A DNA stretch of 64,000 nucleotides. Origin: Fontisphaera persica (GTDB taxonomy: Bacteria; Verrucomicrobiota; Verrucomicrobiia; Limisphaerales; Fontisphaeraceae). Below are positions 1 to 64,000 of this stretch, in pieces. Under the pieces are notes generated by a model. That model saw only the letters and a program-made list of their open reading frames with translations, was not told the origin of the DNA and did not search any database. The DNA lies in contig NZ_CP116615.1 of assembly GCF_024832785.1 (NCBI RefSeq), forward strand, positions 496,001 through 560,000, read 5' to 3'. The position numbers and the translations under genes were made by a program. Positions within the stretch are counted from its first letter, which is position 1; every line of letters starts with the position of its first letter.

Positions 1-1214
1 ATGGAATGGCTGATGACGTTATTTTCAATGACCCAGCCTTTGCTCCAGTGGGTGCCAATCAATCCCACCTGTTCGGCGGTGGGTGGCGCCCAAGGGGTGG
101 CGGCATGGCGCAGGATGAACCCGCGTACGGTGATATAATTACGCCCCGGCTGGTCAGGATAAAACACGGTGCGCCGCACATTGATTTCCACCAGTTGCTC
201 GTTGGGATTGACCCGCGGGAATTGGGCATAAATGATGGTTTGGGCATCGTCCACCTCGGCAAACCACAAGGGCGCCGACAAGGCGGCTGGGGGCTGGCCT
301 TTGAACACCAGGTACAAGGTTTGCCGGCCACGCAAGGGAACGAGGCGGGCCGTAAAAGTATCCCATTGCTGCCAGTCACCCGTATGCGGAATCACACACC
401 GGCCTACCAGCGGCCCGTCCGGGCGGTCGAGATGAAACTCAATCACCCCGCCTTGAGAAGCGGAGGCGCCGCGCACTTCGATGGTTTCAGATTGGCTGCC
501 GAAATCCACCTGGTCAAAGCGCAGCCAATGGCCGTGTTCAATGAATCCCACACAATCGCCGCCTTCGGTGCAAGGGGCGTTTTGGGTGCCTTTTTTGGCA
601 CTGAAACTGGTGGCGGGGATGCGGTGGCCAGGGCCTTGCGCGCCCACCGTTCTAAACCATGCGACATTGAGGAGGTAGCCCTGGCGCGCGCGAGACAACC
701 AGGCGGGCGTTTCACCGGGCGGCAGGAAAAGGTCGTCCAGTTTGGCGGCTTCAATCAGCCAATCGCCGTTGAGATAGACGGCGCCGGTGTGATGGACCCG
801 GCCCCTGGGATTAAACCAATCGCCGCGAATCACATCGCGGTAGGGATTGAAGGGGCCAAAAAAAGAGTTGGGAAGAGTGGCTTTCCAAACATCGTTGGAG
901 ACACGCACCCAGTTTTTAATCACCTCCGAGCCTTTGATTTCCACGCGCTCGCCCTGGGCGGCCTGAAACGTGATGCGTTGCCGGTCGGAGGTGCCTCCGC
1001 GCGGCGGGTTGATGCGCTCGCGGTAGGTGCCGGCATGTACGGTGATGGTGTCGCCGGGCAGGGCGGCCTCGGCGGCCCGCTGAATCGAACGGAAGGGTTT
1101 GGCGCGGGTGCCGGGCCAGGTGTCGTTGCCGGAGAGGGCGACGTGATATTCAGCCGCGCAAAGAGTGTAAATGCTGAGCGAGAGAACCCATAGGGCAGTG
1201 AGCGCTGTTTTCAT
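1..1214 (-). CDS. Secreted CBM6 / right-handed beta-helix protein, C-terminus cut off by the window edge
   Basis: The reverse strand is open from an ATG at 1214 to base 1, about 404 codons, with no stop inside the window. The product starts with a signal peptide ([20 protein letters not shown]). A DUF1565-like start of a pectate-lyase-type beta-helix follows: a 'SGNDTWPGT' motif, then '[18 protein letters not shown]' and 'HAGTYRERI'. An inserted segment around residues 230-320 looks like a CBM6 carbohydrate-binding module ('[12 protein letters not shown]', later 'LYLVFKG'), and the beta-helix then resumes ('[16 protein letters not shown]'). It probably binds or cleaves a polysaccharide outside the cell. 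The catalytic part may lie beyond the window, so lyase, hydrolase or binding-only cannot be decided. Confidence 0.8.
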
Positions 1215-1336
1215 CTGGTAACGGGGTTGGCGTAACCTGAAATGCCGTTCAGGTCAAGCCAGCAGATGAAGACCAGGCGTGCACGGCACTCTGGGTGCCC
1301 GCGGAGCCGGGAATTTACAGGATTTATTGGGTGTGA

Positions 1337-2338
1337 TTAGAAGGTGTAACTCAACGTCAGCGCGCCAAATTCAGAATAATTCTGTTGAGCTTTGAATTCT
1401 TTCCCCCAAAAGACGTAGGTAAAGGCCGCCTGAAATCGCCGCCAGTACACAGCCATGCCGACTTCGGCGGCTGGCACAAACCATTCCTTGTCCACGCTAC
1501 GGCTATCGCGCCAGGTGTTGCCATCGAGGGTGATGTCACGGGCGACAAGATTCACGTTGCCGCCTCCAAACCAATAAATGCCCCATTGGGGACCTCCGGT
1601 TTCACGTGGTGAGCGGGGTGGCGGCAGGTGCACCATGCCGCGCATGAGGGTGGTGCCGAAATCATCGGGAATACGATAGCCCACCCGCAACTGAGCGCCC
1701 GCCTGGCCCTGGATGAGCACATTGCCCAGCATGGCATTGGCCACGGGGAGGGCTTCAAGGCTGACCCCGCCCGCCTCGCCCAGCAGCCGGTATTTGCGGC
1801 GGTGTTCATAGACGAGGTTGAAAATGGGCTCGTTGCGGAGTTGATATTGCCAGCCTTGGGGACGGCTGCTGTCCACGAGGTCATGCACAAATTGTTGGGT
1901 GTCCTCCGCCAGAGACCACGGTCCAATGACGCCCGTAATGAATTTCAGGCCGTGGTAAAGATGGTCCCGCTCGACATGCAACGATAATCCCGCAAACAAG
2001 AGGCCTGCATATGGGCGGTCGTTGGGGTCGGGGACGGGCAGGGAGGTATCCGAAGGTGTCACCATGATTTGGCCCAGCTCATAACTGACCGTGCGGCGGC
2101 CTTTACCCCAGGGCAGACGGTCCATCACCGGGTCCAGCCAACTGCGCCCCGTATGAGCGAGAGAGAGGGAGATACCATCAGTGTAAAACCGGTCTGACCC
2201 GGCAAAAGTGTCGTTCTCCCAACGTAAGGAAAACGTCCATCGCCGTGGGGTTTCCTGAGGAACCACGGCTGCATGTCCGTGCAGTATTGCCGTGCAGAAA
2301 ATTACCACCCAGCATGCCGCTATTTGGTGTGCCTTCAT
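1337..2338 (-). CDS. LpxR-family (DUF2219) lipid A 3'-O-deacylase-like outer-membrane protein
   Basis: LpxR enzymes are outer-membrane beta-barrels that remove the 3'-acyloxyacyl group from lipid A. The chosen ATG at 2338 follows AAGGA by about 10 bases and opens directly into a signal peptide (MKAHQIAACWVVIFCTAILH); an upstream in-frame ATG at 2383 would add 15 residues before it. The family signature is visible: 'WENDTFAGSDRFYTDG' contains Asn42-Asp43, which match the catalytic N/D pair of Salmonella LpxR, and His152 in 'FVHDLV' matches its catalytic histidine. The protein has 333 residues, alternating barrel-like strands and a C-terminal aromatic residue ('LSYTF'). Function is inferred from the family; the substrate in this phylum is not established. 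Confidence 0.85.
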   Translation of the reverse strand: MKAHQIAACWVVIFCTAILHGHAAVVPQETPRRWTFSLRWENDTFAGSDRFYTDGISLSLAHTGRSWLDPVMDRLPWGKGRRTVSYELGQIMVTPSDTSLPVPDPNDRPYAGLLFAGLSLHVERDHLYHGLKFITGVIGPWSLAEDTQQFVHDLVDSSRPQGWQYQLRNEPIFNLVYEHRRKYRLLGEAGGVSLEALPVANAMLGNVLIQGQAGAQLRVGYRIPDDFGTTLMRGMVHLPPPRSPRETGGPQWGIYWFGGGNVNLVARDITLDGNTWRDSRSVDKEWFVPAAEVGMAVYWRRFQAAFTYVFWGKEFKAQQNYSEFGALTLSYTF

Positions 2339-2478
2339 ATCCACACTGTCCTTGGACGGGCGCCTGTGATTAGGCTGTGCCAAATCTTAATCATTCTAAT
2401 AACAACTGAGTCTGTAATATACCGGAGGTCACAAACAGCCGGCAATGTTGAATGCCGTATTTGAACAAGGTGGGGACT

Positions 2479-3666
2479 TCAAGCCGAATGTGCTTCCGCC
2501 TCCTGAACGCGAGGCAAACCATGGGCGATGCGCCGGTGAACCGCCGGCATGGGCAAACGGGCCAGTTCAGTGTGAGTGACCCAGCAGGCGCGGGTGTCTT
2601 TGGGCGTTTGTCGCGCAGCTTGGGCCTGCCAGACACACACTTCGTAGCGATGTTTGGTGATGGTATGCCGCAGGATGGTTTTCGCGCGAAAATGTTTCGC
2701 CGTGACCCCCAGCTCCTGTCGCAGCCAGGCGGCGAGTCTTCTGCGGTGAATGTGGTGCAGTTTTGCTTTGTTAGTCTGGTTCAGCGGGGTTATTTCCCAG
2801 TTGGGGAATTCCCACAGGTTGCCATTGACGCCGTCCGCCGGGCGTTGCCGAACGAGCACCCAATCCCCGGCTTCCACCACTGCGGCCAAGGTTAGCTGTT
2901 TCACCGGCGGGGGCCGCTGCTCCCGGAGCGGCAGTTTATGGGTTTGTTGAGTAGCGAAGGCATAGCAGACCCGGCGGAGGGGGCATAGTTCACAGTGCGG
3001 TTGGCGGGGGGTGCAAAGGACGGCCCCTAATTCCATCAACGCTTGATTGAGAGCAGAGCAGGCGCGGGGAAATCTGGCTGGCTGTTGCTTTTCAAGGGCC
3101 GCAGCGCGGCGCACCCACTGCTCAGAAAGAGTCCATAAGAGTTTTTGGGCTTCGGCCGTCTTCGGCTGGCGGTTAATGCCGTGGAACCGGCACAAGACAC
3201 GCTGAACGTTGCCATCGAGGATGGGCGCGGGCTGGTTGAATGCCATGCTCAAAATGGCGCCCGCGGTGTAACGCCCTATGCCGGGCAAGGCCAACAAATC
3301 ATCCGGGTTATCTGGAATGCGCCCGCCGTAATTTTCGAGAAGGTGCCGGGCGGCAGCCTGTAGATGGCGGGCGCGGCGGTAATAGCCCAGTCCTTCCCAT
3401 AATTTTAGCACTTTCTCTGCAGGGGCTTTGGCCAGGGCATACACGGTGGGAAGTGCCTGCATCCAACGTTCCCAGTACGGGATGACGGTGGCCACTTGCG
3501 TTTGCTGGAGCATGACTTCGGAAATCCAAATCGCATAAGGGTCGGTGGTGCGCCGCCAGGGAAGGGGACGCGCCTTGTCCGCGAACCATTCCAAGAGCGC
3601 TTGGACCCAGCGGAGGTAAGGCCCCTTCCTGCGGGAGGCAGAAACGTCGCTCGGTTTTTGTCGCAT
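2479..3666 (-). CDS. mutY: A/G-specific adenine DNA glycosylase MutY
   Basis: MutY removes adenine mispaired with 8-oxoguanine or guanine, starting base-excision repair. The 395-residue protein carries the full signature. Catalytic Glu50 lies in 'SEVMLQQTQV', the helix-hairpin-helix is 'LPGIGRYTAGA' (residues 127-137), and catalytic Asp151 is in 'ILDGNVQRVL'. A [4Fe-4S] cluster site is formed by Cys218, Cys225, Cys228 and Cys234 (C-X6-C-X2-C-X5-C). The C-terminal part (from about residue 255) is the Nudix-like 8-oxoG recognition domain with 'LWEFPNWE'. The length is slightly above E. coli MutY (350 residues). It is divergent from the GH95 gene on its right and appears to be a single-gene unit. 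Confidence 0.96.
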   Translation of the reverse strand: MRQKPSDVSASRRKGPYLRWVQALLEWFADKARPLPWRRTTDPYAIWISEVMLQQTQVATVIPYWERWMQALPTVYALAKAPAEKVLKLWEGLGYYRRARHLQAAARHLLENYGGRIPDNPDDLLALPGIGRYTAGAILSMAFNQPAPILDGNVQRVLCRFHGINRQPKTAEAQKLLWTLSEQWVRRAAALEKQQPARFPRACSALNQALMELGAVLCTPRQPHCELCPLRRVCYAFATQQTHKLPLREQRPPPVKQLTLAAVVEAGDWVLVRQRPADGVNGNLWEFPNWEITPLNQTNKAKLHHIHRRRLAAWLRQELGVTAKHFRAKTILRHTITKHRYEVCVWQAQAARQTPKDTRACWVTHTELARLPMPAVHRRIAHGLPRVQEAEAHSA

Positions 3667-3765
3667 CGGGGGAAACAGTAGCCGGTTTCCTCATTCTCGC
3701 AGCATGAATTATGGGGGGTGGGGATTGTGGCTTGTCGGGGCATAAACGGGGCTTAGAGTAGGGGC

Positions 3766-6261
3766 ATGCGACACACAGTTGTTTTCCAACTCGGCTTGGC
3801 AGGCATTATTCTTTTTCAATGGATGGCATGGCCGGCACGAAGTGCGGAAGAAGACACGGTTTTATGGTACCGCCAGCCGGCGTCCAAGTGGACAAGGGCG
3901 TTGCCGGTGGGCAATGGCCGGCTGGGGGCCATGGTGTTTGGCGGAGTGTGGCGGGAGCGCTTGCAATTTAACGAGATTAGCTTGTGGTCGGGAAGTCAGG
4001 AGGATCCCAACAACCCTGAGGCGTTGAAGGCTTTGCCGGAAATCCGCCGCTTATTGGTGGAGGGCAAGCAACGTGAGGCCGACCAATTGGGCGTACGGAA
4101 ACTGATATGTGCCGGCAAAGGTTCCGGGCATGGTAACGGGGCGCGGGTGCCTTATGGCTCATATCAGACCTTTGGCGACGTATGGATTGAATTCAGCGGG
4201 GACACCAATCAGGCGCCTTCCACGTACCGGCGGCAACTGGATTTGGATACCGGATTGGCGCGCACGGTTTATCAGTTGGGCCATGTCACCTTTACCCGCG
4301 AAGTGTTGGCCAGCCATCCGGATCAGGTCATCGCCGTATTGCTGGGCGCCGACCAGCAATACCAGTTGTCCTTTGCCGTGAGGTTGCGGCGGCCGGAGAT
4401 GGCCGTGACGCGTGTTTCCGGCCCCAATGAATTGTTGATGAGCGGCCAGATGTTTGATGGTACGGCAACCAATGGGATGAAGTTTGCTGCGCGTCTGCGA
4501 GTTTTGAACTCGGGAGGGCGGGTGACGTCCGAGGGCGAAGAGGTGCGGGTGGAAGGGGCGACCGAGGTGGTGCTGCTGCTGGCGGCAGCGACGGATTATC
4601 AGATGGTGTATGGCAACTTTCGCGGGCCGGACCCGGTAAAAACCACTGAGCAGCAAATCGCGGCTGCGGCCCGAAAATCTTACGCTGAATTACGTGCGGC
4701 ACATATTCAGGATCACCAATCTTTGTTTCGGCGGGTGAGCCTGGACCTGGGGCGCAGGGAGGCAGCGAAGCTGCCCACCGATGAACGGCTGGCGGCGTTC
4801 AGCAAGGGAGGCGAGGACCCGGGGCTGGCGGCGCTGTATTTTCAATACGGGCGTTATTTGCTCATCAGCAGCTCACGGCCGGGGTCGTTGCCAGCAAATC
4901 TGCAAGGGTTGTGGGCGGATACCATCCAAACGCCGTGGAATGGTGATTATCACGCCAACATCAATGTCCAAATGAATTACTGGCCGGCGCTGGTGGGCAA
5001 CCTGGCGGAATGCAATCTACCGTTGCTGGATTTTATCCGCTTCATCAGTGTGCCGGGCTCCAAGACGGCGCGCGTGCACTATGGCGCGGCAGGCTGGACG
5101 GTGCACACCATCGCCAATCCCTGGGGGTTTACCGCCCCGGGCGAGCATCCGGGCTGGGGATTGTTTCCGGCGGGGGGCGCGTGGCTGGCCACGCATGTTT
5201 GGGAGCATTTTGCCTTCACCGGCGACCGCGCCCAATTGATGCGCGACTGGCCGGCGCTGCGGGCGGCGGCGGAATTCTCCCTGGACTGGCTGGTGCCGGA
5301 TGCCGCCACGGGCAAGTTGGTCAGCGGCCCGGCCAACTCTCCGGAAAATGTGTTCATCACGCCCGATGGGCAGCGCGGCTCCTTAAGCATGGGGCCGGCC
5401 ATGGAGCAGCAGATTATTTGGGAAAATTTCCGCAATGCCGTGGCTGCGGCGCGGGTGCTGGGTATCAATGACCAGTTTCCGCGCCGGGTGGCGGAGGCCC
5501 AGGCCAGGTTGCTGGGACCGCAAATCGGCAGTGACGGGCGGTTGCTGGAGTGGGCCAGGGAATATCGCGAAGCGGAACCGCAGCACCGGCATGTTTCGCA
5601 TTTGTTTGCCTTGCATCCTGGCTCCCAAATCACAGCCGCCACCCCTGAATGGTTGGAGGCGGCGCGCAAATCCTTGGAAGGGCGGGGGGACGGCGGAACC
5701 GGGTGGAGCATGGCGTGGAAAATTAATTTCTGGGCGCGATTGCATGACGGCGAGCGGGCGCACAAGCTGTTGCGCAACCTGTTGCGAGTGGTGGATTATG
5801 AGGGCGTGAAGATGAGTGGAGGGGGCGGGGTTTATGTGAACTTATTTTGCGCGCATCCCCCGTTTCAAATTGATGGCAATTTGGGCGGCAGCGCGGGCGT
5901 AGCGGAAATGTTGCTGCAGAGCCATGTGATGGCGGCTGGCATTACTGGGGTGCAGCAAATGCCGGTGTATGAGCTGCACCTGCTTCCTGCCCTGCCCAAG
6001 GCTTGGGCGGCGGGTGAAGTACGTGGTTTGCGAGCGCGTGGCGGATTTGAGGTCACGCGCCTGACCTGGCGCGAGGGGAAATGGGAACGAGCCGAAATTC
6101 GCAGTCTGTTGGGGAACCCGTGTGTGCTGCGGCTGACGTCAGCCCCGCAAGTGACCACCAAGGATGGGCGCACTTTGCGTGCGGTGCGCGTGGGCGCGGT
6201 GTGGAATTTTCCCACCCGAGCGGGAGAGGTGTACACGATTACTCCTGCGCCCCAAGGATAG
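3766..6261 (+). CDS. Glycoside hydrolase family 95 (alpha-L-fucosidase/galactosidase type)
   Basis: GH95 enzymes are inverting exo-hydrolases that release terminal alpha-L-fucose or alpha-L-galactose. The 831-residue product has an N-terminal signal peptide (about 27 residues) and opens with the GH95 N-terminal beta-domain ('[14 protein letters not shown]', '[11 protein letters not shown]'). The (alpha/alpha)6 catalytic domain holds 'NLQGLWAD', 'NINVQMNYW' (Asn398 and Asn400), 'SPEN' (Glu527) and 'FQIDGNLGG' (Asp703). By position these correspond to the Asn/Asn/Glu/Asp catalytic set described for Bifidobacterium AfcA. The length is normal for the family. It is a lone gene, divergent from mutY and convergent with the sulfatase-like gene. 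The exact sugar specificity cannot be read from sequence. Confidence 0.95.
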
Positions 6262-6284
6262 GCCGCTGGCTGCGCCCGGGGGCG

Positions 6285-7889
6285 TTAATGGTCGTTGGGG
6301 GACAAATCCGTAATGGGCGGAAGGTTGGGGGCATGGCGCTCCAGCCAGTCACGGACTTGAGCCAGGTTGCTGACCTCCTGGCGCAAGATGGCTAAAAGGA
6401 GCTGGCGTGTGGCCACGGTATTGAAGGGTTTGCAGAACTGCAACCCCTCGGTGTTGCCCGGGGCCTTCAACAGCCAGGGAATGCGTTCATCAAAGCGCCC
6501 GTCGTGGCGGTGCGCTTCACGCCATGAGTGGTCGGCGGTGACCAGGAGCCAGGTTTGCTCCCATAAGCCTTGCTCTTCCAGGGCGGCGCGCAGCCGGCCC
6601 AACACGCGGTCTGCCAGCACCAGATTGTTGAAATAGCCTTCTTCCGTGGAGAATTGCCACAGCGTAAACTGGCCGGTCTCGGGTTGATAAATGCCGGGTT
6701 TATGCGGGGGAGGAAGGTGAAGGAACACCAATCCGAATTGCCGGTTGGTGACCACGTGAAGCATGGCGGCCTCTGCACGTTGCTGGATTTGGATTTGCAG
6801 GCGGCGTTGCTGCAGGGGTGCAATCATGGAACACCATTGATTGACCAGGGCGGTGGTGAAGTTGGAGCCGCGCGCCTGTTCAAATAATGGCGAGGGATAC
6901 CATTCGCAAAAGCTCACCAGGTTACTGAAGACGCGGCGATAGGGATGATGCCAGGCCACAATGGCATTGTTATAGCCCAGGTCGCGGGCATCACGGAAAA
7001 TGTTGGGCATTTGACTCCAGTTGGTGGTTGCGCCTGTATCCACCAATTTCAATTGTAAATCGAAAGGCGAACAGGGCGCTCCCCTCTGTACCAAGTGGCC
7101 GGTGGTTAGCGCCGGCATGGAAAGCAGCGTGCCATAGGCGGGGGGTCGGGCGTGGGTGGCAAAGAGCGATTCCTGGCGCAGCCGGTCCAGTTCAGGCAGA
7201 CACAAGCCGGCGGGGCGGTCTTGAAAAACCACTCGGTAATCCAGTTCGTCAAACACCAGCCAGATAAGGCGCGGGTGTTGGCGGGGTTCAGGGTTAAGGG
7301 GGGCTACCGGTGGAGACGCCTGGTGTTGTCGCAATTTGAGGGCGCCGGTGAGCACCAATAGTAACTTGCCGCCGCTGAAAAGGCTCAAGGGCAGCAAGAT
7401 GAGCAGCAAAGCCCGGACAAATCGAGCAGCCCAGGTCCAACGCCAGAAAACCAGAAAACAACCCGTGGCTCCAGCGGCCAGCACGGCGGGATGTTTGGCC
7501 AGCCCAAGGATGGTCGCGCCGGGGATGTCCAGGACGGTAAGGCGGAAAAAATTAACCGGAATGAGCAGTAACGCCAGCACAGCCAGCACCCCCAGGGGAC
7601 GGCTCCATTTCCATGGCAGGCGCCGCCAAGACTGAACGCCCAGCCAAACCAGCACGGTGAGCGTCAGAAGGCTGAAGAGCAGGGCCAGGAGGGTGGGAGT
7701 ATTGACCGGTTGCCGATTGTAATAGCCAAAATCATCATCATAAAGAATGGAAAACCAGGCTCGAATCATGAGCAGGTTGGCCATGGAAAGGGACAACCCT
7801 GCATCCACAAGCCACGTGGCCACCCTGCCAGAGAAACGTGAATAGCTTTCCGCCCGGCACTCCCGCGCCGGCAATGACCTCAGCTTCAT
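6285..7889 (-). CDS. Membrane-anchored sulfatase / alkaline-phosphatase-superfamily protein
   Basis: The ATG at 7889 is preferred because AGGAAAT sits five to nine bases upstream; an in-frame ATG at 7952 lacks this. The protein has 534 residues. The first ~190 contain about five hydrophobic segments (for example 'PLGVLAVLALLLIPVNFF', 'ALLLILLPLSLFSGGKLLLV'). The rest is a sulfatase-like domain: 'LIWLVFDELD' (first metal-binding Asp), 'PPAYGTLLSMPALTTG' (expected nucleophile region, probably Thr), and 'VTADHSWR' (Asp-His metal ligands). This layout is that of LTA-synthase, phosphoethanolamine-transferase or related envelope enzymes. No Cys/Ser-x-Pro-x-Arg sulfatase signature is visible, so a true sulfatase is less likely. 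A strong hairpin lies in its leader (see 7912-7939). Confidence 0.8.
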   Translation of the reverse strand: MKLRSLPARECRAESYSRFSGRVATWLVDAGLSLSMANLLMIRAWFSILYDDDFGYYNRQPVNTPTLLALLFSLLTLTVLVWLGVQSWRRLPWKWSRPLGVLAVLALLLIPVNFFRLTVLDIPGATILGLAKHPAVLAAGATGCFLVFWRWTWAARFVRALLLILLPLSLFSGGKLLLVLTGALKLRQHQASPPVAPLNPEPRQHPRLIWLVFDELDYRVVFQDRPAGLCLPELDRLRQESLFATHARPPAYGTLLSMPALTTGHLVQRGAPCSPFDLQLKLVDTGATTNWSQMPNIFRDARDLGYNNAIVAWHHPYRRVFSNLVSFCEWYPSPLFEQARGSNFTTALVNQWCSMIAPLQQRRLQIQIQQRAEAAMLHVVTNRQFGLVFLHLPPPHKPGIYQPETGQFTLWQFSTEEGYFNNLVLADRVLGRLRAALEEQGLWEQTWLLVTADHSWREAHRHDGRFDERIPWLLKAPGNTEGLQFCKPFNTVATRQLLLAILRQEVSNLAQVRDWLERHAPNLPPITDLSPNDH

Positions 7890-7911
7890 TATTTCCTGAA
7901 CAACCACCCTC

Positions 7912-7939
7912 GTGCGCTCCCCGGTAGGGGGGGGCGCAC
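7912..7939 (-). other. Strong leader hairpin upstream of the sulfatase-like gene
   Basis: GTGCGC (7912-7917) pairs exactly with GCGCAC (7934-7939), and the C-run at 7919-7922 can pair with the G-run at 7927-7933. The structure lies 23 bases upstream of the start codon at 7889 and leaves the ribosome-binding site free. It lacks a following U-tract on either strand, so it is not a standard terminator. Any regulatory role is inference. Confidence 0.45.
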
Positions 7940-8078
7940 CAAGGCAGTTCAAAAATATGACACCCCATTAAAACCATCTGGTCACAATTGGCAACTTCAA
8001 AGTCTATTTCTGAAAGGCTGGGTAGCTCGTGCCCCCCCCGGTGGTGAAGGTGACCATTAACAGCCAATAGCCAAAAGC

Positions 8079-8107
8079 TTTTGCTGGAGCAAGTTGGAGC
8101 GTATAGT
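8079..8107 (+). promoter_or_regulatory. Possible sigma70-type promoter for the GH128 gene
   Basis: TTTTGC at 8079-8084 and TATAGT at 8102-8107 are 17 bases apart. The -10 matches 5/6 of the consensus but the -35 is poor. The position 50 bases upstream of the start codon is suitable. Weak prediction. Confidence 0.3.
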
Positions 8108-8159
8108 TTGGCGAGAACAAGCCGCTTGCAATGAAGTGTTGGTTGCCCGAAGATAGGCT

Positions 8160-11100
8160 ATGAAGCGCTCTATTGGCCTGGCCATGGTTGTCGTGGGGCT
8201 GCTGCCGGTTGCCTTAACCGCGCAACCGCTTCTCCTCCACAATGACATCCAGACCCATGCTGCCTTGACCAATCGGACGGTGACATTGACGGGGCGGGCA
8301 GAACTGCGCATCACCGGCTCAGGCGACCCGCTGCCTGGTTGTACGATTCATCTCAATTCGCCGGACGCGTGGCTGCGATTGACAGCCATTGAGCCTTCGC
8401 AAGTGGCCTCCCGATTTCTCAGCCGGGTGCTGGTGCATGGCTCGAACGCGGTGCTCAACAGCAACGTTCGCGTGGTGCAGTATCAGCAGGGGGCGGTGGT
8501 GATTCCGCATGCGCCAGACTATGCGGCGCTGGAGGTGTTTGAGAACCGATATTTTGCCGGCCAATCCAGCCGGCTGAAGTCTTTCGTTCAATACAGCGAT
8601 GCCAACATGGAACTGGGCACCAATGTGGCCTCATTCAAACTCAAACGAGGTTATCAGGTCACGTTGGCCACGCAAAGGAATGGCACGGGAACGAGCCGCA
8701 ACTTTGTGGCGCAGGATGGGGATTTGGAGATTAGCCGGCTGCCGGCGGCGCTGGAGAAGAACATCCGCTTTATCCGCGTATTCCCATGGCGCTGGACCAG
8801 CAAAAAGGGTATTGCGGGCAATATTGAACAAAACTTGGATGTGGACTGGCTCTACAACTGGAACCTCGACCGTAATTCGACGTTGGATTGGGAATACGTG
8901 CCCATTCGCCAGAGCCGTTATTGGCCGGGCCTCGACCAGGACTGGCGCGAGCGCGGCGCCACCCACTTGCTTGGTTACAATGAACCCGACCGTCCCGACC
9001 AGGCGAACATGTCGGTGGGTGATGCGCTTGCCTCCTGGGCCGACTTGCTGGGCACGGGTCTGCGGGTAGGCTCCCCCGCGGTCTCCGACGGCGGGCGTAG
9101 TGGCTGGCTTTATCCCTTCATGCAACAGGCGGACGCGGCGGGTTTGCGGGTGGACTTTGTCGCTGTGCATTACTACTGGTGTTACAATCCCGCTGACCCC
9201 AATGGGGCGGCCAGTCAGATGTATAACTTCCTGCTCGAGGTTTATAACAACACCAGGCGACCCATTTGGGTTACCGAATGGAACAACGGCGCGAATTGGA
9301 CGGGGTGCGGGGACCCTACTTACGCACAGCAAGCGGCAGCGATTGCCGCGATGGTTGACATGCTCAACAACGCGCCCTTTGTGGAGCGCTACGCGCCGTT
9401 CAACTGGGTTGAGGATGTCCGCCGCCTGGCGTGGGATGATGGTTGGCCGACCCAGGCCGGGGAAGTGTACCGCGACCGCGCCGCGCCCCTGGCCTACCGC
9501 CAGCAACGGCCAGATTCAGGCATTGGCCGGACCACCCGCTTCCGCTTTGACGGCAGCTTCATGGACGATGGAGGCAACGGCCAGGATGCGATGCCGGTGG
9601 GCACGCCTCGCTTCGCGCCGGGGCGGTTTGGCCAGGCCGTTATGCTGGACGGGGTGGACGATTATCTGCAGCTTCCCGCCAATGTGGGGAACAGCACTGA
9701 CTTTACCTTTGCTGCCTGGGTCTATTGGTACGGGGGTGGCCGGTGGCAGCGCATTTTTGACCTCGGTGACTTGTTGAATCTCAAATACCTTTATCTCAGC
9801 CCGGATGTGGGGGGCTCCATGCGTTTCACCATCACCGACAACGGCTGGAACAGTGAGCAGCGCCTCAACGCTCCCGTGCTGGCCACTGGCGTCTGGACCC
9901 ATGTGGCGGTGACCCTCGGTGGGACCACCGGGAAACTATTCATCAACGGCAGACTGGTGGCTTCCAACTCTTCCATGACGATCAATCCTGACAGTCTCGG
10001 AGTGCAGTACAATTACCTTGGCCACAGCCGGTTTGCCGCCGATCCCAATTTTTACGGACTAATGGATGATGTTCGATTTCTGACTTCGGCGCTGTCCGAT
10101 GCCACCGTGGCCGCCCTGGCGGCGAGCCTGCCGCCCAACTTCAATATCACACAGTTGGCCGTTCCGGACGCTTTCGCGTTCTGTGCCTATACCAACAGCA
10201 TTGCCGCTTCCGCGTTTGGCGGTGTCGGTGCTCGAACTTTCAGCAAAATGGATGGCCCCGCCTGGCTGAACGTGGCTGCGGACGGCACATTAAGCGGTGT
10301 CCCCACGGCGGCCGATGTAGGCTGGAATCGTTTCGTGGTACGGGTGACCGATGAGGCGGGGGGAGCGCACATGGCAGAATTGGCCCTGACCGTTACCAAC
10401 CTTTCCGGCCTGCCCGCCACTACCACCGCCCGCATCAACGGCAGCGCCCAAGATGCGGAGGAGGCTGCCAATGGCGCCGTGAATCTCACCAGCACGGACC
10501 TGGAACTGGTGGAGGACGGGGGGCCGCAAATTGTTGGTCTGCGATTTGAGTTGCAGGTACCGCAAGGCGCCATCATCACCGATGCGCGCCTTCAATTCAC
10601 TGCTGACGAATCGCAGAGCGGGCCCACCTTGCTATACATCGCCACCGAGGCCGCAGACTCTGCGGCTGGGTTCACCAACATCACGGGCAACCTCAGCGCC
10701 CGCGTCCGAAATGAGCTGACTGTGCCTTGGGCGCCCGGCCCTTGGAGCGCTGGTGATGCGGGCGTTGCGCAGCAGACGCCCAATCTCGCTGGTCTGGTGC
10801 AAGCGGTGGTGTCCCGTCCCGGCTGGCAGCCAGGCAACGGCATTGTTTTTCTCATCATTGGCAGTGGGCATCGCACAGCCGACGCCTATGACAAATCCGG
10901 CGGCAGCCCGGCCGTGCTAACGGTCAGTTTCCTCACGCCCACGCCATTGTACTCTGTGACAGCTACCATTAGCCACGGCACCAACGATGCTGAACAAGCC
11001 GTCTCCGGCACCGTGAACCTTACCAGCACCGACCTTGAGCTGGTCAATGACAGTGCCACGAGCGCCGGTGACCAATTGGTGGGTCTGCGTTTCGACAATC

Positions 11101-11867
11101 TCGCGATACCGCCCGGCGCGCTTATCACCAGCGCGTATCTGCAATTCACCGCCGATGAGACCAACGACAGCCCTACCGTACTCACCATCCGTGCGGAGGC
11201 GGCTGATTCGGCGGCGGGCTTCCTTGTCCTGACCAACAACCTTGGCGCGCGTCCAGTGACTCAGGCCAGTGTTGCGTGGACGCCAGCCCCGTGGACCGTC
11301 TTGAACGAGCGCGGCCTGCGGCAGCGCACGCCTGACCTGGCGCCACTATTGCAGGAGGTGGTCGCACGGCCTGGCTGGACCAATGGCGGCGCGGTTGTGA
11401 TGCTTGTCTCCGGCACGGGCCGTCGGACTGCTGATGCTGCCGATAAAAGCGGCGGGCAGCCCGCCACCCTCACGGTTTTTTACCGCCAAGAGGTTCCGTT
11501 GGGTACTTACGAACGCTGGGCCGCCGGTCGAGTGGAGGTTAACACGCCGACCGAGGATGGGGACCGGGACGGCTACGCCAATTTAATGGAATACGCTCTC
11601 GGCTTGAACCCAACCGTGCCGGAGGCCGGAGCGTTGTCTGTTGGGGGCGATGCCGCCACATGGCACTTAATCTACCTCCGACCCGCCCTGGTCAACGACC
11701 TGAGTTACACGGTGGAATGGGCGGATTCCCTTGACGGCATGTGGAGCAGTGCGGGGGTGGTGCAGGAAATCATTGCCGACGACGGCGTGTTCCGGCGCGT
11801 CCGCGCCACTGTTCCCAAGGGTGAGGGTAGTCAACGTTTTGTGAGGTTGAAGGTGACTAAACCCTGA
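8160..11867 (+). CDS. Secreted multidomain GH128-like glucanase with LamG, Ig-like and duplicated C-terminal modules
   Basis: A 1235-residue exported protein (signal peptide about residues 1-22). Residues ~200-440 resemble the GH128/Asl1 beta-1,3-glucanase barrel: 'LGYNEPDRPDQANMS' supplies the acid/base Glu275 and 'WVTEWNNGANW' the nucleophile Glu373, with 'FVAVHYYW' between them. Residues ~510-655 form a LamG/concanavalin-like domain ('DFTFAAWVYW', 'WTHVAVTLGG', 'GLMDDVRF'). A putative Ig (He_PIG) domain follows ('AWLNVAADGTLSGVPTAAD', ~660-750). Two ~165-residue tandem repeats cover ~753-1110, each with 'NLTSTDLELV', 'LQFTADE', 'EAADSAAGF' and 'DKSGG.PA.LTV'. The tail (from ~1118) has a calcium-binding-like 'DGDRDGYANLMEY' and ends 'RFVRLKVTKP'. 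It probably degrades a beta-1,3-glucan outside the cell. Confidence 0.85.
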   Translation: MKRSIGLAMVVVGLLPVALTAQPLLLHNDIQTHAALTNRTVTLTGRAELRITGSGDPLPGCTIHLNSPDAWLRLTAIEPSQVASRFLSRVLVHGSNAVLNSNVRVVQYQQGAVVIPHAPDYAALEVFENRYFAGQSSRLKSFVQYSDANMELGTNVASFKLKRGYQVTLATQRNGTGTSRNFVAQDGDLEISRLPAALEKNIRFIRVFPWRWTSKKGIAGNIEQNLDVDWLYNWNLDRNSTLDWEYVPIRQSRYWPGLDQDWRERGATHLLGYNEPDRPDQANMSVGDALASWADLLGTGLRVGSPAVSDGGRSGWLYPFMQQADAAGLRVDFVAVHYYWCYNPADPNGAASQMYNFLLEVYNNTRRPIWVTEWNNGANWTGCGDPTYAQQAAAIAAMVDMLNNAPFVERYAPFNWVEDVRRLAWDDGWPTQAGEVYRDRAAPLAYRQQRPDSGIGRTTRFRFDGSFMDDGGNGQDAMPVGTPRFAPGRFGQAVMLDGVDDYLQLPANVGNSTDFTFAAWVYWYGGGRWQRIFDLGDLLNLKYLYLSPDVGGSMRFTITDNGWNSEQRLNAPVLATGVWTHVAVTLGGTTGKLFINGRLVASNSSMTINPDSLGVQYNYLGHSRFAADPNFYGLMDDVRFLTSALSDATVAALAASLPPNFNITQLAVPDAFAFCAYTNSIAASAFGGVGARTFSKMDGPAWLNVAADGTLSGVPTAADVGWNRFVVRVTDEAGGAHMAELALTVTNLSGLPATTTARINGSAQDAEEAANGAVNLTSTDLELVEDGGPQIVGLRFELQVPQGAIITDARLQFTADESQSGPTLLYIATEAADSAAGFTNITGNLSARVRNELTVPWAPGPWSAGDAGVAQQTPNLAGLVQAVVSRPGWQPGNGIVFLIIGSGHRTADAYDKSGGSPAVLTVSFLTPTPLYSVTATISHGTNDAEQAVSGTVNLTSTDLELVNDSATSAGDQLVGLRFDNLAIPPGALITSAYLQFTADETNDSPTVLTIRAEAADSAAGFLVLTNNLGARPVTQASVAWTPAPWTVLNERGLRQRTPDLAPLLQEVVARPGWTNGGAVVMLVSGTGRRTADAADKSGGQPATLTVFYRQEVPLGTYERWAAGRVEVNTPTEDGDRDGYANLMEYALGLNPTVPEAGALSVGGDAATWHLIYLRPALVNDLSYTVEWADSLDGMWSSAGVVQEIIADDGVFRRVRATVPKGEGSQRFVRLKVTKP

Positions 11868-11989
11868 ATTCGAGCAGGCTGAAATTGAATTCGCTGGCGG
11901 TTAACAGAATGGCCGCTTCCGTGGCGATGGCCAGGCGTGGGGGCATTTCGCACTGGCAGGCGGTTTGTGGCTCCCGGGTGAACGGTGGC

Positions 11990-12019
11990 TTGACACTGGT
12001 TGGGGCTGGCCCCTAACGT
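11990..12019 (+). promoter_or_regulatory. Possible promoter of purA
   Basis: A perfect -35 hexamer TTGACA (11990-11995) is followed after 18 bases by TAACGT (12014-12019), a poor -10. It lies about 85 bases upstream of the purA start, in the 236-bp gap 11868-12103. That gap otherwise holds only the inverted repeat at 12025-12057. Confidence 0.3.
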
Positions 12020-12024
12020 TTGAC

Positions 12025-12057
12025 TGTAAATGGCGCGGATGTCACCCCGGATTTACA
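12025..12057 (+). repeat. Inverted repeat in the purA leader
   Basis: TGTAAAT (12025-12031) and ATTTACA (12051-12057) are exact inverted copies separated by 19 bases. They lie just downstream of the putative promoter and 46 bases before the purA start. This could be a repressor site or an RNA hairpin; no family is recognised. Confidence 0.35.
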
Positions 12058-12103
12058 TGGCAAGGGGTCTTTTCCGCCCGTGGCAACAGATTAACGACAT
12101 TTT

Positions 12104-13378
12104 ATGGCAACCACCATTTTGGTTGGCGCCCAATGGGGCGACGAGGGCAAGGGCAAAATTATTGACGTGCTGACGGAGTCGGCAGACCTGGTCGTGCGCA
12201 CGCAGGGCGGCAACAATGCGGGACATACGGTCATTCTGAAGGGCGTGAAGTATGTTTTGCACCTGGTGCCTTCGGGCATTTTGCACCAGGGCAAGGTATG
12301 CGTGGTGGGCAATGGGGTGGTGGTGGACCCCATCAGTTTATGCGAGGAAATTGATGGCCTGGAAAAACTGGGGATTAAGGTGACCCCGCAAAACCTGGCC
12401 TTGAGCGAGACGGCGCATGTGGTGTTTCCCTACCATCGCGAGCTGGATGCGCAGCGCGAAGTGCTCAAGGGACGCCAGAAAATCGGCACCACCAAACGCG
12501 GTATCGGCCCGGCGTATGGCGATAAAGCGGCGCGGGTGGGACTGCGGCTGCTGGATTTGGTGCAGCCAGAGCGTTTTGCTGCGGCGTTGAAGACGCGCAT
12601 CAAGGAAAACAATGAAGTGCTGAAAGCCTTTGGCGCCAAGCCCTTGTCCTATAAAAAGGTGTTGGCCGACTATCAGGCGGCCGCGGAGCGGCTGAAGCCC
12701 TTCGTGACCAACACGGTTGTCTTGCTGAATCAGGCCTTGCGCCAGAAAAAGAATATTCTCTTCGAGGGGGCGCAGGGGACTTTCCTGGACATTGACCATG
12801 GGACTTATCCTTATGTGACTTCCTCCAATACGACGGCGGGGGGAGCCTGCACCGGGTCGGGGGTGCCGCCCAACCGGATGGATCGGGTGGTGGGGGTTAT
12901 GAAAGCCTATACCACACGGGTGGGGGAAGGGCCGTTGCCCACGGAGAATGCGGAGATTGCCGACATGCTCCACGCCATGGGACGTGAATTTGGGGCCACC
13001 ACCGGACGGCCCCGGCGATGCGGTTGGTTTGATGCCGTGGCCGTGCGGCATGCGGTGATGGTTAATGGCATTGATGAGCTGGCGGTGACCAATATTGACG
13101 GGTTGGACACATTGGAAACCCTCAAGGTTTGCGTGGCCTATCGCGCCGCTGGACGGCAATATGATTATGTGCCCAGCGACGCGGCGCTCCTGGCCCAATG
13201 CGAGCCGGTGTATGTGGAGCTGCCGGGCTGGCGGCAGCCCACTTCCGCCGTGAAGCGTTGGAAGGATTTGCCTGCCAAAACGCGGGCTTATCTCAAAGCC
13301 CTGAGCGATTTGACTGGCGCGCCCATTGGCATAGCCTCGGTTGGCCCGGGGCGGGAGCAAACTATTTTCGTTAAATAA
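12104..13378 (+). CDS. purA: Adenylosuccinate synthetase
   Basis: PurA condenses IMP with aspartate using GTP to form adenylosuccinate, the first committed step to AMP. The 424 residues match the usual bacterial length. Signatures are the GTP-binding/catalytic P-loop 'GAQWGDEGKGK' near the N-terminus, 'GGNNAGHTV', 'GTTKRGIGPAYGDK', 'LFEGAQGTFLDIDHGTYPYV' and 'GATTGRPRRCGWFD'. The start codon directly precedes the conserved N-terminal strand, so the start is not in doubt. The gene opens a same-strand run with uppS (23-bp gap), larE and trmL. Confidence 0.98.
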   Translation: MATTILVGAQWGDEGKGKIIDVLTESADLVVRTQGGNNAGHTVILKGVKYVLHLVPSGILHQGKVCVVGNGVVVDPISLCEEIDGLEKLGIKVTPQNLALSETAHVVFPYHRELDAQREVLKGRQKIGTTKRGIGPAYGDKAARVGLRLLDLVQPERFAAALKTRIKENNEVLKAFGAKPLSYKKVLADYQAAAERLKPFVTNTVVLLNQALRQKKNILFEGAQGTFLDIDHGTYPYVTSSNTTAGGACTGSGVPPNRMDRVVGVMKAYTTRVGEGPLPTENAEIADMLHAMGREFGATTGRPRRCGWFDAVAVRHAVMVNGIDELAVTNIDGLDTLETLKVCVAYRAAGRQYDYVPSDAALLAQCEPVYVELPGWRQPTSAVKRWKDLPAKTRAYLKALSDLTGAPIGIASVGPGREQTIFVK

Positions 13379-13401
13379 CGGGCGCATCAGCCCCTCTAAA
13401 G

Positions 13402-14148
13402 ATGAGCTCACATTCGGCATCGGCACCCGCCTTAAGCGCCCAGGCGAAGGCCAACCTGCCGGTGCATGTGGCCATCATCATGGATGGGAATGGCCGCTGG
13501 GCCAAGGAACGCGGGCTGCCGCGGGTGGAGGGACACCGGCATGGAGTGGAGTCCGTGCGCGCCGTGGTGCGCGCGTGTGGCGAGCTGGGCATCAAATACC
13601 TCACCTTGTACGCCTTTTCCGTGGAAAACTGGAATCGGCCCAAGGACGAGGTGGATACCTTGATGAAATACCTGGCCCGCTTTCTCAAGACGGAACTTGG
13701 CGAGTTGCATCGCAACAACGTGCGGCTGGAAGTAATTGGGCAGGTCTATCGGCTGCCGGAGTTTGTGCAGGAGCAATTGAAGAAAACCCAGGCGGCCCTG
13801 GCCAAGAATAATGGTTTGACGCTGATTCTGGCATTAAGTTACGGAGGGCGGACGGAAATTGTGGAGGCGATACGGACGATTGCCGCCAAGGTCAAGGCTG
13901 GCCAGCTTGAACCGGAAGAGATCAATGAGCAGGTGGTGGCGCAGCATTTGTACACCCGGCATTATCCGGACCCCGATTTGCTGATTCGCACCAGCGGGGA
14001 GATGCGCGTCAGTAATTTCCTCTTGTGGCAAATTTCCTACACGGAATTTGTGGTCACGCCCACCTTGTGGCCGGATTTCCGCAAGCCACAGCTCTACGCG
14101 GCCCTGGAGGAGTACACCCGGCGGCACCGGCGGTTTGGCGGGGTTTGA
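13402..14148 (+). CDS. uppS: Isoprenyl transferase (undecaprenyl diphosphate synthase)
   Basis: UppS elongates farnesyl-PP with isopentenyl-PP in cis to make the C55 lipid carrier for peptidoglycan and O-antigen. Motifs are 'IIMDGNGRWAKERG' (catalytic Asp and phosphate binding), 'GHRHGVESVR', 'LTLYAFSVENWNRP', 'LALSYGGRTEIV' and 'DLLIRTSGEMRVSNFLLWQ'. The 248 residues are a typical length. Its stop overlaps the start of larE (TGATG at 14146-14150), implying coupled translation. Confidence 0.97.
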   Translation: MSSHSASAPALSAQAKANLPVHVAIIMDGNGRWAKERGLPRVEGHRHGVESVRAVVRACGELGIKYLTLYAFSVENWNRPKDEVDTLMKYLARFLKTELGELHRNNVRLEVIGQVYRLPEFVQEQLKKTQAALAKNNGLTLILALSYGGRTEIVEAIRTIAAKVKAGQLEPEEINEQVVAQHLYTRHYPDPDLLIRTSGEMRVSNFLLWQISYTEFVVTPTLWPDFRKPQLYAALEEYTRRHRRFGGV

Positions 14149-15065
14149 TGCCCGGCCCCGGTGGTGGGACTAACCGGCTCGACAATTTGCCCAAGCAATG
14201 CCAATTTAAGCGTGTGGTGGATGCAAAGTACAATGATTTGCGGGAACGCTTGAAGTCCTATGGCTCCTGCCTGGTGGCGTATAGTGGCGGGGTGGATTCG
14301 GTGTTTCTGGCATGGGTGGCCCACGATGTCTTGGGGGAGCGCGCACTGGCGGTGATTGCGGATTCTCCGAGCCTCCCCCGGCGTGAGCTGGCCGAGGCCT
14401 TGGAGCTGGCGCGCCAGCATGGTTTCCCAGTGCGGGTGGTGAAGACGGGGGAGTTTGAGAATCCCCAGTATTTGTCCAATCCCAGCAACCGCTGTTATTT
14501 CTGCAAATTTGAGTTGTTCACCGAGTTGGCGCCACTGGCGCGGAAGGAGGGGTTTGCGGTTATTGTGTATGGCGAGAACGCCAGCGACATCGGCGATCAT
14601 CGCCCCGGGGCGCAGGCGGCGAGTGAATTTCAAGTGCGTGCACCCTTGAAGGAAGCGGGGTTGACCAAGGCGGAAATCCGGGAGCTGTCCGCGCGTCTGG
14701 GGCTGCCCACGGCGGACAAACCGCAGATGGCCTGTCTGAGCTCGCGCATTCCCTACGGCGAGGCGGTGACCGTGGAAAAACTGCGGATGATTGAGGAGGC
14801 CGAGTATTTATTGCGGGATGCCGGTTTTTATGATGTGCGCGTGCGCCATCACGAATTGAAGGGGGCGGAGGGTGGCGTGCGGCATTTGGCGCGCATTGAA
14901 GTGGGAAGCGCGGAGCTGCCCAAATTTTTGGGCAACGGCCTGAGCGCCAAAATCGCCGCGGGATTGCGGGCCCTCGGGTATGCGCATGTCACCGTGGATT
15001 TGGAAGGCTACCGGCGGGGCAGCGTGAATGAGACGCCGGTGGTATGGCAACGGCCGGCCTCATGA
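14148..15065 (+). CDS. larE: ATP-dependent sulfur transferase LarE, three-cysteine type
   Basis: LarE transfers sulfur to pyridinium-3,5-bisthiocarboxylic acid during synthesis of the nickel-pincer cofactor of lactate racemase. The PP-loop ATPase motif 'YSGGVDSVFLAW' and 'NASDIGDHRPG' are clear. Two close cysteines in 'NRCYFCKF' plus one in 'MACLSSRIPYG' form the three-Cys pattern associated with [4Fe-4S]-dependent LarE proteins, rather than the single sacrificial cysteine of the Lactobacillus enzyme. Start: the in-frame ATG at 14148 overlaps the uppS stop; a GTG at 14214 or 14217 closer to the conserved region is an alternative. No larB, larC or larA is in the window, so the nickel-cofactor role here is inference. 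Confidence 0.88.
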   Translation: MPGPGGGTNRLDNLPKQCQFKRVVDAKYNDLRERLKSYGSCLVAYSGGVDSVFLAWVAHDVLGERALAVIADSPSLPRRELAEALELARQHGFPVRVVKTGEFENPQYLSNPSNRCYFCKFELFTELAPLARKEGFAVIVYGENASDIGDHRPGAQAASEFQVRAPLKEAGLTKAEIRELSARLGLPTADKPQMACLSSRIPYGEAVTVEKLRMIEEAEYLLRDAGFYDVRVRHHELKGAEGGVRHLARIEVGSAELPKFLGNGLSAKIAAGLRALGYAHVTVDLEGYRRGSVNETPVVWQRPAS

Positions 15066-15529
15066 ATGTCGTTCTGGTGGAGCCGGAAATTCCCCCCAAC
15101 ACCGGCAATGTCGCGCGACTGTGCGCGGCTACGGGCGCCGTATTGCACCTCATTGAACCCTTTGGATTTCATTTGGATGACCGCCAACTCAGGCGGGCGG
15201 GCATGGATTACTGGCAGCATGTCGTTTGGCGCCGTTGGCCGAATTGGGCCCATTTTGAGGCGGCACTGCCCCCGGAAGCCCGCCTTTGGTTCATCGAAAG
15301 CCGGGGGGAGCGACACTACGCGGAGGTGGCCTTCTTACCGGACGATTATTTGGTTTTTGGACGGGAGACCACCGGCTTGCCGGCCTCTCTGCTGGCCAGG
15401 CACCCGGAGCGCTGGTTGCGCATCCCGATGTTTAATTCCCAAGCCCGCTCGCTTAATCTGTCCAATTGTGTGGCCCTGGTGCTTTACGAAGCCTTGAGGC
15501 AACTGGGCTTCCAAGGCGAGGTGCGTTAA
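15062..15529 (+). CDS. trmL: tRNA (cytidine/uridine-34-2'-O)-methyltransferase, SPOUT family
   Basis: TrmL 2'-O-methylates the wobble base of two tRNA-Leu isoacceptors. The 155-residue product is a minimal SPOUT enzyme. It begins 'MNVVLVEPEIPPNTGNVARL' and contains 'LVFGRETTGLP' and 'RIPMFNSQARSLNLSNCVAL', which together form the knotted SAM site. The ATG at 15062 overlaps the larE stop as ATGA and puts the conserved strand at residue 2. An upstream ATG at 15044 would add six non-conserved residues, so 15062 is preferred. It is convergent with the PtsN-like gene, five bases away. Confidence 0.95.
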   Translation: MNVVLVEPEIPPNTGNVARLCAATGAVLHLIEPFGFHLDDRQLRRAGMDYWQHVVWRRWPNWAHFEAALPPEARLWFIESRGERHYAEVAFLPDDYLVFGRETTGLPASLLARHPERWLRIPMFNSQARSLNLSNCVALVLYEALRQLGFQGEVR

Positions 15530-15534
15530 GATGG

Positions 15535-16029
15535 TCAGGGCAGGAGGCTTTCTCCTTCACGCACCGCCCCAATAATTTCCTCAGCACGGGTGGCTTTGAG
15601 CAGAGCCTCGCGCGCCGATGCCTGCCGCAGCACGCGGCTTAGACGGGCCAGCAGGTAAAGGTGTTGTCCGGCGTTGGACGCCAGCATAAGAAAAAATATC
15701 TGCACCGGACGGTGGTCTATGGCATGGAAATGAATGCCGGTGGCGTGCCGTCCAAACACTAGCAGGGGGCGGGTGGCCAGCTCGGCCGGGACAGTGCGGG
15801 AATGGGGCAGGGCAACCCCGTCGCCAATGCCGGTGCTGTAAAGCAACTCGCGCTCCCGCAAGGCTTGAAACAAGCCTTCAGTTAAATGCGGTTTTTCCAG
15901 GACTCGCGTCGCGGTTTCCGCCAGCTCCCGCAATACCGTTTCCCGGTCTTGGGCGCGCAAATTTAACAGGATGGTGGCGGGAGACAGGAGTTCCGCCAGA
16001 CGCACCGCCTGGGGCGATGAACTTGTCAT
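15535..16029 (-). CDS. PTS EIIA type-2 domain protein (PtsN-like)
   Basis: A single-domain EIIA of the fructose/nitrogen-regulatory type, 164 residues. The phosphorylatable histidine is His76 in 'GIGDGVALPHSRT', with 'LLVFGRHATGIHFHAIDHRPVQ' and 'FFLMLAS' downstream, as in PtsN. No EIIB or EIIC domain or neighbouring permease is present, which favours a regulatory role over sugar uptake. HPr kinase and HPr lie 32 kb away (47.8-49.2 kb) and no enzyme I is seen, so phosphate flow to this protein cannot be established here. Confidence 0.88.
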   Translation of the reverse strand: MTSSSPQAVRLAELLSPATILLNLRAQDRETVLRELAETATRVLEKPHLTEGLFQALRERELLYSTGIGDGVALPHSRTVPAELATRPLLVFGRHATGIHFHAIDHRPVQIFFLMLASNAGQHLYLLARLSRVLRQASAREALLKATRAEEIIGAVREGESLLP

Positions 16030-16155
16030 ATCGGCTTTATTATAGGGAAATCCGGGCAGGGCGCAAAGCCCGAATATGCCAGTCCAGTTTGAGGGGCGAA
16101 TCTCACTTTATGGCGGCACAAAGGAAGTGAATCAAGTTATGCGCCAGGAGGGAGC

Positions 16156-16183
16156 TTGTCAAAAATTCTCAAATTGTTAAAAT
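16156..16183 (+). promoter_or_regulatory. Possible promoter of the sigma/kinase gene group
   Basis: TTGTCA (16156-16161) and TAAAAT (16178-16183) are 16 bases apart. The -10 overlaps the ATG at 16182. If this promoter is real, translation of the next gene must start at the in-frame ATG at 16206. Confidence 0.3.
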
Positions 16184-16931
16184 GAAGGCGAAAATAGTAC
16201 CACTCATGAATTGTGATTCAGCCAACGGTATTTTTCCCTCTACGCAGTGGTCTCTTCTTCAAGTCGTACAGCAGGGGGATGAAGCGGCAGCCCAAGAAGC
16301 GTTGGAGCATATATTAAACATCTATTATCCGGTTTTGCTGCAGTATCTTCAGGGGAGATTGCGGGTGGATAAGAACCAGGCGGAGGAATGGCTGCACAGT
16401 TTTGTATGGAAAAAGGCTTTGCTGCGAGGGTTGATGCAAAAGGCCAGGCCAGCCAGGGGAAGATTTCGCGGGTTGTTGGTCAGATCCCTGCACAATTTTA
16501 TCAAAGATGAACTTAAAAAGCCAAGAGCGCAGGAAGTATCGCTTGATCTCATTCAGGAGGAGAACCATGCATTAGAGGTTTTTTGCGGGGGGGATGGTGC
16601 CTTGGATCGCGCTTGGGGTTGCCGCGTCTTGGAAAATGCCATTGGGCGAATGCGTCTGGCATGCCAGGAAAACGGGCGCCATCGGGTATGGGAGGTGTTT
16701 GAGCGGCGGTTGTTGCAACCGATTTTGGAGGGGGAGACCCCCGTGCCTTACCAAGACTTATGCCTCCAGCTTGGCTTCAATGACCCGGTCGAGGCGGGCA
16801 ATGCACTGGTCACGGCCAAGCGGATGTTTGCGCGCATGTTACGCGAGGTGATTCGTGAGTATGCCAGCAGCGAAGAGGAGGTCGAAACGGAGATTCAGGA
16901 ACTTATGGCGGCGCTTCGGAAACGGGGCTAG
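16182..16931 (+). CDS. ECF-like sigma factor, kinase-associated type
   Basis: The 249-residue protein resembles ECF sigma factors that occur beside Ser/Thr kinases in Verrucomicrobia, Planctomycetes and Acidobacteria. It has a short N-terminus ending in 'STQWSLLQVV', a region-2-like stretch ('RLRVDKNQAEEWLHSFVWKK', then 'RGRFRGLLVRSLHNFI'), and a region-4-like C-terminal part ('YQDLCLQLGFNDPVEAGN', 'RMFARMLREVIREY'). Two starts are possible, 16182 or 16206; the second gives a protein beginning 'MNCDSANGIFPSTQWS'. The next two genes encode an unknown protein and a receptor-type kinase, so it is probably controlled by that kinase, as PknT controls EcfP in Vibrio. Region assignments are by pattern only. 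Confidence 0.75.
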   Translation: MKAKIVPLMNCDSANGIFPSTQWSLLQVVQQGDEAAAQEALEHILNIYYPVLLQYLQGRLRVDKNQAEEWLHSFVWKKALLRGLMQKARPARGRFRGLLVRSLHNFIKDELKKPRAQEVSLDLIQEENHALEVFCGGDGALDRAWGCRVLENAIGRMRLACQENGRHRVWEVFERRLLQPILEGETPVPYQDLCLQLGFNDPVEAGNALVTAKRMFARMLREVIREYASSEEEVETEIQELMAALRKRG

Positions 16932-17022
16932 AGGCTGGGAAAAGGTTGACTCAAGGCTGGCAAAGTTGCTGGGGGAAAGCAGGATACAGTAAAAATCATC
17001 GTAATACCACAAGGAGAGGCTC

Positions 17023-17586
17023 ATGGTAAGTGATCTTATCAATTTGCAGGGTGCACTGCCGGAACGGCTGGTGGAACTGATGAGTTTGGGGACTGCTGTC
17101 CACCAACCGTGGAGTGAGGAGGAGTTGGCGGCCATTTTGCAATATCAATTGGCAAGGCCGCTGGAACAAGATTTAGGGCCATTGCCTGCCGCTTTGCGCA
17201 AGGAATTGGGGAAAGTAGAACCTGGCCTGGCCCCCGTAAACGATACTTTTGGCTTTTGGCTGCATCATGCACATCCGCCGGTGGAATTATTGCGGTTGAT
17301 TAAGCAATATGCCAAGTCTTGCCATAAAAATCCCTTGTCTGGCATTCCGCCCAAGGTGGCCTTGGCTTTGTACTACCTGAGTTTGGCAGCAGCCTTGGTG
17401 CGGTGCAAGACGCGGATTACCTCGTTGAGCAATGAGGAGCTGAAGGTGGGGTTTGACCAATTGGCCAATGCCCGCTGGGTGGATGAGCTCAGCCGGGCGG
17501 TTTTTGAGCAAGCCTGGCTATACTTGACAGGCAAGGGGGGTGTCGGCCAGAATCCGACAGCGTGGCCCGAGAGTTACCGTCCATAA
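17023..17586 (+). CDS. Unknown helical protein between sigma factor and kinase
   Basis: I do not recognise this family. The 187-residue protein is probably cytoplasmic (no signal peptide or membrane segment) and mostly helical, with a hydrophobic helix 'KVALALYYLSLAAALVRCKT' around residues 110-130. The start is well set: AAGGAG lies eight bases before the ATG. Its last eight codons overlap the GTG start of the kinase at 17562. Position between sigma factor and kinase suggests an adaptor or a direct partner of one of them; this is inference from context only. Confidence 0.7.
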   Translation: MVSDLINLQGALPERLVELMSLGTAVHQPWSEEELAAILQYQLARPLEQDLGPLPAALRKELGKVEPGLAPVNDTFGFWLHHAHPPVELLRLIKQYAKSCHKNPLSGIPPKVALALYYLSLAAALVRCKTRITSLSNEELKVGFDQLANARWVDELSRAVFEQAWLYLTGKGGVGQNPTAWPESYRP

Positions 17587-20049
17587 CCCCGGCGCTTCAG
17601 TCCTCGCTGCCGGCAGGCATACCCATTTCCCACCTGGCAAACACTCTCACGCTGCTCTCCCAATTGGAGGGGCTGGAGCAGGCCCAATCAGAGTCCATTG
17701 GCCATTTTGGGCCTTTTCAAGTTTTGCGCGCTTTGGGGGAAGGAGGCATGGGTGTGGTGGTGTTGGCCCGAGACACACGTAATGACGCGGTGGTGGCCGT
17801 TAAGGTCTTGAAGCCAAGTCTCCTGCAGTACCCCCTTGCGGTGCAGCGGTTTCTGAGCGAGGCAAACCACATGAGCCGGTTGAAGCATCCGCACATCCTG
17901 CCGGTGTTGGACAGTGGGCGGACGGCGTTGGGTCCGTACTATTCCATGCCGTTCTGTGAAAAGGGGGGGGCTGGCCGGCGAGTTGGCGGGCGGGAAACCG
18001 GCAACGGTTAAGCGTATTTTGGAAGTGCTGATTCCTGTGGCCGAAGCGCTGACGTACGCACATGCCCGCGGGTTGATCCATCGGGACTTAAAACCCGACA
18101 ACATTTTGCTGGCAGAGCAGGGGAAGGTGTATTTATCGGATTTTGGTCTGGCGAGGACGTTGTTCAATGAACGCACGCTGGACGTGGAGGGCAGCCATTG
18201 TGAAGGCACGGCCCCCTATCTATCCCCGGCAGTGGCCCATGGGCAGGCCGAAGATACCCGTTGCGATATTTACTCGCTGGGGGCCATTCTTTACCAAATG
18301 CTCACCGGCCGTCTGCCGTATAGCGGGCGGACAACCGAAGAGGTCATTGCCCAAATCAAGGCCGGCCCGCCGCGTCCCATTCTTGAACTGAATCCCAAGG
18401 CGCCTGCCGAGCTGGTGTTGGTGTGTGAAACGGCAATGGCACGGGATCAGCGCGATCGTTATGCCAACATGGCGGATTTCCTGGAGGATTTGCGGCGCAT
18501 TCAGCGCGGTCAGTTGCCGGTGGGCGCGCATGCGGGCACGGCGTGGGTCAATCGTGCACGGGTGAGTTGGCGGCGGCATTGGCCCAAAATCGTGACGGGC
18601 GCATGTTTGAGTCTGGCAGCTTTGGGCCTCTGGCATACGGGCTGGTTGCGTTCCCCCGTATTAAAACCGATCCAAGTCATCCAGCTTGGGGAAGGATTCG
18701 ATCATTATTCTTCAGTGATGGGGAATTGGGACCTGGATAAAGTGACGGATTTTCTGGTGCTAAATCGGCAGGACAACTCTATTCAGGTCGTGGATGCTAC
18801 AAATAACCGGGTGCAGTTGATTCCTTGCCCAAAGCTGCTGGGTTCGGAGGAACGGGGTGACATTGGTTACTTAACCATGACAAGTTTTTCCACCGATAAA
18901 GCCGATGATTTGATTATTACCTATAGCCAGAAAACTCAGGCCCGGGCCAAAGTCATCAACCCCAATTTGCTCACGGTGGCCGAGTTTACGTACGAGGGTG
19001 AATTCGTACCTGCCAACCGGGAACGAGCGGCTTCAGCCACGGTTTTTATTTCGGGAATGGCCGTGGATTTGGATAACGACCAAAAAAAGGAATTTCTATT
19101 TCATTATGGGACACCTTATGGGCAAAGACGTCCACGCGGGCTGGTTTTGATGGATATGGATGACACGAAAGGGGTGATGCGCTGGGATTTCCCCACTGCC
19201 CCATACATCCGAAAGTTCCTGGTTCAGGATTTGGAGGGAGACGGTAAGCAAGAAATTATTTTTGGGACTCATGCCACCTGTAATGGCAAACAATTGGAGG
19301 ACGGGACCGATGATTTTCATTCGCATCTGGCCGTGCTGAATGCTAATGGGGAATTGCGCTGGCGCCGGACCGTTGGGAAGGAGTACACGGCTGTTGTACC
19401 GTTAATGTGGGAGGCTGGCTCGTCGGCACCGGGACGAATATATGCCTGGCTGTCGGCATCCTATTTAGCCCGTCACAGTTTGCCGCCTGAGGAGCGTGGC
19501 CCGGGAATTGCCAGCCGGATTTTCTACGTGGAGGCCAATGGAGAGGGACTGCGTGAATACCTGCCGCCTTTTGAACTGGTGGATGTGCATCCTGCCGATG
19601 TCACGGGGGATGGGCGCCGGGAACTCGTTATGACGGATACCAATGGGTGGGTGCGCGTGTTGAGTCAGGATTTGCAGGTTATCCGGCAAACTCGATTGGC
19701 GCAGCCACGCCAAATGTTGGCGTACGCGCATGTCCTGGGTAATGTGCGGCTGCCTCAATTGGACGGCGGGCCGTATGTGGCAGTGTTGTGGAAGGACCTG
19801 CATTCAAATTCAGTGGGCGTAGTTGGCAAAACGCATCGAGAATTCAGCAATGATAATATCATGCATGAGGTGACGGCAATGGTGTTGGACCGACGGCTCC
19901 AGCCGGTTTTCCGTGCGGTGCTTCATCCCACTCTCAAGGAACGTCTCAGCAATATCCGGGGCGAAGTCAAGGATGTGGACGGCGACGGTGCCGAGGAAAT
20001 CGTTGTATTTTCCGAACGCATCACCATTTGCAAAGTGGTCAAGGAGTGA
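17562..20049 (+). pseudogene. Transmembrane Ser/Thr kinase with FG-GAP-like sensor domain, frame broken at a G8 tract
   Basis: Two reading frames together make one kinase. The first (17562-18011, GTG start) carries the glycine loop 'LGEGGMGVVVLA' (~57-68) and the Lys in 'AVKVLKP'. It drifts out of frame after 'PFCEKGG'. The second continues 'LAGELAGGKP', 'HRDLKPDN' (~172), 'DFGLAR' and 'CDIYSLGAILYQML' to 20049. The break coincides with eight Gs at 17963-17970; seven Gs would restore an uninterrupted protein of about 828 residues. After the kinase domain comes one membrane segment (~338-361, 'IVTGACLSLAALGLW'). The outer part has repeated Asp-rich loops ('DLDNDQKKEF', 'DLEGDGKQEI', 'DVTGDGRREL', 'DVDGDGAEEI') typical of FG-GAP/VCBS propellers. 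Called broken as sequenced; sequencing error and slippage are both possible. Confidence 0.8.
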
Positions 20050-20105
20050 GGCGGGGTTCCAAATTCAAACCGTGGGTGGGCAAGGTTATGAAGGGCTGCA
20101 CGCCC

Positions 20106-23100
20106 TCATTTTTGGGCTTTGGGCCGCAGGCCATAAAGGGCCGCCAACGCGAGGAACAGGCCGGTCAACAAGGTGACGCCACCCGTGGCCGTTTGGGGGT
20201 CGGCGGCCTTGGCCTTGAGCGCAACTTTCAGTGTGGCCCATTCATCCACCACCAAAGCGCCGGTGAATTGATAAGGCCGGCCTTGCAAGGGCAGGGCGGC
20301 GCGAATGCTTTCCGGCTTGGTCACACCGGCGATTTGCTGCCGCAGCATGCGTTCAGCCAGGCGTTGGAGGGCGGCGTTTTCATCGGGGGTGTTTCGCTCC
20401 AGGACTTGTTGCGCCTGCTGTTGCGTGTATTGCGGAGCCTGGCCGGGTTCGACGCGGCCCAGGACGTTGCGGGCGCGCCCCTCTTTGCGTTCGGCGATGT
20501 CGAGGGCGTTTTGGCGGCGCTCGTTCAAGCCCAGCAAGGTTTGCTGGAGGCGCACATTATTCCATTGCACGCGCGCATCTTCATTGAAGGCGGCATCCTG
20601 GGGGGAGATGTTCCAAGCTGCTTGGAAGGCGCGCTGGGCTTGTTGGGGCGCGCCCTGTTGCAGCATGGTGTTGGCCATGGAGAAGAGCTGCTCGGCGGTT
20701 TTGACTTTTTCTTCGCGGCGGGCCATTTCTGATTTGAGGTAATCATCCACATTGATGCCGGTGGGCCAGAGGGGCGTGCCGACGCTGCGCATTTGGAGGG
20801 CGCTTTGCCAGTTCTGGATGTCCCAGTTGGCGGGGGTGTAGATATTCCAGGTCACATTTTCCAAGGGCAGGTCGAAGGAGGGCGCGAGCATTTCACGACG
20901 GGCCAGGTTGCCGTCCTCGCCCGTACCAGCCGTGTAGAAGAATTCCAACGTGGTGGGCTGGTTAGGCTCGCTGTGTTTCTCCAACAGAAAAAGGATTTGG
21001 CCGCCTTCGCGCCAGGGCCAGACGCTCTGGCCGTTGATGAAGGCGTACCAGAAGCGGCTGCCAGCGGGAAGTTTCATACGCAGCAGGCGTTTGTCACCGG
21101 GGCGAAGCACCAGGCGGCCTTCGGTCAACATCTGGCCGGAGGGGGCAATTACGGAAGTGAGCGTCAGGCTTTCCACCTGAGCGGGGAGGACGTTGGCCAC
21201 CTCATGACGGGAGAGGGTGATGGGCAGTTCAAAGCCGCTGTCCATGACCACGAAGCAGTCCTTGCTTTCGGTCATGCCGGCGCTGCGGCGGAGAGTCGGA
21301 GGAAGCGCCTGCCACTCCACCGGTTGAAGACCGGCGGGCTGGGCAGGGAGACGGATTTGCAGGCGGCCGCTGCCCTGCACGGCCAGGTAGCCGCGCTGTA
21401 GGTTGGCAGAAGGTGTTCTGACCCCGGCAAGGCGCATTCCGGCCGTTTGATTGGTGAGGGGCATTTGGTAGCTGAGGCGCAGGGTGTAATTGCCGATGAC
21501 GCGGCGTTGCAGTTTGACTTCCCACGTCTGCCAGCGGGCCTCGCCGGGGGCGGGCAGCCGCATGGCATCCGAGAACAGGTCGCCTTCAAAGCGGACATTA
21601 TCGGCTGGATGGGGCACCAGGATTTGGAGATTTTTCACTCCGGCATTGTCTATGCGATATTCGAGGGCGGCGATGACCTGGGCCTGGCCTTCACGCAGGG
21701 TACAGTGTTGCAGCACGGCGGCCTCCACCCAAGGCTCAACAGCCTCTACATCGAACACCAGGCGCCATTGATTTTGCAGGAGCGCAAAGGCCAAACCACC
21801 CTTTTGGGTCAGGCCGGCGCGGCGCGGGTCCACGGGGTTGACGCCGTCGCGCTCGCGGGCGTGCAGGCGCAGCCCTTGTTCCGGGATGACCAGCAACTGT
21901 CCCGTCTGGCGGGTGGCCTCTCGCACCCAAACGCGCGGTGCGGTCCATTCTTTGCGGCGGGCCAGGCCCGGACCGCCGAGCGTGAGGTTGAAATTGTGGC
22001 GGCCTTCCGTCTTGCCGCGCAGGTGAAGGGTGATGATGCGTTCACCGGCCGCCCGCAGCTCCGTCCAATGACTTAAGATGGGGCTGGTGACATTTTCCAA
22101 ATCAAAATCCGCCGGCAGGGTGAAGCTTAGCCGGAAAATACCGGCGCGGGTGATGTCCACCGTCCATTGCAGGGCGAGCACGGCGCGGTCTTCGCCCAGG
22201 GAATGGGTTTCTTGCGTGGCCACCCGGATGTCCGGCTGAACGGGGGCTGCGGCAAGAGTAATCTGAGCGTCTCCGGCTGAATAGCGATAAGCCCGGCGCA
22301 GCGTCAGCCCTGACATCCACTGACTGGCCTCCTTCAACAGGGCGGCGGAATAATCTTCCAGGTTGATGGGGGCCAGTCCCTGAACCTTGGCGGTTTCCTG
22401 GAGCTGTACTTCCTGGCCGGTGGCCACGCCCAGAGTGCCCAACTGGCCGGCGGTGTTTTGTAACAACGGCACGCGGGCGGTAATTTCATACGGCAAGGCC
22501 CCAGCGGGAATTTGTGAAAACATCCACATTTGAAACGCCTGGGCCTGGGGCGTTTGGAAGACAGCACGCAGGAGGCGGCTGTCGGGGTCGAAGCGCCAAT
22601 GAGCCAGTCCCTGGGCGCGCACATCGGTTACGGTTTGATTGGTGGGAATCAACACCGTGACTTCGGTGATTTGTCCTTGGGCGGGTTTAAGCTGAAAGAG
22701 ATGCACGCCTTCCAGCAGGCCAGGGGTGGGCACATAAAGGTGGTGCAGTTCGGCGTAGAGGACGGCGGTTTCCCGGCGCGGGTCGCGCGAGCGCGGCACC
22801 CAGTTGATTCTGGCAGACGGCCGGGGGGCCAGCACCACTTCAGCGCGGGAAAGCTCCTTTCCTTCCTGTTGCACCACGGCCACCTCGACGGAGACCGCTT
22901 CGCTGGAAATCACGCTCAGGTCGGGGCGATCCAAATCCAAGGTTAACCGGTTCACCAGCGCGGGGCAGGTGGGCAGCGCGAAATGGCCGCTGGCTGCCTC
23001 GCGGGTGACGCGCAACTGGTACTCAAATTCCACTTCAAACTTGCCTCCAGTTTTTGCGGTCAGCCGGTAGCCTCCTCCGAGGGGGTTCTGGCTTAGTACG

Positions 23101-26100
23101 AGATTTTCGGCAGGCAGTTGGATTTGGGTCAGGACTGCAGGAGCGGATAAAAAGTCCAGCCGTTCACCGGCTTCGGTTTGCCAGATTAATCGGGCGCGAG
23201 CGCGCAAAAATTCATCCTGCACCTGCAGTTGTTGGATGACGCTTTGCACCACGCTGCGGGTGGGTTCGGCGGGAGCGGCGTGGGCCGTGGCGGTCGCCGT
23301 GACCAGCAGTCCGGCCAGCCATAAAGCGGTGGCTGCTCCCGGCGCCGGGTTGGAGGAGCCGGCCGGCGCGGCCGGCGGCTCAGGTTTGGGGGCAGGGGGG
23401 AGTTGCTGGATGGCTCGCCAGGCGGGGAACCATAATTGGGTCAGGGCAAAGAGCGCCAAAATGCCAAAGAACCACGGCGCGCCCCCCGGCATGCGCAAGG
23501 CGGCCCATGCCAGCAGGGCCCAGCCAGCCATACGAGCGGCGCTGCCCCCCCAGTGAGACCATTGCTTAACGGCGGCCAACACCCACAGCGCCACAGCCAG
23601 GAGCGCTGGCCACGCATATTTGGCGTAAAACATAACATCTCCCGCCGCCCATTGGGTGACTTGCAGCGAAAGTGTCTGGCCCGGGTCTTGAATGGGAGCG
23701 ATGAACACCATTTCATGGGGATTGTCGGAGCCAGGGGTGAGCGAAACCCAGGCCAACAGGGCCAGCAAAGCCAGGGTGCCCAAGGCAATCAGAATGCCAG
23801 CGGCCTGGGCGGTGATTTGGGCGAGGCTGCCGCGGGTGGCGCCGGGCCGCGCGGCGTGACGGAAACACAAGACACTGCCCACCAGCAACACGGGCAGCAA
23901 CAGCAGAGCCAGCGTTCGGCGGTGCCACGAGAAGCCCCCCTTGAAATGCTGAGCAATCCAATGCCAGCCGCCAGGCTCCTGCCATGCGCCGGTGGGTACG
24001 ACACGCCCGCTTTGAAAACGCAGCCGCGTGCCGGCGTCGCCCTGCAATCGCCACTCGGTTTGCAACACCGGCGCCTCAATGACGGGCGCTTCCAAAACCA
24101 GGCGCCGCCGGTCGCCGGCCTTGGCCGCGAGCTTTAATTCCACGGTCAAGACGGCCAACGGGTCGGTTTTGGAGGGCAGGGGAATCAGGGTGGACGGACC
24201 ATCGCTGACGGGTGCAGTCATGTTTTGGTTCACCCGCGCCTCCCATAATTTGTAACCGGCTGGAATTTTAACGCGCAGGTGGGCATGCCCCTGGTTCTTG
24301 ACGAAATAACGGGCGGTGGTGGCGAGTTCGCCCTCGCGGGTGATGCGCGTTTGCAGGACGGCGCGGTCGGCCACCTGCCGCATGGTTTCGCCGGGCGGCA
24401 GCGAGGCCAGCTCGAGGCGCAAAACAAAAGGCCGGGCGGTGTATTGATAAGCGGCCAGCAGCGGGGCATCAAACAACAGGCGGTGCTCTGGAGGGATTTC
24501 CCGCGGGTCCAATTTCAGGAGCGGCGGAGAGACTTCGGCGGGGCGGGCCTCAAAGGCGTGCTCACTGATGACCAGCACGCTGCCTTGCTCGGTTTGGGCG
24601 TCCAGCGGGCGCGCGCCCTCAAATTCAACCAGGTTGTTGGTGCGGGGGTGGAATTGGCGGTCGCAGGTGACCAGCAGAGTGTACGCGCCAAAGGCCGGAG
24701 TGTTGAGATACACCTCATAACCGCCCTCGACAGGTTTCCAGTTGCGCACATCGCGGCCGGCAAATTCCACGTTGCCGTAGTTGGTGGGAGCGGCGACGCG
24801 GAACTGGTTGATGGGCGCGCCGCCCACCCAGTAGTTGATGACGGAGCTGCAATAAGCGATGCCCTCCTTCAAGGTGAACAAGTGCACCACGTCCGCGAGC
24901 ACGGTCTGGGTCAGGCGTTCGACTTGCACGGTGGCCTGCCAGGTCTCATCGCGCAATCGCCATGCCAGTTGCAGGCCGGCAATCTTGCGGGGGAAAAAGC
25001 CGGGGGCCAGCTCGGTCAAACCGGCGACTTCCCCGGCGGTGAGACGAAAGCCGGTATCAGCGGAGACGCCGAGATGCAGGCGGAGCGACTTGATGCCGAG
25101 GGGGTGCACGAGGGGAAGGGACCAGGCGCCAGGCATGGCGTTGGTGTTTTTGCTGAGGCGCAATTGCACCACCTGCCGGCCCGTGAGGGGCTGGGCAAAC
25201 ACCAGCCGCAGGCGGGACAGGTTGGTATTGGGCTCGGGGGTTAAAAAGTAATCACTCAGGCTTTGGGCGTTGACCCGCGGATTGGTGAAATCCGCGGGCG
25301 TGCGGATGGTGAACTCGCGCAGAGGAGCGTCCCGGATGTCCAATTCCAACTCGGCATCAATGGTGGTTTCGGTTTCGCCCAGATGGTAAACGAGCAGTTG
25401 GGACACGTTGACCTCCGGCTGCACTTGTTCGGCCTGCAAGCTCAGGGTGTAATCCGGGCCGCTGAAGCGGTAGGCAAACATTTGGGTGCCCTGGCTCAAG
25501 CCGGCTTGGGAAATGGCCTCCCGCTGGGGCACCATTTCCGGTGAAATTTGGGAAAGGCCGCGGGTTTCGGTGGCTTCGAGACGTACGGCGCCGTCATTCA
25601 TGGCCACGAGGTAACCGGAGTAGCGGATGGCTTCCTCCGGCGTGAGCCGCAACGGTGTGACTGCCACCGGGAAAGCCCCCAGCGGAGTTTGCAAAAGCAC
25701 TTGCATCCGATACTGGTCTTTGCGGGGCTGATTGAGCTGCACCACAAGCCGCCGCAAACCATTGGAGGAAGGGATGACCCGCCAGGCCAGGATGTCATCG
25801 CCACGCACATGGGTCACTTCCCCATCACCTTGGAGGGCCAGTGAAAGTTGCGTTAATTCTCCCTGCATGACTTTGTAGTTCAACAAACAGGCCTGGCGCA
25901 GAAGGCCGGGACCAACGCTTAAACCCACCTGGCCTTCCACGGCGTAGAACAGCCGTCCGCGTTCTTCTTTGCGGGCGGTGCGCCATTGCCATTGCAAGGG
26001 CCCGCTGGAGGCCAGGAAGGTGACATAGTCGTCGCCCTGCTTTTCGGGGCGGGCGGCGTTGCCCAGGTTGAACAACGTCTCTGCGGGCAGCCCTTTGAGG

Positions 26101-27140
26101 GTGACCGGACGCAGGGCGCTGGGGGCCAACTCAAAGGCCACGCTATTCCATTCATTTTGCGTGGTCACGCGCGCATCAAAAGTGAGCGAGAGAGGATAAG
26201 TGCCCGGCCGCCGGAAGCGCAGCCAGTAGCGGCCGTCCGCAAAATAAACTTCGGCGTTGGTGGGAAAACTGGTCAAGGCGGCGTCACCGGCCAGCAGGGC
26301 GAGGGCTCCGCCCTCCGCATGGCGCACGAGGGCTTCGGCACGCAGGGTAAAGGACGCGCGCTGTTCTTTCATCATGCCCGTGAGCTGAAATTGATTCAGC
26401 GTGATTTGGCGGCCTTCGGGGTCTTTTTCCATGGCCCGGACTTGCAGGGCATAATCGCCGCCGGTCCAGCGCAACAGGAAGGGTTGGGTGGCATCCAGGG
26501 GCGAGGCGGTGCCTGTGCCTGTGGCGGGCGATTTTTGCACGAGCAAAAACCCTGATAGGTTGGTGAGTGAAAGTTCCAATGCCGGGTCCGGCACGATTTC
26601 CAGCGTGCCTTCGGCAAAGGCGGCTTCGTGCGGTTGCAGCACCAGCGGGGTGAAGTCCAGGGGCAGGGAAGCGAAGGCATGCCGGGCAATCACACTGGCG
26701 GACAATTCCCGCGGCGGCGGCTGGTTGGTAGCGGCGTCGGCGGGCCGGATGACCAGATAGAGCTGGCCGGCGGCATCGCGCCGTAATGCCCAATCTTTGA
26801 TGCCGGGTCCGGAGACCTGTTCAATGTTGCCGTGCCCACGGCAGCGCAGAATCCATTCCTTGAATTGCCCTTGCAGCACGCGGGCGCGTAATTCAAATCG
26901 CTGGAGGATGTTGGTTTTTTCAAAGTGCACGCCGGCCTGCCAGGTGGCGGAGTAAATGAGGGGCACTTCAGATTCTGGCGGGCCGCCACCCTTCAGGCGT
27001 CCCGTGAGAATAAAACTGGCCTGGTTGGTATCCACCTCCCCGCTGAACTTGAGGCTTTCCACGGGGGTGGCGGTGAAGGCCATCCCGCTGCTGCCAAGCA
27101 GGATGGCGGCCATCTGGAGACTGCGAATGATCCCTTTCAT
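20106..27140 (-). CDS. Giant (2344-residue) multi-beta-module membrane protein of unknown function
   Basis: No family is recognised. A signal peptide (residues 1-24) is followed by ~1040 residues of predicted beta modules. Five or more hydrophobic segments follow between ~1070 and ~1287 ('TLALLLLPVLLVGSVLCF', 'ILIALGTLALLALLAW', 'ALLAVALWVLAA', 'WFFGILALFALTQLW', 'ALWLAGLLVTATATAHA'). A second beta-rich half follows, then a helical TPR-like stretch (~2130-2220, 'QQAQRAFQAAWNISPQ') and a C-terminal membrane segment ('LLTGLFLALAALYGL'). Modules recur: 'FAYRFSGPDYTLSLQ' (~552) resembles 'RAYRYSAGDAQITLA' (~1614), and 'LRVKIPAGYKLWEARVN' (~957) resembles 'LRMKLPAGSRFWYAFIN' (~2018). It is the last gene of the sigma-vWA operon (54-bp gap) and convergent with the kinase. 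Confidence 0.85.
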   Translation of the reverse strand: MKGIIRSLQMAAILLGSSGMAFTATPVESLKFSGEVDTNQASFILTGRLKGGGPPESEVPLIYSATWQAGVHFEKTNILQRFELRARVLQGQFKEWILRCRGHGNIEQVSGPGIKDWALRRDAAGQLYLVIRPADAATNQPPPRELSASVIARHAFASLPLDFTPLVLQPHEAAFAEGTLEIVPDPALELSLTNLSGFLLVQKSPATGTGTASPLDATQPFLLRWTGGDYALQVRAMEKDPEGRQITLNQFQLTGMMKEQRASFTLRAEALVRHAEGGALALLAGDAALTSFPTNAEVYFADGRYWLRFRRPGTYPLSLTFDARVTTQNEWNSVAFELAPSALRPVTLKGLPAETLFNLGNAARPEKQGDDYVTFLASSGPLQWQWRTARKEERGRLFYAVEGQVGLSVGPGLLRQACLLNYKVMQGELTQLSLALQGDGEVTHVRGDDILAWRVIPSSNGLRRLVVQLNQPRKDQYRMQVLLQTPLGAFPVAVTPLRLTPEEAIRYSGYLVAMNDGAVRLEATETRGLSQISPEMVPQREAISQAGLSQGTQMFAYRFSGPDYTLSLQAEQVQPEVNVSQLLVYHLGETETTIDAELELDIRDAPLREFTIRTPADFTNPRVNAQSLSDYFLTPEPNTNLSRLRLVFAQPLTGRQVVQLRLSKNTNAMPGAWSLPLVHPLGIKSLRLHLGVSADTGFRLTAGEVAGLTELAPGFFPRKIAGLQLAWRLRDETWQATVQVERLTQTVLADVVHLFTLKEGIAYCSSVINYWVGGAPINQFRVAAPTNYGNVEFAGRDVRNWKPVEGGYEVYLNTPAFGAYTLLVTCDRQFHPRTNNLVEFEGARPLDAQTEQGSVLVISEHAFEARPAEVSPPLLKLDPREIPPEHRLLFDAPLLAAYQYTARPFVLRLELASLPPGETMRQVADRAVLQTRITREGELATTARYFVKNQGHAHLRVKIPAGYKLWEARVNQNMTAPVSDGPSTLIPLPSKTDPLAVLTVELKLAAKAGDRRRLVLEAPVIEAPVLQTEWRLQGDAGTRLRFQSGRVVPTGAWQEPGGWHWIAQHFKGGFSWHRRTLALLLLPVLLVGSVLCFRHAARPGATRGSLAQITAQAAGILIALGTLALLALLAWVSLTPGSDNPHEMVFIAPIQDPGQTLSLQVTQWAAGDVMFYAKYAWPALLAVALWVLAAVKQWSHWGGSAARMAGWALLAWAALRMPGGAPWFFGILALFALTQLWFPAWRAIQQLPPAPKPEPPAAPAGSSNPAPGAATALWLAGLLVTATATAHAAPAEPTRSVVQSVIQQLQVQDEFLRARARLIWQTEAGERLDFLSAPAVLTQIQLPAENLVLSQNPLGGGYRLTAKTGGKFEVEFEYQLRVTREAASGHFALPTCPALVNRLTLDLDRPDLSVISSEAVSVEVAVVQQEGKELSRAEVVLAPRPSARINWVPRSRDPRRETAVLYAELHHLYVPTPGLLEGVHLFQLKPAQGQITEVTVLIPTNQTVTDVRAQGLAHWRFDPDSRLLRAVFQTPQAQAFQMWMFSQIPAGALPYEITARVPLLQNTAGQLGTLGVATGQEVQLQETAKVQGLAPINLEDYSAALLKEASQWMSGLTLRRAYRYSAGDAQITLAAAPVQPDIRVATQETHSLGEDRAVLALQWTVDITRAGIFRLSFTLPADFDLENVTSPILSHWTELRAAGERIITLHLRGKTEGRHNFNLTLGGPGLARRKEWTAPRVWVREATRQTGQLLVIPEQGLRLHARERDGVNPVDPRRAGLTQKGGLAFALLQNQWRLVFDVEAVEPWVEAAVLQHCTLREGQAQVIAALEYRIDNAGVKNLQILVPHPADNVRFEGDLFSDAMRLPAPGEARWQTWEVKLQRRVIGNYTLRLSYQMPLTNQTAGMRLAGVRTPSANLQRGYLAVQGSGRLQIRLPAQPAGLQPVEWQALPPTLRRSAGMTESKDCFVVMDSGFELPITLSRHEVANVLPAQVESLTLTSVIAPSGQMLTEGRLVLRPGDKRLLRMKLPAGSRFWYAFINGQSVWPWREGGQILFLLEKHSEPNQPTTLEFFYTAGTGEDGNLARREMLAPSFDLPLENVTWNIYTPANWDIQNWQSALQMRSVGTPLWPTGINVDDYLKSEMARREEKVKTAEQLFSMANTMLQQGAPQQAQRAFQAAWNISPQDAAFNEDARVQWNNVRLQQTLLGLNERRQNALDIAERKEGRARNVLGRVEPGQAPQYTQQQAQQVLERNTPDENAALQRLAERMLRQQIAGVTKPESIRAALPLQGRPYQFTGALVVDEWATLKVALKAKAADPQTATGGVTLLTGLFLALAALYGLRPKAQK

Positions 27141-27194
27141 ACCATTATTTTCAAATTAAACCGACTGCCGGGGCTGCGATGGCCATCGAGCACT

Positions 27195-30100
27195 TTATTG
27201 CACTCCTTCGAGTCGCATGGCCTGTTGCAGCATGGTCAACAATTGTTGCGGGCGTGGGTCTGGCTCGAAAGCCTTCACGGCACTGCCGGCAATGGCGGCC
27301 AGAACCTTGAGTTGGACTTCGCCGGCATAAGGATTGCGCGAGAGATATTCGCCCAACAAGGCGGCGCTGGCGGCCAAACGCATGGCGGGAGAGGCCTGCG
27401 CCAGCGGGGGGGGCTGCGGGGTGTAGGGCAAAATCCATTCCCGCTCCTCGTATTGACCGGTGGCCGGGACGCGATAGCGCACGCGCACCACGCCCAGGGG
27501 GCCGCTGCCTTGGGCGTTGACCTGAACCGCGTACATGGCGTTGCCAGCCTCGGCAGCGGCCAGCTCGGCGGCATCCACGGTATTGTCACGGAATTGTTCC
27601 TTGGTGAGCTGATGGCGCGCATAGCCTATTTGGCGGTAGGCGGTGACGCGGTAGGGATTGAACTCGACTTGAGTTTTGACATCGGCGGCGGCCACATTCA
27701 ATGCGCCGGCCAATTTTTCGGCAAACTCAGCCGCCGCCTGCTCGACCTCGTTGAGCAGCGCATAGCGGCCGTCTCCGTTGCGGGAGAGCACTTCCAGTAG
27801 GTCATCGTCCAAACCTTCCCAACCCACGCCGAAGCAGTCCAGCGCCACGCCTCGCTGGCGGTGTTGGATGACTTTTTGCCGGAGTATCTCGGGGTCCACG
27901 TCGCCCAGGTTGGCGGCGCCATCGGTGAGGAGGAGCACGCGATTGTTGGCGCTGGGATGAAAATGTTTCAGGGCGGTTTGGTAGGCCAGGTCCAGGCCGG
28001 CGCCGAGGTCCGTGCCGCCCTCGGGGTTGAGGCGCAGCACTTGTTGGATGGCCTCTTTCGCGCGCTGGCCAGGCTGGCCATCCACGCAGAGCTGGGCACG
28101 GCGGGCAAAGGCCACCACGCTAATCTTATCCTGGGGATGCAATTTGCCGGCCAGTACCTGCAAGGCCTGGCTCACGATGGCCACACGGTCCGGGCGGCCC
28201 ATGGAGCCGGAGTTGTCCACCAGCAGTACGAGGTTAAGCGGTTGCGCGGCCTGGCGGCCGAGGGCGGCGGTTTGGATGGAGAAACGCACCAAATCGCGCT
28301 GATGAGCGAAAGGATGACGAGCTATTTCCCAGTTGAAGGCAACCCGTGCGCCGGGGGCGGGAGCGGGGTCCCGGTAATTGAGGGCGTTAATGAACTCTTC
28401 GACGCGAATGGAATTGGGGTCAGGCCATTGGCCGGCCTGCAGGCTGGCGGCGGCGGTTTTGAAGGAAACATCACTGACGTTCAGTGAAAACGTGCTGAAG
28501 TTGACCACGCTGTTGGGCGCGGTTTGCACTTCCATGGGATGAATCAGCGGAGGCAGGGAAGCTCCGGCTTTGCGTTTGTCCAAGGTTTCTTCTCCGGCTG
28601 GTTGAATGGCAGCGACGGGTGGCGGGGGAGCCATCGGGACGGGCGTGGCTTTGGCTTCGGCGCCAGAGGCGGGCTTCTTGGCTGCTTCGAGGCGTTCCAA
28701 TAGGACTTCTTTTTCGGCTGTGGCGGCGGATTCTTCCAGTTTTCTGGCGGGAGTGGGAGTTGTGGGGGGGGGTGTCGCAGCACCAACACCACCGGCGGCG
28801 AACTTGAGGCCGCTGGGCTGGGGCATTTGGGCTGACTGACGGGCCAAGCGCTCCAATTCGCGGGTGCCGTCCTGTTCGGATAACCGTTTGAGTGTGGTTT
28901 CGCTGGCCGAGGGCGCCCTGTAATAAGAGCGGAATTCCTGAAGTTGCACCCCCGCGGACTCCGGTTCCTTGGGCAGGCGGCCTGCCGCCTCTGCCACATT
29001 GGCATTGAGGGTGAAGCCAAGGCTGGGAGATTCTTTCCAGAATTGCTCCGTTGCTTCTGTTTGGGACTTGCCCAAGTTGACTGTGCCGTAAGCAAAATTT
29101 TGTTGTGGGAGGTTGGTCACCCAATCCTCGCTCTGGACTGACTGACGTTGCAAATTATCCACGGAGTCAAAGGCCATGCCGATGTTGGCCGAGCCGTCGG
29201 CGCGTCCGTTGCCCAATGCCTGCCCGCCCGCCAAGCCCAGGCCGGTGAGTTGGGAAATGGGCGTTTCGGCTGGCGCTGCCGGGGTTGCTGCTGGCGGGCC
29301 AGCAAGGCGGTTGGCGGCGGCCAGACCATTGACACTTTCGTTTTTGGCGGCGTCTTTCAGGTCACGCGTTACTAGAGCGGGCGTGGATGGGCCAGGGGCA
29401 GGAGAGTTGACGGGGCGCCCCAACCTGCCTCCGAAACCCTCGTTTTCCCATGGAGAAACTGCATAGGTGTCGTGAAAAGTGGTGGGCGGGGGAGTGTTGA
29501 TGAAGGACTCGTCGGTCAACACCGCGAGTTTATCGCCCAGTGTTTTATTGCGGTCCATGTCACCTGGCTTTGCGGGAAGCGGCGCCTCTGCAGTGGCCGG
29601 CGGAAGATAGATATTTTGAGCGAAGCGAGCCGTGATGGGCGCGTCGGTTGGTGGAGCGGCGGTTTGAGATGCAACCGCGCCGGCAAGGGTGCGGCGACGT
29701 CCTTGCCATCCATCTGGCTGGGCACCCGGGCTGGGGGCGAAGGCATCGTCCTCCTTGCGGGATTCTTTAGCGAGCCTTTTCTCCAATTCGGCCATTTTTT
29801 GCCGATTCAGTTCAGCTACCCTGAGTGACCTTGCCTTGGCGGGGGCCAAGGCGGGCAACGTCAGTGACCATAGCAATGCCAGCAGGGCCACTACCGCAGC
29901 GAGTTTGATGGCCCAATGCCATGAGGGGCCGATGGGTTGGCGCATCCTGCTCCAAATGCCACGTGCGCGGGTGGAGCGGGTGGCTTCGGGGAGATTGGCT
30001 CGCCGGGCAGGGGCTGCTTGCGGGGGGGCAGGGGTTGGTGCGGAAGCCGGCGGGCTTTGCAACGCGGCCAGCAATGCGGCGCGGCGGGTGGGGGACAGTT

Positions 30101-30350
30101 TTGGGGTATTCGCAGGCGTCGCAGTCCCGGCTTGGGGAGTTGGTTGGTCGGTGGCGGACTTGGGACGCGCAACTTCGCGCAGCAATCCTACCGTTTTCTG
30201 CATGTCACGATAAAATGCCCCCAGTTCCGGGTCCTGCTCGATGAGACGCAGCAATTGCGCTTCTTCAAAGGGGCTGGCTTCGCCCAGCAGCAGGGCTACG
30301 ACGCGCGCCTCCAAGTCGGTGCGCGGGTCCATGGGCAATTCAGGTTTCAT
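27195..30350 (-). CDS. Transmembrane anti-sigma-like / YfbK-type von Willebrand A fusion protein
   Basis: The 1051-residue protein has three parts. Residues 1-60 are a small helical cytoplasmic domain ('EARVVALLLGEASPFEEAQL') like the N-termini of membrane anti-sigma factors, but without a zinc motif. One membrane segment lies at ~142-163 ('IKLAAVVALLALLWSLTL'). A long Ala/Pro-rich linker leads to a YfbK-like region: 'NFSTFSLNVSDVSFKTAA', a vWA domain (~705-880) with a complete MIDAS site ('DNSGSMG', 'GGTDLG', 'LTDGAAN'), and a DUF3520-like C-terminus ('VEFNPYRVTAYRQIGY'). The start overlaps the sigma factor stop by four bases. The layout suggests an anti-sigma factor that senses through a metal-dependent ligand-binding domain outside the membrane; this is inference. 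Confidence 0.85.
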   Translation of the reverse strand: MKPELPMDPRTDLEARVVALLLGEASPFEEAQLLRLIEQDPELGAFYRDMQKTVGLLREVARPKSATDQPTPQAGTATPANTPKLSPTRRAALLAALQSPPASAPTPAPPQAAPARRANLPEATRSTRARGIWSRMRQPIGPSWHWAIKLAAVVALLALLWSLTLPALAPAKARSLRVAELNRQKMAELEKRLAKESRKEDDAFAPSPGAQPDGWQGRRRTLAGAVASQTAAPPTDAPITARFAQNIYLPPATAEAPLPAKPGDMDRNKTLGDKLAVLTDESFINTPPPTTFHDTYAVSPWENEGFGGRLGRPVNSPAPGPSTPALVTRDLKDAAKNESVNGLAAANRLAGPPAATPAAPAETPISQLTGLGLAGGQALGNGRADGSANIGMAFDSVDNLQRQSVQSEDWVTNLPQQNFAYGTVNLGKSQTEATEQFWKESPSLGFTLNANVAEAAGRLPKEPESAGVQLQEFRSYYRAPSASETTLKRLSEQDGTRELERLARQSAQMPQPSGLKFAAGGVGAATPPPTTPTPARKLEESAATAEKEVLLERLEAAKKPASGAEAKATPVPMAPPPPVAAIQPAGEETLDKRKAGASLPPLIHPMEVQTAPNSVVNFSTFSLNVSDVSFKTAAASLQAGQWPDPNSIRVEEFINALNYRDPAPAPGARVAFNWEIARHPFAHQRDLVRFSIQTAALGRQAAQPLNLVLLVDNSGSMGRPDRVAIVSQALQVLAGKLHPQDKISVVAFARRAQLCVDGQPGQRAKEAIQQVLRLNPEGGTDLGAGLDLAYQTALKHFHPSANNRVLLLTDGAANLGDVDPEILRQKVIQHRQRGVALDCFGVGWEGLDDDLLEVLSRNGDGRYALLNEVEQAAAEFAEKLAGALNVAAADVKTQVEFNPYRVTAYRQIGYARHQLTKEQFRDNTVDAAELAAAEAGNAMYAVQVNAQGSGPLGVVRVRYRVPATGQYEEREWILPYTPQPPPLAQASPAMRLAASAALLGEYLSRNPYAGEVQLKVLAAIAGSAVKAFEPDPRPQQLLTMLQQAMRLEGVQ

Positions 30351-30889
30351 AGCACACCGGTTTGTTTGAGAGCGGACGCCAAATCTTTGAGGGCGTGGTG
30401 CAGGAGGTATCCCACATGCCCCACATTCAGATTCAGGCGCGCGCCGATTTCCTTGTAAGAAAGCCCCTCTTCAAATTTGAGCCGGAGCACCTCGCGTTGC
30501 CGCGCATTCAGGGTGGCCAGACAGAGGCGGGTTTGGCCAATGGCCTCCAGCCGAGCCAGGTGTTCGTCGGGCATGGGGGTGTCATCGGCCACATCCCATT
30601 CCGGGTCGTCTCCCCCGGCTGGTTGCAGCGGGGCCAGTTTTTGGGAAGCCCGCACATGGTTGACCGCCAGATTGTGTACCGTGCGGTACAGCCACGGAAC
30701 GGGCTGGCGGACCTGTGCATATTCGCGGTGCAATCGCATAAAAGCTTCCTGGACGACGTCTTCGGCGGCTCCGGCATCGCCGGTGAGCCGCTGGGCATAC
30801 AGGAGCAAGGCCGATTCTTTGGCCTCAAACAACGCCTGCAAAGTCTCCCCCGCCCCGGCGGCCGGGCTGCCTGTGGTGTTGTCCTGCAT
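30347..30889 (-). CDS. ECF-type RNA polymerase sigma factor
   Basis: A 180-residue sigma-70 family protein of the ECF type. Region 2 is clear ('YAQRLTGDAGAAEDVVQEAFMRL' split around 'AEDVVQEAF', then 'PVPWLYRTVHNLAVNHVRA'). Region 4 shows 'LNARQREVLRLKFEEGLSYK' and 'EIGARLNLNVGHVGYLLHHA', a classic helix-turn-helix. Its stop (30347-30349) overlaps the ATG of the anti-sigma/vWA gene, so the two products are probably made in balance. No standard sigma70 promoter was recognised in the 150-bp gap 30890-31039, which is compatible with self-regulation by the ECF factor. Confidence 0.93.
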   Translation of the reverse strand: MQDNTTGSPAAGAGETLQALFEAKESALLLYAQRLTGDAGAAEDVVQEAFMRLHREYAQVRQPVPWLYRTVHNLAVNHVRASQKLAPLQPAGGDDPEWDVADDTPMPDEHLARLEAIGQTRLCLATLNARQREVLRLKFEEGLSYKEIGARLNLNVGHVGYLLHHALKDLASALKQTGVL

Positions 30890-31039
30890 GGGCTCGTTAA
30901 CGCGTTTGCCAGCTATAGGTATGACAGGCCAATGGCCGTTTTATTAGCATAATTTTTGCCACAGTTGCATTGGACGGAAGAGAAAGGCGCTGGCTCCCAC
31001 TAAAAACAATCAAGAAAACCGGTCAAACCCTGCTTGTGA

Positions 31040-32593
31040 ATGACGGCTGACCGGTATAGACTGGCGGTTGTGAAAATCCGCGGCTGGGCATCGGCCTTGG
31101 TGTTGGGCTTTATTGGCTTTGGCGCGAGTCTGAGTGCGCTGGCCGCCGACTGGCCCACGTTGCACGGCAATCCCCAGCGTCATGGCTATTATGCGGAGTT
31201 TCCCGCCCATCCGTTGCGCCTGGTTTGGCGCAAGGAGCTGTACCGCGAGCTAACTGGCCCGCGGGCGGAGGTCATTGTGGGCGGCGGGTTGGCCTATATG
31301 GGCACTTATGCGGGAAATTTTTACGCATGGGACGCGGTCACCGGGGAAGAACGCTGGAAATTTCAGGCGGGCGGCCCGATTGGGCATTCGCCCATGTACG
31401 ACGCCGGGAAAGTTTATGTGGCCTCCATGGACCGGCGATTGTATGCCTTGGACGCCGCCAACGGACGTCGGTTGTGGGCGTTTGAAGCGGAGGAAGGATT
31501 TTGGAGCGCGCCACTGGTTCACCAAGGCAAAGTCTTTTGCGGCGCGCGGGATGGCTGGTTTTACGCGGTGAACGCTGCGGACGGCACGCTGGCGTGGAAA
31601 CAGCGCACGGGGGCGCCCATTCTGAACAGCCCCAGTCTGACCGAGGACGGCCAGCGGGTGGTGGTGGTGTCGGAGGATATGCATGTGTATTGCTGGCAGG
31701 TGGCCGATGGGCGGCTGGCGTGGCGCTCGCGCAAACTGGCGGGGCTGACGGCGCGCGATTATTTCCCGGTGGTGTTTCGCGGACTCATTTTTGTGACGAC
31801 TACGCCGGTCAAAGATTTTCACACCATCCTTGGGGAAAACGAGCAGATGCTGGTCCGGCGCGCGGGATTTGCCGGCAAGGATCCGCGATACATTCCGGGG
31901 ACGCCCGAGGACGTGGAGCGTGAACAGGCGTTTATCGTGGAGCATCTGCGGAAACATCCGGAGGAGCAGGTTTTTTACGCGCTGCGCGCCAGCGATGGCG
32001 AGGAAGCCTGGGTGGCGCCGATTTTATACACCGGCGGTCTGCATAACCCGCTCACGCCGCCCTGCGTGAATCCGGAGACTGGCGAAGTGTTCACGCAGTT
32101 GCGTTCGGCGTATGGCACCTGGGACGGTGGCGGCGAGGTGCGGTCCTACACCTGTTTTGGCAAAATCAATCTGGCCAATGGCCGGGTGACGTTGGTTCAG
32201 CATGGTTATCCTTCCCGCGAGGTGGGACGCCCGCCGGGGGCCAAGGACATGCCGTGGATGTGTTTCAATTACATTGGCGATGAGACGCAAACCTTGTCTT
32301 GCGCGCCGGGGCGGTTGTTCAGCAACCATCAAGGTTTCCTGGGCGAGCTGAACTTGCTCACGGGCATGGTTCGTAATTTTTACGGCAAGCGCGATACTTA
32401 TGGCGGCTTTTATGGGGCGGGCAACTTCGGGTGGGAGAATCAAGGGGGCTACGAAAAAGCCCGCGCTGCCGGCCAGCCTTATGGGCTGGTGAATGAATGG
32501 CACGGCCCGGCGCGGGCCATCGTGTCGGTGGCCGGGGGGCGCGTGTTTTTTCCGGTGGGTTCACAAGTGCTGTGTCTGGAGGCGACCCCATGA
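31040..32593 (+). CDS. Secreted PQQ-like beta-propeller protein
   Basis: The 517-residue protein has a signal-peptide-like segment (~residues 14-35, 'ASALVLGFIGFGASLSALAA'). Repeats of the PQQ/BamB type follow: 'NFYAWDAVTGEERWKF', 'RLYALDAANGRRLWAF', 'WFYAVNAADGTLAWKQ', 'HVYCWQVADGRLAWRS', which is characteristic of an eight-bladed propeller. No PQQ ligand residues or cytochrome motif were identified, so it is more likely a binding or scaffold protein than a dehydrogenase. A GTG at 31070 is a possible later start. It is translationally coupled (ATGA) to the next gene, suggesting a joint function. Confidence 0.85.
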   Translation: MTADRYRLAVVKIRGWASALVLGFIGFGASLSALAADWPTLHGNPQRHGYYAEFPAHPLRLVWRKELYRELTGPRAEVIVGGGLAYMGTYAGNFYAWDAVTGEERWKFQAGGPIGHSPMYDAGKVYVASMDRRLYALDAANGRRLWAFEAEEGFWSAPLVHQGKVFCGARDGWFYAVNAADGTLAWKQRTGAPILNSPSLTEDGQRVVVVSEDMHVYCWQVADGRLAWRSRKLAGLTARDYFPVVFRGLIFVTTTPVKDFHTILGENEQMLVRRAGFAGKDPRYIPGTPEDVEREQAFIVEHLRKHPEEQVFYALRASDGEEAWVAPILYTGGLHNPLTPPCVNPETGEVFTQLRSAYGTWDGGGEVRSYTCFGKINLANGRVTLVQHGYPSREVGRPPGAKDMPWMCFNYIGDETQTLSCAPGRLFSNHQGFLGELNLLTGMVRNFYGKRDTYGGFYGAGNFGWENQGGYEKARAAGQPYGLVNEWHGPARAIVSVAGGRVFFPVGSQVLCLEATP

Positions 32594-33810
32594 ACAAGGG
32601 CATGACGTGGCTGCTTATAGCGCTGGGGGTGCTCTGCACAGTGCCATGGCGGATGGCGGCGCAGAACATCGTCGAGGTCAACGGCCAGAATTTGACCCTG
32701 CCCCGCCTTGAACTGCAGGAAGCTGATTGGGAGCGTCTGGTGGGGGAAATCCCGGATTGGCCGTTGTCGGCTCCTGGCCATGCGGAAACCAGGCGGGTTG
32801 CCGCCAAACTCGAGGCGCATGTGTTGACATTCCTGGAAGGTTACCCCTGGCGTCCCATGCATCACACCCTGGGCATTAGCGGTTATGAAACTGCTTTTGG
32901 GCATCCCGATGAAATGTTTTACGCCCTGGCGCTGACCCTGCCGTATCTCAGTCAGCCCCTGGCTACGAGGGTGCGCGAGTTTGGCCGTGCCCAAATGGAG
33001 GCCGGCGTCCTGCCCTTTGCGGGGCGCGGCCCGGATTGGAGCAAGGGCCGTCCCAGAGAAGCTTACGAGGTCCCAGAGGGATACCGGGCGGGGGCGCCGG
33101 CCGCCGCACGCAGTCTTTTCGGCGTCTATAGTTTCTGGGTCTGGTGCCATGCCACTGGCGATGGCGGACTGGCTCGCCGTTTTTGGCCGCGAGTGAAGGA
33201 GGTGGTGACGCCCCTGCTCAAAAGCAATTACACCTTTGACCCGCTTAAACGCGATTATGAGAATGACGAAGCCGAGCAGCTCAACGGGCATTTGGCGGGG
33301 GCGTTGGGCTATGCGCGGCTGGCGCGCCTCAATGGCGATGAAGGCGCAATGCAGGCGGTGCGCCGGCGCGGGCTGCAATGGCTTCAATGGCGGGTGGATT
33401 TGGAGCGGTTAAACCCCAAAATCCTCGAAAAATCCACCCGCTCAGCCAGCAAAAGCCTGCATAACAACAAGCTGGCGCGGTACTGCGCCTTGACCCCGGA
33501 AATAGGCGCGGCTTTACGGCGTCACGCACAGCCGGTGGCTGCCCAACGGCTGGCGGCCTTTCGGTGGGAGCGCAACGGCTGGTGGATGGCCTTCGGTGAC
33601 CGTCTGGTGGGCGGGGAAAATTACACCAACCCACTCAACTTCTCGCGCTCTCTGTTCGCCGCGGCGATGTTTATTGAAGCGGTGCCGGCGGAAACCTTGG
33701 TGGGCTGGGTGGACATCCCGTGGTGTTCGGGCGATTATTATTTCATGGAAAAGTGCGCCCTGGTTTTATGGCAGGCAGGGGGAGGAAAGTGGAAACCCAT
33801 GGCTGAATAA
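32590..33810 (+). CDS. Secreted protein of unknown function, probably alpha-helical toroid
   Basis: Not recognised as a known family. The ATG at 32590 overlaps the stop of the PQQ-propeller gene and starts a signal peptide ('MTWLLIALGVLCTVPWRMAA'), giving 406 residues. The rest is Trp-, Tyr- and Arg-rich and mostly helical ('SLFGVYSFWVWCHATGD', 'EQLNGHLAGALGYARLARL', 'NFSRSLFAAAMFIEA'), with spacing reminiscent of (alpha/alpha)6 toroid enzymes such as polysaccharide lyases or unsaturated glucuronyl hydrolases. No catalytic motif could be fixed, so this remains a structural impression. Coupling to the propeller gene suggests the two act on the same extracellular substrate. Confidence 0.75.
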   Translation: MNKGMTWLLIALGVLCTVPWRMAAQNIVEVNGQNLTLPRLELQEADWERLVGEIPDWPLSAPGHAETRRVAAKLEAHVLTFLEGYPWRPMHHTLGISGYETAFGHPDEMFYALALTLPYLSQPLATRVREFGRAQMEAGVLPFAGRGPDWSKGRPREAYEVPEGYRAGAPAAARSLFGVYSFWVWCHATGDGGLARRFWPRVKEVVTPLLKSNYTFDPLKRDYENDEAEQLNGHLAGALGYARLARLNGDEGAMQAVRRRGLQWLQWRVDLERLNPKILEKSTRSASKSLHNNKLARYCALTPEIGAALRRHAQPVAAQRLAAFRWERNGWWMAFGDRLVGGENYTNPLNFSRSLFAAAMFIEAVPAETLVGWVDIPWCSGDYYFMEKCALVLWQAGGGKWKPMAE

Positions 33811-33876
33811 CTTTGCGCGGCAGGGCCCCCTTCAGGCTGGGAATGCTCCGTCATTCAGGCGACAAGCCCGAGGTGT

Positions 33877-33894
33877 TCGTAACAAGAATGTCAC
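33877..33894 (+). promoter_or_regulatory. Putative Pho box upstream of the porin gene
   Basis: Two seven-base direct repeats, TCGTAAC (33877-33883) and ATGTCAC (33888-33894), are separated by four bases, the arrangement bound by PhoB dimers. A -10-like TTTATT starts ten bases downstream (33905), as in E. coli pho promoters where the box replaces the -35. The same pattern lies before pstS. Identification rests on spacing, similarity and context. Confidence 0.6.
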
Positions 33895-33966
33895 GATTCT
33901 TTCGTTTATTTTTCCGGAAATATCCCTTATCAGCAGTCCGTAAAATGCGAATTTTTGAATCTATTT

Positions 33967-35322
33967 ATGATTAACAACCACTTCACCAAATGGTTCTGCA
34001 GGGGGCTTCTGGCTGGCTGTTTGTTAACGGCAACGGGGGTTTGGGGACAATCGGCCGACGCTCTGATTGATAAGCTATTGGAGAAGGGCATTTTGACGAA
34101 ACAGGAAGCCGAGCAACTACGGGAGGAGGCGGACAAAGATTTCCGGCGGGCCTACTCGGTGAAAAGCGGCCTGCCCGAATGGGTGACCTCGTTGCACTTC
34201 CACGGGGACGTGCGGGTGCGGTATGAAGGATTTCAAATGCCCAATAACCAGTCGGCGGCGGGGGCAACGACTGCGCTGGACAGGCATCGGTTTCGTTACC
34301 GCCTGCGTTTTGGCGCGGTGGCCGGTTTTTGGGACAACTTGCAGGCCGGCTTTCGGCTGACTTCAGGGGAGGCGGGCGCGACGGGCGGTGATCCCATTTC
34401 CGGCAACAGCACCTTTGGCAACAACGCCAGCAAAAAGTACGTTTACATTGATTTGGCTTATGGCAAGTGGACGGCAGTGAACAACCCGCAGTGGACCGTC
34501 AGTGTCACGGGCGGCAAGATGGAGAACCCCTTTGTCACCAGTGACATGGTGTTTGACAAGGATTACACCCCCGAAGGCGCGGCATTGCAGTTGCAACGGC
34601 GCTTTAATGATGTTCATACCCTGGCCCTCAATGGCGGCGGCTTCGTGTTAAATGAACTGGGCGGCGCCAGTCATGACAGCTACCTCGTGGGGGTGCAAAC
34701 TCGCTGGGAGGCTCAATGGAGTCTGCATTTTCAAACTTCCCTGGGGGTGTCGTGGTTTGGGGTAAGTGACGTGCAAAACCTGGCCAGCGGGCAGGTGTTC
34801 AATTCCAACCGGGGCAACACCCGCACGGCCGCCGGAGCGTTGGTGCATCATTACAATCCCGTTTATGTGGACTTCGCCGCGACCTACACCTTGGAAAAAT
34901 TCTGGCGTTACCCCAATCCCTTCCCCATCCGGGTCGAGCTGGATTATTTGCATAATCCGGCCGTACAGGATGAAAATTATGGATGGTCGGCGGGTTTTAC
35001 CCTGGGCAAGGCCGGGAAACGGGGTTTGTGGGAACTCAGCTACCGTTACAAGCACCTCGGGGCGGATGCTTTCTTTGAAGAACTGGTGGATTCTGATTTT
35101 GGCGGATTTTATGGGGTGGCTCCGGCGGGTGGCGCGGCCGGCTATGGGCCGGGCACCAATGTGCGCGGGCATATTGTGCGCCTGCAATATTCGCCCTTTG
35201 ATTCCACCACCATCGCCGTGAGCTATTTTCTCTGTGATTTGATTAATAGTTATGCGGCTCCGGGGGCGCGGGCCAGCTCGGAGGCGGGCCGGTTGCAGGT
35301 GGACGTCTCCTGGAAATTCTAA
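33967..35322 (+). CDS. Putative phosphate-starvation porin (Porin_5-like)
   Basis: A 451-residue outer-membrane porin. The start is taken as ATG 33967, with signal peptide 'CRGLLAGCLLTATGVWG'; a TTG at 33955 would add four residues. A short coiled-coil region ('LLEKGILTKQEAEQLREEAD') follows, as in bacterial porins with an N-terminal trimerising helix, and then alternating beta strands ('HFHGDVRVRYEGF', 'RHRFRYRLRFGAVAGF', 'WELSYRYKHLGA') to the typical C-terminal aromatic residue ('VDVSWKF'). The Pho-box-like site upstream and the pstS gene 47 bp downstream suggest it admits phosphate or phosphate esters. Substrate specificity is inferred from context. Confidence 0.85.
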   Translation: MINNHFTKWFCRGLLAGCLLTATGVWGQSADALIDKLLEKGILTKQEAEQLREEADKDFRRAYSVKSGLPEWVTSLHFHGDVRVRYEGFQMPNNQSAAGATTALDRHRFRYRLRFGAVAGFWDNLQAGFRLTSGEAGATGGDPISGNSTFGNNASKKYVYIDLAYGKWTAVNNPQWTVSVTGGKMENPFVTSDMVFDKDYTPEGAALQLQRRFNDVHTLALNGGGFVLNELGGASHDSYLVGVQTRWEAQWSLHFQTSLGVSWFGVSDVQNLASGQVFNSNRGNTRTAAGALVHHYNPVYVDFAATYTLEKFWRYPNPFPIRVELDYLHNPAVQDENYGWSAGFTLGKAGKRGLWELSYRYKHLGADAFFEELVDSDFGGFYGVAPAGGAAGYGPGTNVRGHIVRLQYSPFDSTTIAVSYFLCDLINSYAAPGARASSEAGRLQVDVSWKF

Positions 35323-35334
35323 CGTGAATGTAAC
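35317..35334 (+). promoter_or_regulatory. Putative Pho box upstream of pstS
   Basis: TTCTAAC (35317-35323), four bases, then ATGTAAC (35328-35334), repeating TAAC with an 11-base period. Aligned with the porin-gene box at 33877-33894, 13 of 18 positions agree. An AT-rich -10-like stretch (CATATT) starts about eight bases downstream. The site overlaps the last codons of the porin gene and ends 36 bases before the pstS start. Confidence 0.6.
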
Positions 35335-35369
35335 ACGGCCGCCATATTCATCTGGTAGTGTGAAGCAGC

Positions 35370-36230
35370 ATGAAGAATATGAAATACGCGCTCTTCGGAA
35401 TCGGTCTGGCGGCCGGTTTGTTAACTCTGGCCCCGGAAGCACAGGCGGGCAAGGTCACCGTCAAAGGTTCGGATACCATGGTCATCCTCGCTCAAAAATG
35501 GGCGGAGGTGTACATGTCGAAAAATCCGGGCACGCGGATACAAGTGACGGGTGGCGGTTCGGGCATTGGCCTGGCGGCCCTGCAAAATCAAACCACGGAC
35601 CTGGCCAACTCGTCGCGCAAGATTCGCGGCAAGGAAATCGAGGCCTGCCTGCGCAACTTCGGGCGGCGCCCCACCGAATACAAGGTGGCGCTCGATGGCA
35701 TCATGATTTTTGTGCACGAGAGCAATCCCATCAAAGAGCTGTCCCTTGAGCAATTGCAACGCATCTTCACCGGGAAGGTGCGGAATTGGAAGGAACTCGG
35801 GGGGCCGGATGCGCGGATCAATCTATACAGCCGCGAGAACAGCTCGGGCACGTACGAATTCTTCAAGGAGCATGTGCTGCTGGGCCGTGATTTTGCCGCC
35901 TCGGCGCAGACCATGCCGGGCACGGCCGCGGTGGTGGCGGCGGTGGCCAAGGATCGTTTTGCCATCGGCTATGGGGGAGCGGGTTACGGGGCCGGGGTGA
36001 AGCATCTGGCCATAAAGAAGGATGAAAACAGCCCGGCCATTGAACCCAACGAAGAGACGGTCGTAAATGGGACGTACCCCATCTGGCGTTTCCTCTACAT
36101 TTACGTCAACCCGGCCATTGATAAGGGGGAGGTGGCTGCGTATATCCGCTGGATTCGCAGTGACGAAGGGCAGAAGGTGGTCAAGGACATTGGCTTCTTC
36201 CCGCTCCCTGAAAAGATGCGCGGGGAATAA
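35370..36230 (+). CDS. pstS: Phosphate ABC transporter, phosphate-binding protein PstS
   Basis: PstS captures phosphate in the periplasm and delivers it to PstCA. Signal peptide 'MKYALFGIGLAAGLLTLAPEAQA' (residues ~4-26) is followed by 'VTVKGSDTMVILAQKWAE', 'GGGSGIGLAAL' and 'SRENSSGTYEFFKEHVL', the phosphate-cradle motifs of the family. The C-terminal half shows 'RFAIGYGGAGYG' and 'YPIWRFLYIYVNP'. The 286 residues match the short, PstS-like lineage. It is the first gene of pstSCAB-phoU-phoB-phoR, with a Pho-box-like sequence just upstream. Confidence 0.96.
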   Translation: MKNMKYALFGIGLAAGLLTLAPEAQAGKVTVKGSDTMVILAQKWAEVYMSKNPGTRIQVTGGGSGIGLAALQNQTTDLANSSRKIRGKEIEACLRNFGRRPTEYKVALDGIMIFVHESNPIKELSLEQLQRIFTGKVRNWKELGGPDARINLYSRENSSGTYEFFKEHVLLGRDFAASAQTMPGTAAVVAAVAKDRFAIGYGGAGYGAGVKHLAIKKDENSPAIEPNEETVVNGTYPIWRFLYIYVNPAIDKGEVAAYIRWIRSDEGQKVVKDIGFFPLPEKMRGE

Positions 36231-36245
36231 TTTGCCGGCCTGAAA

Positions 36246-36269
36246 CCGCCCTTCCTTGCGGGGGGGCGG
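36246..36269 (+). other. Hairpin between pstS and pstC
   Basis: CCGCCC (36246-36251) pairs with GGGCGG (36264-36269) around a 12-base loop, in the 71-bp pstS-pstC gap. No T-run follows. Such structures after a binding-protein gene often protect its mRNA and allow higher expression than the permease genes; that role is inferred. Confidence 0.4.
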
Positions 36270-36301
36270 CATTTCCAAACCTGTTTTGCGGAACATTCTG
36301 C

Positions 36302-37480
36302 ATGCCGCACAAATACACAGGCACCAATCGCCCTGCGGGGTGGATGGGCCTTCATCGCGGGCACAAAGCGCGGCCACTGGAATGGCTGGCTGAGAAATTC
36401 ATCCTGCTGGTTTCGCTTTCGGCGACTGTCATCATCTTTCTAATTTTCCTGTTCGTCACCCGGGAGGCGTTGCCCATCATTTTGGGGCGCATGGATTCCT
36501 CCGCCGTCAAGAATGTCAGGCCGTTGGAGGATTTTGACAAAATGACGCCGCAGGAGATTCAGGCCTACCTTCACCTGAAACCAGCCGAGTATGCACGGAT
36601 GGACCGGGAGGCCCTGCTGGAGATGATGAAAGTGCGCCTGGAGGCCAAGGAGGAAATTCCGGACGACAAAGACGCGCGTGTGAACACCACGGCCTGGCGC
36701 TACCTGCTCCTGCCCTATCAATGGAGCGATTATGACCGTCCGGAGTACATCTGGCAGCCGATATCGCAAATTCCCAAATACAACCTCATTCCCTTGATCA
36801 TCGGCAGTCTCAAGGCTTCGGTGGTGGCTTTACTATTCGCGGTGCCTCTGGCTTTGGGAGCGGCCATTTATGTCTCCCAACTGGCCTCACCGCGGCTCAA
36901 GGAATGGCTCAAACCGGGCATTGAACTGCTGGCGGGCATTCCCTCGGTGGTTTTGGGATTTTTTGCCCTGATTGTCATGGCCTCGTTCCTGCAGCACATT
37001 TTTGGCTATGAGTCCCGCCTCAATGCCTTTGTGGCAGGCATCGCCCTTGGCTTGGCCATCATTCCCGTGGTGTTCAGCATCGCCGAGGATGCGCTGACCA
37101 GCGTGCCGCGGAGTTTCACTGAAGGCGCGCTGGCCCTGGGCTCCACCAAATGGCAGGCTGCCTGGCACATTGTATTGCCGGCGGCGGTGCCCGGCGTGTT
37201 TGCGGCCGTGGTGCTGGGCTTCGGCCGGGCCATCGGGGAAACCATGATTGTGTTGATGGCGAGCGGCAACGCCAGCATCGTTTCCTGGAGTTTGTTGGAT
37301 TCCACCCGTACGATGACGGCCACCATCGCAGCGGAGATGGCTGAGACGGTGGTGGGCGGTCATCATTACCGGATGCTGTTCCTCATTGGGGCCCTGCTGT
37401 TTTTGGTGACCTTCATTGGCAACATGGTGGCGGATTGGTTCATCCACCGTCTGAAAAAGCGTTTGGAGGGACGCGCATGA
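36302..37480 (+). CDS. pstC: Phosphate ABC transporter permease PstC
   Basis: One of the two membrane subunits of the phosphate importer. The 392-residue protein has an N-terminal membrane helix (~30-55, 'FILLVSLSATVIIFLIFLFV'), a charged insertion of roughly 100 residues outside the membrane (~65-155), and then the binding-protein-dependent transport core: 'GSLKASVVALLFAVPLALGA', 'LAGIPSVVLGFFAL', and the EAA loop 'EGALALGSTKWQAAWHIVLP'. The long insertion makes it bigger than E. coli PstC (319 residues). Its last four bases overlap the start of pstA. Confidence 0.94.
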   Translation: MPHKYTGTNRPAGWMGLHRGHKARPLEWLAEKFILLVSLSATVIIFLIFLFVTREALPIILGRMDSSAVKNVRPLEDFDKMTPQEIQAYLHLKPAEYARMDREALLEMMKVRLEAKEEIPDDKDARVNTTAWRYLLLPYQWSDYDRPEYIWQPISQIPKYNLIPLIIGSLKASVVALLFAVPLALGAAIYVSQLASPRLKEWLKPGIELLAGIPSVVLGFFALIVMASFLQHIFGYESRLNAFVAGIALGLAIIPVVFSIAEDALTSVPRSFTEGALALGSTKWQAAWHIVLPAAVPGVFAAVVLGFGRAIGETMIVLMASGNASIVSWSLLDSTRTMTATIAAEMAETVVGGHHYRMLFLIGALLFLVTFIGNMVADWFIHRLKKRLEGRA

Positions 37481-38424
37481 GCACCCAACCGATTTCCCTG
37501 ACCCGCACCCGGCGCGATCCGTTTTCAGTGCTCTTCACGGGGCTGACGGGAGTGGCTACGCTGTTGATTCTGCTGATTCTGGCGGTCATCCTGGGCAACA
37601 TCCTGTGGCATGGCAAGGAGGGGCTGAGCTGGCGCTTCATCTTCAGCATGTCTGACCGGGAGATGTTTGATGTGAACCAGGCGGGGGTGTTGCCCATGAT
37701 TGTGGGCACCACGGCGCGGGTGATTCTGATGACCATCATCGTGCTGCCCATCGGCGTAATTACGGCGATTTATCTGAATGAATACGCCCATTCCACCAGC
37801 ATCTTCACCCGCATCATCCGCGGGGCGGTCAACAACCTGGCGGGGGTGCCTTCCATTGTCTTTGGATTGTTTGGCATGGGGTTTTTCATCAGCTTCATCG
37901 GCGGAAGGCTGGATGCGGCACTGTACCCGGGTGACGCTGAACCGCACTGGGGCAAGCCGGCCTTAATCTGGGCCAGCGCCACCCTGGCGGTGATGACGCT
38001 GCCGGTGGTGATTGTGGCCACGGAAGAGGCCCTGCGCGCCATTCCGTTGGGGCTGCGCGAGGCCAGCCTGGCGCTGGGCGCCACGAAACTGCAGACGATT
38101 CTGCGCATTGTTTTCCCCAATGCGCTGCCGGGCATCTTGACGGGTGGCATTCTGGCTATCAGCCGCGCGGCGGGCGAGGTGGCGCCCATTTTATTTACCG
38201 GCGCGGCCTATTATATGGCGGGGCTCCCGAAATCGTTGACCGATCAGTTCATGGATCTGGGTTATCATGTGTTCATTTTTTCGACCCAATCGCCGAACAT
38301 CGAACAGACGCGCCCCATCCTCTACGCGACGGTGGTGGTGCTGTTGGTGCTGACCTTCGCGTTGAACTTCGTTGCCATTTTAGTGCGTGCCCGCATGCGC
38401 AAGAAGATGCGGTTATCTCATTGA
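37477..38424 (+). CDS. pstA: Phosphate ABC transporter permease PstA
   Basis: The second permease subunit, 315 residues. The ATG at 37477 overlaps the pstC stop (ATGA) and precedes a charged N-terminus, then the first helix '[18 protein letters not shown]'. Conserved segments are '[12 protein letters not shown]', '[19 protein letters not shown]', and the EAA loop '[20 protein letters not shown]' that contacts PstB. The C-terminal helix is '[18 protein letters not shown]'. Coupling to pstC and to pstB downstream fits a stoichiometric transporter. Confidence 0.95.
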
Positions 38425-38432
38425 CATCGCTT

Positions 38433-39251
38433 ATGGCTGGAACACTTGCCACACAGCTCAGTCAGGACCCCCGCCGGGGCAGCGGGCTGGCCAATTCGTC
38501 CACGCTGATTGCCATACGGGAGCTTTCCCTGTGGTATGGCCAGAATCCGGCGCTGACCCGCATTACCATGGACATCCGCGCCAATCTGGTGACCGCCTTC
38601 ATTGGCCCCTCGGGCTGCGGCAAATCCACCTTGCTGCGCTGTTTTAACCGGATGAACGATTTGATTGACGGCGTACGCATGGAAGGGGAGGTAGAAATCG
38701 CCGGTCAGAACATTTATGCGCCGGAGGTGGACGTCATCGAGCTGCGCAAACGGGTGGGCATGGTTTTCCAGCGTTCCAACCCTTTTCCCAAGTCCATCTA
38801 CGAAAACATCGCCTATGCCTTGCGCCTGCATGGAGTGCGCGACCGCAAGAAGCTGGACGAAATTGTCGAGCAAAGCCTGCGCTCGGCGGCGTTGTGGGAT
38901 GAAGTCAAAGACCGCCTGCATACCAGCGCCATGGGCCTGAGTGGCGGCCAGCAGCAGCGCCTTTGCATTGCGCGGGCCATTGCCATCCGGCCGGACATCA
39001 TTCTCATGGATGAGCCGGCCTCGGCGCTGGACCCCCTGGCCACGGCGCGCATTGAAGATTTGATTCTGGATTTGAAAAAGGATTTCACCATTGTGATTGT
39101 GACGCATAACATGCAGCAGGCGGCGCGCATTTCGGATATGACGGCCTTTTTTTATTTGGGTGAGTTGATTGAGTATGATACCACGGAGAAAATCTTTACC
39201 AATCCCGCGCGGAAGCAGACCGAGGATTATGTGACCGGCCGGTTTGGTTGA
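38433..39251 (+). CDS. pstB: Phosphate ABC transporter ATP-binding protein PstB
   Basis: PstB energises phosphate uptake and also relays transporter state to PhoU and PhoR. The 272-residue protein shows Walker A 'GPSGCGKST', Q-loop '[20 protein letters not shown]', signature '[14 protein letters not shown]' and Walker B '[13 protein letters not shown]', with '[13 protein letters not shown]' as the H-loop. The ATG at 38433 is preferred; a TTG at 38421 that overlaps the pstA stop would add four residues. The family normally reads DEPCSALDP; Ala replaces Cys here, a conservative change. Confidence 0.96.
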
Positions 39252-39274
39252 GCCCGGCAGGAAGGAGCGACGTT

Positions 39275-39979
39275 ATGTCTCAGCATTTTGAACAGGAAGT
39301 ACAGCATCTGAAACAGCAGTTGCTGACCATGGCGAGCCATGCGGAAAACGCCGTGCGCCGCGCCGTCAAAGCCCTGCTGGAGCAGAATCGGAGCCTGGCC
39401 GCCCAAGTGGCCCAAGAGGATGATGTGCTGGACCGTTTTGAAGTGGAGATTGATGAGCTGGCCATTCAGGCCCTGGCCAAGGCGCCGCTGGCCAGCGACT
39501 TGCGCCTGGTGACGCGGGCCATGAAAATCTCCCATGAACTGGAGCGGATTGGCGACGCCGCCACCACCATTGCCCGGCGCGCGCAGGAGCTGCCGCCGGG
39601 GCTGCCGTTGGAGGAATTTGTGGACATCCCCCGCATCACCCAACTGGTGCTGCTCATGTTGAAAGATGCGCTGGATGCTTTTGTGAATCACGAACCGGAC
39701 CGCGCCCGGGCGGTGATTCCGCGGGACAAGGAAGTGGACCGGTTGAACAAGGAGGCGCATAGGAATCTGGGAGAGTACCTGCAGCAACAGCCCGGGGCGA
39801 CGGCGTGGGCGTTGCATTTAATGGCCATCACCAAGAGCCTGGAGCGCATTGGCGACCACGCCAAAAACATTGCCGAGGATGTGGTTTATTTGTATGAAGG
39901 ACGTGACATCCGCCACGGTGGCGCCACGGCCCCTGGCCGGCCTGCCGCGGGGATGAATGATACCCAAGCCCATAGTTGA
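39275..39979 (+). CDS. phoU: Phosphate-signalling protein PhoU
   Basis: PhoU links the Pst transporter to the PhoR kinase and keeps the pho regulon off when phosphate is plentiful. The start is decided by AAGGAG eight bases before the ATG at 39275; an upstream TTG at 39248 lacks support. The 234 residues form two tandem three-helix bundles, each with the E/DXXXD-type metal-binding motif: 'DVLDRFEVEIDELAIQALA' with 'SHELERIGDAATTIARRA', and 'DKEVDRLNKEAHRNL' with 'TKSLERIGDHAKNIAED'. It lies between pstB and phoB, as in many bacteria. Confidence 0.95.
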   Translation: MSQHFEQEVQHLKQQLLTMASHAENAVRRAVKALLEQNRSLAAQVAQEDDVLDRFEVEIDELAIQALAKAPLASDLRLVTRAMKISHELERIGDAATTIARRAQELPPGLPLEEFVDIPRITQLVLLMLKDALDAFVNHEPDRARAVIPRDKEVDRLNKEAHRNLGEYLQQQPGATAWALHLMAITKSLERIGDHAKNIAEDVVYLYEGRDIRHGGATAPGRPAAGMNDTQAHS

Positions 39980-39985
39980 GTCCTT

Positions 39986-40669
39986 ATGAAGCCCAAAATC
40001 CTGGTGGTGGATGATGAACCCGATGCCGTGGAACTCATCGAGTTTAATCTCAAAGGTGCGGGATTCGATGTCATCAGCGCCGATGACGGTGCCGAAGCGG
40101 TGCAAAAGGCCCGGACCGCGCAGCCCAATTTAATCATCCTGGACGTGATGCTGCCGGAGATGGACGGCATGGAGGTGTGCAAGACCCTGCGCCGGGACCC
40201 TGCCACTGCGAAAATCCCCATCATCATGCTGACAGCCAAAGCGGCCGAAATTGACCGCGTGCTGGGTTTGGAATTGGGCGCCGATGACTACGTCACCAAA
40301 CCCTTCAGTCCGCGCGAGCTGGTGTTGCGGGTGAAGAACATGCTGCGCCGCGGCCAGCCCACCGAGGAAAAGCAGGAGCAAATCCGCGCGGGCGACCTGG
40401 TCATTGACATCCCGCGGCATCAAGTCACGGTGAAGGGCAAAAAGGTGGATTTGACGGCCACAGAATTTCGCTTGCTGACCGTGCTGGCGCAACGGCGGGG
40501 CCGGGTGCAATCGCGCGACCAGCTTCTGCAGGATGTCTGGGAATACGACAACCTGATTGACACCCGCACGGTGGACACCCACATGCGGCGCTTGCGCGAG
40601 AAACTCGGGCCGGCGGCCCGCTACCTGGATACCATTCGCGGGGTGGGGTATCGGTTCACCGACGAATGA
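39986..40669 (+). CDS. phoB: OmpR-family response regulator PhoB
   Basis: A two-domain DNA-binding response regulator of 227 residues. The receiver domain has Asp9/Asp10, the phospho-acceptor Asp53 in 'LIILDVMLPEMDG', and Lys in 'DDYVTKPF'. The winged-helix output domain carries 'LTATEFRLLTVLAQRRGRVQ' and 'RTVDTHMRRLREKLG', ending 'IRGVGYRF'. The assignment as PhoB rests on its place after phoU and before a PhoR-like kinase. Its likely targets include the two Pho-box-like sites at 33.9 and 35.3 kb. Confidence 0.93.
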   Translation: MKPKILVVDDEPDAVELIEFNLKGAGFDVISADDGAEAVQKARTAQPNLIILDVMLPEMDGMEVCKTLRRDPATAKIPIIMLTAKAAEIDRVLGLELGADDYVTKPFSPRELVLRVKNMLRRGQPTEEKQEQIRAGDLVIDIPRHQVTVKGKKVDLTATEFRLLTVLAQRRGRVQSRDQLLQDVWEYDNLIDTRTVDTHMRRLREKLGPAARYLDTIRGVGYRFTDE

Positions 40670-40690
40670 CGGGGGAGCGGCGGCGGTTTA

Positions 40691-41932
40691 TTGGTTGTGA
40701 CGTTTTTGGATGAACAATGGGCGTTGTGGCTCTTTGCCGCGGGCGTGGCGCTGGTGGTGTTGCACACCTGGTGGATGGAGCGCCGCCATCGCCGCGCCCG
40801 CGAGCTGGCCGAGCGTGAATACACCCGGCAGGCCCTGCAAAAACAGCAGCAGCTTCAGGCCCAGTTTCAAGCCCAGCAGGAGGCCTTGTTCAACAGCATG
40901 ATTGAGGGAGTGCTGGTGCTCGACCAGCAGGGCCGCATCCAGCTCTTCAACCAGTCCCTTAAAGATTTGCTGCAATTTGCCCGGGATTTGCGGGGATTGA
41001 CGTTGATTGAGGCGTTTCGTTTGCCGGAATTGGAGCGCATGGCCCACCGCCTGCTCAAGGAATGCACGGTGGCGGCGGTGGAGATTGAGCTTCCGGGCGC
41101 CACGCCGCGTTATCTGCAGGTCAATGGCTCGGCGGTGCTGGACCGGCAGGGGCGGCAGCAGGGAGCCATCATGGTTTTTCATGATCTGACCCGCCTCAAA
41201 CAACTGGAAAAAACGCGCCAGGAGTTTGTGGCCAATGTAAGTCATGAGCTGCGCACGCCCTTGGCCATGATCAAGGGTTTTGTGGAGACGCTCTTGAGCG
41301 GCGCCAAGGACGACCCCGCCGTGGCCACCCGGTTTTTGCAAAACATTGAGAAACACACCGACCGGCTCACGTTTTTAATCGAGGATTTGCTGACCATCTC
41401 CCGGCTGGAGTCCGGCAAGGTGTTGTTCAATTTGCGCCCCACCAACTTGCGCGAGACGGTGCAGCATGTGATGGAGGATTTGCAGACCCGGGCGGCCGAC
41501 AAGCAAATCCGATTCTTCAACCAGGTGCCGGAGGAATTGGAGGCATGGGCCGATGGGGATCGTCTGCAGCAGGTGCTGTTCAACTTGCTGGACAATGCCA
41601 TCAAGTACGGCCATGTGGGCGGCAAGGTGGAGATAACCGGCCAGCGCCTGGACCAGGGCATGGTAAGGCTTTCGGTGGCGGATGACGGGCCGGGGGTGCC
41701 GCCGGAGTCCCGCGAGCGCATCTTTGAACGGTTTTACCGTGTGGACAAAGCCCGTTCACGCGAGGCGGGCGGCACGGGCCTTGGCCTGGCCATTGTCAAA
41801 CACATCATCCAATGCCACGGCGGCCGGGCCTGGGTGGAGAGTGAAATGGGGCGTGGTTCAACCTTCCATGTCACCCTGCCGGCCGATGAGGCGGCGGCCA
41901 AGGCTTCCGAAAATCGGCGTTTGAGCGCCTGA
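40691..41932 (+). CDS. phoR: Phosphate-sensing histidine kinase PhoR
   Basis: The 413-residue kinase has one N-terminal membrane segment ('LWLFAAGVALVVLHTWW') and a helical linker rich in Gln. A PAS domain follows (~60-165, 'NSMIEGVLVLDQQGRIQLFN'). HisKA carries the phospho-acceptor His185 in 'VSHELRTPLAM', and HATPase_c has the N-box 'NLLDNAIKYG', G1 'DDGPGVP' and G2 'GTGLGLAIVKHI'. The start is unusual: TTG at 40691 or GTG at 40697, with no ATG nearby. With almost no periplasmic domain it probably senses phosphate through PstB/PhoU, as known for E. coli PhoR. Confidence 0.92.
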   Translation: MVVTFLDEQWALWLFAAGVALVVLHTWWMERRHRRARELAEREYTRQALQKQQQLQAQFQAQQEALFNSMIEGVLVLDQQGRIQLFNQSLKDLLQFARDLRGLTLIEAFRLPELERMAHRLLKECTVAAVEIELPGATPRYLQVNGSAVLDRQGRQQGAIMVFHDLTRLKQLEKTRQEFVANVSHELRTPLAMIKGFVETLLSGAKDDPAVATRFLQNIEKHTDRLTFLIEDLLTISRLESGKVLFNLRPTNLRETVQHVMEDLQTRAADKQIRFFNQVPEELEAWADGDRLQQVLFNLLDNAIKYGHVGGKVEITGQRLDQGMVRLSVADDGPGVPPESRERIFERFYRVDKARSREAGGTGLGLAIVKHIIQCHGGRAWVESEMGRGSTFHVTLPADEAAAKASENRRLSA

Positions 41933-41939
41933 AGGCCGC

Positions 41940-43142
41940 CTAACGGGCGACTTCAAAGGCAAACCCTTTGAGATACTCGGTTTCCGGAATGACCGGCAGC
42001 ACCGGATGGTCCGGGGATTGGGTGTAAATGGCCACGCGGCGCAACACCCGCCGGCTGTCGGCGGCGGCGGCGGTGATGACCTCCTGGAAAAGCGGCGCCG
42101 GCACGTGATGCGAGCAACAGAAGGTGACGAGTGTCCCCCCTGGTTTGAGCAATTTGAGCGCCCGGAGATGGATTTCCTTGTACCCGCGGAGAGCATCGGG
42201 GACGGAGGCGCGGGTGCGGGTGAAGGAGGGCGGGTCCAGAATGATGACATCATATCGTGGGATGAGTTTTTCGTGCGGGCGGGTGGTGGTCTGAGCCTTG
42301 AGCCAGTCAAACACGTTCACTGTTTCCACCGAAATGCGGCCGGCCAGGCCGTTGCGTTGGGCATTGGTTTGCAGGGCGGCGGCCGCTTCCGCGCTCTGCT
42401 CCAGGCAATGCACGTGAGCGGCGCCTGCCCGCGCCGCGTGCAGGGCAAAACCGCCGACAAAACTAAAGCAATCCAGAACCTGGGCCCCCGGCGTCAGACG
42501 CGCCACCAGCTCGTAATTCACCTGTTGGTCCAGATAAAGGCCGGTCTTGTGGCCGGTCTGAAGGTCCGCCGCCATTTCCAGACCGTTCAACCGCGCCCAG
42601 ACCATCGGAGCCGGTTCGCCCCAGAGCGTGCCTTGGGCTTCGTCCAAACCCTCGAATTTGCGGGCCGCGGTCTCGCTGCGCTCCACGATTGCCTTGGGAG
42701 AGAATAGTCGGCGCAGCACTTGCACGACCATTTCCTTGCGGGCGTCCATGCCCAGCGAGGAAATTTGCAGGACCAGGTGGTCTTCGTATTTATCCACAAT
42801 CAAGCCGGAGAGAAAATCGCTTTCGGCGTTGACGACCCGCAGGCTGGTGGCCTGCGGCAGATGGCGGCGGCGCAATTCCCAGGCCGCACGCAACCGTTGC
42901 TCAAACCAGGCTTCGTTCACCTGGACCCGCTGGGGGTCCAGCAGGCGGACGTGGATTTTGGAGCGTGAGTTGAAAAAACCCACGCCCAGAAAACGATGGC
43001 GGGAATCTTTGACCTGGACAATTTCCCCATCGCGCGGGGTGGGCGTGACGCGCCAGACGGAGCCGGCATAAATCCAAGGGTGTCCGGCGGCTACGCGGTC
43101 GGCTTCGCCGGGTTTCAAGGTGACAGTAGGCAAGGTCAGCAT
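41940..43142 (-). CDS. rlmI: 23S rRNA (cytosine)-methyltransferase RlmI-like
   Basis: RlmI-type enzymes methylate C5 of a cytosine in 23S rRNA (C1962 in E. coli). The ATG at 43142 opens directly into the PUA-like N-terminal domain ('LKPGEADRVAAGHPWIYAGS'); a longer frame upstream to 43337 has no conserved sequence. The Rossmann methyltransferase domain shows 'VLDCFSFVGGFALHAARAGA' (SAM site), 'NVFDWL', and 'YDVIILDPPSFTRT' with the DPPSF motif. The 400 residues are typical. It is divergent from kdsA and convergent with phoR, so it is a single-gene unit. Target base is inferred from the family. Confidence 0.92.
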   Translation of the reverse strand: MLTLPTVTLKPGEADRVAAGHPWIYAGSVWRVTPTPRDGEIVQVKDSRHRFLGVGFFNSRSKIHVRLLDPQRVQVNEAWFEQRLRAAWELRRRHLPQATSLRVVNAESDFLSGLIVDKYEDHLVLQISSLGMDARKEMVVQVLRRLFSPKAIVERSETAARKFEGLDEAQGTLWGEPAPMVWARLNGLEMAADLQTGHKTGLYLDQQVNYELVARLTPGAQVLDCFSFVGGFALHAARAGAAHVHCLEQSAEAAAALQTNAQRNGLAGRISVETVNVFDWLKAQTTTRPHEKLIPRYDVIILDPPSFTRTRASVPDALRGYKEIHLRALKLLKPGGTLVTFCCSHHVPAPLFQEVITAAAADSRRVLRRVAIYTQSPDHPVLPVIPETEYLKGFAFEVAR

Positions 43143-43330
43143 AAGGTTTGTAAACAAGGGCCGCTGGCAAGGATGAATTTCCTGGCCTTGGCCTTGGGGC
43201 ACAAGGTACCCGCTCTTCCCCTTAATGGGAAATAAATTTATCCATGAGCAGAGGAATGGCTTTGAACGGTGACCGGCCACAGTTTGCGCCAAGGGTGGAC
43301 AATCCCGCACAGGCTTGGTACAAAATTGCC

Positions 43331-44149
43331 ATGCCAAAGTCTGACACGGGCCTCTGGAAACGCTTGAGCAGCCGGCGGGAGTTGTTTGTCATCGCCGGAC
43401 CGTGTGTTATTGAAAGCGAGGCCCTGTGCCTGGAAGTGGCGCAAAAGCTGGAGCCAGTTTGCCGCCGGCTGGGTATGCCGTTGGTTTTCAAGGCCAGTTT
43501 TGACAAGGCCAACCGCACGTCAGCCAGGTCTTTTCGCGGCCCCGGCCTGGAGGCCGGCCTGGAAGTGTTGAAAGAAGTCCGCGCGCGCACGGGTCTGCCG
43601 GTGCTGACCGATGTGCATACGGAGGAGCAAGCTCAAATGGCCGGTGAGGTGGTGGACATTCTGCAAATACCGGCGTTTCTCTGCCGGCAGACGGATTTGA
43701 TAGAAGCGGCGGTGGCCACCGGCAAGATTGTCAATCTAAAGAAAGGGCAGTTTCTCAGCCCGGCCGAGATGTTGCAGGTGGTGCGCAAGGCGCGTGAGCT
43801 GGGGGGCAGGCAGTTGTTGGTGACCGAGCGCGGCACGACTTTTGGCTACAATAATTTGGTGGCGGATATGCGGGCCATTCCCTGGCTGCGGCAGGCTGAG
43901 TGCCCGGTGGTGTTTGATGCCACCCATTCGGTCCAGTTGCCCGGCGCGGGGGGGGACAAGTCGAGCGGCCAGCGCGAGTTTGCGCCGGTGCTGGCCCGTG
44001 CGGCGGTGGCCGCGGGGGCTGATGGTGTGTTTATCGAAACGCATCCCCAGCCAGAGGCGGCCTTGAGCGATGGTCCCAACATGATTCCCCTCGCGGAAAT
44101 GCCGCTGGTGCTAAAATCCCTAAAAAAGATTTATCAAGCTCGGGATTGA
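43331..44149 (+). CDS. kdsA: 3-deoxy-8-phosphooctulonate synthase (KDO-8-P synthase)
   Basis: KdsA condenses arabinose-5-phosphate with phosphoenolpyruvate to KDO-8-phosphate, the first step of KDO synthesis for lipopolysaccharide. Motifs are 'FVIAGPCVIESE', 'FKASFDKANRTS', 'GLPVLTDVHTEEQAQ', 'DILQIPAFLCRQTDL', 'VNLKKGQFLSP' and 'FIETHPQPEAALSDGPNMIP'. The ATG at 43331 gives 272 residues; an in-frame ATG at 43244 would add 29 non-conserved residues. A G8 run at 43949-43956 is in frame here. Followed by kdsC with a 25-bp gap. Confidence 0.96.
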   Translation: MPKSDTGLWKRLSSRRELFVIAGPCVIESEALCLEVAQKLEPVCRRLGMPLVFKASFDKANRTSARSFRGPGLEAGLEVLKEVRARTGLPVLTDVHTEEQAQMAGEVVDILQIPAFLCRQTDLIEAAVATGKIVNLKKGQFLSPAEMLQVVRKARELGGRQLLVTERGTTFGYNNLVADMRAIPWLRQAECPVVFDATHSVQLPGAGGDKSSGQREFAPVLARAAVAAGADGVFIETHPQPEAALSDGPNMIPLAEMPLVLKSLKKIYQARD

Positions 44150-44174
44150 GCTTTTCTCCAACGAAACCCTGCCC

Positions 44175-44708
44175 ATGCTAGCTCCGGAAGAATTGACGGC
44201 CCGCCTGAAAAAAGTGCGGCTCTTTTTATGTGATGTGGACGGCATCCTCACTGACGGCACCGTCCTCATGAATGGCGAGGATGAAGTCAAACAATTCCAC
44301 GTTTTTGATGGGCTGGGCACGCGGCTGCTCCGCGAGCATGGCGGCATCAAGGTGGGGTGGATTTCGGCCCGCCCCTCTCCGGCGACCACCCGCCGGGCGC
44401 AGGAATTAAAGGTGGATTTTTTATATCAGGATCGCGCCCCCAAGGTGGATGCCATTGAAAACATTTTGCGGCAGGCGGGTTGCACGTGGGAGGAGGTGTG
44501 TTACATGGGGGATGACATTGTGGACTTGGGCGCTTTGCGCCGCGCCGGCGTGGCGGTTTGCGTGCCGGATAGTTTGCCGGAGGCGCTGGCCCTGGCGCAT
44601 TATGTCACCCGCAAACCAGGCGGGCGCGGTGCGGTGCGAGAAGTCATTGAGCTGTTGCTCAAAGCCCAGGGCAAATGGGAAACCCTGCTGCGGGAATACT
44701 CCGCATGA
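44175..44708 (+). CDS. kdsC: KDO-8-phosphate phosphatase (HAD family)
   Basis: KdsC removes the phosphate from KDO-8-P to give free KDO. The 177-residue HAD protein has the nucleophile pair Asp20 and Asp22 in 'LCDVDGILTDG', with 'HVFDGLGTRLL' and 'WISARPSPATTRRA' (motif II Ser), a lysine in 'RAPKVDAIENIL', and 'VCYMGDDIVDLGALRRAG' (motif IV). It is the cap-less tetrameric type, as expected. The stop overlaps the next start as ATGA, coupling KDO synthesis to the Lpt export genes. Confidence 0.94.
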   Translation: MLAPEELTARLKKVRLFLCDVDGILTDGTVLMNGEDEVKQFHVFDGLGTRLLREHGGIKVGWISARPSPATTRRAQELKVDFLYQDRAPKVDAIENILRQAGCTWEEVCYMGDDIVDLGALRRAGVAVCVPDSLPEALALAHYVTRKPGGRGAVREVIELLLKAQGKWETLLREYSA

Positions 44709-47095
44709 ACGCACCCGCTGCTCAGCATTGCCGAGGAGGGTGGGCATGGCTGTGGGGAGGACTCCTGGCGGCCTCCCTTCTGGCACAGGAGCGGCCGGTG
44801 GGCCGCGTGAAAAACTTTGCCGTGCCCGACTATGATGCGCAAAACCGGCGCAAGGCGGTGCTTTACGGGGAGGAGGCCATCAGCGGCACCAACGGGTTGT
44901 GGCATATCAACCGCCTGCGGATTGAAAGTTACGCCGGCCAGACCAATCCTGCGTGGATTGTGGAGGCGCCCGCCTGCCTGTACCATGATCCGACCCGCCG
45001 TGCGTGGTCCGACGCCTCCCTGACCGCCATTTCCACCGACGGCCAGCTCCGGGTGACCGGCCAGGGATTTGATTGGCGGCAGACCGAGCAAATCCTGGTC
45101 ATTTCCAACGAAGTCCGCACCCTTTTGCGGCCGGGCAAACCCCAGCCCGGCACGGCGGCCATGCCCGGATTGGCGCGGCACGACCTGGAACTAACCGCCC
45201 AAACCCTGGTGTATGAGGGCCAGCGTTCCGCGGCGCGTTATGCTGGCAACGTTCGCGTGCGTGAGCTGTTGCCCGCAGGAGCGACCAATCCCCCGGTCAC
45301 CCTCGCTTGCGGGGAGTTGACCATTTTCCTCAGCACCAACCGCGGAGGCGTCGAAGCCATTGAAGCGCGGCAACAGGTGGTCTTCACGCAAGGCGGCGCC
45401 CGCCTGGAAGGGGAACTGGCGCGCTACCAGGCGGTGGACGATGTCATGGTGGTGGAACGCGGCGCCCGGTGGGAAACCGGTCAGATGAGTGGCCAGGCCG
45501 AGCGGCTGGTGTTCAATCGCAGCAAGGACGAGGTGCACGCCATGGGCCAGGCTCGCACCCGGCTGCGGGAATCGGCTGCTCCCCAGCCGCCCACGACCAA
45601 CCAGGCGGCTCAGGTACTGGAACTGACGGCCCCGTCATTTTCAGTTCAACTGCCAGCCTCCAATCGCCCGCTCACTACCTTGCATGCCACAGGGGGGGTA
45701 AGCATAAGCCGTGGGGACTTGAAGGCGGGCGGGGAGTCCCTCTCATTTTCCGGCACTTCCACCAGCGGAGTGGCGCGCATTCAGGGCAATCCCTGGTGGC
45801 GAACTGAATCCGCCGAGGGCAAAGCGGCTGAGTTGGCCTGGGAACGCCCCGCCAACGTCTTTTCCGGGCGGGGGGGAGGACAGGTCGTCTTGCGGCGTGC
45901 GGGTAGCGGGACAGGGGCGGAACAAGCTTTGACCGTGCAGGCCGACGAATACGATTTGGCGGATGATTATGCGGCCTTTCGCGGCCGGGTGGTGGCGGAA
46001 GATGCCCAATGGCGCATGGAAGGGCCTCAATTGCGGCTGCGGCAAGACCCGCGCACCCGGCAAATGCAAGCCATTCAGTGGGAAGGAGGAGTTTCGGCAG
46101 AACAACGGTTGGCGGCGGGGGCGGCGGATATTCCTTGGCGCTTGCAATGTGCGGGATTGACGGTGGAAATGGCGCCAGACGGCCAGCGCGCCTCGCGGCT
46201 GGTGGCGGTGGGCAACATCCGGCTGGAGCCTGCACGCTTGCCGCCGGCGGCCACCAACCGTCCTGCATGGAAATTACAATGTGAGCGGCTGATTTTGGGC
46301 TTGAACGCCCAACAGCAGTTGGAAAACGCCTTGGCTGAGCAGCGCGTCTATCTGGAAACGCTGCCGGGAGACGAGCGCACGCCCGCCTGGGCGTTGACGG
46401 GTGAGCGGTTGACGCTGGGGATGGCGGCGGGGCGCACCAACCAGGTGGAGCGAGTGCAGGTGGAGCAACAAGTGACCTTGCGCCAAATCGGAGGAGGCAC
46501 CCAGCGCAGCGGCCTGTGGCATCTGGCCAGCCAGCAGGCCAGTTTGCGCTTGAATCCCGTCACCGGCGAGGCAGTGGAAGCCCAGGCTGGCGGCGGTGTG
46601 CATGCTGTTCAATTGCATTCCAATTTGACGCAGGTGGCTTGGACGTTGGCGGCGGAATCGGCGCGGCTGTGGCTGGGGGCGAGCAACCGGGTGGAGCGTT
46701 TGCAGGCCCGCCGCGAGGTGCGGGTGGAGCAGGGGTACACCACCAACCTGCCCCCGTGGCAGATGCAATGCGGGGAGGTGGACATTACCTTCAGTCCCTC
46801 CAACACTTTGCAAAGCCTGGAAGCGCGGGAGGCGGTGGTCATTACCCAGGGCGCCAGCCGCGCCACGGGTGCGCTGGGGTTGTACCATGGCGCCTCCAAA
46901 GATTTTGAATTGCGGGGGCAGCCGAGCCTGTTGTTGGTGGAAGAGCGCGCGGCCCGCACCAATGGCACGCCGCGCCGGCTGGAAATTGAGGGGGCGGAGG
47001 TCCTGATTTGGAACCGCGAGGCGCAAACCTTCCGGGGACGCGGCCCGTTTCGGATACGTCCCACAGGGCCGCTGCGCCTGCCGGGACAGCCTTGA
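44705..47095 (+). CDS. Giant LptC/LptA-like (OstA) lipopolysaccharide transport protein
   Basis: LptC and LptA form the beta-jellyroll bridge carrying LPS across the periplasm. Here one 796-residue protein sits where lptC-lptA lie in other genomes, between kdsC and lptB. Residues ~20-40 look like a signal peptide or membrane anchor ('WLWGGLLAASLLAQ'). An LptC-like N-terminal part ('VLYGEEAISGTNGLW') is followed by OstA-type stretches ('LELTAQTLVYEGQRSAARYA', 'AFRGRVVAEDAQWRMEG'). In the C-terminal half a short motif W-x-[LM]-x-x-x-x recurs six times about every 41-44 residues (~476, 520, 561, 604, 645, 684). It is much longer than LptA (185 residues). The assignment is by position and pattern, so symbol is left blank. 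Confidence 0.75.
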   Translation: MNAPAAQHCRGGWAWLWGGLLAASLLAQERPVGRVKNFAVPDYDAQNRRKAVLYGEEAISGTNGLWHINRLRIESYAGQTNPAWIVEAPACLYHDPTRRAWSDASLTAISTDGQLRVTGQGFDWRQTEQILVISNEVRTLLRPGKPQPGTAAMPGLARHDLELTAQTLVYEGQRSAARYAGNVRVRELLPAGATNPPVTLACGELTIFLSTNRGGVEAIEARQQVVFTQGGARLEGELARYQAVDDVMVVERGARWETGQMSGQAERLVFNRSKDEVHAMGQARTRLRESAAPQPPTTNQAAQVLELTAPSFSVQLPASNRPLTTLHATGGVSISRGDLKAGGESLSFSGTSTSGVARIQGNPWWRTESAEGKAAELAWERPANVFSGRGGGQVVLRRAGSGTGAEQALTVQADEYDLADDYAAFRGRVVAEDAQWRMEGPQLRLRQDPRTRQMQAIQWEGGVSAEQRLAAGAADIPWRLQCAGLTVEMAPDGQRASRLVAVGNIRLEPARLPPAATNRPAWKLQCERLILGLNAQQQLENALAEQRVYLETLPGDERTPAWALTGERLTLGMAAGRTNQVERVQVEQQVTLRQIGGGTQRSGLWHLASQQASLRLNPVTGEAVEAQAGGGVHAVQLHSNLTQVAWTLAAESARLWLGASNRVERLQARREVRVEQGYTTNLPPWQMQCGEVDITFSPSNTLQSLEAREAVVITQGASRATGALGLYHGASKDFELRGQPSLLLVEERAARTNGTPRRLEIEGAEVLIWNREAQTFRGRGPFRIRPTGPLRLPGQP

Positions 47096-47111
47096 AGGGG
47101 GCAATGAACGC

Positions 47112-47834
47112 ATGGCACTTTTAGGCACAGAACAGTTGGTGAAGGTTTATCGGGGACGCCGGGTGGTGGACGGCGTTTCGTTGGAGGTGAATCCCGGTGA
47201 AATTGTGGGGTTGATGGGGCCGAATGGCGCGGGCAAGACCACCACCTTTAACATGGTGGTGGGGGTGATTCGCCCGGACGAAGGCCGAATTTTTTTTGAC
47301 GGTCAGGAAATCAGCCGTCTGGCGGTGCACCAGCGGGCGCGGCTGGGCATGGGGTATTTGACCCAGGAGCCGTCGGTGTTTCGCAAATTGACGGTGGAAG
47401 AGAACATCCTGGCCATCTTGGAGGTGTGCAATTTGGACCCCGTGGAACGCCAAACGCGGCTGAAGTACCTGCTGGAGGAGCTGGATTTGACTCCGCTGGC
47501 GAAAAATCCGGCCTACACGCTGAGCGGGGGAGAGAAGCGGCGCCTGGAAATTACGCGCGCCCTGGTGACCAGCCCCCGGCTGCTGCTGCTGGATGAACCC
47601 TTTGTTGGCATTGACCCGATTGCGGTGTACGAAGTACAAAAGATCATCCGCCGCTTGAAAGAACGTGGTTTGGGCATATTGATCACTGATCACAACGTGC
47701 GTGAGCTGCTGAAATTGATTGACCGTGGCTACATCATCCACAAAGGCCGGGTGTTGTGCCACGGTGATGCCGACTACCTGACCAACGATCCGCAGGCGCG
47801 GGAAATCTACCTGGGGCCCGAATTCAATCTCTAA
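47112..47834 (+). CDS. lptB: LPS export ABC transporter ATPase LptB
   Basis: LptB powers extraction of LPS from the inner membrane with LptFG. The 240 residues contain Walker A 'GPNGAGKTTTFNMV', Q-loop 'GYLTQEPSVFRKLTVEEN', signature 'LSGGEKRRLEITRAL', Walker B 'LLLLDEPFVGIDP' and the H-loop 'ITDHNVREL', all as in LptB rather than amino-acid ABC ATPases. No lptF or lptG lies in the window. It follows the LptC/A-like gene by 16 bp and precedes hprK by one base. Confidence 0.96.
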   Translation: MALLGTEQLVKVYRGRRVVDGVSLEVNPGEIVGLMGPNGAGKTTTFNMVVGVIRPDEGRIFFDGQEISRLAVHQRARLGMGYLTQEPSVFRKLTVEENILAILEVCNLDPVERQTRLKYLLEELDLTPLAKNPAYTLSGGEKRRLEITRALVTSPRLLLLDEPFVGIDPIAVYEVQKIIRRLKERGLGILITDHNVRELLKLIDRGYIIHKGRVLCHGDADYLTNDPQAREIYLGPEFNL

Positions 47835-47835
47835 C

Positions 47836-48828
47836 ATGCGGCGCGAAACCATCACTGTTAAGCGGTTCTTTGACGAATACCACGAGGAGCTGGGACTCAA
47901 GCTCATCGCCGGCAACCGGGGCGTTTCCCGTATTATTCCCGAGCCGACCATCAACCGGCCCGGCCTGGTGCTGGCCGGTTTTACCGAATATTTCTCCTAC
48001 AAGCGCGTGCAGGTCATTGGGAATGCCGAGACATACTTTTTGCGCTCGCGTTCCGAGCAGGAGCGGCAGGCCAGTTATGAGCGGCTGTTTTCGTTTCGCA
48101 TCCCTTGCGTGGTTTTTTCGCGCAACCTGCATCCCGATGACCGGTTTCTGGCCATGGCCCAGGAGCGCCAGGTGCCCATCTTCCGCACGCATCTGGCCAC
48201 GGTAACTTTCATCAACAAAGCCACCATCGGCCTGGAATATTTGTTTGCTCCCCACGGCACGGAGATGGGCAGCATGGTGGACATTCTGGGGGTGGGCGTC
48301 ATCATCCGGGGCGAAAGCGGCATCGGCAAAAGCGAATGCGTGCTGGCACTGATTGAGCGGGGTTACAGCCTGGTGTCGGATGATGTCACGCGGGTGACGC
48401 TCGTGGAGGGGCATGAGGTGCTGGGGTCCTCCGATGAAAAGACCCGCGATTTCATGGAGGTGCGGGGCATTGGCATTATTAACGTGGCCAAGATGTTTGG
48501 CGTGCGCAGCATCCGCCAGGAAAAGCGGGTGGATTTGGTGGTCACCCTGATGCCCTGGGAGAAGGTTCCGGACGTGGAAAGGGTGGGGATGAATGACGAT
48601 TACACCACGATTTTAGGGGTGCAGATTCCCCATATGGTCATCCCGGTGCGTCCGGGCCGGGATTTGGCCCGGCTGATTGAAGTGGCGGCTTTTCATACCA
48701 AATTAAAAGCTGCTGGTTACAATCCGGCGGAAGAGTTGAACAAGCACCTGATTGAGATCATGTCCCAACAAAGAAGTGGTGAGGGGCCGAAAAAACAGTT
48801 GACAAGATCGCGTGGACGCGGCAATTAA
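47836..48828 (+). CDS. hprK: HPr kinase/phosphorylase
   Basis: HprK phosphorylates and dephosphorylates a serine on HPr, linking carbon state to gene control. The 330-residue protein has the N-terminal domain ('INRPGLVLAGFTEYF') and a kinase domain with the P-loop 'GESGIGKSECVLAL' (~159), 'LVSDDVTRVT', and the HprK signature 'EVRGIGIINVAKMFG'. The C-terminal tail is basic. It begins one base after lptB and is followed 63 bases later by the gene for its substrate HPr. Confidence 0.96.
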   Translation: MRRETITVKRFFDEYHEELGLKLIAGNRGVSRIIPEPTINRPGLVLAGFTEYFSYKRVQVIGNAETYFLRSRSEQERQASYERLFSFRIPCVVFSRNLHPDDRFLAMAQERQVPIFRTHLATVTFINKATIGLEYLFAPHGTEMGSMVDILGVGVIIRGESGIGKSECVLALIERGYSLVSDDVTRVTLVEGHEVLGSSDEKTRDFMEVRGIGIINVAKMFGVRSIRQEKRVDLVVTLMPWEKVPDVERVGMNDDYTTILGVQIPHMVIPVRPGRDLARLIEVAAFHTKLKAAGYNPAEELNKHLIEIMSQQRSGEGPKKQLTRSRGRGN

Positions 48829-48891
48829 AGCCGGCTTGATGCGGCCATGGAGGCAAGCCAAACCTGCATGGCCTTGAGTTTTAGGGCAAAC

Positions 48892-49188
48892 ATGAGCAAG
48901 ACCAAAAAATCCGGACCGGGCGAGATCACCAAGGAAATGGTGGTCACCAACAAGTTGGGCATTCATGCCCGGCCGGCGGCCATGTTTGTTAAGAAGGCCA
49001 GCCAGTTTCGTTCGGAAATCCTCGTGGAAAAGGACGGGGAAACCGTCAATGGCAAGAGCATCATGGGCATGATGATGCTGGCCGCCGGCTATGGCAGCCG
49101 CCTGCACGTCCACGCCTCTGGCGATGATGCGGCAGAGGCCATCCAGACGCTTGAGGAACTCATCAAGCGCAAATTCGACGAGGAATAA
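48892..49188 (+). CDS. ptsH: HPr phosphocarrier protein
   Basis: The 98-residue product has the active-site His25 in 'GIHARPAAMFV' and the regulatory Ser56 in 'NGKSIMGMMML', so both PTS phosphorylation and HprK control are possible. The start at 48892 is favoured by AGGG six bases upstream and gives a ten-residue charged extension before the HPr fold; an ATG at 48847 would add 15 non-conserved residues. With hprK just upstream and no enzyme I in the window, a purely regulatory HPr is plausible. A good terminator follows. Confidence 0.94.
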   Translation: MSKTKKSGPGEITKEMVVTNKLGIHARPAAMFVKKASQFRSEILVEKDGETVNGKSIMGMMMLAAGYGSRLHVHASGDDAAEAIQTLEELIKRKFDEE

Positions 49189-49199
49189 CTTTCCAGCCG

Positions 49200-49220
49200 C
49201 AGGCGCAGGGCCTGTTTTTT
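49200..49220 (+). terminator. Rho-independent terminator after ptsH
   Basis: CAGGC (49200-49204), a five-base loop, GCCTG (49210-49214), then six Ts. It lies 12 bases after the ptsH stop and closes the kdsA-to-ptsH transcription unit. Confidence 0.75.
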
Positions 49221-49226
49221 CTCCCT

Positions 49227-49637
49227 TCATTTCTTTGTCGGCGAGGTGGCGTCCGGCTTGGGGCCCAGCCGTAAAGTCACCGCGTAACGCCGCCCCTCCG
49301 CATCTTTGAACGTGCCTGCGGCTTCTTCCCCCACCCGCGCCTCCTTGAGGGTGGCCGGCTGGCCGTTTTTCGTAATGCGCGTTTCGGCATTGACGTGAAA
49401 GACCCGGCCGCCGTCCTTGCCATTGAGGGTCAAGGTGCCGGATTGCGTGTCCACTTTCTGGACAATCCCCACAAAGGGCGGATTGCGTTTGGCAGGAGCG
49501 GCCGCCGCGGTGGGGGCAGGGGATTTGGGTGCGTTGTCGGCGGCGGAGGCGCTGGCCAGGGGCAGGAGGAGGGCCGCCACCACGGTTAAAATACTCGTCA
49601 GACCGGCCCGATAAATGGAGAAAGGAGTTGGCGTCAT
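49227..49637 (-). CDS. Small secreted DUF5666-like protein
   Basis: A 136-residue protein with a signal peptide (~1-33, 'TSILTVVAALLLPLASASAA') and a Pro/Ala-rich linker. A small beta-barrel domain follows: 'VGIVQKVDTQSGTLTLNGKD', 'VNAETRITKNGQPATLKEA', 'GEEAAGTF', 'YAVTLRLG', resembling DUF5666 domains. Its function is unknown. It is divergent from pilM; a 13-bp sequence in front of it is repeated in the pilM promoter. Confidence 0.75.
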   Translation of the reverse strand: MTPTPFSIYRAGLTSILTVVAALLLPLASASAADNAPKSPAPTAAAAPAKRNPPFVGIVQKVDTQSGTLTLNGKDGGRVFHVNAETRITKNGQPATLKEARVGEEAAGTFKDAEGRRYAVTLRLGPKPDATSPTKK

Positions 49638-49640
49638 GTG

Positions 49641-49653
49641 AAAATAATGCTAA
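49641..49653. repeat. 13-bp direct repeat, copy 1
   Basis: AAAATAATGCTAA occurs here, four bases in front of the DUF5666-like start codon, and again at 49800-49812. Both copies read in the same direction, 159 bases apart, within one 185-bp divergent intergenic region. Confidence 0.6.
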
Positions 49654-49778
49654 TACTTTGTGCCGTTCAGTGTATTTCAGCAGGGGTTGGGCCGGAAAGC
49701 TTTTTGTTGTTCTGAGGGTGAGGCAGGTTGGCAGGCAGCCTGCTTGGCAAGTGTGGGTTATGCGAAAAACGGGCGAAA

Positions 49779-49807
49779 TTGACGCTTGCAAAGAGTTCTA
49801 AAATAAT
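49779..49807 (+). promoter_or_regulatory. Sigma70-type promoter of pilM
   Basis: TTGACG (49779-49784, 5/6 match), 17-base spacer, AATAAT (49802-49807, 5/6 match). The expected start of transcription is only about ten bases before the pilM ATG at 49823, giving a very short leader. The -10 lies inside the second copy of the 13-bp repeat. Confidence 0.55.
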
Positions 49808-49812
49808 GCTAA
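49800..49812. repeat. 13-bp direct repeat, copy 2
   Basis: A perfect second copy of AAAATAATGCTAA (first at 49641-49653). It covers the predicted -10 region of pilM, so a protein bound here would affect transcription of the pil operon. Confidence 0.6.
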
Positions 49813-49822
49813 ACGAATAGCC

Positions 49823-50884
49823 ATGGCTTTGCCATTTCTCAAAAGTTCGGCCAAACAACGTGATCACATAGTGGCGGTGGACCTGGGGGTGAGAACGACC
49901 AAAGCCGTTTACTTACAGCGACGGGGAGGTAATTATTCCCTGGCTGCTTACACCCTGCAGGATGCCCCCATTTATGAGAAATCCCTTTCTTCCGAGATTC
50001 TGGCTGAACACTTGAAGCAGGTCATTCCTGCGCTGGGGGCACGCACTAAACAAATCATTCTGGCCTTGGGAGTCACCGATGCAGTGGTGCGCCAGGCGGA
50101 ACTGCCCATGCAGGGCCTGCCCGAGATGCGGCAGATGCTTAAATTCAATTCCAAGGGTTATTTGCAGCAGGATTATCCCGGCCACGTCTGGGATTGTTAC
50201 ATTCTGCCCCCTAAAGGAGACATGGGCGGAGAAAAAAAGGGCGTGCCCAAAGTCAAAGTCCTGGCCGGCGGCACCAAGCAGACGTTGTTGAATGACGTGG
50301 TGGCGGCGATTAAGACCGCCGGGTATGTGCCGGACATGGTGGTGCCCGGATTGATTGGCCCCATCAACGCCTTTGAAGTGGCAATGCCCGAGGTATTTGC
50401 CAAGGAAGTGGTGGCTCTGGTGGATATTGGGTTCAAAAACACTTCCATCTCCATCTTGTCCATGGGCGAGATGGTGCTCAGCCGCGTGGTGGGCATTGGC
50501 GGCGATAAAATCACTGCCGGGCTGGCTGAATCCAAGGGCATCACCTACGCCGAGGCCGAAGGCATCAAGATTGGCATCCCGGAAGAAGTCGGGGCGGAGC
50601 TGGAGCCACTCATCATTCCGCTGGGCCGGGAATTGCGGGCCTCTATTGACTTTTTTGAGCATCAGGAGGATAAGACGGTGAGCCAGGTTTTTGTTTCGGG
50701 GGCATCCGCCAGCTCTGATTTTCTGGTGCAATGTCTCCAAAACGAATTGATGGTGCCATGCAAGCGGTGGAATCCCATTGGTGGTTTTCATTTGGCCCTG
50801 ACCGGCGAGGCGCTGGCCATGGCCGAGAGCGTCGCCCCGCGACTGGCGGTGGCGGTGGGGGCGGCCGCCAGCGGGATGAATTAA
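49823..50884 (+). CDS. pilM: Type IV pilus assembly ATPase-fold protein PilM
   Basis: PilM is an actin-like cytoplasmic protein that binds the N-terminus of PilN and anchors the pilus alignment complex. The 353 residues show phosphate-1 'IVAVDLGVRTTKAVYL', phosphate-2 'VVALVDIGFKNTSISIL', and an adenosine-type motif 'SQVFVSGASASSDFL'. Length and order agree with PilM of Thermus and Myxococcus. It is first in a run pilM-pilN-pilO-pilP-pilQ on one strand. Confidence 0.93.
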   Translation: MALPFLKSSAKQRDHIVAVDLGVRTTKAVYLQRRGGNYSLAAYTLQDAPIYEKSLSSEILAEHLKQVIPALGARTKQIILALGVTDAVVRQAELPMQGLPEMRQMLKFNSKGYLQQDYPGHVWDCYILPPKGDMGGEKKGVPKVKVLAGGTKQTLLNDVVAAIKTAGYVPDMVVPGLIGPINAFEVAMPEVFAKEVVALVDIGFKNTSISILSMGEMVLSRVVGIGGDKITAGLAESKGITYAEAEGIKIGIPEEVGAELEPLIIPLGRELRASIDFFEHQEDKTVSQVFVSGASASSDFLVQCLQNELMVPCKRWNPIGGFHLALTGEALAMAESVAPRLAVAVGAAASGMN

Positions 50885-50912
50885 AGCAACGGCAACGCAG
50901 CTTTTAAGGGAT

Positions 50913-51623
50913 ATGCCAATTCGCATCAATTTGCTGGCCGAAGCGCAGGCGGAGGAGGAGCTGCGCCGCAAGGACCCTGTCAAGCGAATCATCCTTGGCG
51001 CGGTGGGTCTGGTCATTGTCGTGGTGGCGTGGACTGGCACCCTCATCTGGCAGGCCAAGGCCAAGGAAAGTGAACTGGCCGCCACGCGGCAAAAATTGGA
51101 GCAGCTCAAACCCCGGCATGAACAAATCAAACGCAATGACCTGCTGGCGGTCGAGGCGCGGCAAAAGATTGAACGGTTGCATTACTACGCGACCAACCGC
51201 TTTTTGTGGGCGCCGGTGTTGAATGCGCTGGCGCAGGTATCCACCAATAGTTTCGCCACCAACATCACGTTCAACCGACTGCAGACCGAACAGCAATTCG
51301 TGGAGCTGCCAGCCGTCAAGGCAGTCACCAATGCCGCCGGGCAGGTCATCACGCCGGCGCGTCCCGAGGGCATCGGCGAGCGCAATCGCATCGTGGTGGA
51401 AGCGCGCGATTACGGCCAGGAGGTGGACAACAATTACAAGAAGTTTCAGGATGCGGTGACGGAAGCCCCCTTCTTCAAGAGCTTGCTGGACCCGCGCAAT
51501 CCTGCGACGTTGAACAATCTCACGCTCGGGGCTGCGGACCCGTTGCAGCCCGGCTCGCGGCCGTTCCGTATCTTTGTCATGCAATTTCAGTTTGCGGAGA
51601 AATTCCGGGAAAAAAGCCGTTAA
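50913..51623 (+). CDS. pilN: Type IV pilus inner-membrane protein PilN
   Basis: The 236-residue protein starts with the PilM-binding motif 'MPIRINLLAEAQAEEEL'. One membrane helix follows ('IILGAVGLVIVVVAWTGTLI', ~29-48), then a coiled coil ('KESELAATRQKLEQLK') and a periplasmic ferredoxin-like domain. PilN pairs with PilO in the periplasm to align the pilus machine. Gap to pilM is 28 bp and to pilO only two. Confidence 0.88.
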   Translation: MPIRINLLAEAQAEEELRRKDPVKRIILGAVGLVIVVVAWTGTLIWQAKAKESELAATRQKLEQLKPRHEQIKRNDLLAVEARQKIERLHYYATNRFLWAPVLNALAQVSTNSFATNITFNRLQTEQQFVELPAVKAVTNAAGQVITPARPEGIGERNRIVVEARDYGQEVDNNYKKFQDAVTEAPFFKSLLDPRNPATLNNLTLGAADPLQPGSRPFRIFVMQFQFAEKFREKSR

Positions 51624-51625
51624 CC

Positions 51626-52204
51626 ATGAAGCTTTCCAAAGAGAAACAACAGCAGGTGATTGCCGTGCTGATTGGTGCGGTGCTGGTCATCGTGGCACTT
51701 TACTTGCTGGTGATTACCGGACAGCAGGCAAAAATTGCCAAAGTGGACAAGGAATTGAGCGATGCGCAAAACCTGGTGGCCCGCGCGGAGCGGGACATCA
51801 AGGACGAAAAAATAAAACTGCAAATGCTGGCCGAGGCCACAAATCAACTGGCGGAATTGGAGCGGGATTTGATGCCCACCAACCAGGTGTATTCCACTTT
51901 CATTACGCTTTTCCAGCAATTCCGCTCGCAACATGCCGCCCGCATAGACATTGTCGAAATTGGGCGGGACCGCGCCGCCCCTCTGGGGATGCTGGGCAAG
52001 TTTCCGTACAGCACCGCGGTTTTCAGCGTGCGGGGTTTTGCGCATTATCACGATTTTGGGCGTTTTCTGGCTGATTTTGAGACACAGTTCCCCTTCATGC
52101 GGGTGCGTCAATTCTCCCTGTCAGCCGGCGCCCTGGAGACGGCCGCTTCCGAGAAGCTGAGTTTTGAGGTGGAGATTGTCACCCTTGTCAAGCCCAACCC
52201 ATGA
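51626..52204 (+). CDS. pilO: Type IV pilus inner-membrane protein PilO
   Basis: A 192-residue protein with a cytoplasmic start, one membrane helix (~10-30, 'IAVLIGAVLVIVALYLLVIT'), a long coiled coil ('DKELSDAQNLVARAERDIKD') and a periplasmic domain ('YSTAVFSVRGFAHYHDFGRF'). This is the PilO/GspM layout. It pairs with PilN. Its stop overlaps the next start as ATGA, so the PilP-like partner is co-translated. Confidence 0.85.
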   Translation: MKLSKEKQQQVIAVLIGAVLVIVALYLLVITGQQAKIAKVDKELSDAQNLVARAERDIKDEKIKLQMLAEATNQLAELERDLMPTNQVYSTFITLFQQFRSQHAARIDIVEIGRDRAAPLGMLGKFPYSTAVFSVRGFAHYHDFGRFLADFETQFPFMRVRQFSLSAGALETAASEKLSFEVEIVTLVKPNP

Positions 52205-52776
52205 AAACTGCTTTTCCCACCCCCTCGTCCTGGATGCGCGCCGCGCTGGTGCTGGCGGCTTTATGTGGGGCCGGCCTGCTGGTCCACGCGGCGGGCACGG
52301 CGCCGGCCGCAGCCACCAATAAAACCGCCTCCGGCACGGCGGCAGTAGCTGTGCCAGTGCCCTTTGAGCCGCCCAAATCTGTCTTTATTTGGGACCCGGC
52401 CGATCCCGGTTTTGGGCGAGATCCCTTCTTTCCGCATTCTACAAGGAATGGGCGCTGGGCGCCGCCGCCGCCCAAAAAAGAGGTGAAACCGGTGGAGACC
52501 CCTCCAACCACCGGCACTACCAGGCCGGTGGAAACCACCACGCCCCCCCCGGTGCCTCGGCGGGAATATAAATTGGATTTAAGCGGTATTGGTGGCCGTC
52601 GCACGGCCGTGATTAACAACGTTTCTTTTTTGAAGGGTGAAACCGGCCGGGTGAATACTCCGGATGGCCCCGTCAAAATCCGGCTCGATGAAATCCTGGG
52701 CGATGCAGTCCGGGTGACCCTCTGGCTGGAGGACGGCAAGACCGAGACGCGGGAAATCCCGCTGAGCGGGCGATAA
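52201..52776 (+). CDS. PilP-like periplasmic pilot protein
   Basis: A 191-residue exported protein with a signal peptide (~12-30, 'AALVLAALCGAGLLVHAAG'). The Pro/Thr-rich linker contains 'DPFFPHSTRNG', like the 'RDPF' segment common in PilP and GspC-type proteins. A small C-terminal beta domain follows ('YKLDLSGIGGRRTAVINN', 'VRVTLWLEDG'). PilP joins PilNO to the secretin PilQ. No lipobox cysteine is visible, unlike typical PilP lipoproteins, so the symbol is withheld; position between pilO and pilQ supports the role. Confidence 0.75.
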   Translation: MKTAFPTPSSWMRAALVLAALCGAGLLVHAAGTAPAAATNKTASGTAAVAVPVPFEPPKSVFIWDPADPGFGRDPFFPHSTRNGRWAPPPPKKEVKPVETPPTTGTTRPVETTTPPPVPRREYKLDLSGIGGRRTAVINNVSFLKGETGRVNTPDGPVKIRLDEILGDAVRVTLWLEDGKTETREIPLSGR

Positions 52777-52807
52777 TCGCGGCCAGCAAAAGGGTGAAGA
52801 CATGGCC

Positions 52808-52840
52808 GGCAGGGGTGGCCTGCCGCCGGATGAAGCCGGC
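52808..52840 (+). other. Two consecutive hairpins between the pilP-like gene and pilQ
   Basis: GGCAGG (52808-52813) pairs with CCTGCC (52819-52824); immediately after, GCCGG (52825-52829) pairs with CCGGC (52836-52840). They sit in the 126-bp gap before pilQ with no T-run, so they are unlikely to be a simple terminator. They might set relative pilQ expression. Confidence 0.4.
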
Positions 52841-52902
52841 GGTGCGGGCAGGGATGGATGTATGTGGATGTCAGGAAAGCCAAACAACCAACAACACGCG
52901 CG

Positions 52903-54528
52903 ATGAAAACGAAAATCAAAGTCCTGCTTGTCGTGGGGGTGGCCTTGTGGAGTGCCGCCTGCATGGCTCAACAAAACTCCGTGCTCCTGACGGGGGCGAA
53001 CAACGAGGAGGTGGCGGAAAAAGTGGAGTACCAGGACACGGCCATAGATGTGGTGTTGAATGACCTGGCCACGCAGGCCGGGTTGAACATCCACATTGAC
53101 GCAAAAATCTTGGAAACCATCTACGGCCCGGATCGGAAACCGTTGCGTGTGGTCAACATCAAATGGCGCAACCTCACGGCCCGCCAGGCCTTGGTGGCGG
53201 TGTTGGACAACTATGGCTACGTGGCCATTCCCGATCCCAACACCAAGGTGGTGCGCATCACCATCAAGGATCCGACCGTGCAGGAGCCGCTGGTGCTCAA
53301 GATGGTCAAGCTGGAGTACACCCACCCCACCAACATGGTGAATCTGATCAAGCCCACGTTGAGCAGCCGCAGCCAGATTCAAGCCGATGTGCGCGGCAAC
53401 AAGCTCATCATGCTGGTCACCGAGACTGAATTTGCCAGCGTGTCCAACATCATCGCGCGGGTGGACACCGCTGTGCCGCAAATTCTCATCGAGGCCCAGT
53501 TCATTGAAACCGCCAAGAATCCCAAGTCCATCAAGGGCATTGATTGGACCGGCACGCTGGAAGCTCAGAATTTCACCTTCGGCAATGGTTTCACCAAGGG
53601 CACCACCTCCACCACCGTGCCCGGGACACCTTCGGGCGCCAGTCCCAGCCTGCCCAGCGGCGCGCCCGGCGCCGGCGCGGTTTCCACTCCCGCTTATTCC
53701 GCCTCCACCGTCATGGACACGGTGTTTGGGCGGGCAAACAACTTGGACACCCTCACGGGCGGGTTGAGCGTGGATACGGTGCGCGGTTTTTATCCCCATG
53801 CCGCGTTCCTGAGCGCGGACGGTGTGAAGGCAGTGCTGTCCTTCCTGAACACGGAAAACGACACCAAGTTTATTGCGCAACCGCGCGCCGTGGCCATGGA
53901 CGGCACGTCGGTTGAACTGTCGAGCATCCGCAACGTGCCGATATTTGAGGAAGAGCAGGGCAACGTGCAGGGCGGCATCCAACAGGCGAGCACGGTGAAG
54001 CCGCGTTATGATTTGGGTGTGCGGGACGCCGCCACCGGCCGCGAGACCATTCTCAACGAGGTGGGCATCAAATTGCTGGTCACCCCCCGGCAGGTGGGCA
54101 AGTCTGACATCCACATGGATTTGCGGCCGGAAGTCAGCGCCGTGGAAGGTGTGGAGCGCAAACTCCTGGGCGGCAAAGTGAACGAGTCGCCCATCTTCCG
54201 CCGCCAGAAACTCAACACCGTGGCCACCGTCCCCAGCGGCAATACCCTGGTGCTGGGCGGTTTGGTCACGGATGAAATCAGCAAGGCCTACAACAAAGTG
54301 CCGGTGCTGGGCGATGTGCCCGGCCTGGGGCTGCTCTTCCGCAAGGATTCCAAATCGCGCAGCCGCCGCAACATGCTCATCTTTGTCACGCCCAGCCTGG
54401 TGACTGATGGAGATTTCCAGCCCACCCCGAGCGACTTCCTCAAGACCAAACCGCAATTCCCGCCGGATTTGGATGAACCGGCCTGGGACACGGGTGCGCC
54501 GGCGAGCAAGTATCGGCCCTTGTTCTAA
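52903..54528 (+). CDS. pilQ: Type IV pilus secretin PilQ (GspD family)
   Basis: The secretin ring forms the outer-membrane exit for the pilus. The ATG at 52903 starts the signal peptide ('IKVLLVVGVALWSAACMAQ'); an upstream ATG at 52858 would add 15 residues. Domains: a short N-terminal 'STN'-like domain ('YQDTAIDVVLNDLATQAGLN'), an N1/NolW domain ('VKLEYTHPTNMVNLIKPTL'), and the secretin core ('IGIKLLVTPRQVG'-type strand, 'GNTLVLGGLV', then 'KVPVLGDVPGLGLLF'). The 541 residues are shorter than proteobacterial PilQ and lack AMIN domains. Confidence 0.9.
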   Translation: MKTKIKVLLVVGVALWSAACMAQQNSVLLTGANNEEVAEKVEYQDTAIDVVLNDLATQAGLNIHIDAKILETIYGPDRKPLRVVNIKWRNLTARQALVAVLDNYGYVAIPDPNTKVVRITIKDPTVQEPLVLKMVKLEYTHPTNMVNLIKPTLSSRSQIQADVRGNKLIMLVTETEFASVSNIIARVDTAVPQILIEAQFIETAKNPKSIKGIDWTGTLEAQNFTFGNGFTKGTTSTTVPGTPSGASPSLPSGAPGAGAVSTPAYSASTVMDTVFGRANNLDTLTGGLSVDTVRGFYPHAAFLSADGVKAVLSFLNTENDTKFIAQPRAVAMDGTSVELSSIRNVPIFEEEQGNVQGGIQQASTVKPRYDLGVRDAATGRETILNEVGIKLLVTPRQVGKSDIHMDLRPEVSAVEGVERKLLGGKVNESPIFRRQKLNTVATVPSGNTLVLGGLVTDEISKAYNKVPVLGDVPGLGLLFRKDSKSRSRRNMLIFVTPSLVTDGDFQPTPSDFLKTKPQFPPDLDEPAWDTGAPASKYRPLF

Positions 54529-54580
54529 GGGGGACGTGGGACTTGACCAAACTTTGGCCAAAAACCACCGCAACTTAAAA

Positions 54581-57500
54581 ATGCTTATGAAAACTGCTGT
54601 TTCCGCTCTTGCCGGATGCGTCCCCCGACGCCAGCCGGCTGGCTGGGTGCGGCAGGCGGTGTGGCTGGCAGCCCTGGTCTGCCTGGCCTCCGGCCTGCGC
54701 GCGCAAGTTACCGTCCGCACTTTGGGCGGTGGCCACGCGGATGTGTATGGGGTGCCGTATGGTTACGTGGACGGGCGCACCCTTGAGGATGCCATGTTCA
54801 ACACGCCCTTAAGCCCGGTCGTTGGGCCGGACGGCAACCTCTGGCTGGCTGACCGCGGTAACGGGGCAATCCGCAAATTGTTGCTGGCCACTGGCCAGAC
54901 CCGCACGGTGATGACCAATTTGAATCAACCTGTGGCCGTGGTCACCGGACGGGACAATTCTTTTTATGTGTTGACCGCGGGCGATGGAGCCATTCGCCGG
55001 TACGACACCAATCTCAACCTGCTGGCGGTCATCACCACCGCCTTGGTGAGTCCGAATGCCATGACCATGGACAGCGCCACCAATTTCTACGTGGCGCAGG
55101 CCAATGGCACCATTGTGCGGGTGACCCCGGCGAATCCGGTGCCGGCGCTCATTGGCACGGGGTTGAACAATCCCAAGGGCATTGCCGTGACGCGCTTTGG
55201 GTTGTTGGCTGTCAGCGACACCGGCAACCATGTCGTCAAGTTGTTTGACCCGGCGGCGGCACCTTCGGCTGGCACGGTCTATTCCGGCACGGGTGTGGCA
55301 GGATTTAACAATGGCCCGGCGGGTCTGGCGCGCTTCAATGCGCCCGAAGGCATCGCCGAGGCACCCAATGGAGTGTTGATTGTGGCGGACCGGTTGAATC
55401 ATCGCATGCGCCTGGTGGAAACCAATGGCTCGGTTTCCACCTTCTATGGTGTGCCGCCGGAAAACTGGTTGCGCTGCGATAATGGTTGTGGCTGGAACAA
55501 CTTGAATATTTGGGAAGGTTGGGCCGACGGTCCCTTTGACCCCACAGACCCTTGGGCCATTTATCCGGCAGCGCGTGAGCCGGTGGGCATTGTCATCGTG
55601 GGCGGAACCAAGGCTTACGCCACTGAACTGGGCTATCATCTGGTGCGTGAAGTCACGGGCTTCAACTTGAACGCCGGCGGTGGTGGTGGCGGCGGTGGTG
55701 GCGTGCCGGTCGAGCCGGTGGATGTTGAAGAACCGGTGATTTCGCCTGTATCCGGCTATTTCCCGAATGGTCAAATCATCATCGTGGGCAGCCCGAATCC
55801 GGATGTGTTCTTTACTTTGGACGGCACGGATCCCACCACCAACAGCACCCGTGTGCCCATGACCGGCAACCGGGGGGCCATTTGGTGGAACAACCCCACC
55901 GCGGACCTCACCAAGTTGAAAGTGCGGGCGTTCATCGGCACCAATGCCAGTGATGTGGTCAGCGGCCTGCCGGCTTCAGTGAACACCATTGGCGTGACGC
56001 CCAGCGTTTCCTCCAATTACTTTGCTTCGCCCGGCTCCACGATTTACCTGCCGGTGGTGGTTAACCTCATTCCGGGCGCGCAAATGCGCTCGGTCTTTTA
56101 TCGCGTGGAAGTACAGGCGGCCGCGGGTGTCCCCAGCGTGTCTGAACAATTCCGCCTGTTACAGCTTGGCACCAATGATTTCCTTGTGCTGGCGGGGCTG
56201 ACCAACAGCACCATGTCTTCCATCGGCTACGGAGACCCCGCCAACACGTTGGGCGGGCGCCGTGGGTTGCTCATCTCGGCGGTGGGGACCAATTTGGGCG
56301 GCGTGGTCAGCAGTTTCGGGGTGTTGAACTTGCTGGCGGTGCCCATTCCTGCTACGGCCCCGGCCGGGGCTGAATACACCATCCAGATTATTAATCCCTC
56401 CGCTACGGTGGATGGCGGCCAGGTGACCTTGCCCATCAGTCCGGCTTCGCCCGTGAAAATTGTGGTAGGCGCTGCTCCGGGGCGAATTGGTGTTGCCACC
56501 AACGTTAATGGCGGCGTGGGTGCGGTGAGCCTGCCCGCCGGCGCGGTGGGGTATCTGGTAGGCGACAGCTCGCCCAGCGGCTGGTTCAACGCCGGCGAGT
56601 TTGGCGATAGCAATTTGGATAATGCCGACGTGAACAATGCCTTTTACGCCTCGCTGGGTTTGCGGGTGCCGCCCAGCACTTCGGATGCTTTTGATGCCAT
56701 GGACAGCTTCCCGCTCGACACACCAGCCGGGTGGGGCGGTGATGGTGAAATCCGTTTCCTGGACTGGCAGGTCACGTTGTGGCGCGCCAGTCGCGTGTTG
56801 GCGGACAATTTCGTCCGTGTGCGCATGCCCAACGGGCTGAGGACCGTGATTGGTCCTTTCAATTTGACGGGTACGCCCGACGGCGAGCCGGTGCGCACCG
56901 AGGCCCTGCCGGGCAGTGTGTGGGTGAAAAACGCCCGTTTCGTGGCGGGCATCGTGGGCAATGCCCAGCCCGGCACGGTGGTGGATGTACCGGTTACCGT
57001 TTGGCTGCGTGAAGGGCAAACCCTCTCCGGCATGTCCTTCAGCGCCGTGGTACGACCGGCCACCCCCGATGCGCCGCCCGTGCGGCAGGTGACTTTTGTG
57101 CCCCGCAATGGCGCTCCTGCGCCGTCCCGGCTCAGTGATGGAGACGCCGCGGTTCCTTCAGATACGGTTTACCGCGTGTGGGAGTTCATTCCCACCGGCA
57201 TTGCGGCGGGTGAAACGCTGCTGGGATACATTCGCTTCACGGTGCCTGCGGGCGCTCCTGCAGGGGCGCTGTACCGGGTGCGCTTCCTGGCGGGCAGCGG
57301 TGGGGACACCCGCACCATGCCTTTCCGCGAGCCTCAATTTGAAAGCATCCCCGGCGCGGTGTTTGTGGGCGTGCCCGCCGTGGCGGAATCCGTGCGTATT
57401 TCGGATGATTGGAAGCGGCGTTTCTTTGGCGACCCGGACAACCCGGACGCCGCCAATAGCGCGGACCCTGACCGCGACGGCGTGCCTAACTGGCAGGAGT

Positions 57501-57754
57501 ATCTGGCAGGCACCAACCCCACCAATGCGCAATCCCGCTTGCGGCTGCAGAGCCGCGTGGCGCGTCCGCAGGAAGTGGTGCTCAGCTTGTTGACCGCCCC
57601 GGACAAGACATATCAGTTGGAGTACACGGAGAATTTGACCTCAGGCGTGTGGACGGCGGTGCGGACCATTGCTGGTGACGGGCAGCACCAGGAAATCACC
57701 GCGCCGGTGGACCCGCGAAAACCAAGATTCTACCGGGTGCGCTTGTTGCCTTGA
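54581..57754 (+). CDS. Giant secreted NHL-propeller protein with cohesin-like and dockerin-like modules (paralogue 1)
   Basis: A 1057-residue exported protein (start ATG 54581 or 54587; neither has a clear ribosome site). A signal peptide ('VWLAALVCLASGLRAQ') precedes an NHL-type propeller (~50-360: 'GPDGNLWLADRGNGAIRKLL', 'LLAVSDTGNHVVKLFDP', 'GVLIVADRLNHRMRLVE'). A Gly-rich linker (~367-380) leads to a chitobiase-C-like domain ('VISPVSGYFPNGQIIIVG', 'VFFTLDGTDPTTNST'). A cohesin-like sandwich follows ('PGSTIYLPVVVNLIPGAQM'), then a dockerin-like segment ('GWFNAGEFGDSNLDNADVN' and 'GGDGEIRFLDWQVTLWRA'), a second cohesin-like domain, and a calcium-binding tail ('DPDRDGVPNWQEYLAGTNP' to 'RFYRVRLLP'). 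It directly follows pilQ. Role unknown. Confidence 0.82.
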   Translation: MLMKTAVSALAGCVPRRQPAGWVRQAVWLAALVCLASGLRAQVTVRTLGGGHADVYGVPYGYVDGRTLEDAMFNTPLSPVVGPDGNLWLADRGNGAIRKLLLATGQTRTVMTNLNQPVAVVTGRDNSFYVLTAGDGAIRRYDTNLNLLAVITTALVSPNAMTMDSATNFYVAQANGTIVRVTPANPVPALIGTGLNNPKGIAVTRFGLLAVSDTGNHVVKLFDPAAAPSAGTVYSGTGVAGFNNGPAGLARFNAPEGIAEAPNGVLIVADRLNHRMRLVETNGSVSTFYGVPPENWLRCDNGCGWNNLNIWEGWADGPFDPTDPWAIYPAAREPVGIVIVGGTKAYATELGYHLVREVTGFNLNAGGGGGGGGGVPVEPVDVEEPVISPVSGYFPNGQIIIVGSPNPDVFFTLDGTDPTTNSTRVPMTGNRGAIWWNNPTADLTKLKVRAFIGTNASDVVSGLPASVNTIGVTPSVSSNYFASPGSTIYLPVVVNLIPGAQMRSVFYRVEVQAAAGVPSVSEQFRLLQLGTNDFLVLAGLTNSTMSSIGYGDPANTLGGRRGLLISAVGTNLGGVVSSFGVLNLLAVPIPATAPAGAEYTIQIINPSATVDGGQVTLPISPASPVKIVVGAAPGRIGVATNVNGGVGAVSLPAGAVGYLVGDSSPSGWFNAGEFGDSNLDNADVNNAFYASLGLRVPPSTSDAFDAMDSFPLDTPAGWGGDGEIRFLDWQVTLWRASRVLADNFVRVRMPNGLRTVIGPFNLTGTPDGEPVRTEALPGSVWVKNARFVAGIVGNAQPGTVVDVPVTVWLREGQTLSGMSFSAVVRPATPDAPPVRQVTFVPRNGAPAPSRLSDGDAAVPSDTVYRVWEFIPTGIAAGETLLGYIRFTVPAGAPAGALYRVRFLAGSGGDTRTMPFREPQFESIPGAVFVGVPAVAESVRISDDWKRRFFGDPDNPDAANSADPDRDGVPNWQEYLAGTNPTNAQSRLRLQSRVARPQEVVLSLLTAPDKTYQLEYTENLTSGVWTAVRTIAGDGQHQEITAPVDPRKPRFYRVRLLP

Positions 57755-57793
57755 AGCCTGACCCTTAACCACATTGAAAAACGGAGTTCGACC

Positions 57794-60700
57794 ATGAAGA
57801 CCAAAGCAATTCTGGCGATTCTGGCCGCAGGGGTTCTGGCCGCAAGCCATGTTGGCGCCCAGCAGGTGGACACGGTTTTTTCCACCAACTCTTTGCGCGA
57901 ACCCATGGGCGTGGGCGCTCAGGGCAATTACATTTACATCACCGCCAGCGTGAACAACCAGGTGGTGCGTTTCCACCCGGGCACGGGAGTTTCCACGGTG
58001 CTGGCGGGCAGTCTGACGGGCGTTTCCGGCTGGGTGGATGCCCAGGGCACCGCCGCCCGGTTCAACAGCCCGCAGGGGTTGCTGGTGGACGAGGCGCGCG
58101 GCGGAGTGGTCATTTCCGATTCGGGCAACAATGCCATCCGCCTGGTAACCTGGAGTGGGATGGTCTCCACGCTGGCCACGGGGTTGAGCTACCCGGTGGG
58201 TTTGGCCAGAGATGCCAGCGGCAACATTTATATTGCCGACTCAGGCAGCGGCTCGGTCAAGATACTCTTCACCAATAACACCGTCGCCACGCTGGCTGGC
58301 GGTTTTAACGGCCCGGCCGCCGTGGCGGTGGGTGACAACGGAGAAGTTTGGGTGGCCGACACCCGCAATCATGTCATCCAACGTGTTCAAACCACCGGGA
58401 CTGGACTGGGTGTGACCATGGTGGGCGCGCCCCAGGTGGTGGCCGGTCTGTTGAACACCACCGGCGCGGTGGACGCCGAACAGGGGCCAGACGCGCGGTT
58501 TAATAATCCCCGCGGTTTGTTGTGGGTGGGGGGCAACACCGGTTTGGTCATCAGCGACACCGCCAACCATTCCTTGCGCCGCCTTTATACCAACACCGTG
58601 TATGGCGGCTATACCATCACGACCGTGGCGGGCGGCCTGGGCGAAAACGCCAGTGGTTTTATCAACGGCGCTCCGTTGAGCGCCCGCTTCAATTCGCCGG
58701 TGGGTTTGTGCCGGGACACCACCGCGGAGGGCATTCTGGTGGTGGATCGCGGCAACTCAGCCATCCGCCGCGTGCAAACCATGCCTCCGCAGCCACGCGT
58801 GCAAAATCCACGCATTGGTTACATTCGATTGCAGGATACACCGGCGGGCCGCGTGGCGGTGTTGACGCCGGTAACTTCCATTACGTTCAATAATGACGAG
58901 GTGATTGGCATTGAGGGTGAGGTGGGCGTACAAACCTTCTTTACCACCGGGGCAACCCCCTCCGACCCCCTTGACATCAACAACGTGATTCCCGACCCCG
59001 GACCGGGAGTGGGCAGCACGCCACCCGCTTTTCAAACTGGGCAGCTTACCCTGCCGCCCTCGGTGGTGGAGGCAGCACCCAATTTCATTATCAAGGCAAG
59101 GAGCTCTGCCCAAGGTCGGCAGGCCAGTGATGTGGTTATGGCCCAGTTTATCTTCAAAACCGCCACCCCTGGCATTACGGGTGACAATGCGGCTTATCTA
59201 CCGGTGAACAACATCACCTTTGGCGCGCGAATGTTCTACACCACCAACGGGATGGAGCCGGTGGATGGCCCCGGCCCGCAAAATTTTGGCCCGGTGTTTG
59301 ACGGGGGGGTTATTTCCCTCCCGCGCAGCGAGACCAACACTGTCCTTAAAATCAAAGCTTTCCGGGACCGGTACCAACCTAGCGAAACGGTGATCAAAGT
59401 TTTGTCTGCCCTCAACTTCACCGCCAACAAATTGACCCTTGGATTTGATGGTGGAGAAGGCTACAGCCGTTTCCTGGGCGCCCCTGGCCAGCAGTTCGTG
59501 GCGCCGGTGACGCTGGAAATACTGGAAGGTCAGAAGATGTACTCTTTGCAGTTCAATGCCGCTGTGACCAACCTGGGTCTGGCGCCAGCCGTCAATAATG
59601 CCACGCTGGGCTTTGAAAGCATGCTCATGCGCCGCGTGGAGACCCCGGCCGGCGTGTTTTTTGTGCCCATTCCTCCGGCATTCCTGGCACTTTCTGGTTT
59701 TACCAACTTGTACATGACCAATCACAGCACGGGCTTGCTCATGTTGGGATATATGGAACGCAATCAGATGACCAACCTGTATGACACGCTCAAGCAACAT
59801 CTGATTCAGTACTCCATCGCGCACAACACCTTGTTTGAAAGCGCTGGCCGCAAGGTGATTGTGGGCGGATTTCGCTTCACCGTGCCCCTGACCGCGCAGC
59901 CAGACAGCCGCTACCTGGTGAGCCTGGGCCGGCCTTCGGCCACGGCAGACGGCATTCAAACCGATGTGTTCATCGAAGCCCCCACCAATCGCTGCGTGCG
60001 GGAATTGAACATGGCCTCCTTCCCTTACATTGTGGGCGATTGCATGCCTTTTGGCTGGTTTAACGCCGGGGATTTTGGGGATTCCAACATCTTGAGCGCG
60101 GATTTGATGCAGGTCTTCCAAACGACGACCTATGGGTTAAACCGGCCCCCGCCAACGTCTGATTTCTTTGATGCCATGGATTCATGTTGCGTGGATACCA
60201 ACGGCGTGAATCAGTCAGGGAACCCGGCCTTCTATGCCAATAGCGGCATTGACACTTTGATTGACCGCATTGCCTGGGGCGATGGGGTGCTCGATGTGAA
60301 TGACATCTTTGTGTCCTTCCGCCGGGCGTTGGACCCCTCTCGAGTGTGGTATGCGCGTTATTGGCCCACCAATCCGCCCACTGGAACGAAGCGCTACGAA
60401 ATTGTGCCCAATCGCTTCCGCGGCAGCCTGGCCGCTCAGAGTGAGCCGGTCACTTATCGCAACAACGGCGACGGCACGCCGCCGTTGGTGCGGCTTACCG
60501 CTGCGGATGTCATGCCTTCCGCGCCCGGCCAGGAAATTGCCGTGCCAATCCAGGCTGATATCCAAGGTGGCGCGCCGCTAAGGGTATTTATGCTGCGATT
60601 GGTGGTGGAAGCGCTGGATGGCTCGCCCGCCATAACCGCGCCCATCCGCTTTGAGCCGAATGTTGCCTTCGGCCAACCGGGGTTGAATTACAGCCGCGGT

Positions 60701-61294
60701 GTGAATGACTTTGCCGCCGCGTGGCTGGACAACACCCGCGGCATGGCGGCTTCGGGCGAACTGGGCCGCCTGTTCGTGACCATCCCGGCCTCGGCGAACA
60801 GCGCCTCCGCCTACCGCGTGCGCATTGCTGCCTTCTCGGCCTCGCCCAATGGCTTGGGCTTGTTCCCCAAAGTGCTTAGCGATGGTCTTATCACCCTGGC
60901 CAACCGGAACACCTCCAGTGCCAATGACGGCATCCCGGATGCTTGGAAACTGCGTTACTTTGATTCCCTCAACAACCTGCTCACCCATGCTACTGCGGAT
61001 GCGGATGGTGACGGCGTGCCCAACTGGCAGGAGTATAAAGCGGGCACGCATCCCAATGACCCGCAATCGCGTCTGGCAGTGCTGGCCAACCGGGCTGCCA
61101 ACGCGGCTGACATGGCCATCAAGTGGCCCACGGCGGCTGGCAAACGCTACATCATCGAAGTCTGCACCGAGCTGGGTTCCGGTAATTGGACGCCCGTGGC
61201 CTCTGGCATTGAAGGCGATGGTTTGATGAAGGAGTTCCGCGATGCCGCTGCCGGTGGTGGATTACGCTTCTACCGTGTCCGTGTGCAGGAATAA
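57794..61294 (+). CDS. Giant secreted NHL-propeller protein with cohesin-like and dockerin-like modules (paralogue 2)
   Basis: A 1166-residue paralogue of the preceding gene with the same module order. GGAG lies eight bases before the ATG, and the signal peptide is 'ILAILAAGVLAASHVGAQ'. NHL repeats follow ('GGVVISDSGNNAIRLVTW', 'NIYIADSGSGSVKILF', 'GEVWVADTRNHVIQRV', 'TGLVISDTANHSLRRL'), then two chitobiase-C-like stretches. The first cohesin-like domain reads 'APGQQFVAPVTLEILEGQKM', the dockerin-like part 'GWFNAGDFGDSNILSADLM' with 'GDGVLDVNDIFVSFRRAL', and the second cohesin-like domain 'APGQEIAVPIQADIQGG'. The tail is 'DADGDGVPNWQEYKAGTHP' ending 'RFYRVRVQE'. Gap to paralogue 1 is 39 bp. 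Function unknown; beta-propeller adhesin is one possibility. Confidence 0.82.
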   Translation: MKTKAILAILAAGVLAASHVGAQQVDTVFSTNSLREPMGVGAQGNYIYITASVNNQVVRFHPGTGVSTVLAGSLTGVSGWVDAQGTAARFNSPQGLLVDEARGGVVISDSGNNAIRLVTWSGMVSTLATGLSYPVGLARDASGNIYIADSGSGSVKILFTNNTVATLAGGFNGPAAVAVGDNGEVWVADTRNHVIQRVQTTGTGLGVTMVGAPQVVAGLLNTTGAVDAEQGPDARFNNPRGLLWVGGNTGLVISDTANHSLRRLYTNTVYGGYTITTVAGGLGENASGFINGAPLSARFNSPVGLCRDTTAEGILVVDRGNSAIRRVQTMPPQPRVQNPRIGYIRLQDTPAGRVAVLTPVTSITFNNDEVIGIEGEVGVQTFFTTGATPSDPLDINNVIPDPGPGVGSTPPAFQTGQLTLPPSVVEAAPNFIIKARSSAQGRQASDVVMAQFIFKTATPGITGDNAAYLPVNNITFGARMFYTTNGMEPVDGPGPQNFGPVFDGGVISLPRSETNTVLKIKAFRDRYQPSETVIKVLSALNFTANKLTLGFDGGEGYSRFLGAPGQQFVAPVTLEILEGQKMYSLQFNAAVTNLGLAPAVNNATLGFESMLMRRVETPAGVFFVPIPPAFLALSGFTNLYMTNHSTGLLMLGYMERNQMTNLYDTLKQHLIQYSIAHNTLFESAGRKVIVGGFRFTVPLTAQPDSRYLVSLGRPSATADGIQTDVFIEAPTNRCVRELNMASFPYIVGDCMPFGWFNAGDFGDSNILSADLMQVFQTTTYGLNRPPPTSDFFDAMDSCCVDTNGVNQSGNPAFYANSGIDTLIDRIAWGDGVLDVNDIFVSFRRALDPSRVWYARYWPTNPPTGTKRYEIVPNRFRGSLAAQSEPVTYRNNGDGTPPLVRLTAADVMPSAPGQEIAVPIQADIQGGAPLRVFMLRLVVEALDGSPAITAPIRFEPNVAFGQPGLNYSRGVNDFAAAWLDNTRGMAASGELGRLFVTIPASANSASAYRVRIAAFSASPNGLGLFPKVLSDGLITLANRNTSSANDGIPDAWKLRYFDSLNNLLTHATADADGDGVPNWQEYKAGTHPNDPQSRLAVLANRAANAADMAIKWPTAAGKRYIIEVCTELGSGNWTPVASGIEGDGLMKEFRDAAAGGGLRFYRVRVQE

Positions 61295-61393
61295 CGTCCG
61301 CCATCATCCTTTCAGAAAAATGGCAGCGATGGCTTCTGCTAAAAGCCAAGCCAGAGGCTTGCTTTGGACGATGCCTTGACCAAAACTAAAACC

Positions 61394-61609
61394 ATGAAGC
61401 ATGTCTTGGTCTTTGCAACCTTGATGGGGTTGATGCTGGCGGGCAGCGGATGCTCCCGTTACCAGATTACCCTGACCAACGGCAACGTCATCACGGCCAA
61501 AAGCAAACCGAAACTGGACCCGGCCACAGACCATTACCGCTTCAAAGACGCCACCGGCAAAGAGGTGTGGGTGCCGTCCATGCGCATCCGCTCCATCGAA
61601 GCCAAATAA
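61394..61609 (+). CDS. YgdI/YgdR-type (DUF903) small lipoprotein
   Basis: A 71-residue protein starting at ATG 61394 (an ATG at 61364 would add ten residues). The signal peptide 'MKHVLVFATLMGLMLAGSGC' ends in a likely lipidated Cys20. The mature part ('YQITLTNGNVITAKSKPKLD', 'YRFKDATGKEVWV', 'IRSIEA') has the small SH3-like fold of YgdI/YgdR lipoproteins, whose role is unknown. The lipobox is imperfect (GSGC). Confidence 0.8.
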   Translation: MKHVLVFATLMGLMLAGSGCSRYQITLTNGNVITAKSKPKLDPATDHYRFKDATGKEVWVPSMRIRSIEAK

Positions 61610-61669
61610 ACCGGCGCGCATCTTGTCCCATTTTTACCGGTGTAAAATTGCGCTATATTGACACCGGGT

Positions 61670-62398
61670 ATGAAAGTGATTCGTCCTGCATGCCGGATTC
61701 AACTCACTGCTGAGGATGTGAACTTTATCACCCGCGTGTTGGGGGAGCGGATGAGTGAGATGGAGGCGTTGAGCCGCCTGCTGGCGGATGAAACCAGCCG
61801 TGATACGTTGCTGGATGACGAACGACTGCTTCGCGCCATTCTGGAAGCGCGCGGTTGCTTGAGCATCTCCACACCTTTCTATTTTTACATTTTGGTGCGC
61901 CACGCCTTTTTACGCGCCGGCATGAGCGACCGCGCCATGGCCGATTACGTGGCCGCCGTGCTGGCGGAATACTCGGACATGGAAGCCTCCCGCCTGCGAT
62001 TGCGCTCGAATGCGCCACCGTTGGAATACTTCGTGGACATGCTGGCGGCGCTGCAACATTGCGATGACACCGCCCGCTTTTACTTGCGCGCTTTCATGGG
62101 CAACACCGCCCTGTTTCTTTCCGGCATTTTCCCGGATCGGATCAGATACCGGGCGGCGCGGCGCGGTGCCCCCAGCCTGGGGTATTACACGGGTTTGGGG
62201 CGGGCGAGTTACCGCGAAGCGGGCGAGCATCGCCTGGCGCGGCAATACGAGCTGGACGGCATTTTTGATCAGCTTGCCGAGCGCTTCGAGGAAACCCGCT
62301 GTGCCTTGAATGATTTGCGTGACCATCTGATCAGCCTGGATGACCACGATCCCGCGGTGGAAGCCATGTTGTCAGCGTCCGCCCGCTTGTGGTCCTAG
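61670..62398 (+). CDS. Unknown cytoplasmic helical protein
   Basis: Not recognised. The ATG at 61670 gives 242 residues with no signal peptide or membrane segment. The N-terminal ~160 residues are mostly helical ('DVNFITRVLGERMSEMEAL', 'FYFYILVRHAFLRAGMSDR', 'YFVDMLAALQHCDDTARF'). A conserved-looking centre reads 'SGIFPDRIRYRAARRGAP' and 'GYYTGLGRASYREAGEHRLA', followed by an Asp/Glu-rich end. It lies between a lipoprotein gene and ltaE on the same strand. No function is proposed. Confidence 0.75.
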   Translation: MKVIRPACRIQLTAEDVNFITRVLGERMSEMEALSRLLADETSRDTLLDDERLLRAILEARGCLSISTPFYFYILVRHAFLRAGMSDRAMADYVAAVLAEYSDMEASRLRLRSNAPPLEYFVDMLAALQHCDDTARFYLRAFMGNTALFLSGIFPDRIRYRAARRGAPSLGYYTGLGRASYREAGEHRLARQYELDGIFDQLAERFEETRCALNDLRDHLISLDDHDPAVEAMLSASARLWS

Positions 62399-62454
62399 GG
62401 CAGCGCGGTGCTTTCAAGATTGCCCAGGTGCAGGTGATTTGTTAAACCCGGCGC

Positions 62455-63495
62455 ATGGGCACACCGAAACGTTTTTTTGCCAGCGACAATTACGCCGGCA
62501 TTTGTCCCGAGGCCTGGGCGGCCTTGCAGGCGGCCAATGTGGACCATGCGCCGGCCTACGGGGACGATGAGTACACCGCGCGGGTGGCGGATAAATTGCG
62601 GGAATTGTTTGAAACGCATTGCGAGGTGTTTTTTGTTTTCAACGGCACTGCCGCCAATTCGCTGGCGCTGGCCACCCTCTGCCAAAGCTATCATTCCATC
62701 ATCTGCCATGAGCTGGCGCATGTGGAAACGGACGAGTGCGGCGCGCCGGAGTTTTTCTCGCATGGCACCAAGGTGCTCACCGCGCCGGGGGCCAACGGCA
62801 AATTGGACCCGGCGGCCATTGAGCGGCTGGTCCGCAAGCGCAGTGACATTCACTATCCCAAGCCGCGGGCGGTGTCGCTCACCCAGGCCACGGAAGTGGG
62901 CACCGTGTACACGGTGGACGAAATCCGCGCCATCTGGGCGCGAGCGCGCAGCCTGGGACTGCGGATTCACATGGACGGCGCCCGCTTTGCCAACGCGGTG
63001 GCCTCGTTGGGAGTGGCGCCCAAGGAAATCACCTGGCAGGCGGGAGTGGATGTGCTGTGTTTTGGCGGGACCAAAAACGGCCTGCCAGTGGGCGAGGCCG
63101 TCATCTTTTTCGACCGCGAGCTGGCTGCCGAATTTGCCTATCGTTGCAAGCAGGCCGGCCAGTTGGCCTCCAAAATGCGTTTCATTGCCGCCCCCTGGCT
63201 GGGCATGTTGGAAAACCACACCTGGTTGCGCCATGCCGCCCACGCCAACGCCATGGCCGCCCGCATGGAAACTGCGCTGCGTGAATTGCAGGTGCCCATC
63301 CTTTTTCCCCGGCAGGCCAATGCCGTCTTTGCCGAATTTTCCCTGCCGGTGCAGGAAGGTTTGCGCGCGCGGGGATGGCGCTTCTACACCTTCATCGGCC
63401 AGGGGGGGTGCCGATTAATGTGCGCCTGGGACACGCGCCCGGAGGATGTGGATGCTTTTGTGACCGATGTCCGCGAGCTGTTAAAGTCCTGCTAA
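62455..63495 (+). CDS. ltaE: Low-specificity L-threonine aldolase
   Basis: A fold-type I PLP enzyme that cleaves threonine or allo-threonine to glycine and acetaldehyde. Motifs are 'FASDNYAGICPEAWAAL', 'VFNGTAANSLALATL', 'HVETDECGAPEFFSHGTKV', 'LRIHMDGARFANAVAS' and the PLP-binding lysine Lys207 in 'VDVLCFGGTKNGLPVGEAV'. The 346 residues are typical. Start ATG 62455 opens at the conserved N-terminus. It is convergent with the gene at the right edge. Confidence 0.93.
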   Translation: MGTPKRFFASDNYAGICPEAWAALQAANVDHAPAYGDDEYTARVADKLRELFETHCEVFFVFNGTAANSLALATLCQSYHSIICHELAHVETDECGAPEFFSHGTKVLTAPGANGKLDPAAIERLVRKRSDIHYPKPRAVSLTQATEVGTVYTVDEIRAIWARARSLGLRIHMDGARFANAVASLGVAPKEITWQAGVDVLCFGGTKNGLPVGEAVIFFDRELAAEFAYRCKQAGQLASKMRFIAAPWLGMLENHTWLRHAAHANAMAARMETALRELQVPILFPRQANAVFAEFSLPVQEGLRARGWRFYTFIGQGGCRLMCAWDTRPEDVDAFVTDVRELLKSC

Positions 63496-63506
63496 ATCAG
63501 GCGCAG

Positions 63507-63539
63507 AAAAAAAACGGGACGGCCCCCAAGGGCCGTCCC
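63507..63539 (-). terminator. Rho-independent terminator of the SLBB/export gene
   Basis: A perfect ten-base stem, GGGACGGCCC (63516-63525) with GGGCCGTCCC (63530-63539) and a CCAA loop. On the reverse strand it is followed by eight Us (the A-run at 63507-63514). It therefore stops transcripts coming from the right; on the plus strand there is no T-run after it. Confidence 0.8.
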
Positions 63540-63566
63540 CGTGACACACGCAGATGAAACCGGCTC

Positions 63567-64000
63567 TCAACGGGCGGCCAACTGCGAAACCCGGGTCACT
63601 TCAGGTTGTTGGGCTGTCGGCGCCATCCCCGATTTGGCGGCCACCGGCAGCGGTTTGCCGTGTGACAAGGCGCAGAAGAGCTTCAGTTGATCCACCGGCA
63701 GTGCCGGACGGTCCGTGATGGGCCGCCGTCCCGGCCAGGAGGAAGCCGGCACGCTGACGATGTCGCCGTCCTGCAGCGGGATGTCATTCTGGTAACCCTC
63801 TGCCATGATGCGTTCGACATCCACCGTGAACTGTTCGGTGGCGCCATTCGCCAGCGTGCGGCTCACGCGCACCTTCTGCAAATTCGCAAAGCGGCTGGGG
63901 CCCAGGAAATAAACGGCTTGGGCGAGGTGGGTGTTGATTTGCCGCTCCAGATAAACCACCCCTTGGGCTTCCCCGCAAAACGTCACCGTTCCCCGGGCTT
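63567..64000 (-). CDS. Polysaccharide-export SLBB-domain protein, N-terminus cut off by the window edge
   Basis: The reverse frame is open from the window's right end to the stop at 63567; about 144 codons are visible and the true start lies outside. The visible part contains an SLBB-type beta-grasp fold ('GEAQGVVYLERQINTHLAQA', 'LGPSRFANLQKVRVSRTL', 'GDIVSVPASSW'), as in Wza-like or related exopolysaccharide export proteins. The C-terminal ~60 residues are Pro/Ala-rich and not conserved. A perfect terminator follows. Assignment to Wza or another SLBB protein cannot be made from this fragment. Confidence 0.7.
   Translation of the reverse strand, partial: ARGTVTFCGEAQGVVYLERQINTHLAQAVYFLGPSRFANLQKVRVSRTLANGATEQFTVDVERIMAEGYQNDIPLQDGDIVSVPASSWPGRRPITDRPALPVDQLKLFCALSHGKPLPVAAKSGMAPTAQQPEVTRVSQLAAR

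Follow-up and report, generated by a model that had tools for sequence, protein, structure and literature searches.

A candidate autoregulated envelope signalling operon in Fontisphaera persica: an ECF sigma factor, a vWA-type anti-sigma factor and a giant membrane protein

We describe three adjacent genes of Fontisphaera persica whose products, an ECF sigma factor, a vWA-type anti-sigma factor and a giant membrane protein, are best explained, with rather better than even probability in our judgement, as the parts of one self-contained and autoregulated envelope signalling operon. Five features computed directly carry this reading: the gene order, the homology of the anti-sigma domain, the conservation of the promoter across the class, the near-uniqueness of that strong promoter, and an internal duplication in the giant protein. 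In the circuit that we propose, the vWA protein would hold the sigma factor at the inner membrane through its anti-sigma domain. Its long linker and YfbK-type module would lie in the periplasm beside the giant protein, whose anchor would sit in the inner membrane and whose two large beta lobes would likewise be periplasmic. If either the vWA module or the giant protein changed state, the sigma factor would be freed and would start transcription of the operon that encodes it at a single dedicated promoter, yielding more sigma factor, anti-sigma factor and giant protein. Release would raise all three, so that the giant protein would be the likely sensor partner as well as the main product, and a homeostatic loop would keep an envelope component in balance. 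The steps that we infer are the binding of sigma factor and anti-sigma factor, autoregulation, co-transcription of the giant gene, the contact between the vWA module and the giant protein, and the direction of the signal.

The features are listed in Table 1 by their positions in the window, by which we mean the whole analysed stretch of 64,000 nucleotides. The ORF coordinates agree with the first-pass annotation, which had described three genes on one strand with a 4-base overlap and a 54 bp gap: the sigma and vWA genes share 4 bases (30347-30350), and 54 bases (27141-27194) separate the vWA stop codon from the giant start codon. No terminator-like minus-strand site was found in this 54-base gap, and the giant gene would be co-transcribed with the sigma-vWA pair; a scan of the whole window returned no Rfam family at gathering score. 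A single contig of 4,726,914 bases makes up the genome, in which the giant protein has one match. The operon promoter lies in a divergent gap of 150 bases (30890-31039), on the other side of which stands a gene for a PQQ/BamB-like beta-propeller protein (31040-32593). Elsewhere in the window, on the plus strand, a kinase gene (17562-20049) seems split across two frames; its product would be of the Ser/Thr type and end in an FG-GAP/propeller-like part. The N-lobe lies in 17562-18011 and the remainder in 17914-20049, which appears to be a frameshift or a sequencing error.

Table 1. Predicted features of the operon, by position in the window
Feature	Position	Strand	Basis or detail
Predicted ECF promoter	30920-30947	(-)	-35 CTAATAA 30947-30941; -10 TGTCATA 30926-30920
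ECF sigma factor gene, 180 aa	30347-30889	(-)	Sigma70_r2, Sigma70_r4_2, NCBIfam sigma70-ECF
vWA protein gene (predicted membrane anti-sigma, periplasmic YfbK-type vWA module), 1051 aa	27195-30350	(-)	ORF, Pfam, AlphaFold model
Anti-sigma domain core, residues 9-61	30168-30326	(-)	AlphaFold model, PDB matches to anti-sigma domains
Single transmembrane helix of vWA protein	29847-29903	(-)	Residues 150-168 by hydropathy; 144-164 in AlphaFold model
vWF_A 616-689, VWA with MIDAS 706-865, YfbK_C 883-945	27516-28505	(-)	Pfam
Giant membrane protein gene, 2344 aa	20106-27140	(-)	ORF, hydropathy, profiles
Giant first lobe, residues 240-1070	23931-26423	(-)	hhalign against second lobe
Giant second lobe, residues 1290-2240	20421-23273	(-)	hhalign, predicted structure
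Giant last domain, residues 1984-2311	20208-21191	(-)	M1-aminopeptidase-N-domain-like fold with inserted helices

The AlphaFold model of the vWA protein N-terminus contains helices at residues 9-21, 27-39 and 41-61, then a fourth at 87-98, and the protein has the architecture of a membrane anti-sigma factor (ASD), a cytoplasmic helical domain followed by one transmembrane helix. Fold matches of this model in the PDB include RskA, RsiW, MucA, RslA, ChrR and PupR. The best PDB rows from Foldseek are anti-sigma domains, but at E 0.2 or worse, and in a VIA comparison the first six rows are anti-sigma domains (Z 5.1-6.2) and the next is an unrelated retron entry (Z 5.0); values near 5-6 are common among helical bundles, as the tool itself warns, and the fold match alone is insufficient. 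Modest by itself, the fold becomes convincing for an anti-sigma domain together with homology to zf-HC2, which matched 23 of 55 orthologous vWA N-termini aligned over the same stretch; the window's own N-terminus gave no zf-HC2 match. The anti-sigma-like N-terminus of the first-pass annotation is thus upheld by the orthologues as well as by matches to solved anti-sigma domains, and we would expect it to bind and inhibit the sigma factor. Like the zinc anti-sigma factors (zf-HC2; RsiW, RslA, ChrR), the window protein has three helices and a fourth before the membrane, although its ectodomain is a vWA module. The CxxC of zf-HC2 factors is kept by vWA orthologues outside the class (22/22 loci) and is absent within it (0/33), giving 22 of 55 N-termini in all; judged from these alignments, the window's class has lost the zinc ligands of the domain. 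A zinc anti-sigma factor (ZAS) in the window itself was ruled out, as the CxxC ligands are absent.

Between the transmembrane helix and the vWA module, residues 170-600 are weakly conserved. Pfam families above cut-off in the vWA protein are vWF_A, VWA, VWA_2, VWA_3 and YfbK_C, and the presence of PF12450, VWA and PF12034 places it in the YfbK type. The order vWF_A, VWA, YfbK_C is that of known YfbK-type vWA proteins (PF12450, PF12034), to which the window protein adds an anti-sigma domain, one transmembrane helix and a weakly conserved linker of about 430 residues; furthermore, the vWF_A match in trio loci begins only at model position 11-21. The MIDAS comprises D712, S714, S716, T780 and D810, with D/S/S/D retained in 53-54 of 55 rows and the threonine in 46, being replaced in the other 9. 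Hydropathy, Pfam and residue conservation are therefore in accord with the single membrane span and the YfbK-type vWA domain with complete MIDAS that had been described at first pass. As also proposed there, the MIDAS may bind the giant protein, and a change in that contact may free the sigma factor.

One form of the best explanation is that the giant protein protects the anti-sigma factor by keeping it resistant to proteases, such that a lost or damaged giant protein would lead to anti-sigma proteolysis and release of the sigma factor. This would follow the same gene logic as FoxA and FoxR, where the partner FoxA is reported to protect the anti-sigma factor FoxR from proteolysis (PMC11637429). 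The weakly conserved residues 170-600 could provide the cleavage zone, and no strong promoter site above control was seen outside the operon; none of the three genes encodes a protease, which weighs on the other side, and we entertain this form only tentatively.

The giant protein matches no Pfam family up to E 1, no NCBIfam family near cut-off, and nothing on plasmids. Hydropathy places transmembrane helices at residues 1075-1093, 1116-1134, 1173-1191 and 2317-2338, to which inspection by eye added a signal peptide and more helices in the region of about 1205-1290. There is thus a transmembrane bundle between the two lobes, and the chain ends in a hydrophobic helix, a C-terminal membrane anchor. 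The two lobes are homologous (hhalign with 42 sequences: 801 columns, probability 100, E 9.4e-92), and the giant protein is therefore a duplicated beta array, which emerged through profiles, as BLASTP of the protein against itself returned the full self-match only. The first-pass annotation was right about the 2344 residues and the multi-span middle, and its 'repeated beta modules' understated this internal duplication. The loop charges alternate (+3, -4, +2, with +3 in the C-terminal tail), which fits a probable periplasmic location of the two lobes, and together with the transmembrane helices these charges point to an inner-membrane protein. No match was found to the TonB/plug families of Pfam.

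The predicted structure of the second half of the giant protein (41 sequences; mean pLDDT 85.2, pTM 0.42) is confident inside domains and not for domain packing. In this model the last domain resembles the N-domain of the M1 aminopeptidase 1z1w (Z 13.8, rmsd 2.8, 150 residues), and the last domain with the preceding domain and the membrane helix resembles yeast Ost1, 8agb_E (Z 15.5, rmsd 17.5, 346 residues); the rest of this long model was barely probed by the comparison. The Ost1 domains whose structures are solved are themselves similar to M1 N-domains. The last domain is like Ost1/ribophorin I and the M1 N-domain in fold, without a match to the Ost1 or M1 families in Pfam or PDB sequences, and the shared fold shows no function for the giant protein. 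M1 peptidase activity was ruled out, with neither HExxH nor GxMEN present. Foldseek also gives integrin alpha chains, which we read as a generic beta arrangement in the model. The most conserved 40-residue block (residues 2161-2200; mean 0.63 over 42 sequences) lies in the inserted helices of the last domain and has a profile match to TPR units; against PDB sequences the giant protein matched only TPR units and a few weak helical entries.

The three genes are conserved together over a wide range. Within the order, the giant protein has a match in 36 of 58 genomes, counting that of the window, and these were split by identity to the window protein into close giants of at least 33% (26 genomes) and distant giants of about 25% only (10 genomes), with 4 of the 26 close-giant genomes also holding a distant one. 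The vWA gene stands directly upstream of the close giant, on the same strand, in 22 of 26 genomes, the other four being cut by contig ends (G032, G044, G045, G055), and the sigma gene precedes it in 19 of these 22 loci, the contig ending first in 3; in L069 the vWA reading frame is broken. The vWA and giant genes are separated by 60 bases or fewer in 16 of these loci, overlap by start call in 2 and lie 353-470 bases apart in 3; the one locus without a value (G013) has just the first residues of the giant protein on its contig. Across a draw of 288 genomes from the phylum, the giant protein was matched in 56, six of them by small partial matches that were set aside (G061, G123, G140, G243, G274, G291). 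Beyond these and the window's own genome there remained 49, and the upstream region was examined in 46 (G254, G270 and G302 omitted): the vWA gene lies upstream on the same strand in 38, is missing in 5 (G163, G171, G181, G206, G232), and the locus is cut in 3 (G143, G175, G332). The sigma gene precedes vWA in 36 of the 38, the other two (L101, L107) being cut. About 1-3 kb lies between vWA and giant in four of the 38 (L080, L086, L089, L111), which counts against the best explanation. In total, 60 loci from many families (22 in the order, 38 elsewhere) have vWA upstream of the giant gene on the same strand; one more trio, on the named contig L031, lies beyond this count. With start codons picked by rule, the 4-base overlap of sigma and vWA genes recurs at 38 of 56 junctions; not counted among the 56 are a second vWA row in L069, where the frame is broken, and one in L092, a tandem copy. 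G036 (L067) has tandem sigma-vWA pairs and G216 (L092) two consecutive vWA genes ahead of the giant gene; in G229, a stand-alone copy of the giant's C-terminal helical/membrane part (profile 2105-2337; L148, 2277-2978, minus strand) sits about 8.4 kb downstream of the full giant gene.

That the giant protein travels with the sigma-vWA pair thus holds for close giants (22/26 in the order, 38/46 in the phylum) and fails for a divergent clade and for four loci without an adjacent pair. No vWA gene accompanies the 14 distant giants of the order in the sequence at hand, which for four of them extends 1.2 kb or less upstream. Together with the giant of G181 they form one clade with support 1.0, 15 of the 62 giants in a midpoint-rooted tree (where L034, L045, L046, L129 and L147 carry the label 'edge'). 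Besides this clade there are four unpaired loci, in G163, G171, G206 and G232: L140/L141 (G232, G206) and L139 (G171) are separate branches, and L129 (G163), with 1.7 kb upstream that lacks vWA, was counted as unpaired. In view of this clade and these four loci, the giant protein can work without the pair. Three of the 14 distant giants (L056, L063, L065) adjoin a divergent gene for another ECF sigma factor, which matches PF07638 in L056 and L063 and is seen through the trio sigma profile only in L065; after it comes a membrane-protein-like gene, with similar N-termini in the three and no Pfam match in L056 and L063.

Pairs also occur without the giant gene. All seven fetched giant-free YfbK-type loci of the order (L132-L138) have, like the trio, a homologous ECF sigma gene directly upstream of vWA, with no giant gene within 9-13 kb; an anti-sigma-like N-terminus and a transmembrane helix were judged by eye. 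The vWA part has matches in 151 plasmid records, and among 5 inspected the sigma gene is directly upstream of vWA in 2 (Rhizobium binae, Ruegeria), downstream in Vibrio, 2 kb away on the opposite strand in Streptomyces, and none is listed in Nostoc. The pair is therefore not specific to the trio and the giant is an added part; of the linked trio described at first pass, what stands is that close giants keep the pair. The giant-free sigmas form a clade (support 0.98) from which the trio sigmas are separate. The -35 of L132-L138 is that of the trio, but TGTC occurs at the -10 in 0/7 and CGT[TG] (CGTT or CGTG) in 7/7; this last pattern also fits inside CGTGTC, and its trio matches (6/23 in the order, 7/11 in the rest of the class) are not independent. 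The difference in the -10 offers a natural experiment on the specificity of sigma region 2.

These data bear directly on a plainer anti-sigma system, in which the MIDAS would sense an external ligand and the giant protein would be an operon effector that never contacts the vWA protein. As giant-free pairs and unpaired giants both occur, neither needs the other, just as such a system would have it. Its difficulty lies in the gene order, retained in 60 loci of many families, and in the trio sigmas, whose separate lineages and other -10 suggest specialised pairing with the giant protein; we consider it rather improbable, while taking it seriously.

The sigma protein matches PF04542, PF08281 and TIGR02937 above cut-offs, has sigma regions 2 and 4 only, as is typical of the ECF type, and may belong to an ECF group described earlier. 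Left out at first pass was the promoter before the sigma gene, whose motif we found in 30 of 34 class loci. The site in the window has the form CTAATAA-N14-TGTCATA (28 bases), with the sigma start codon 30 bases beyond it. Of the regions upstream of sigma genes, 20 of 23 in the order (mean of 200 shuffles 0.045) and 10 of 11 in the rest of the class (0.02) carry the motif C[TC]AA[GT][AG]A, 13 bases, then [GTC][TC]GTC, compared with just 5 of 25 loci outside the class (0.07), and the spacing is 13 in 29 of the 30 class loci with the motif. The 23 order regions take in both L067 pairs and the named contig L031, assumed to be a class member; for L095 only one sigma row was kept, as the other has the same site, and start codons followed the same rule as for the junctions. 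We conclude that the sigma factor very probably controls its own operon.

The pattern CTAAKRAN{13,15}TGTCDTA has one match in the window's own genome (G000) and one in its congener G001, both at the trio operon; with one mismatch allowed there are 2 sites in G000 against 6 in the reversed control, and 2 against 4 in G001. Over 12 genomes, TCTAAKRAN{13,15}GTGTC gave 9 matches, 7 of them at the trio, with 8 in the reversed control, so the two non-trio exact matches (in G002 and G051) are at background level. These two sites precede ORFs with a secreted look, judged by eye. Searched by pattern in G000, G001 and the 12 genomes, a wider sigma regulon thus gave nothing above control, and these patterns reveal no other strong target. 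A stress-response sigma factor with a wide regulon, for which the operon promoter would be the strongest site only, draws some support from the two extra exact sites and from the nature of such searches, which catch strong sites and could let weaker ECF regulon sites escape; the concentration of exact matches at the trio itself, and the failure of a mismatch to add anything above control, make it unlikely. That the genes are chance neighbours, as the separate occurrence of pair and giant might suggest, deserves almost no credence given a gene order retained across the phylum.

In its logic the operon is closest to the FecI-FecR-FecA and FoxI-FoxR-FoxA cell-surface signalling systems, in which an ECF sigma factor and a one-span anti-sigma factor are likewise joined by a large beta-rich envelope partner that is also a product of the system, but there are key differences. 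In those systems the partner is a TonB receptor, whereas the giant protein has transmembrane helices and matches no TonB receptor in Pfam. The ectodomain of the anti-sigma factor is formed here by a vWA module, and the promoter motif directly precedes the gene for the sigma factor, while autoregulation is absent for fecIR according to PMC9249621. This last difference counts against our reading, as do the unpaired giants and giant-free pairs, the scarcity of the promoter form outside the class, the two exact matches away from the trio, the weaker sites that ECF regulons can use, the replaced MIDAS threonine and the low Foldseek significance of the anti-sigma fold. A literature search of open papers returned no description of this operon by title or abstract start. 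The available part of PMC8103513 has no mention of vWA, YfbK or Verrucomicrobi, and that of PMC12826043 reports that in Azospirillum an ECF sigma factor regulates a vWA gene cluster, and tells of no anti-sigma fusion.

In conclusion, every kind of component in this operon is already known except the giant protein, which represents a family without a Pfam entry in 56 of 288 phylum genomes (six by small partial matches). To our knowledge, there are few worked examples of ECF signalling in Verrucomicrobiota. Here the sigma factor, anti-sigma factor, partner and promoter are all predicted at one place, with giant-free pairs as a natural contrast, and vWA-domain sensing in bacteria therefore becomes directly testable. 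A more specific version of our proposal, for now a speculative one that we would not yet favour, is that the giant protein, in the inner membrane and with beta lobes of Ost1/M1-N-domain-like fold, is monitored by the vWA-type anti-sigma factor and that the sigma factor exists only to set the giant protein's amount. If true, this would be an undescribed phylum-wide circuit in which a sigma regulon of one operon acts as an envelope thermostat.
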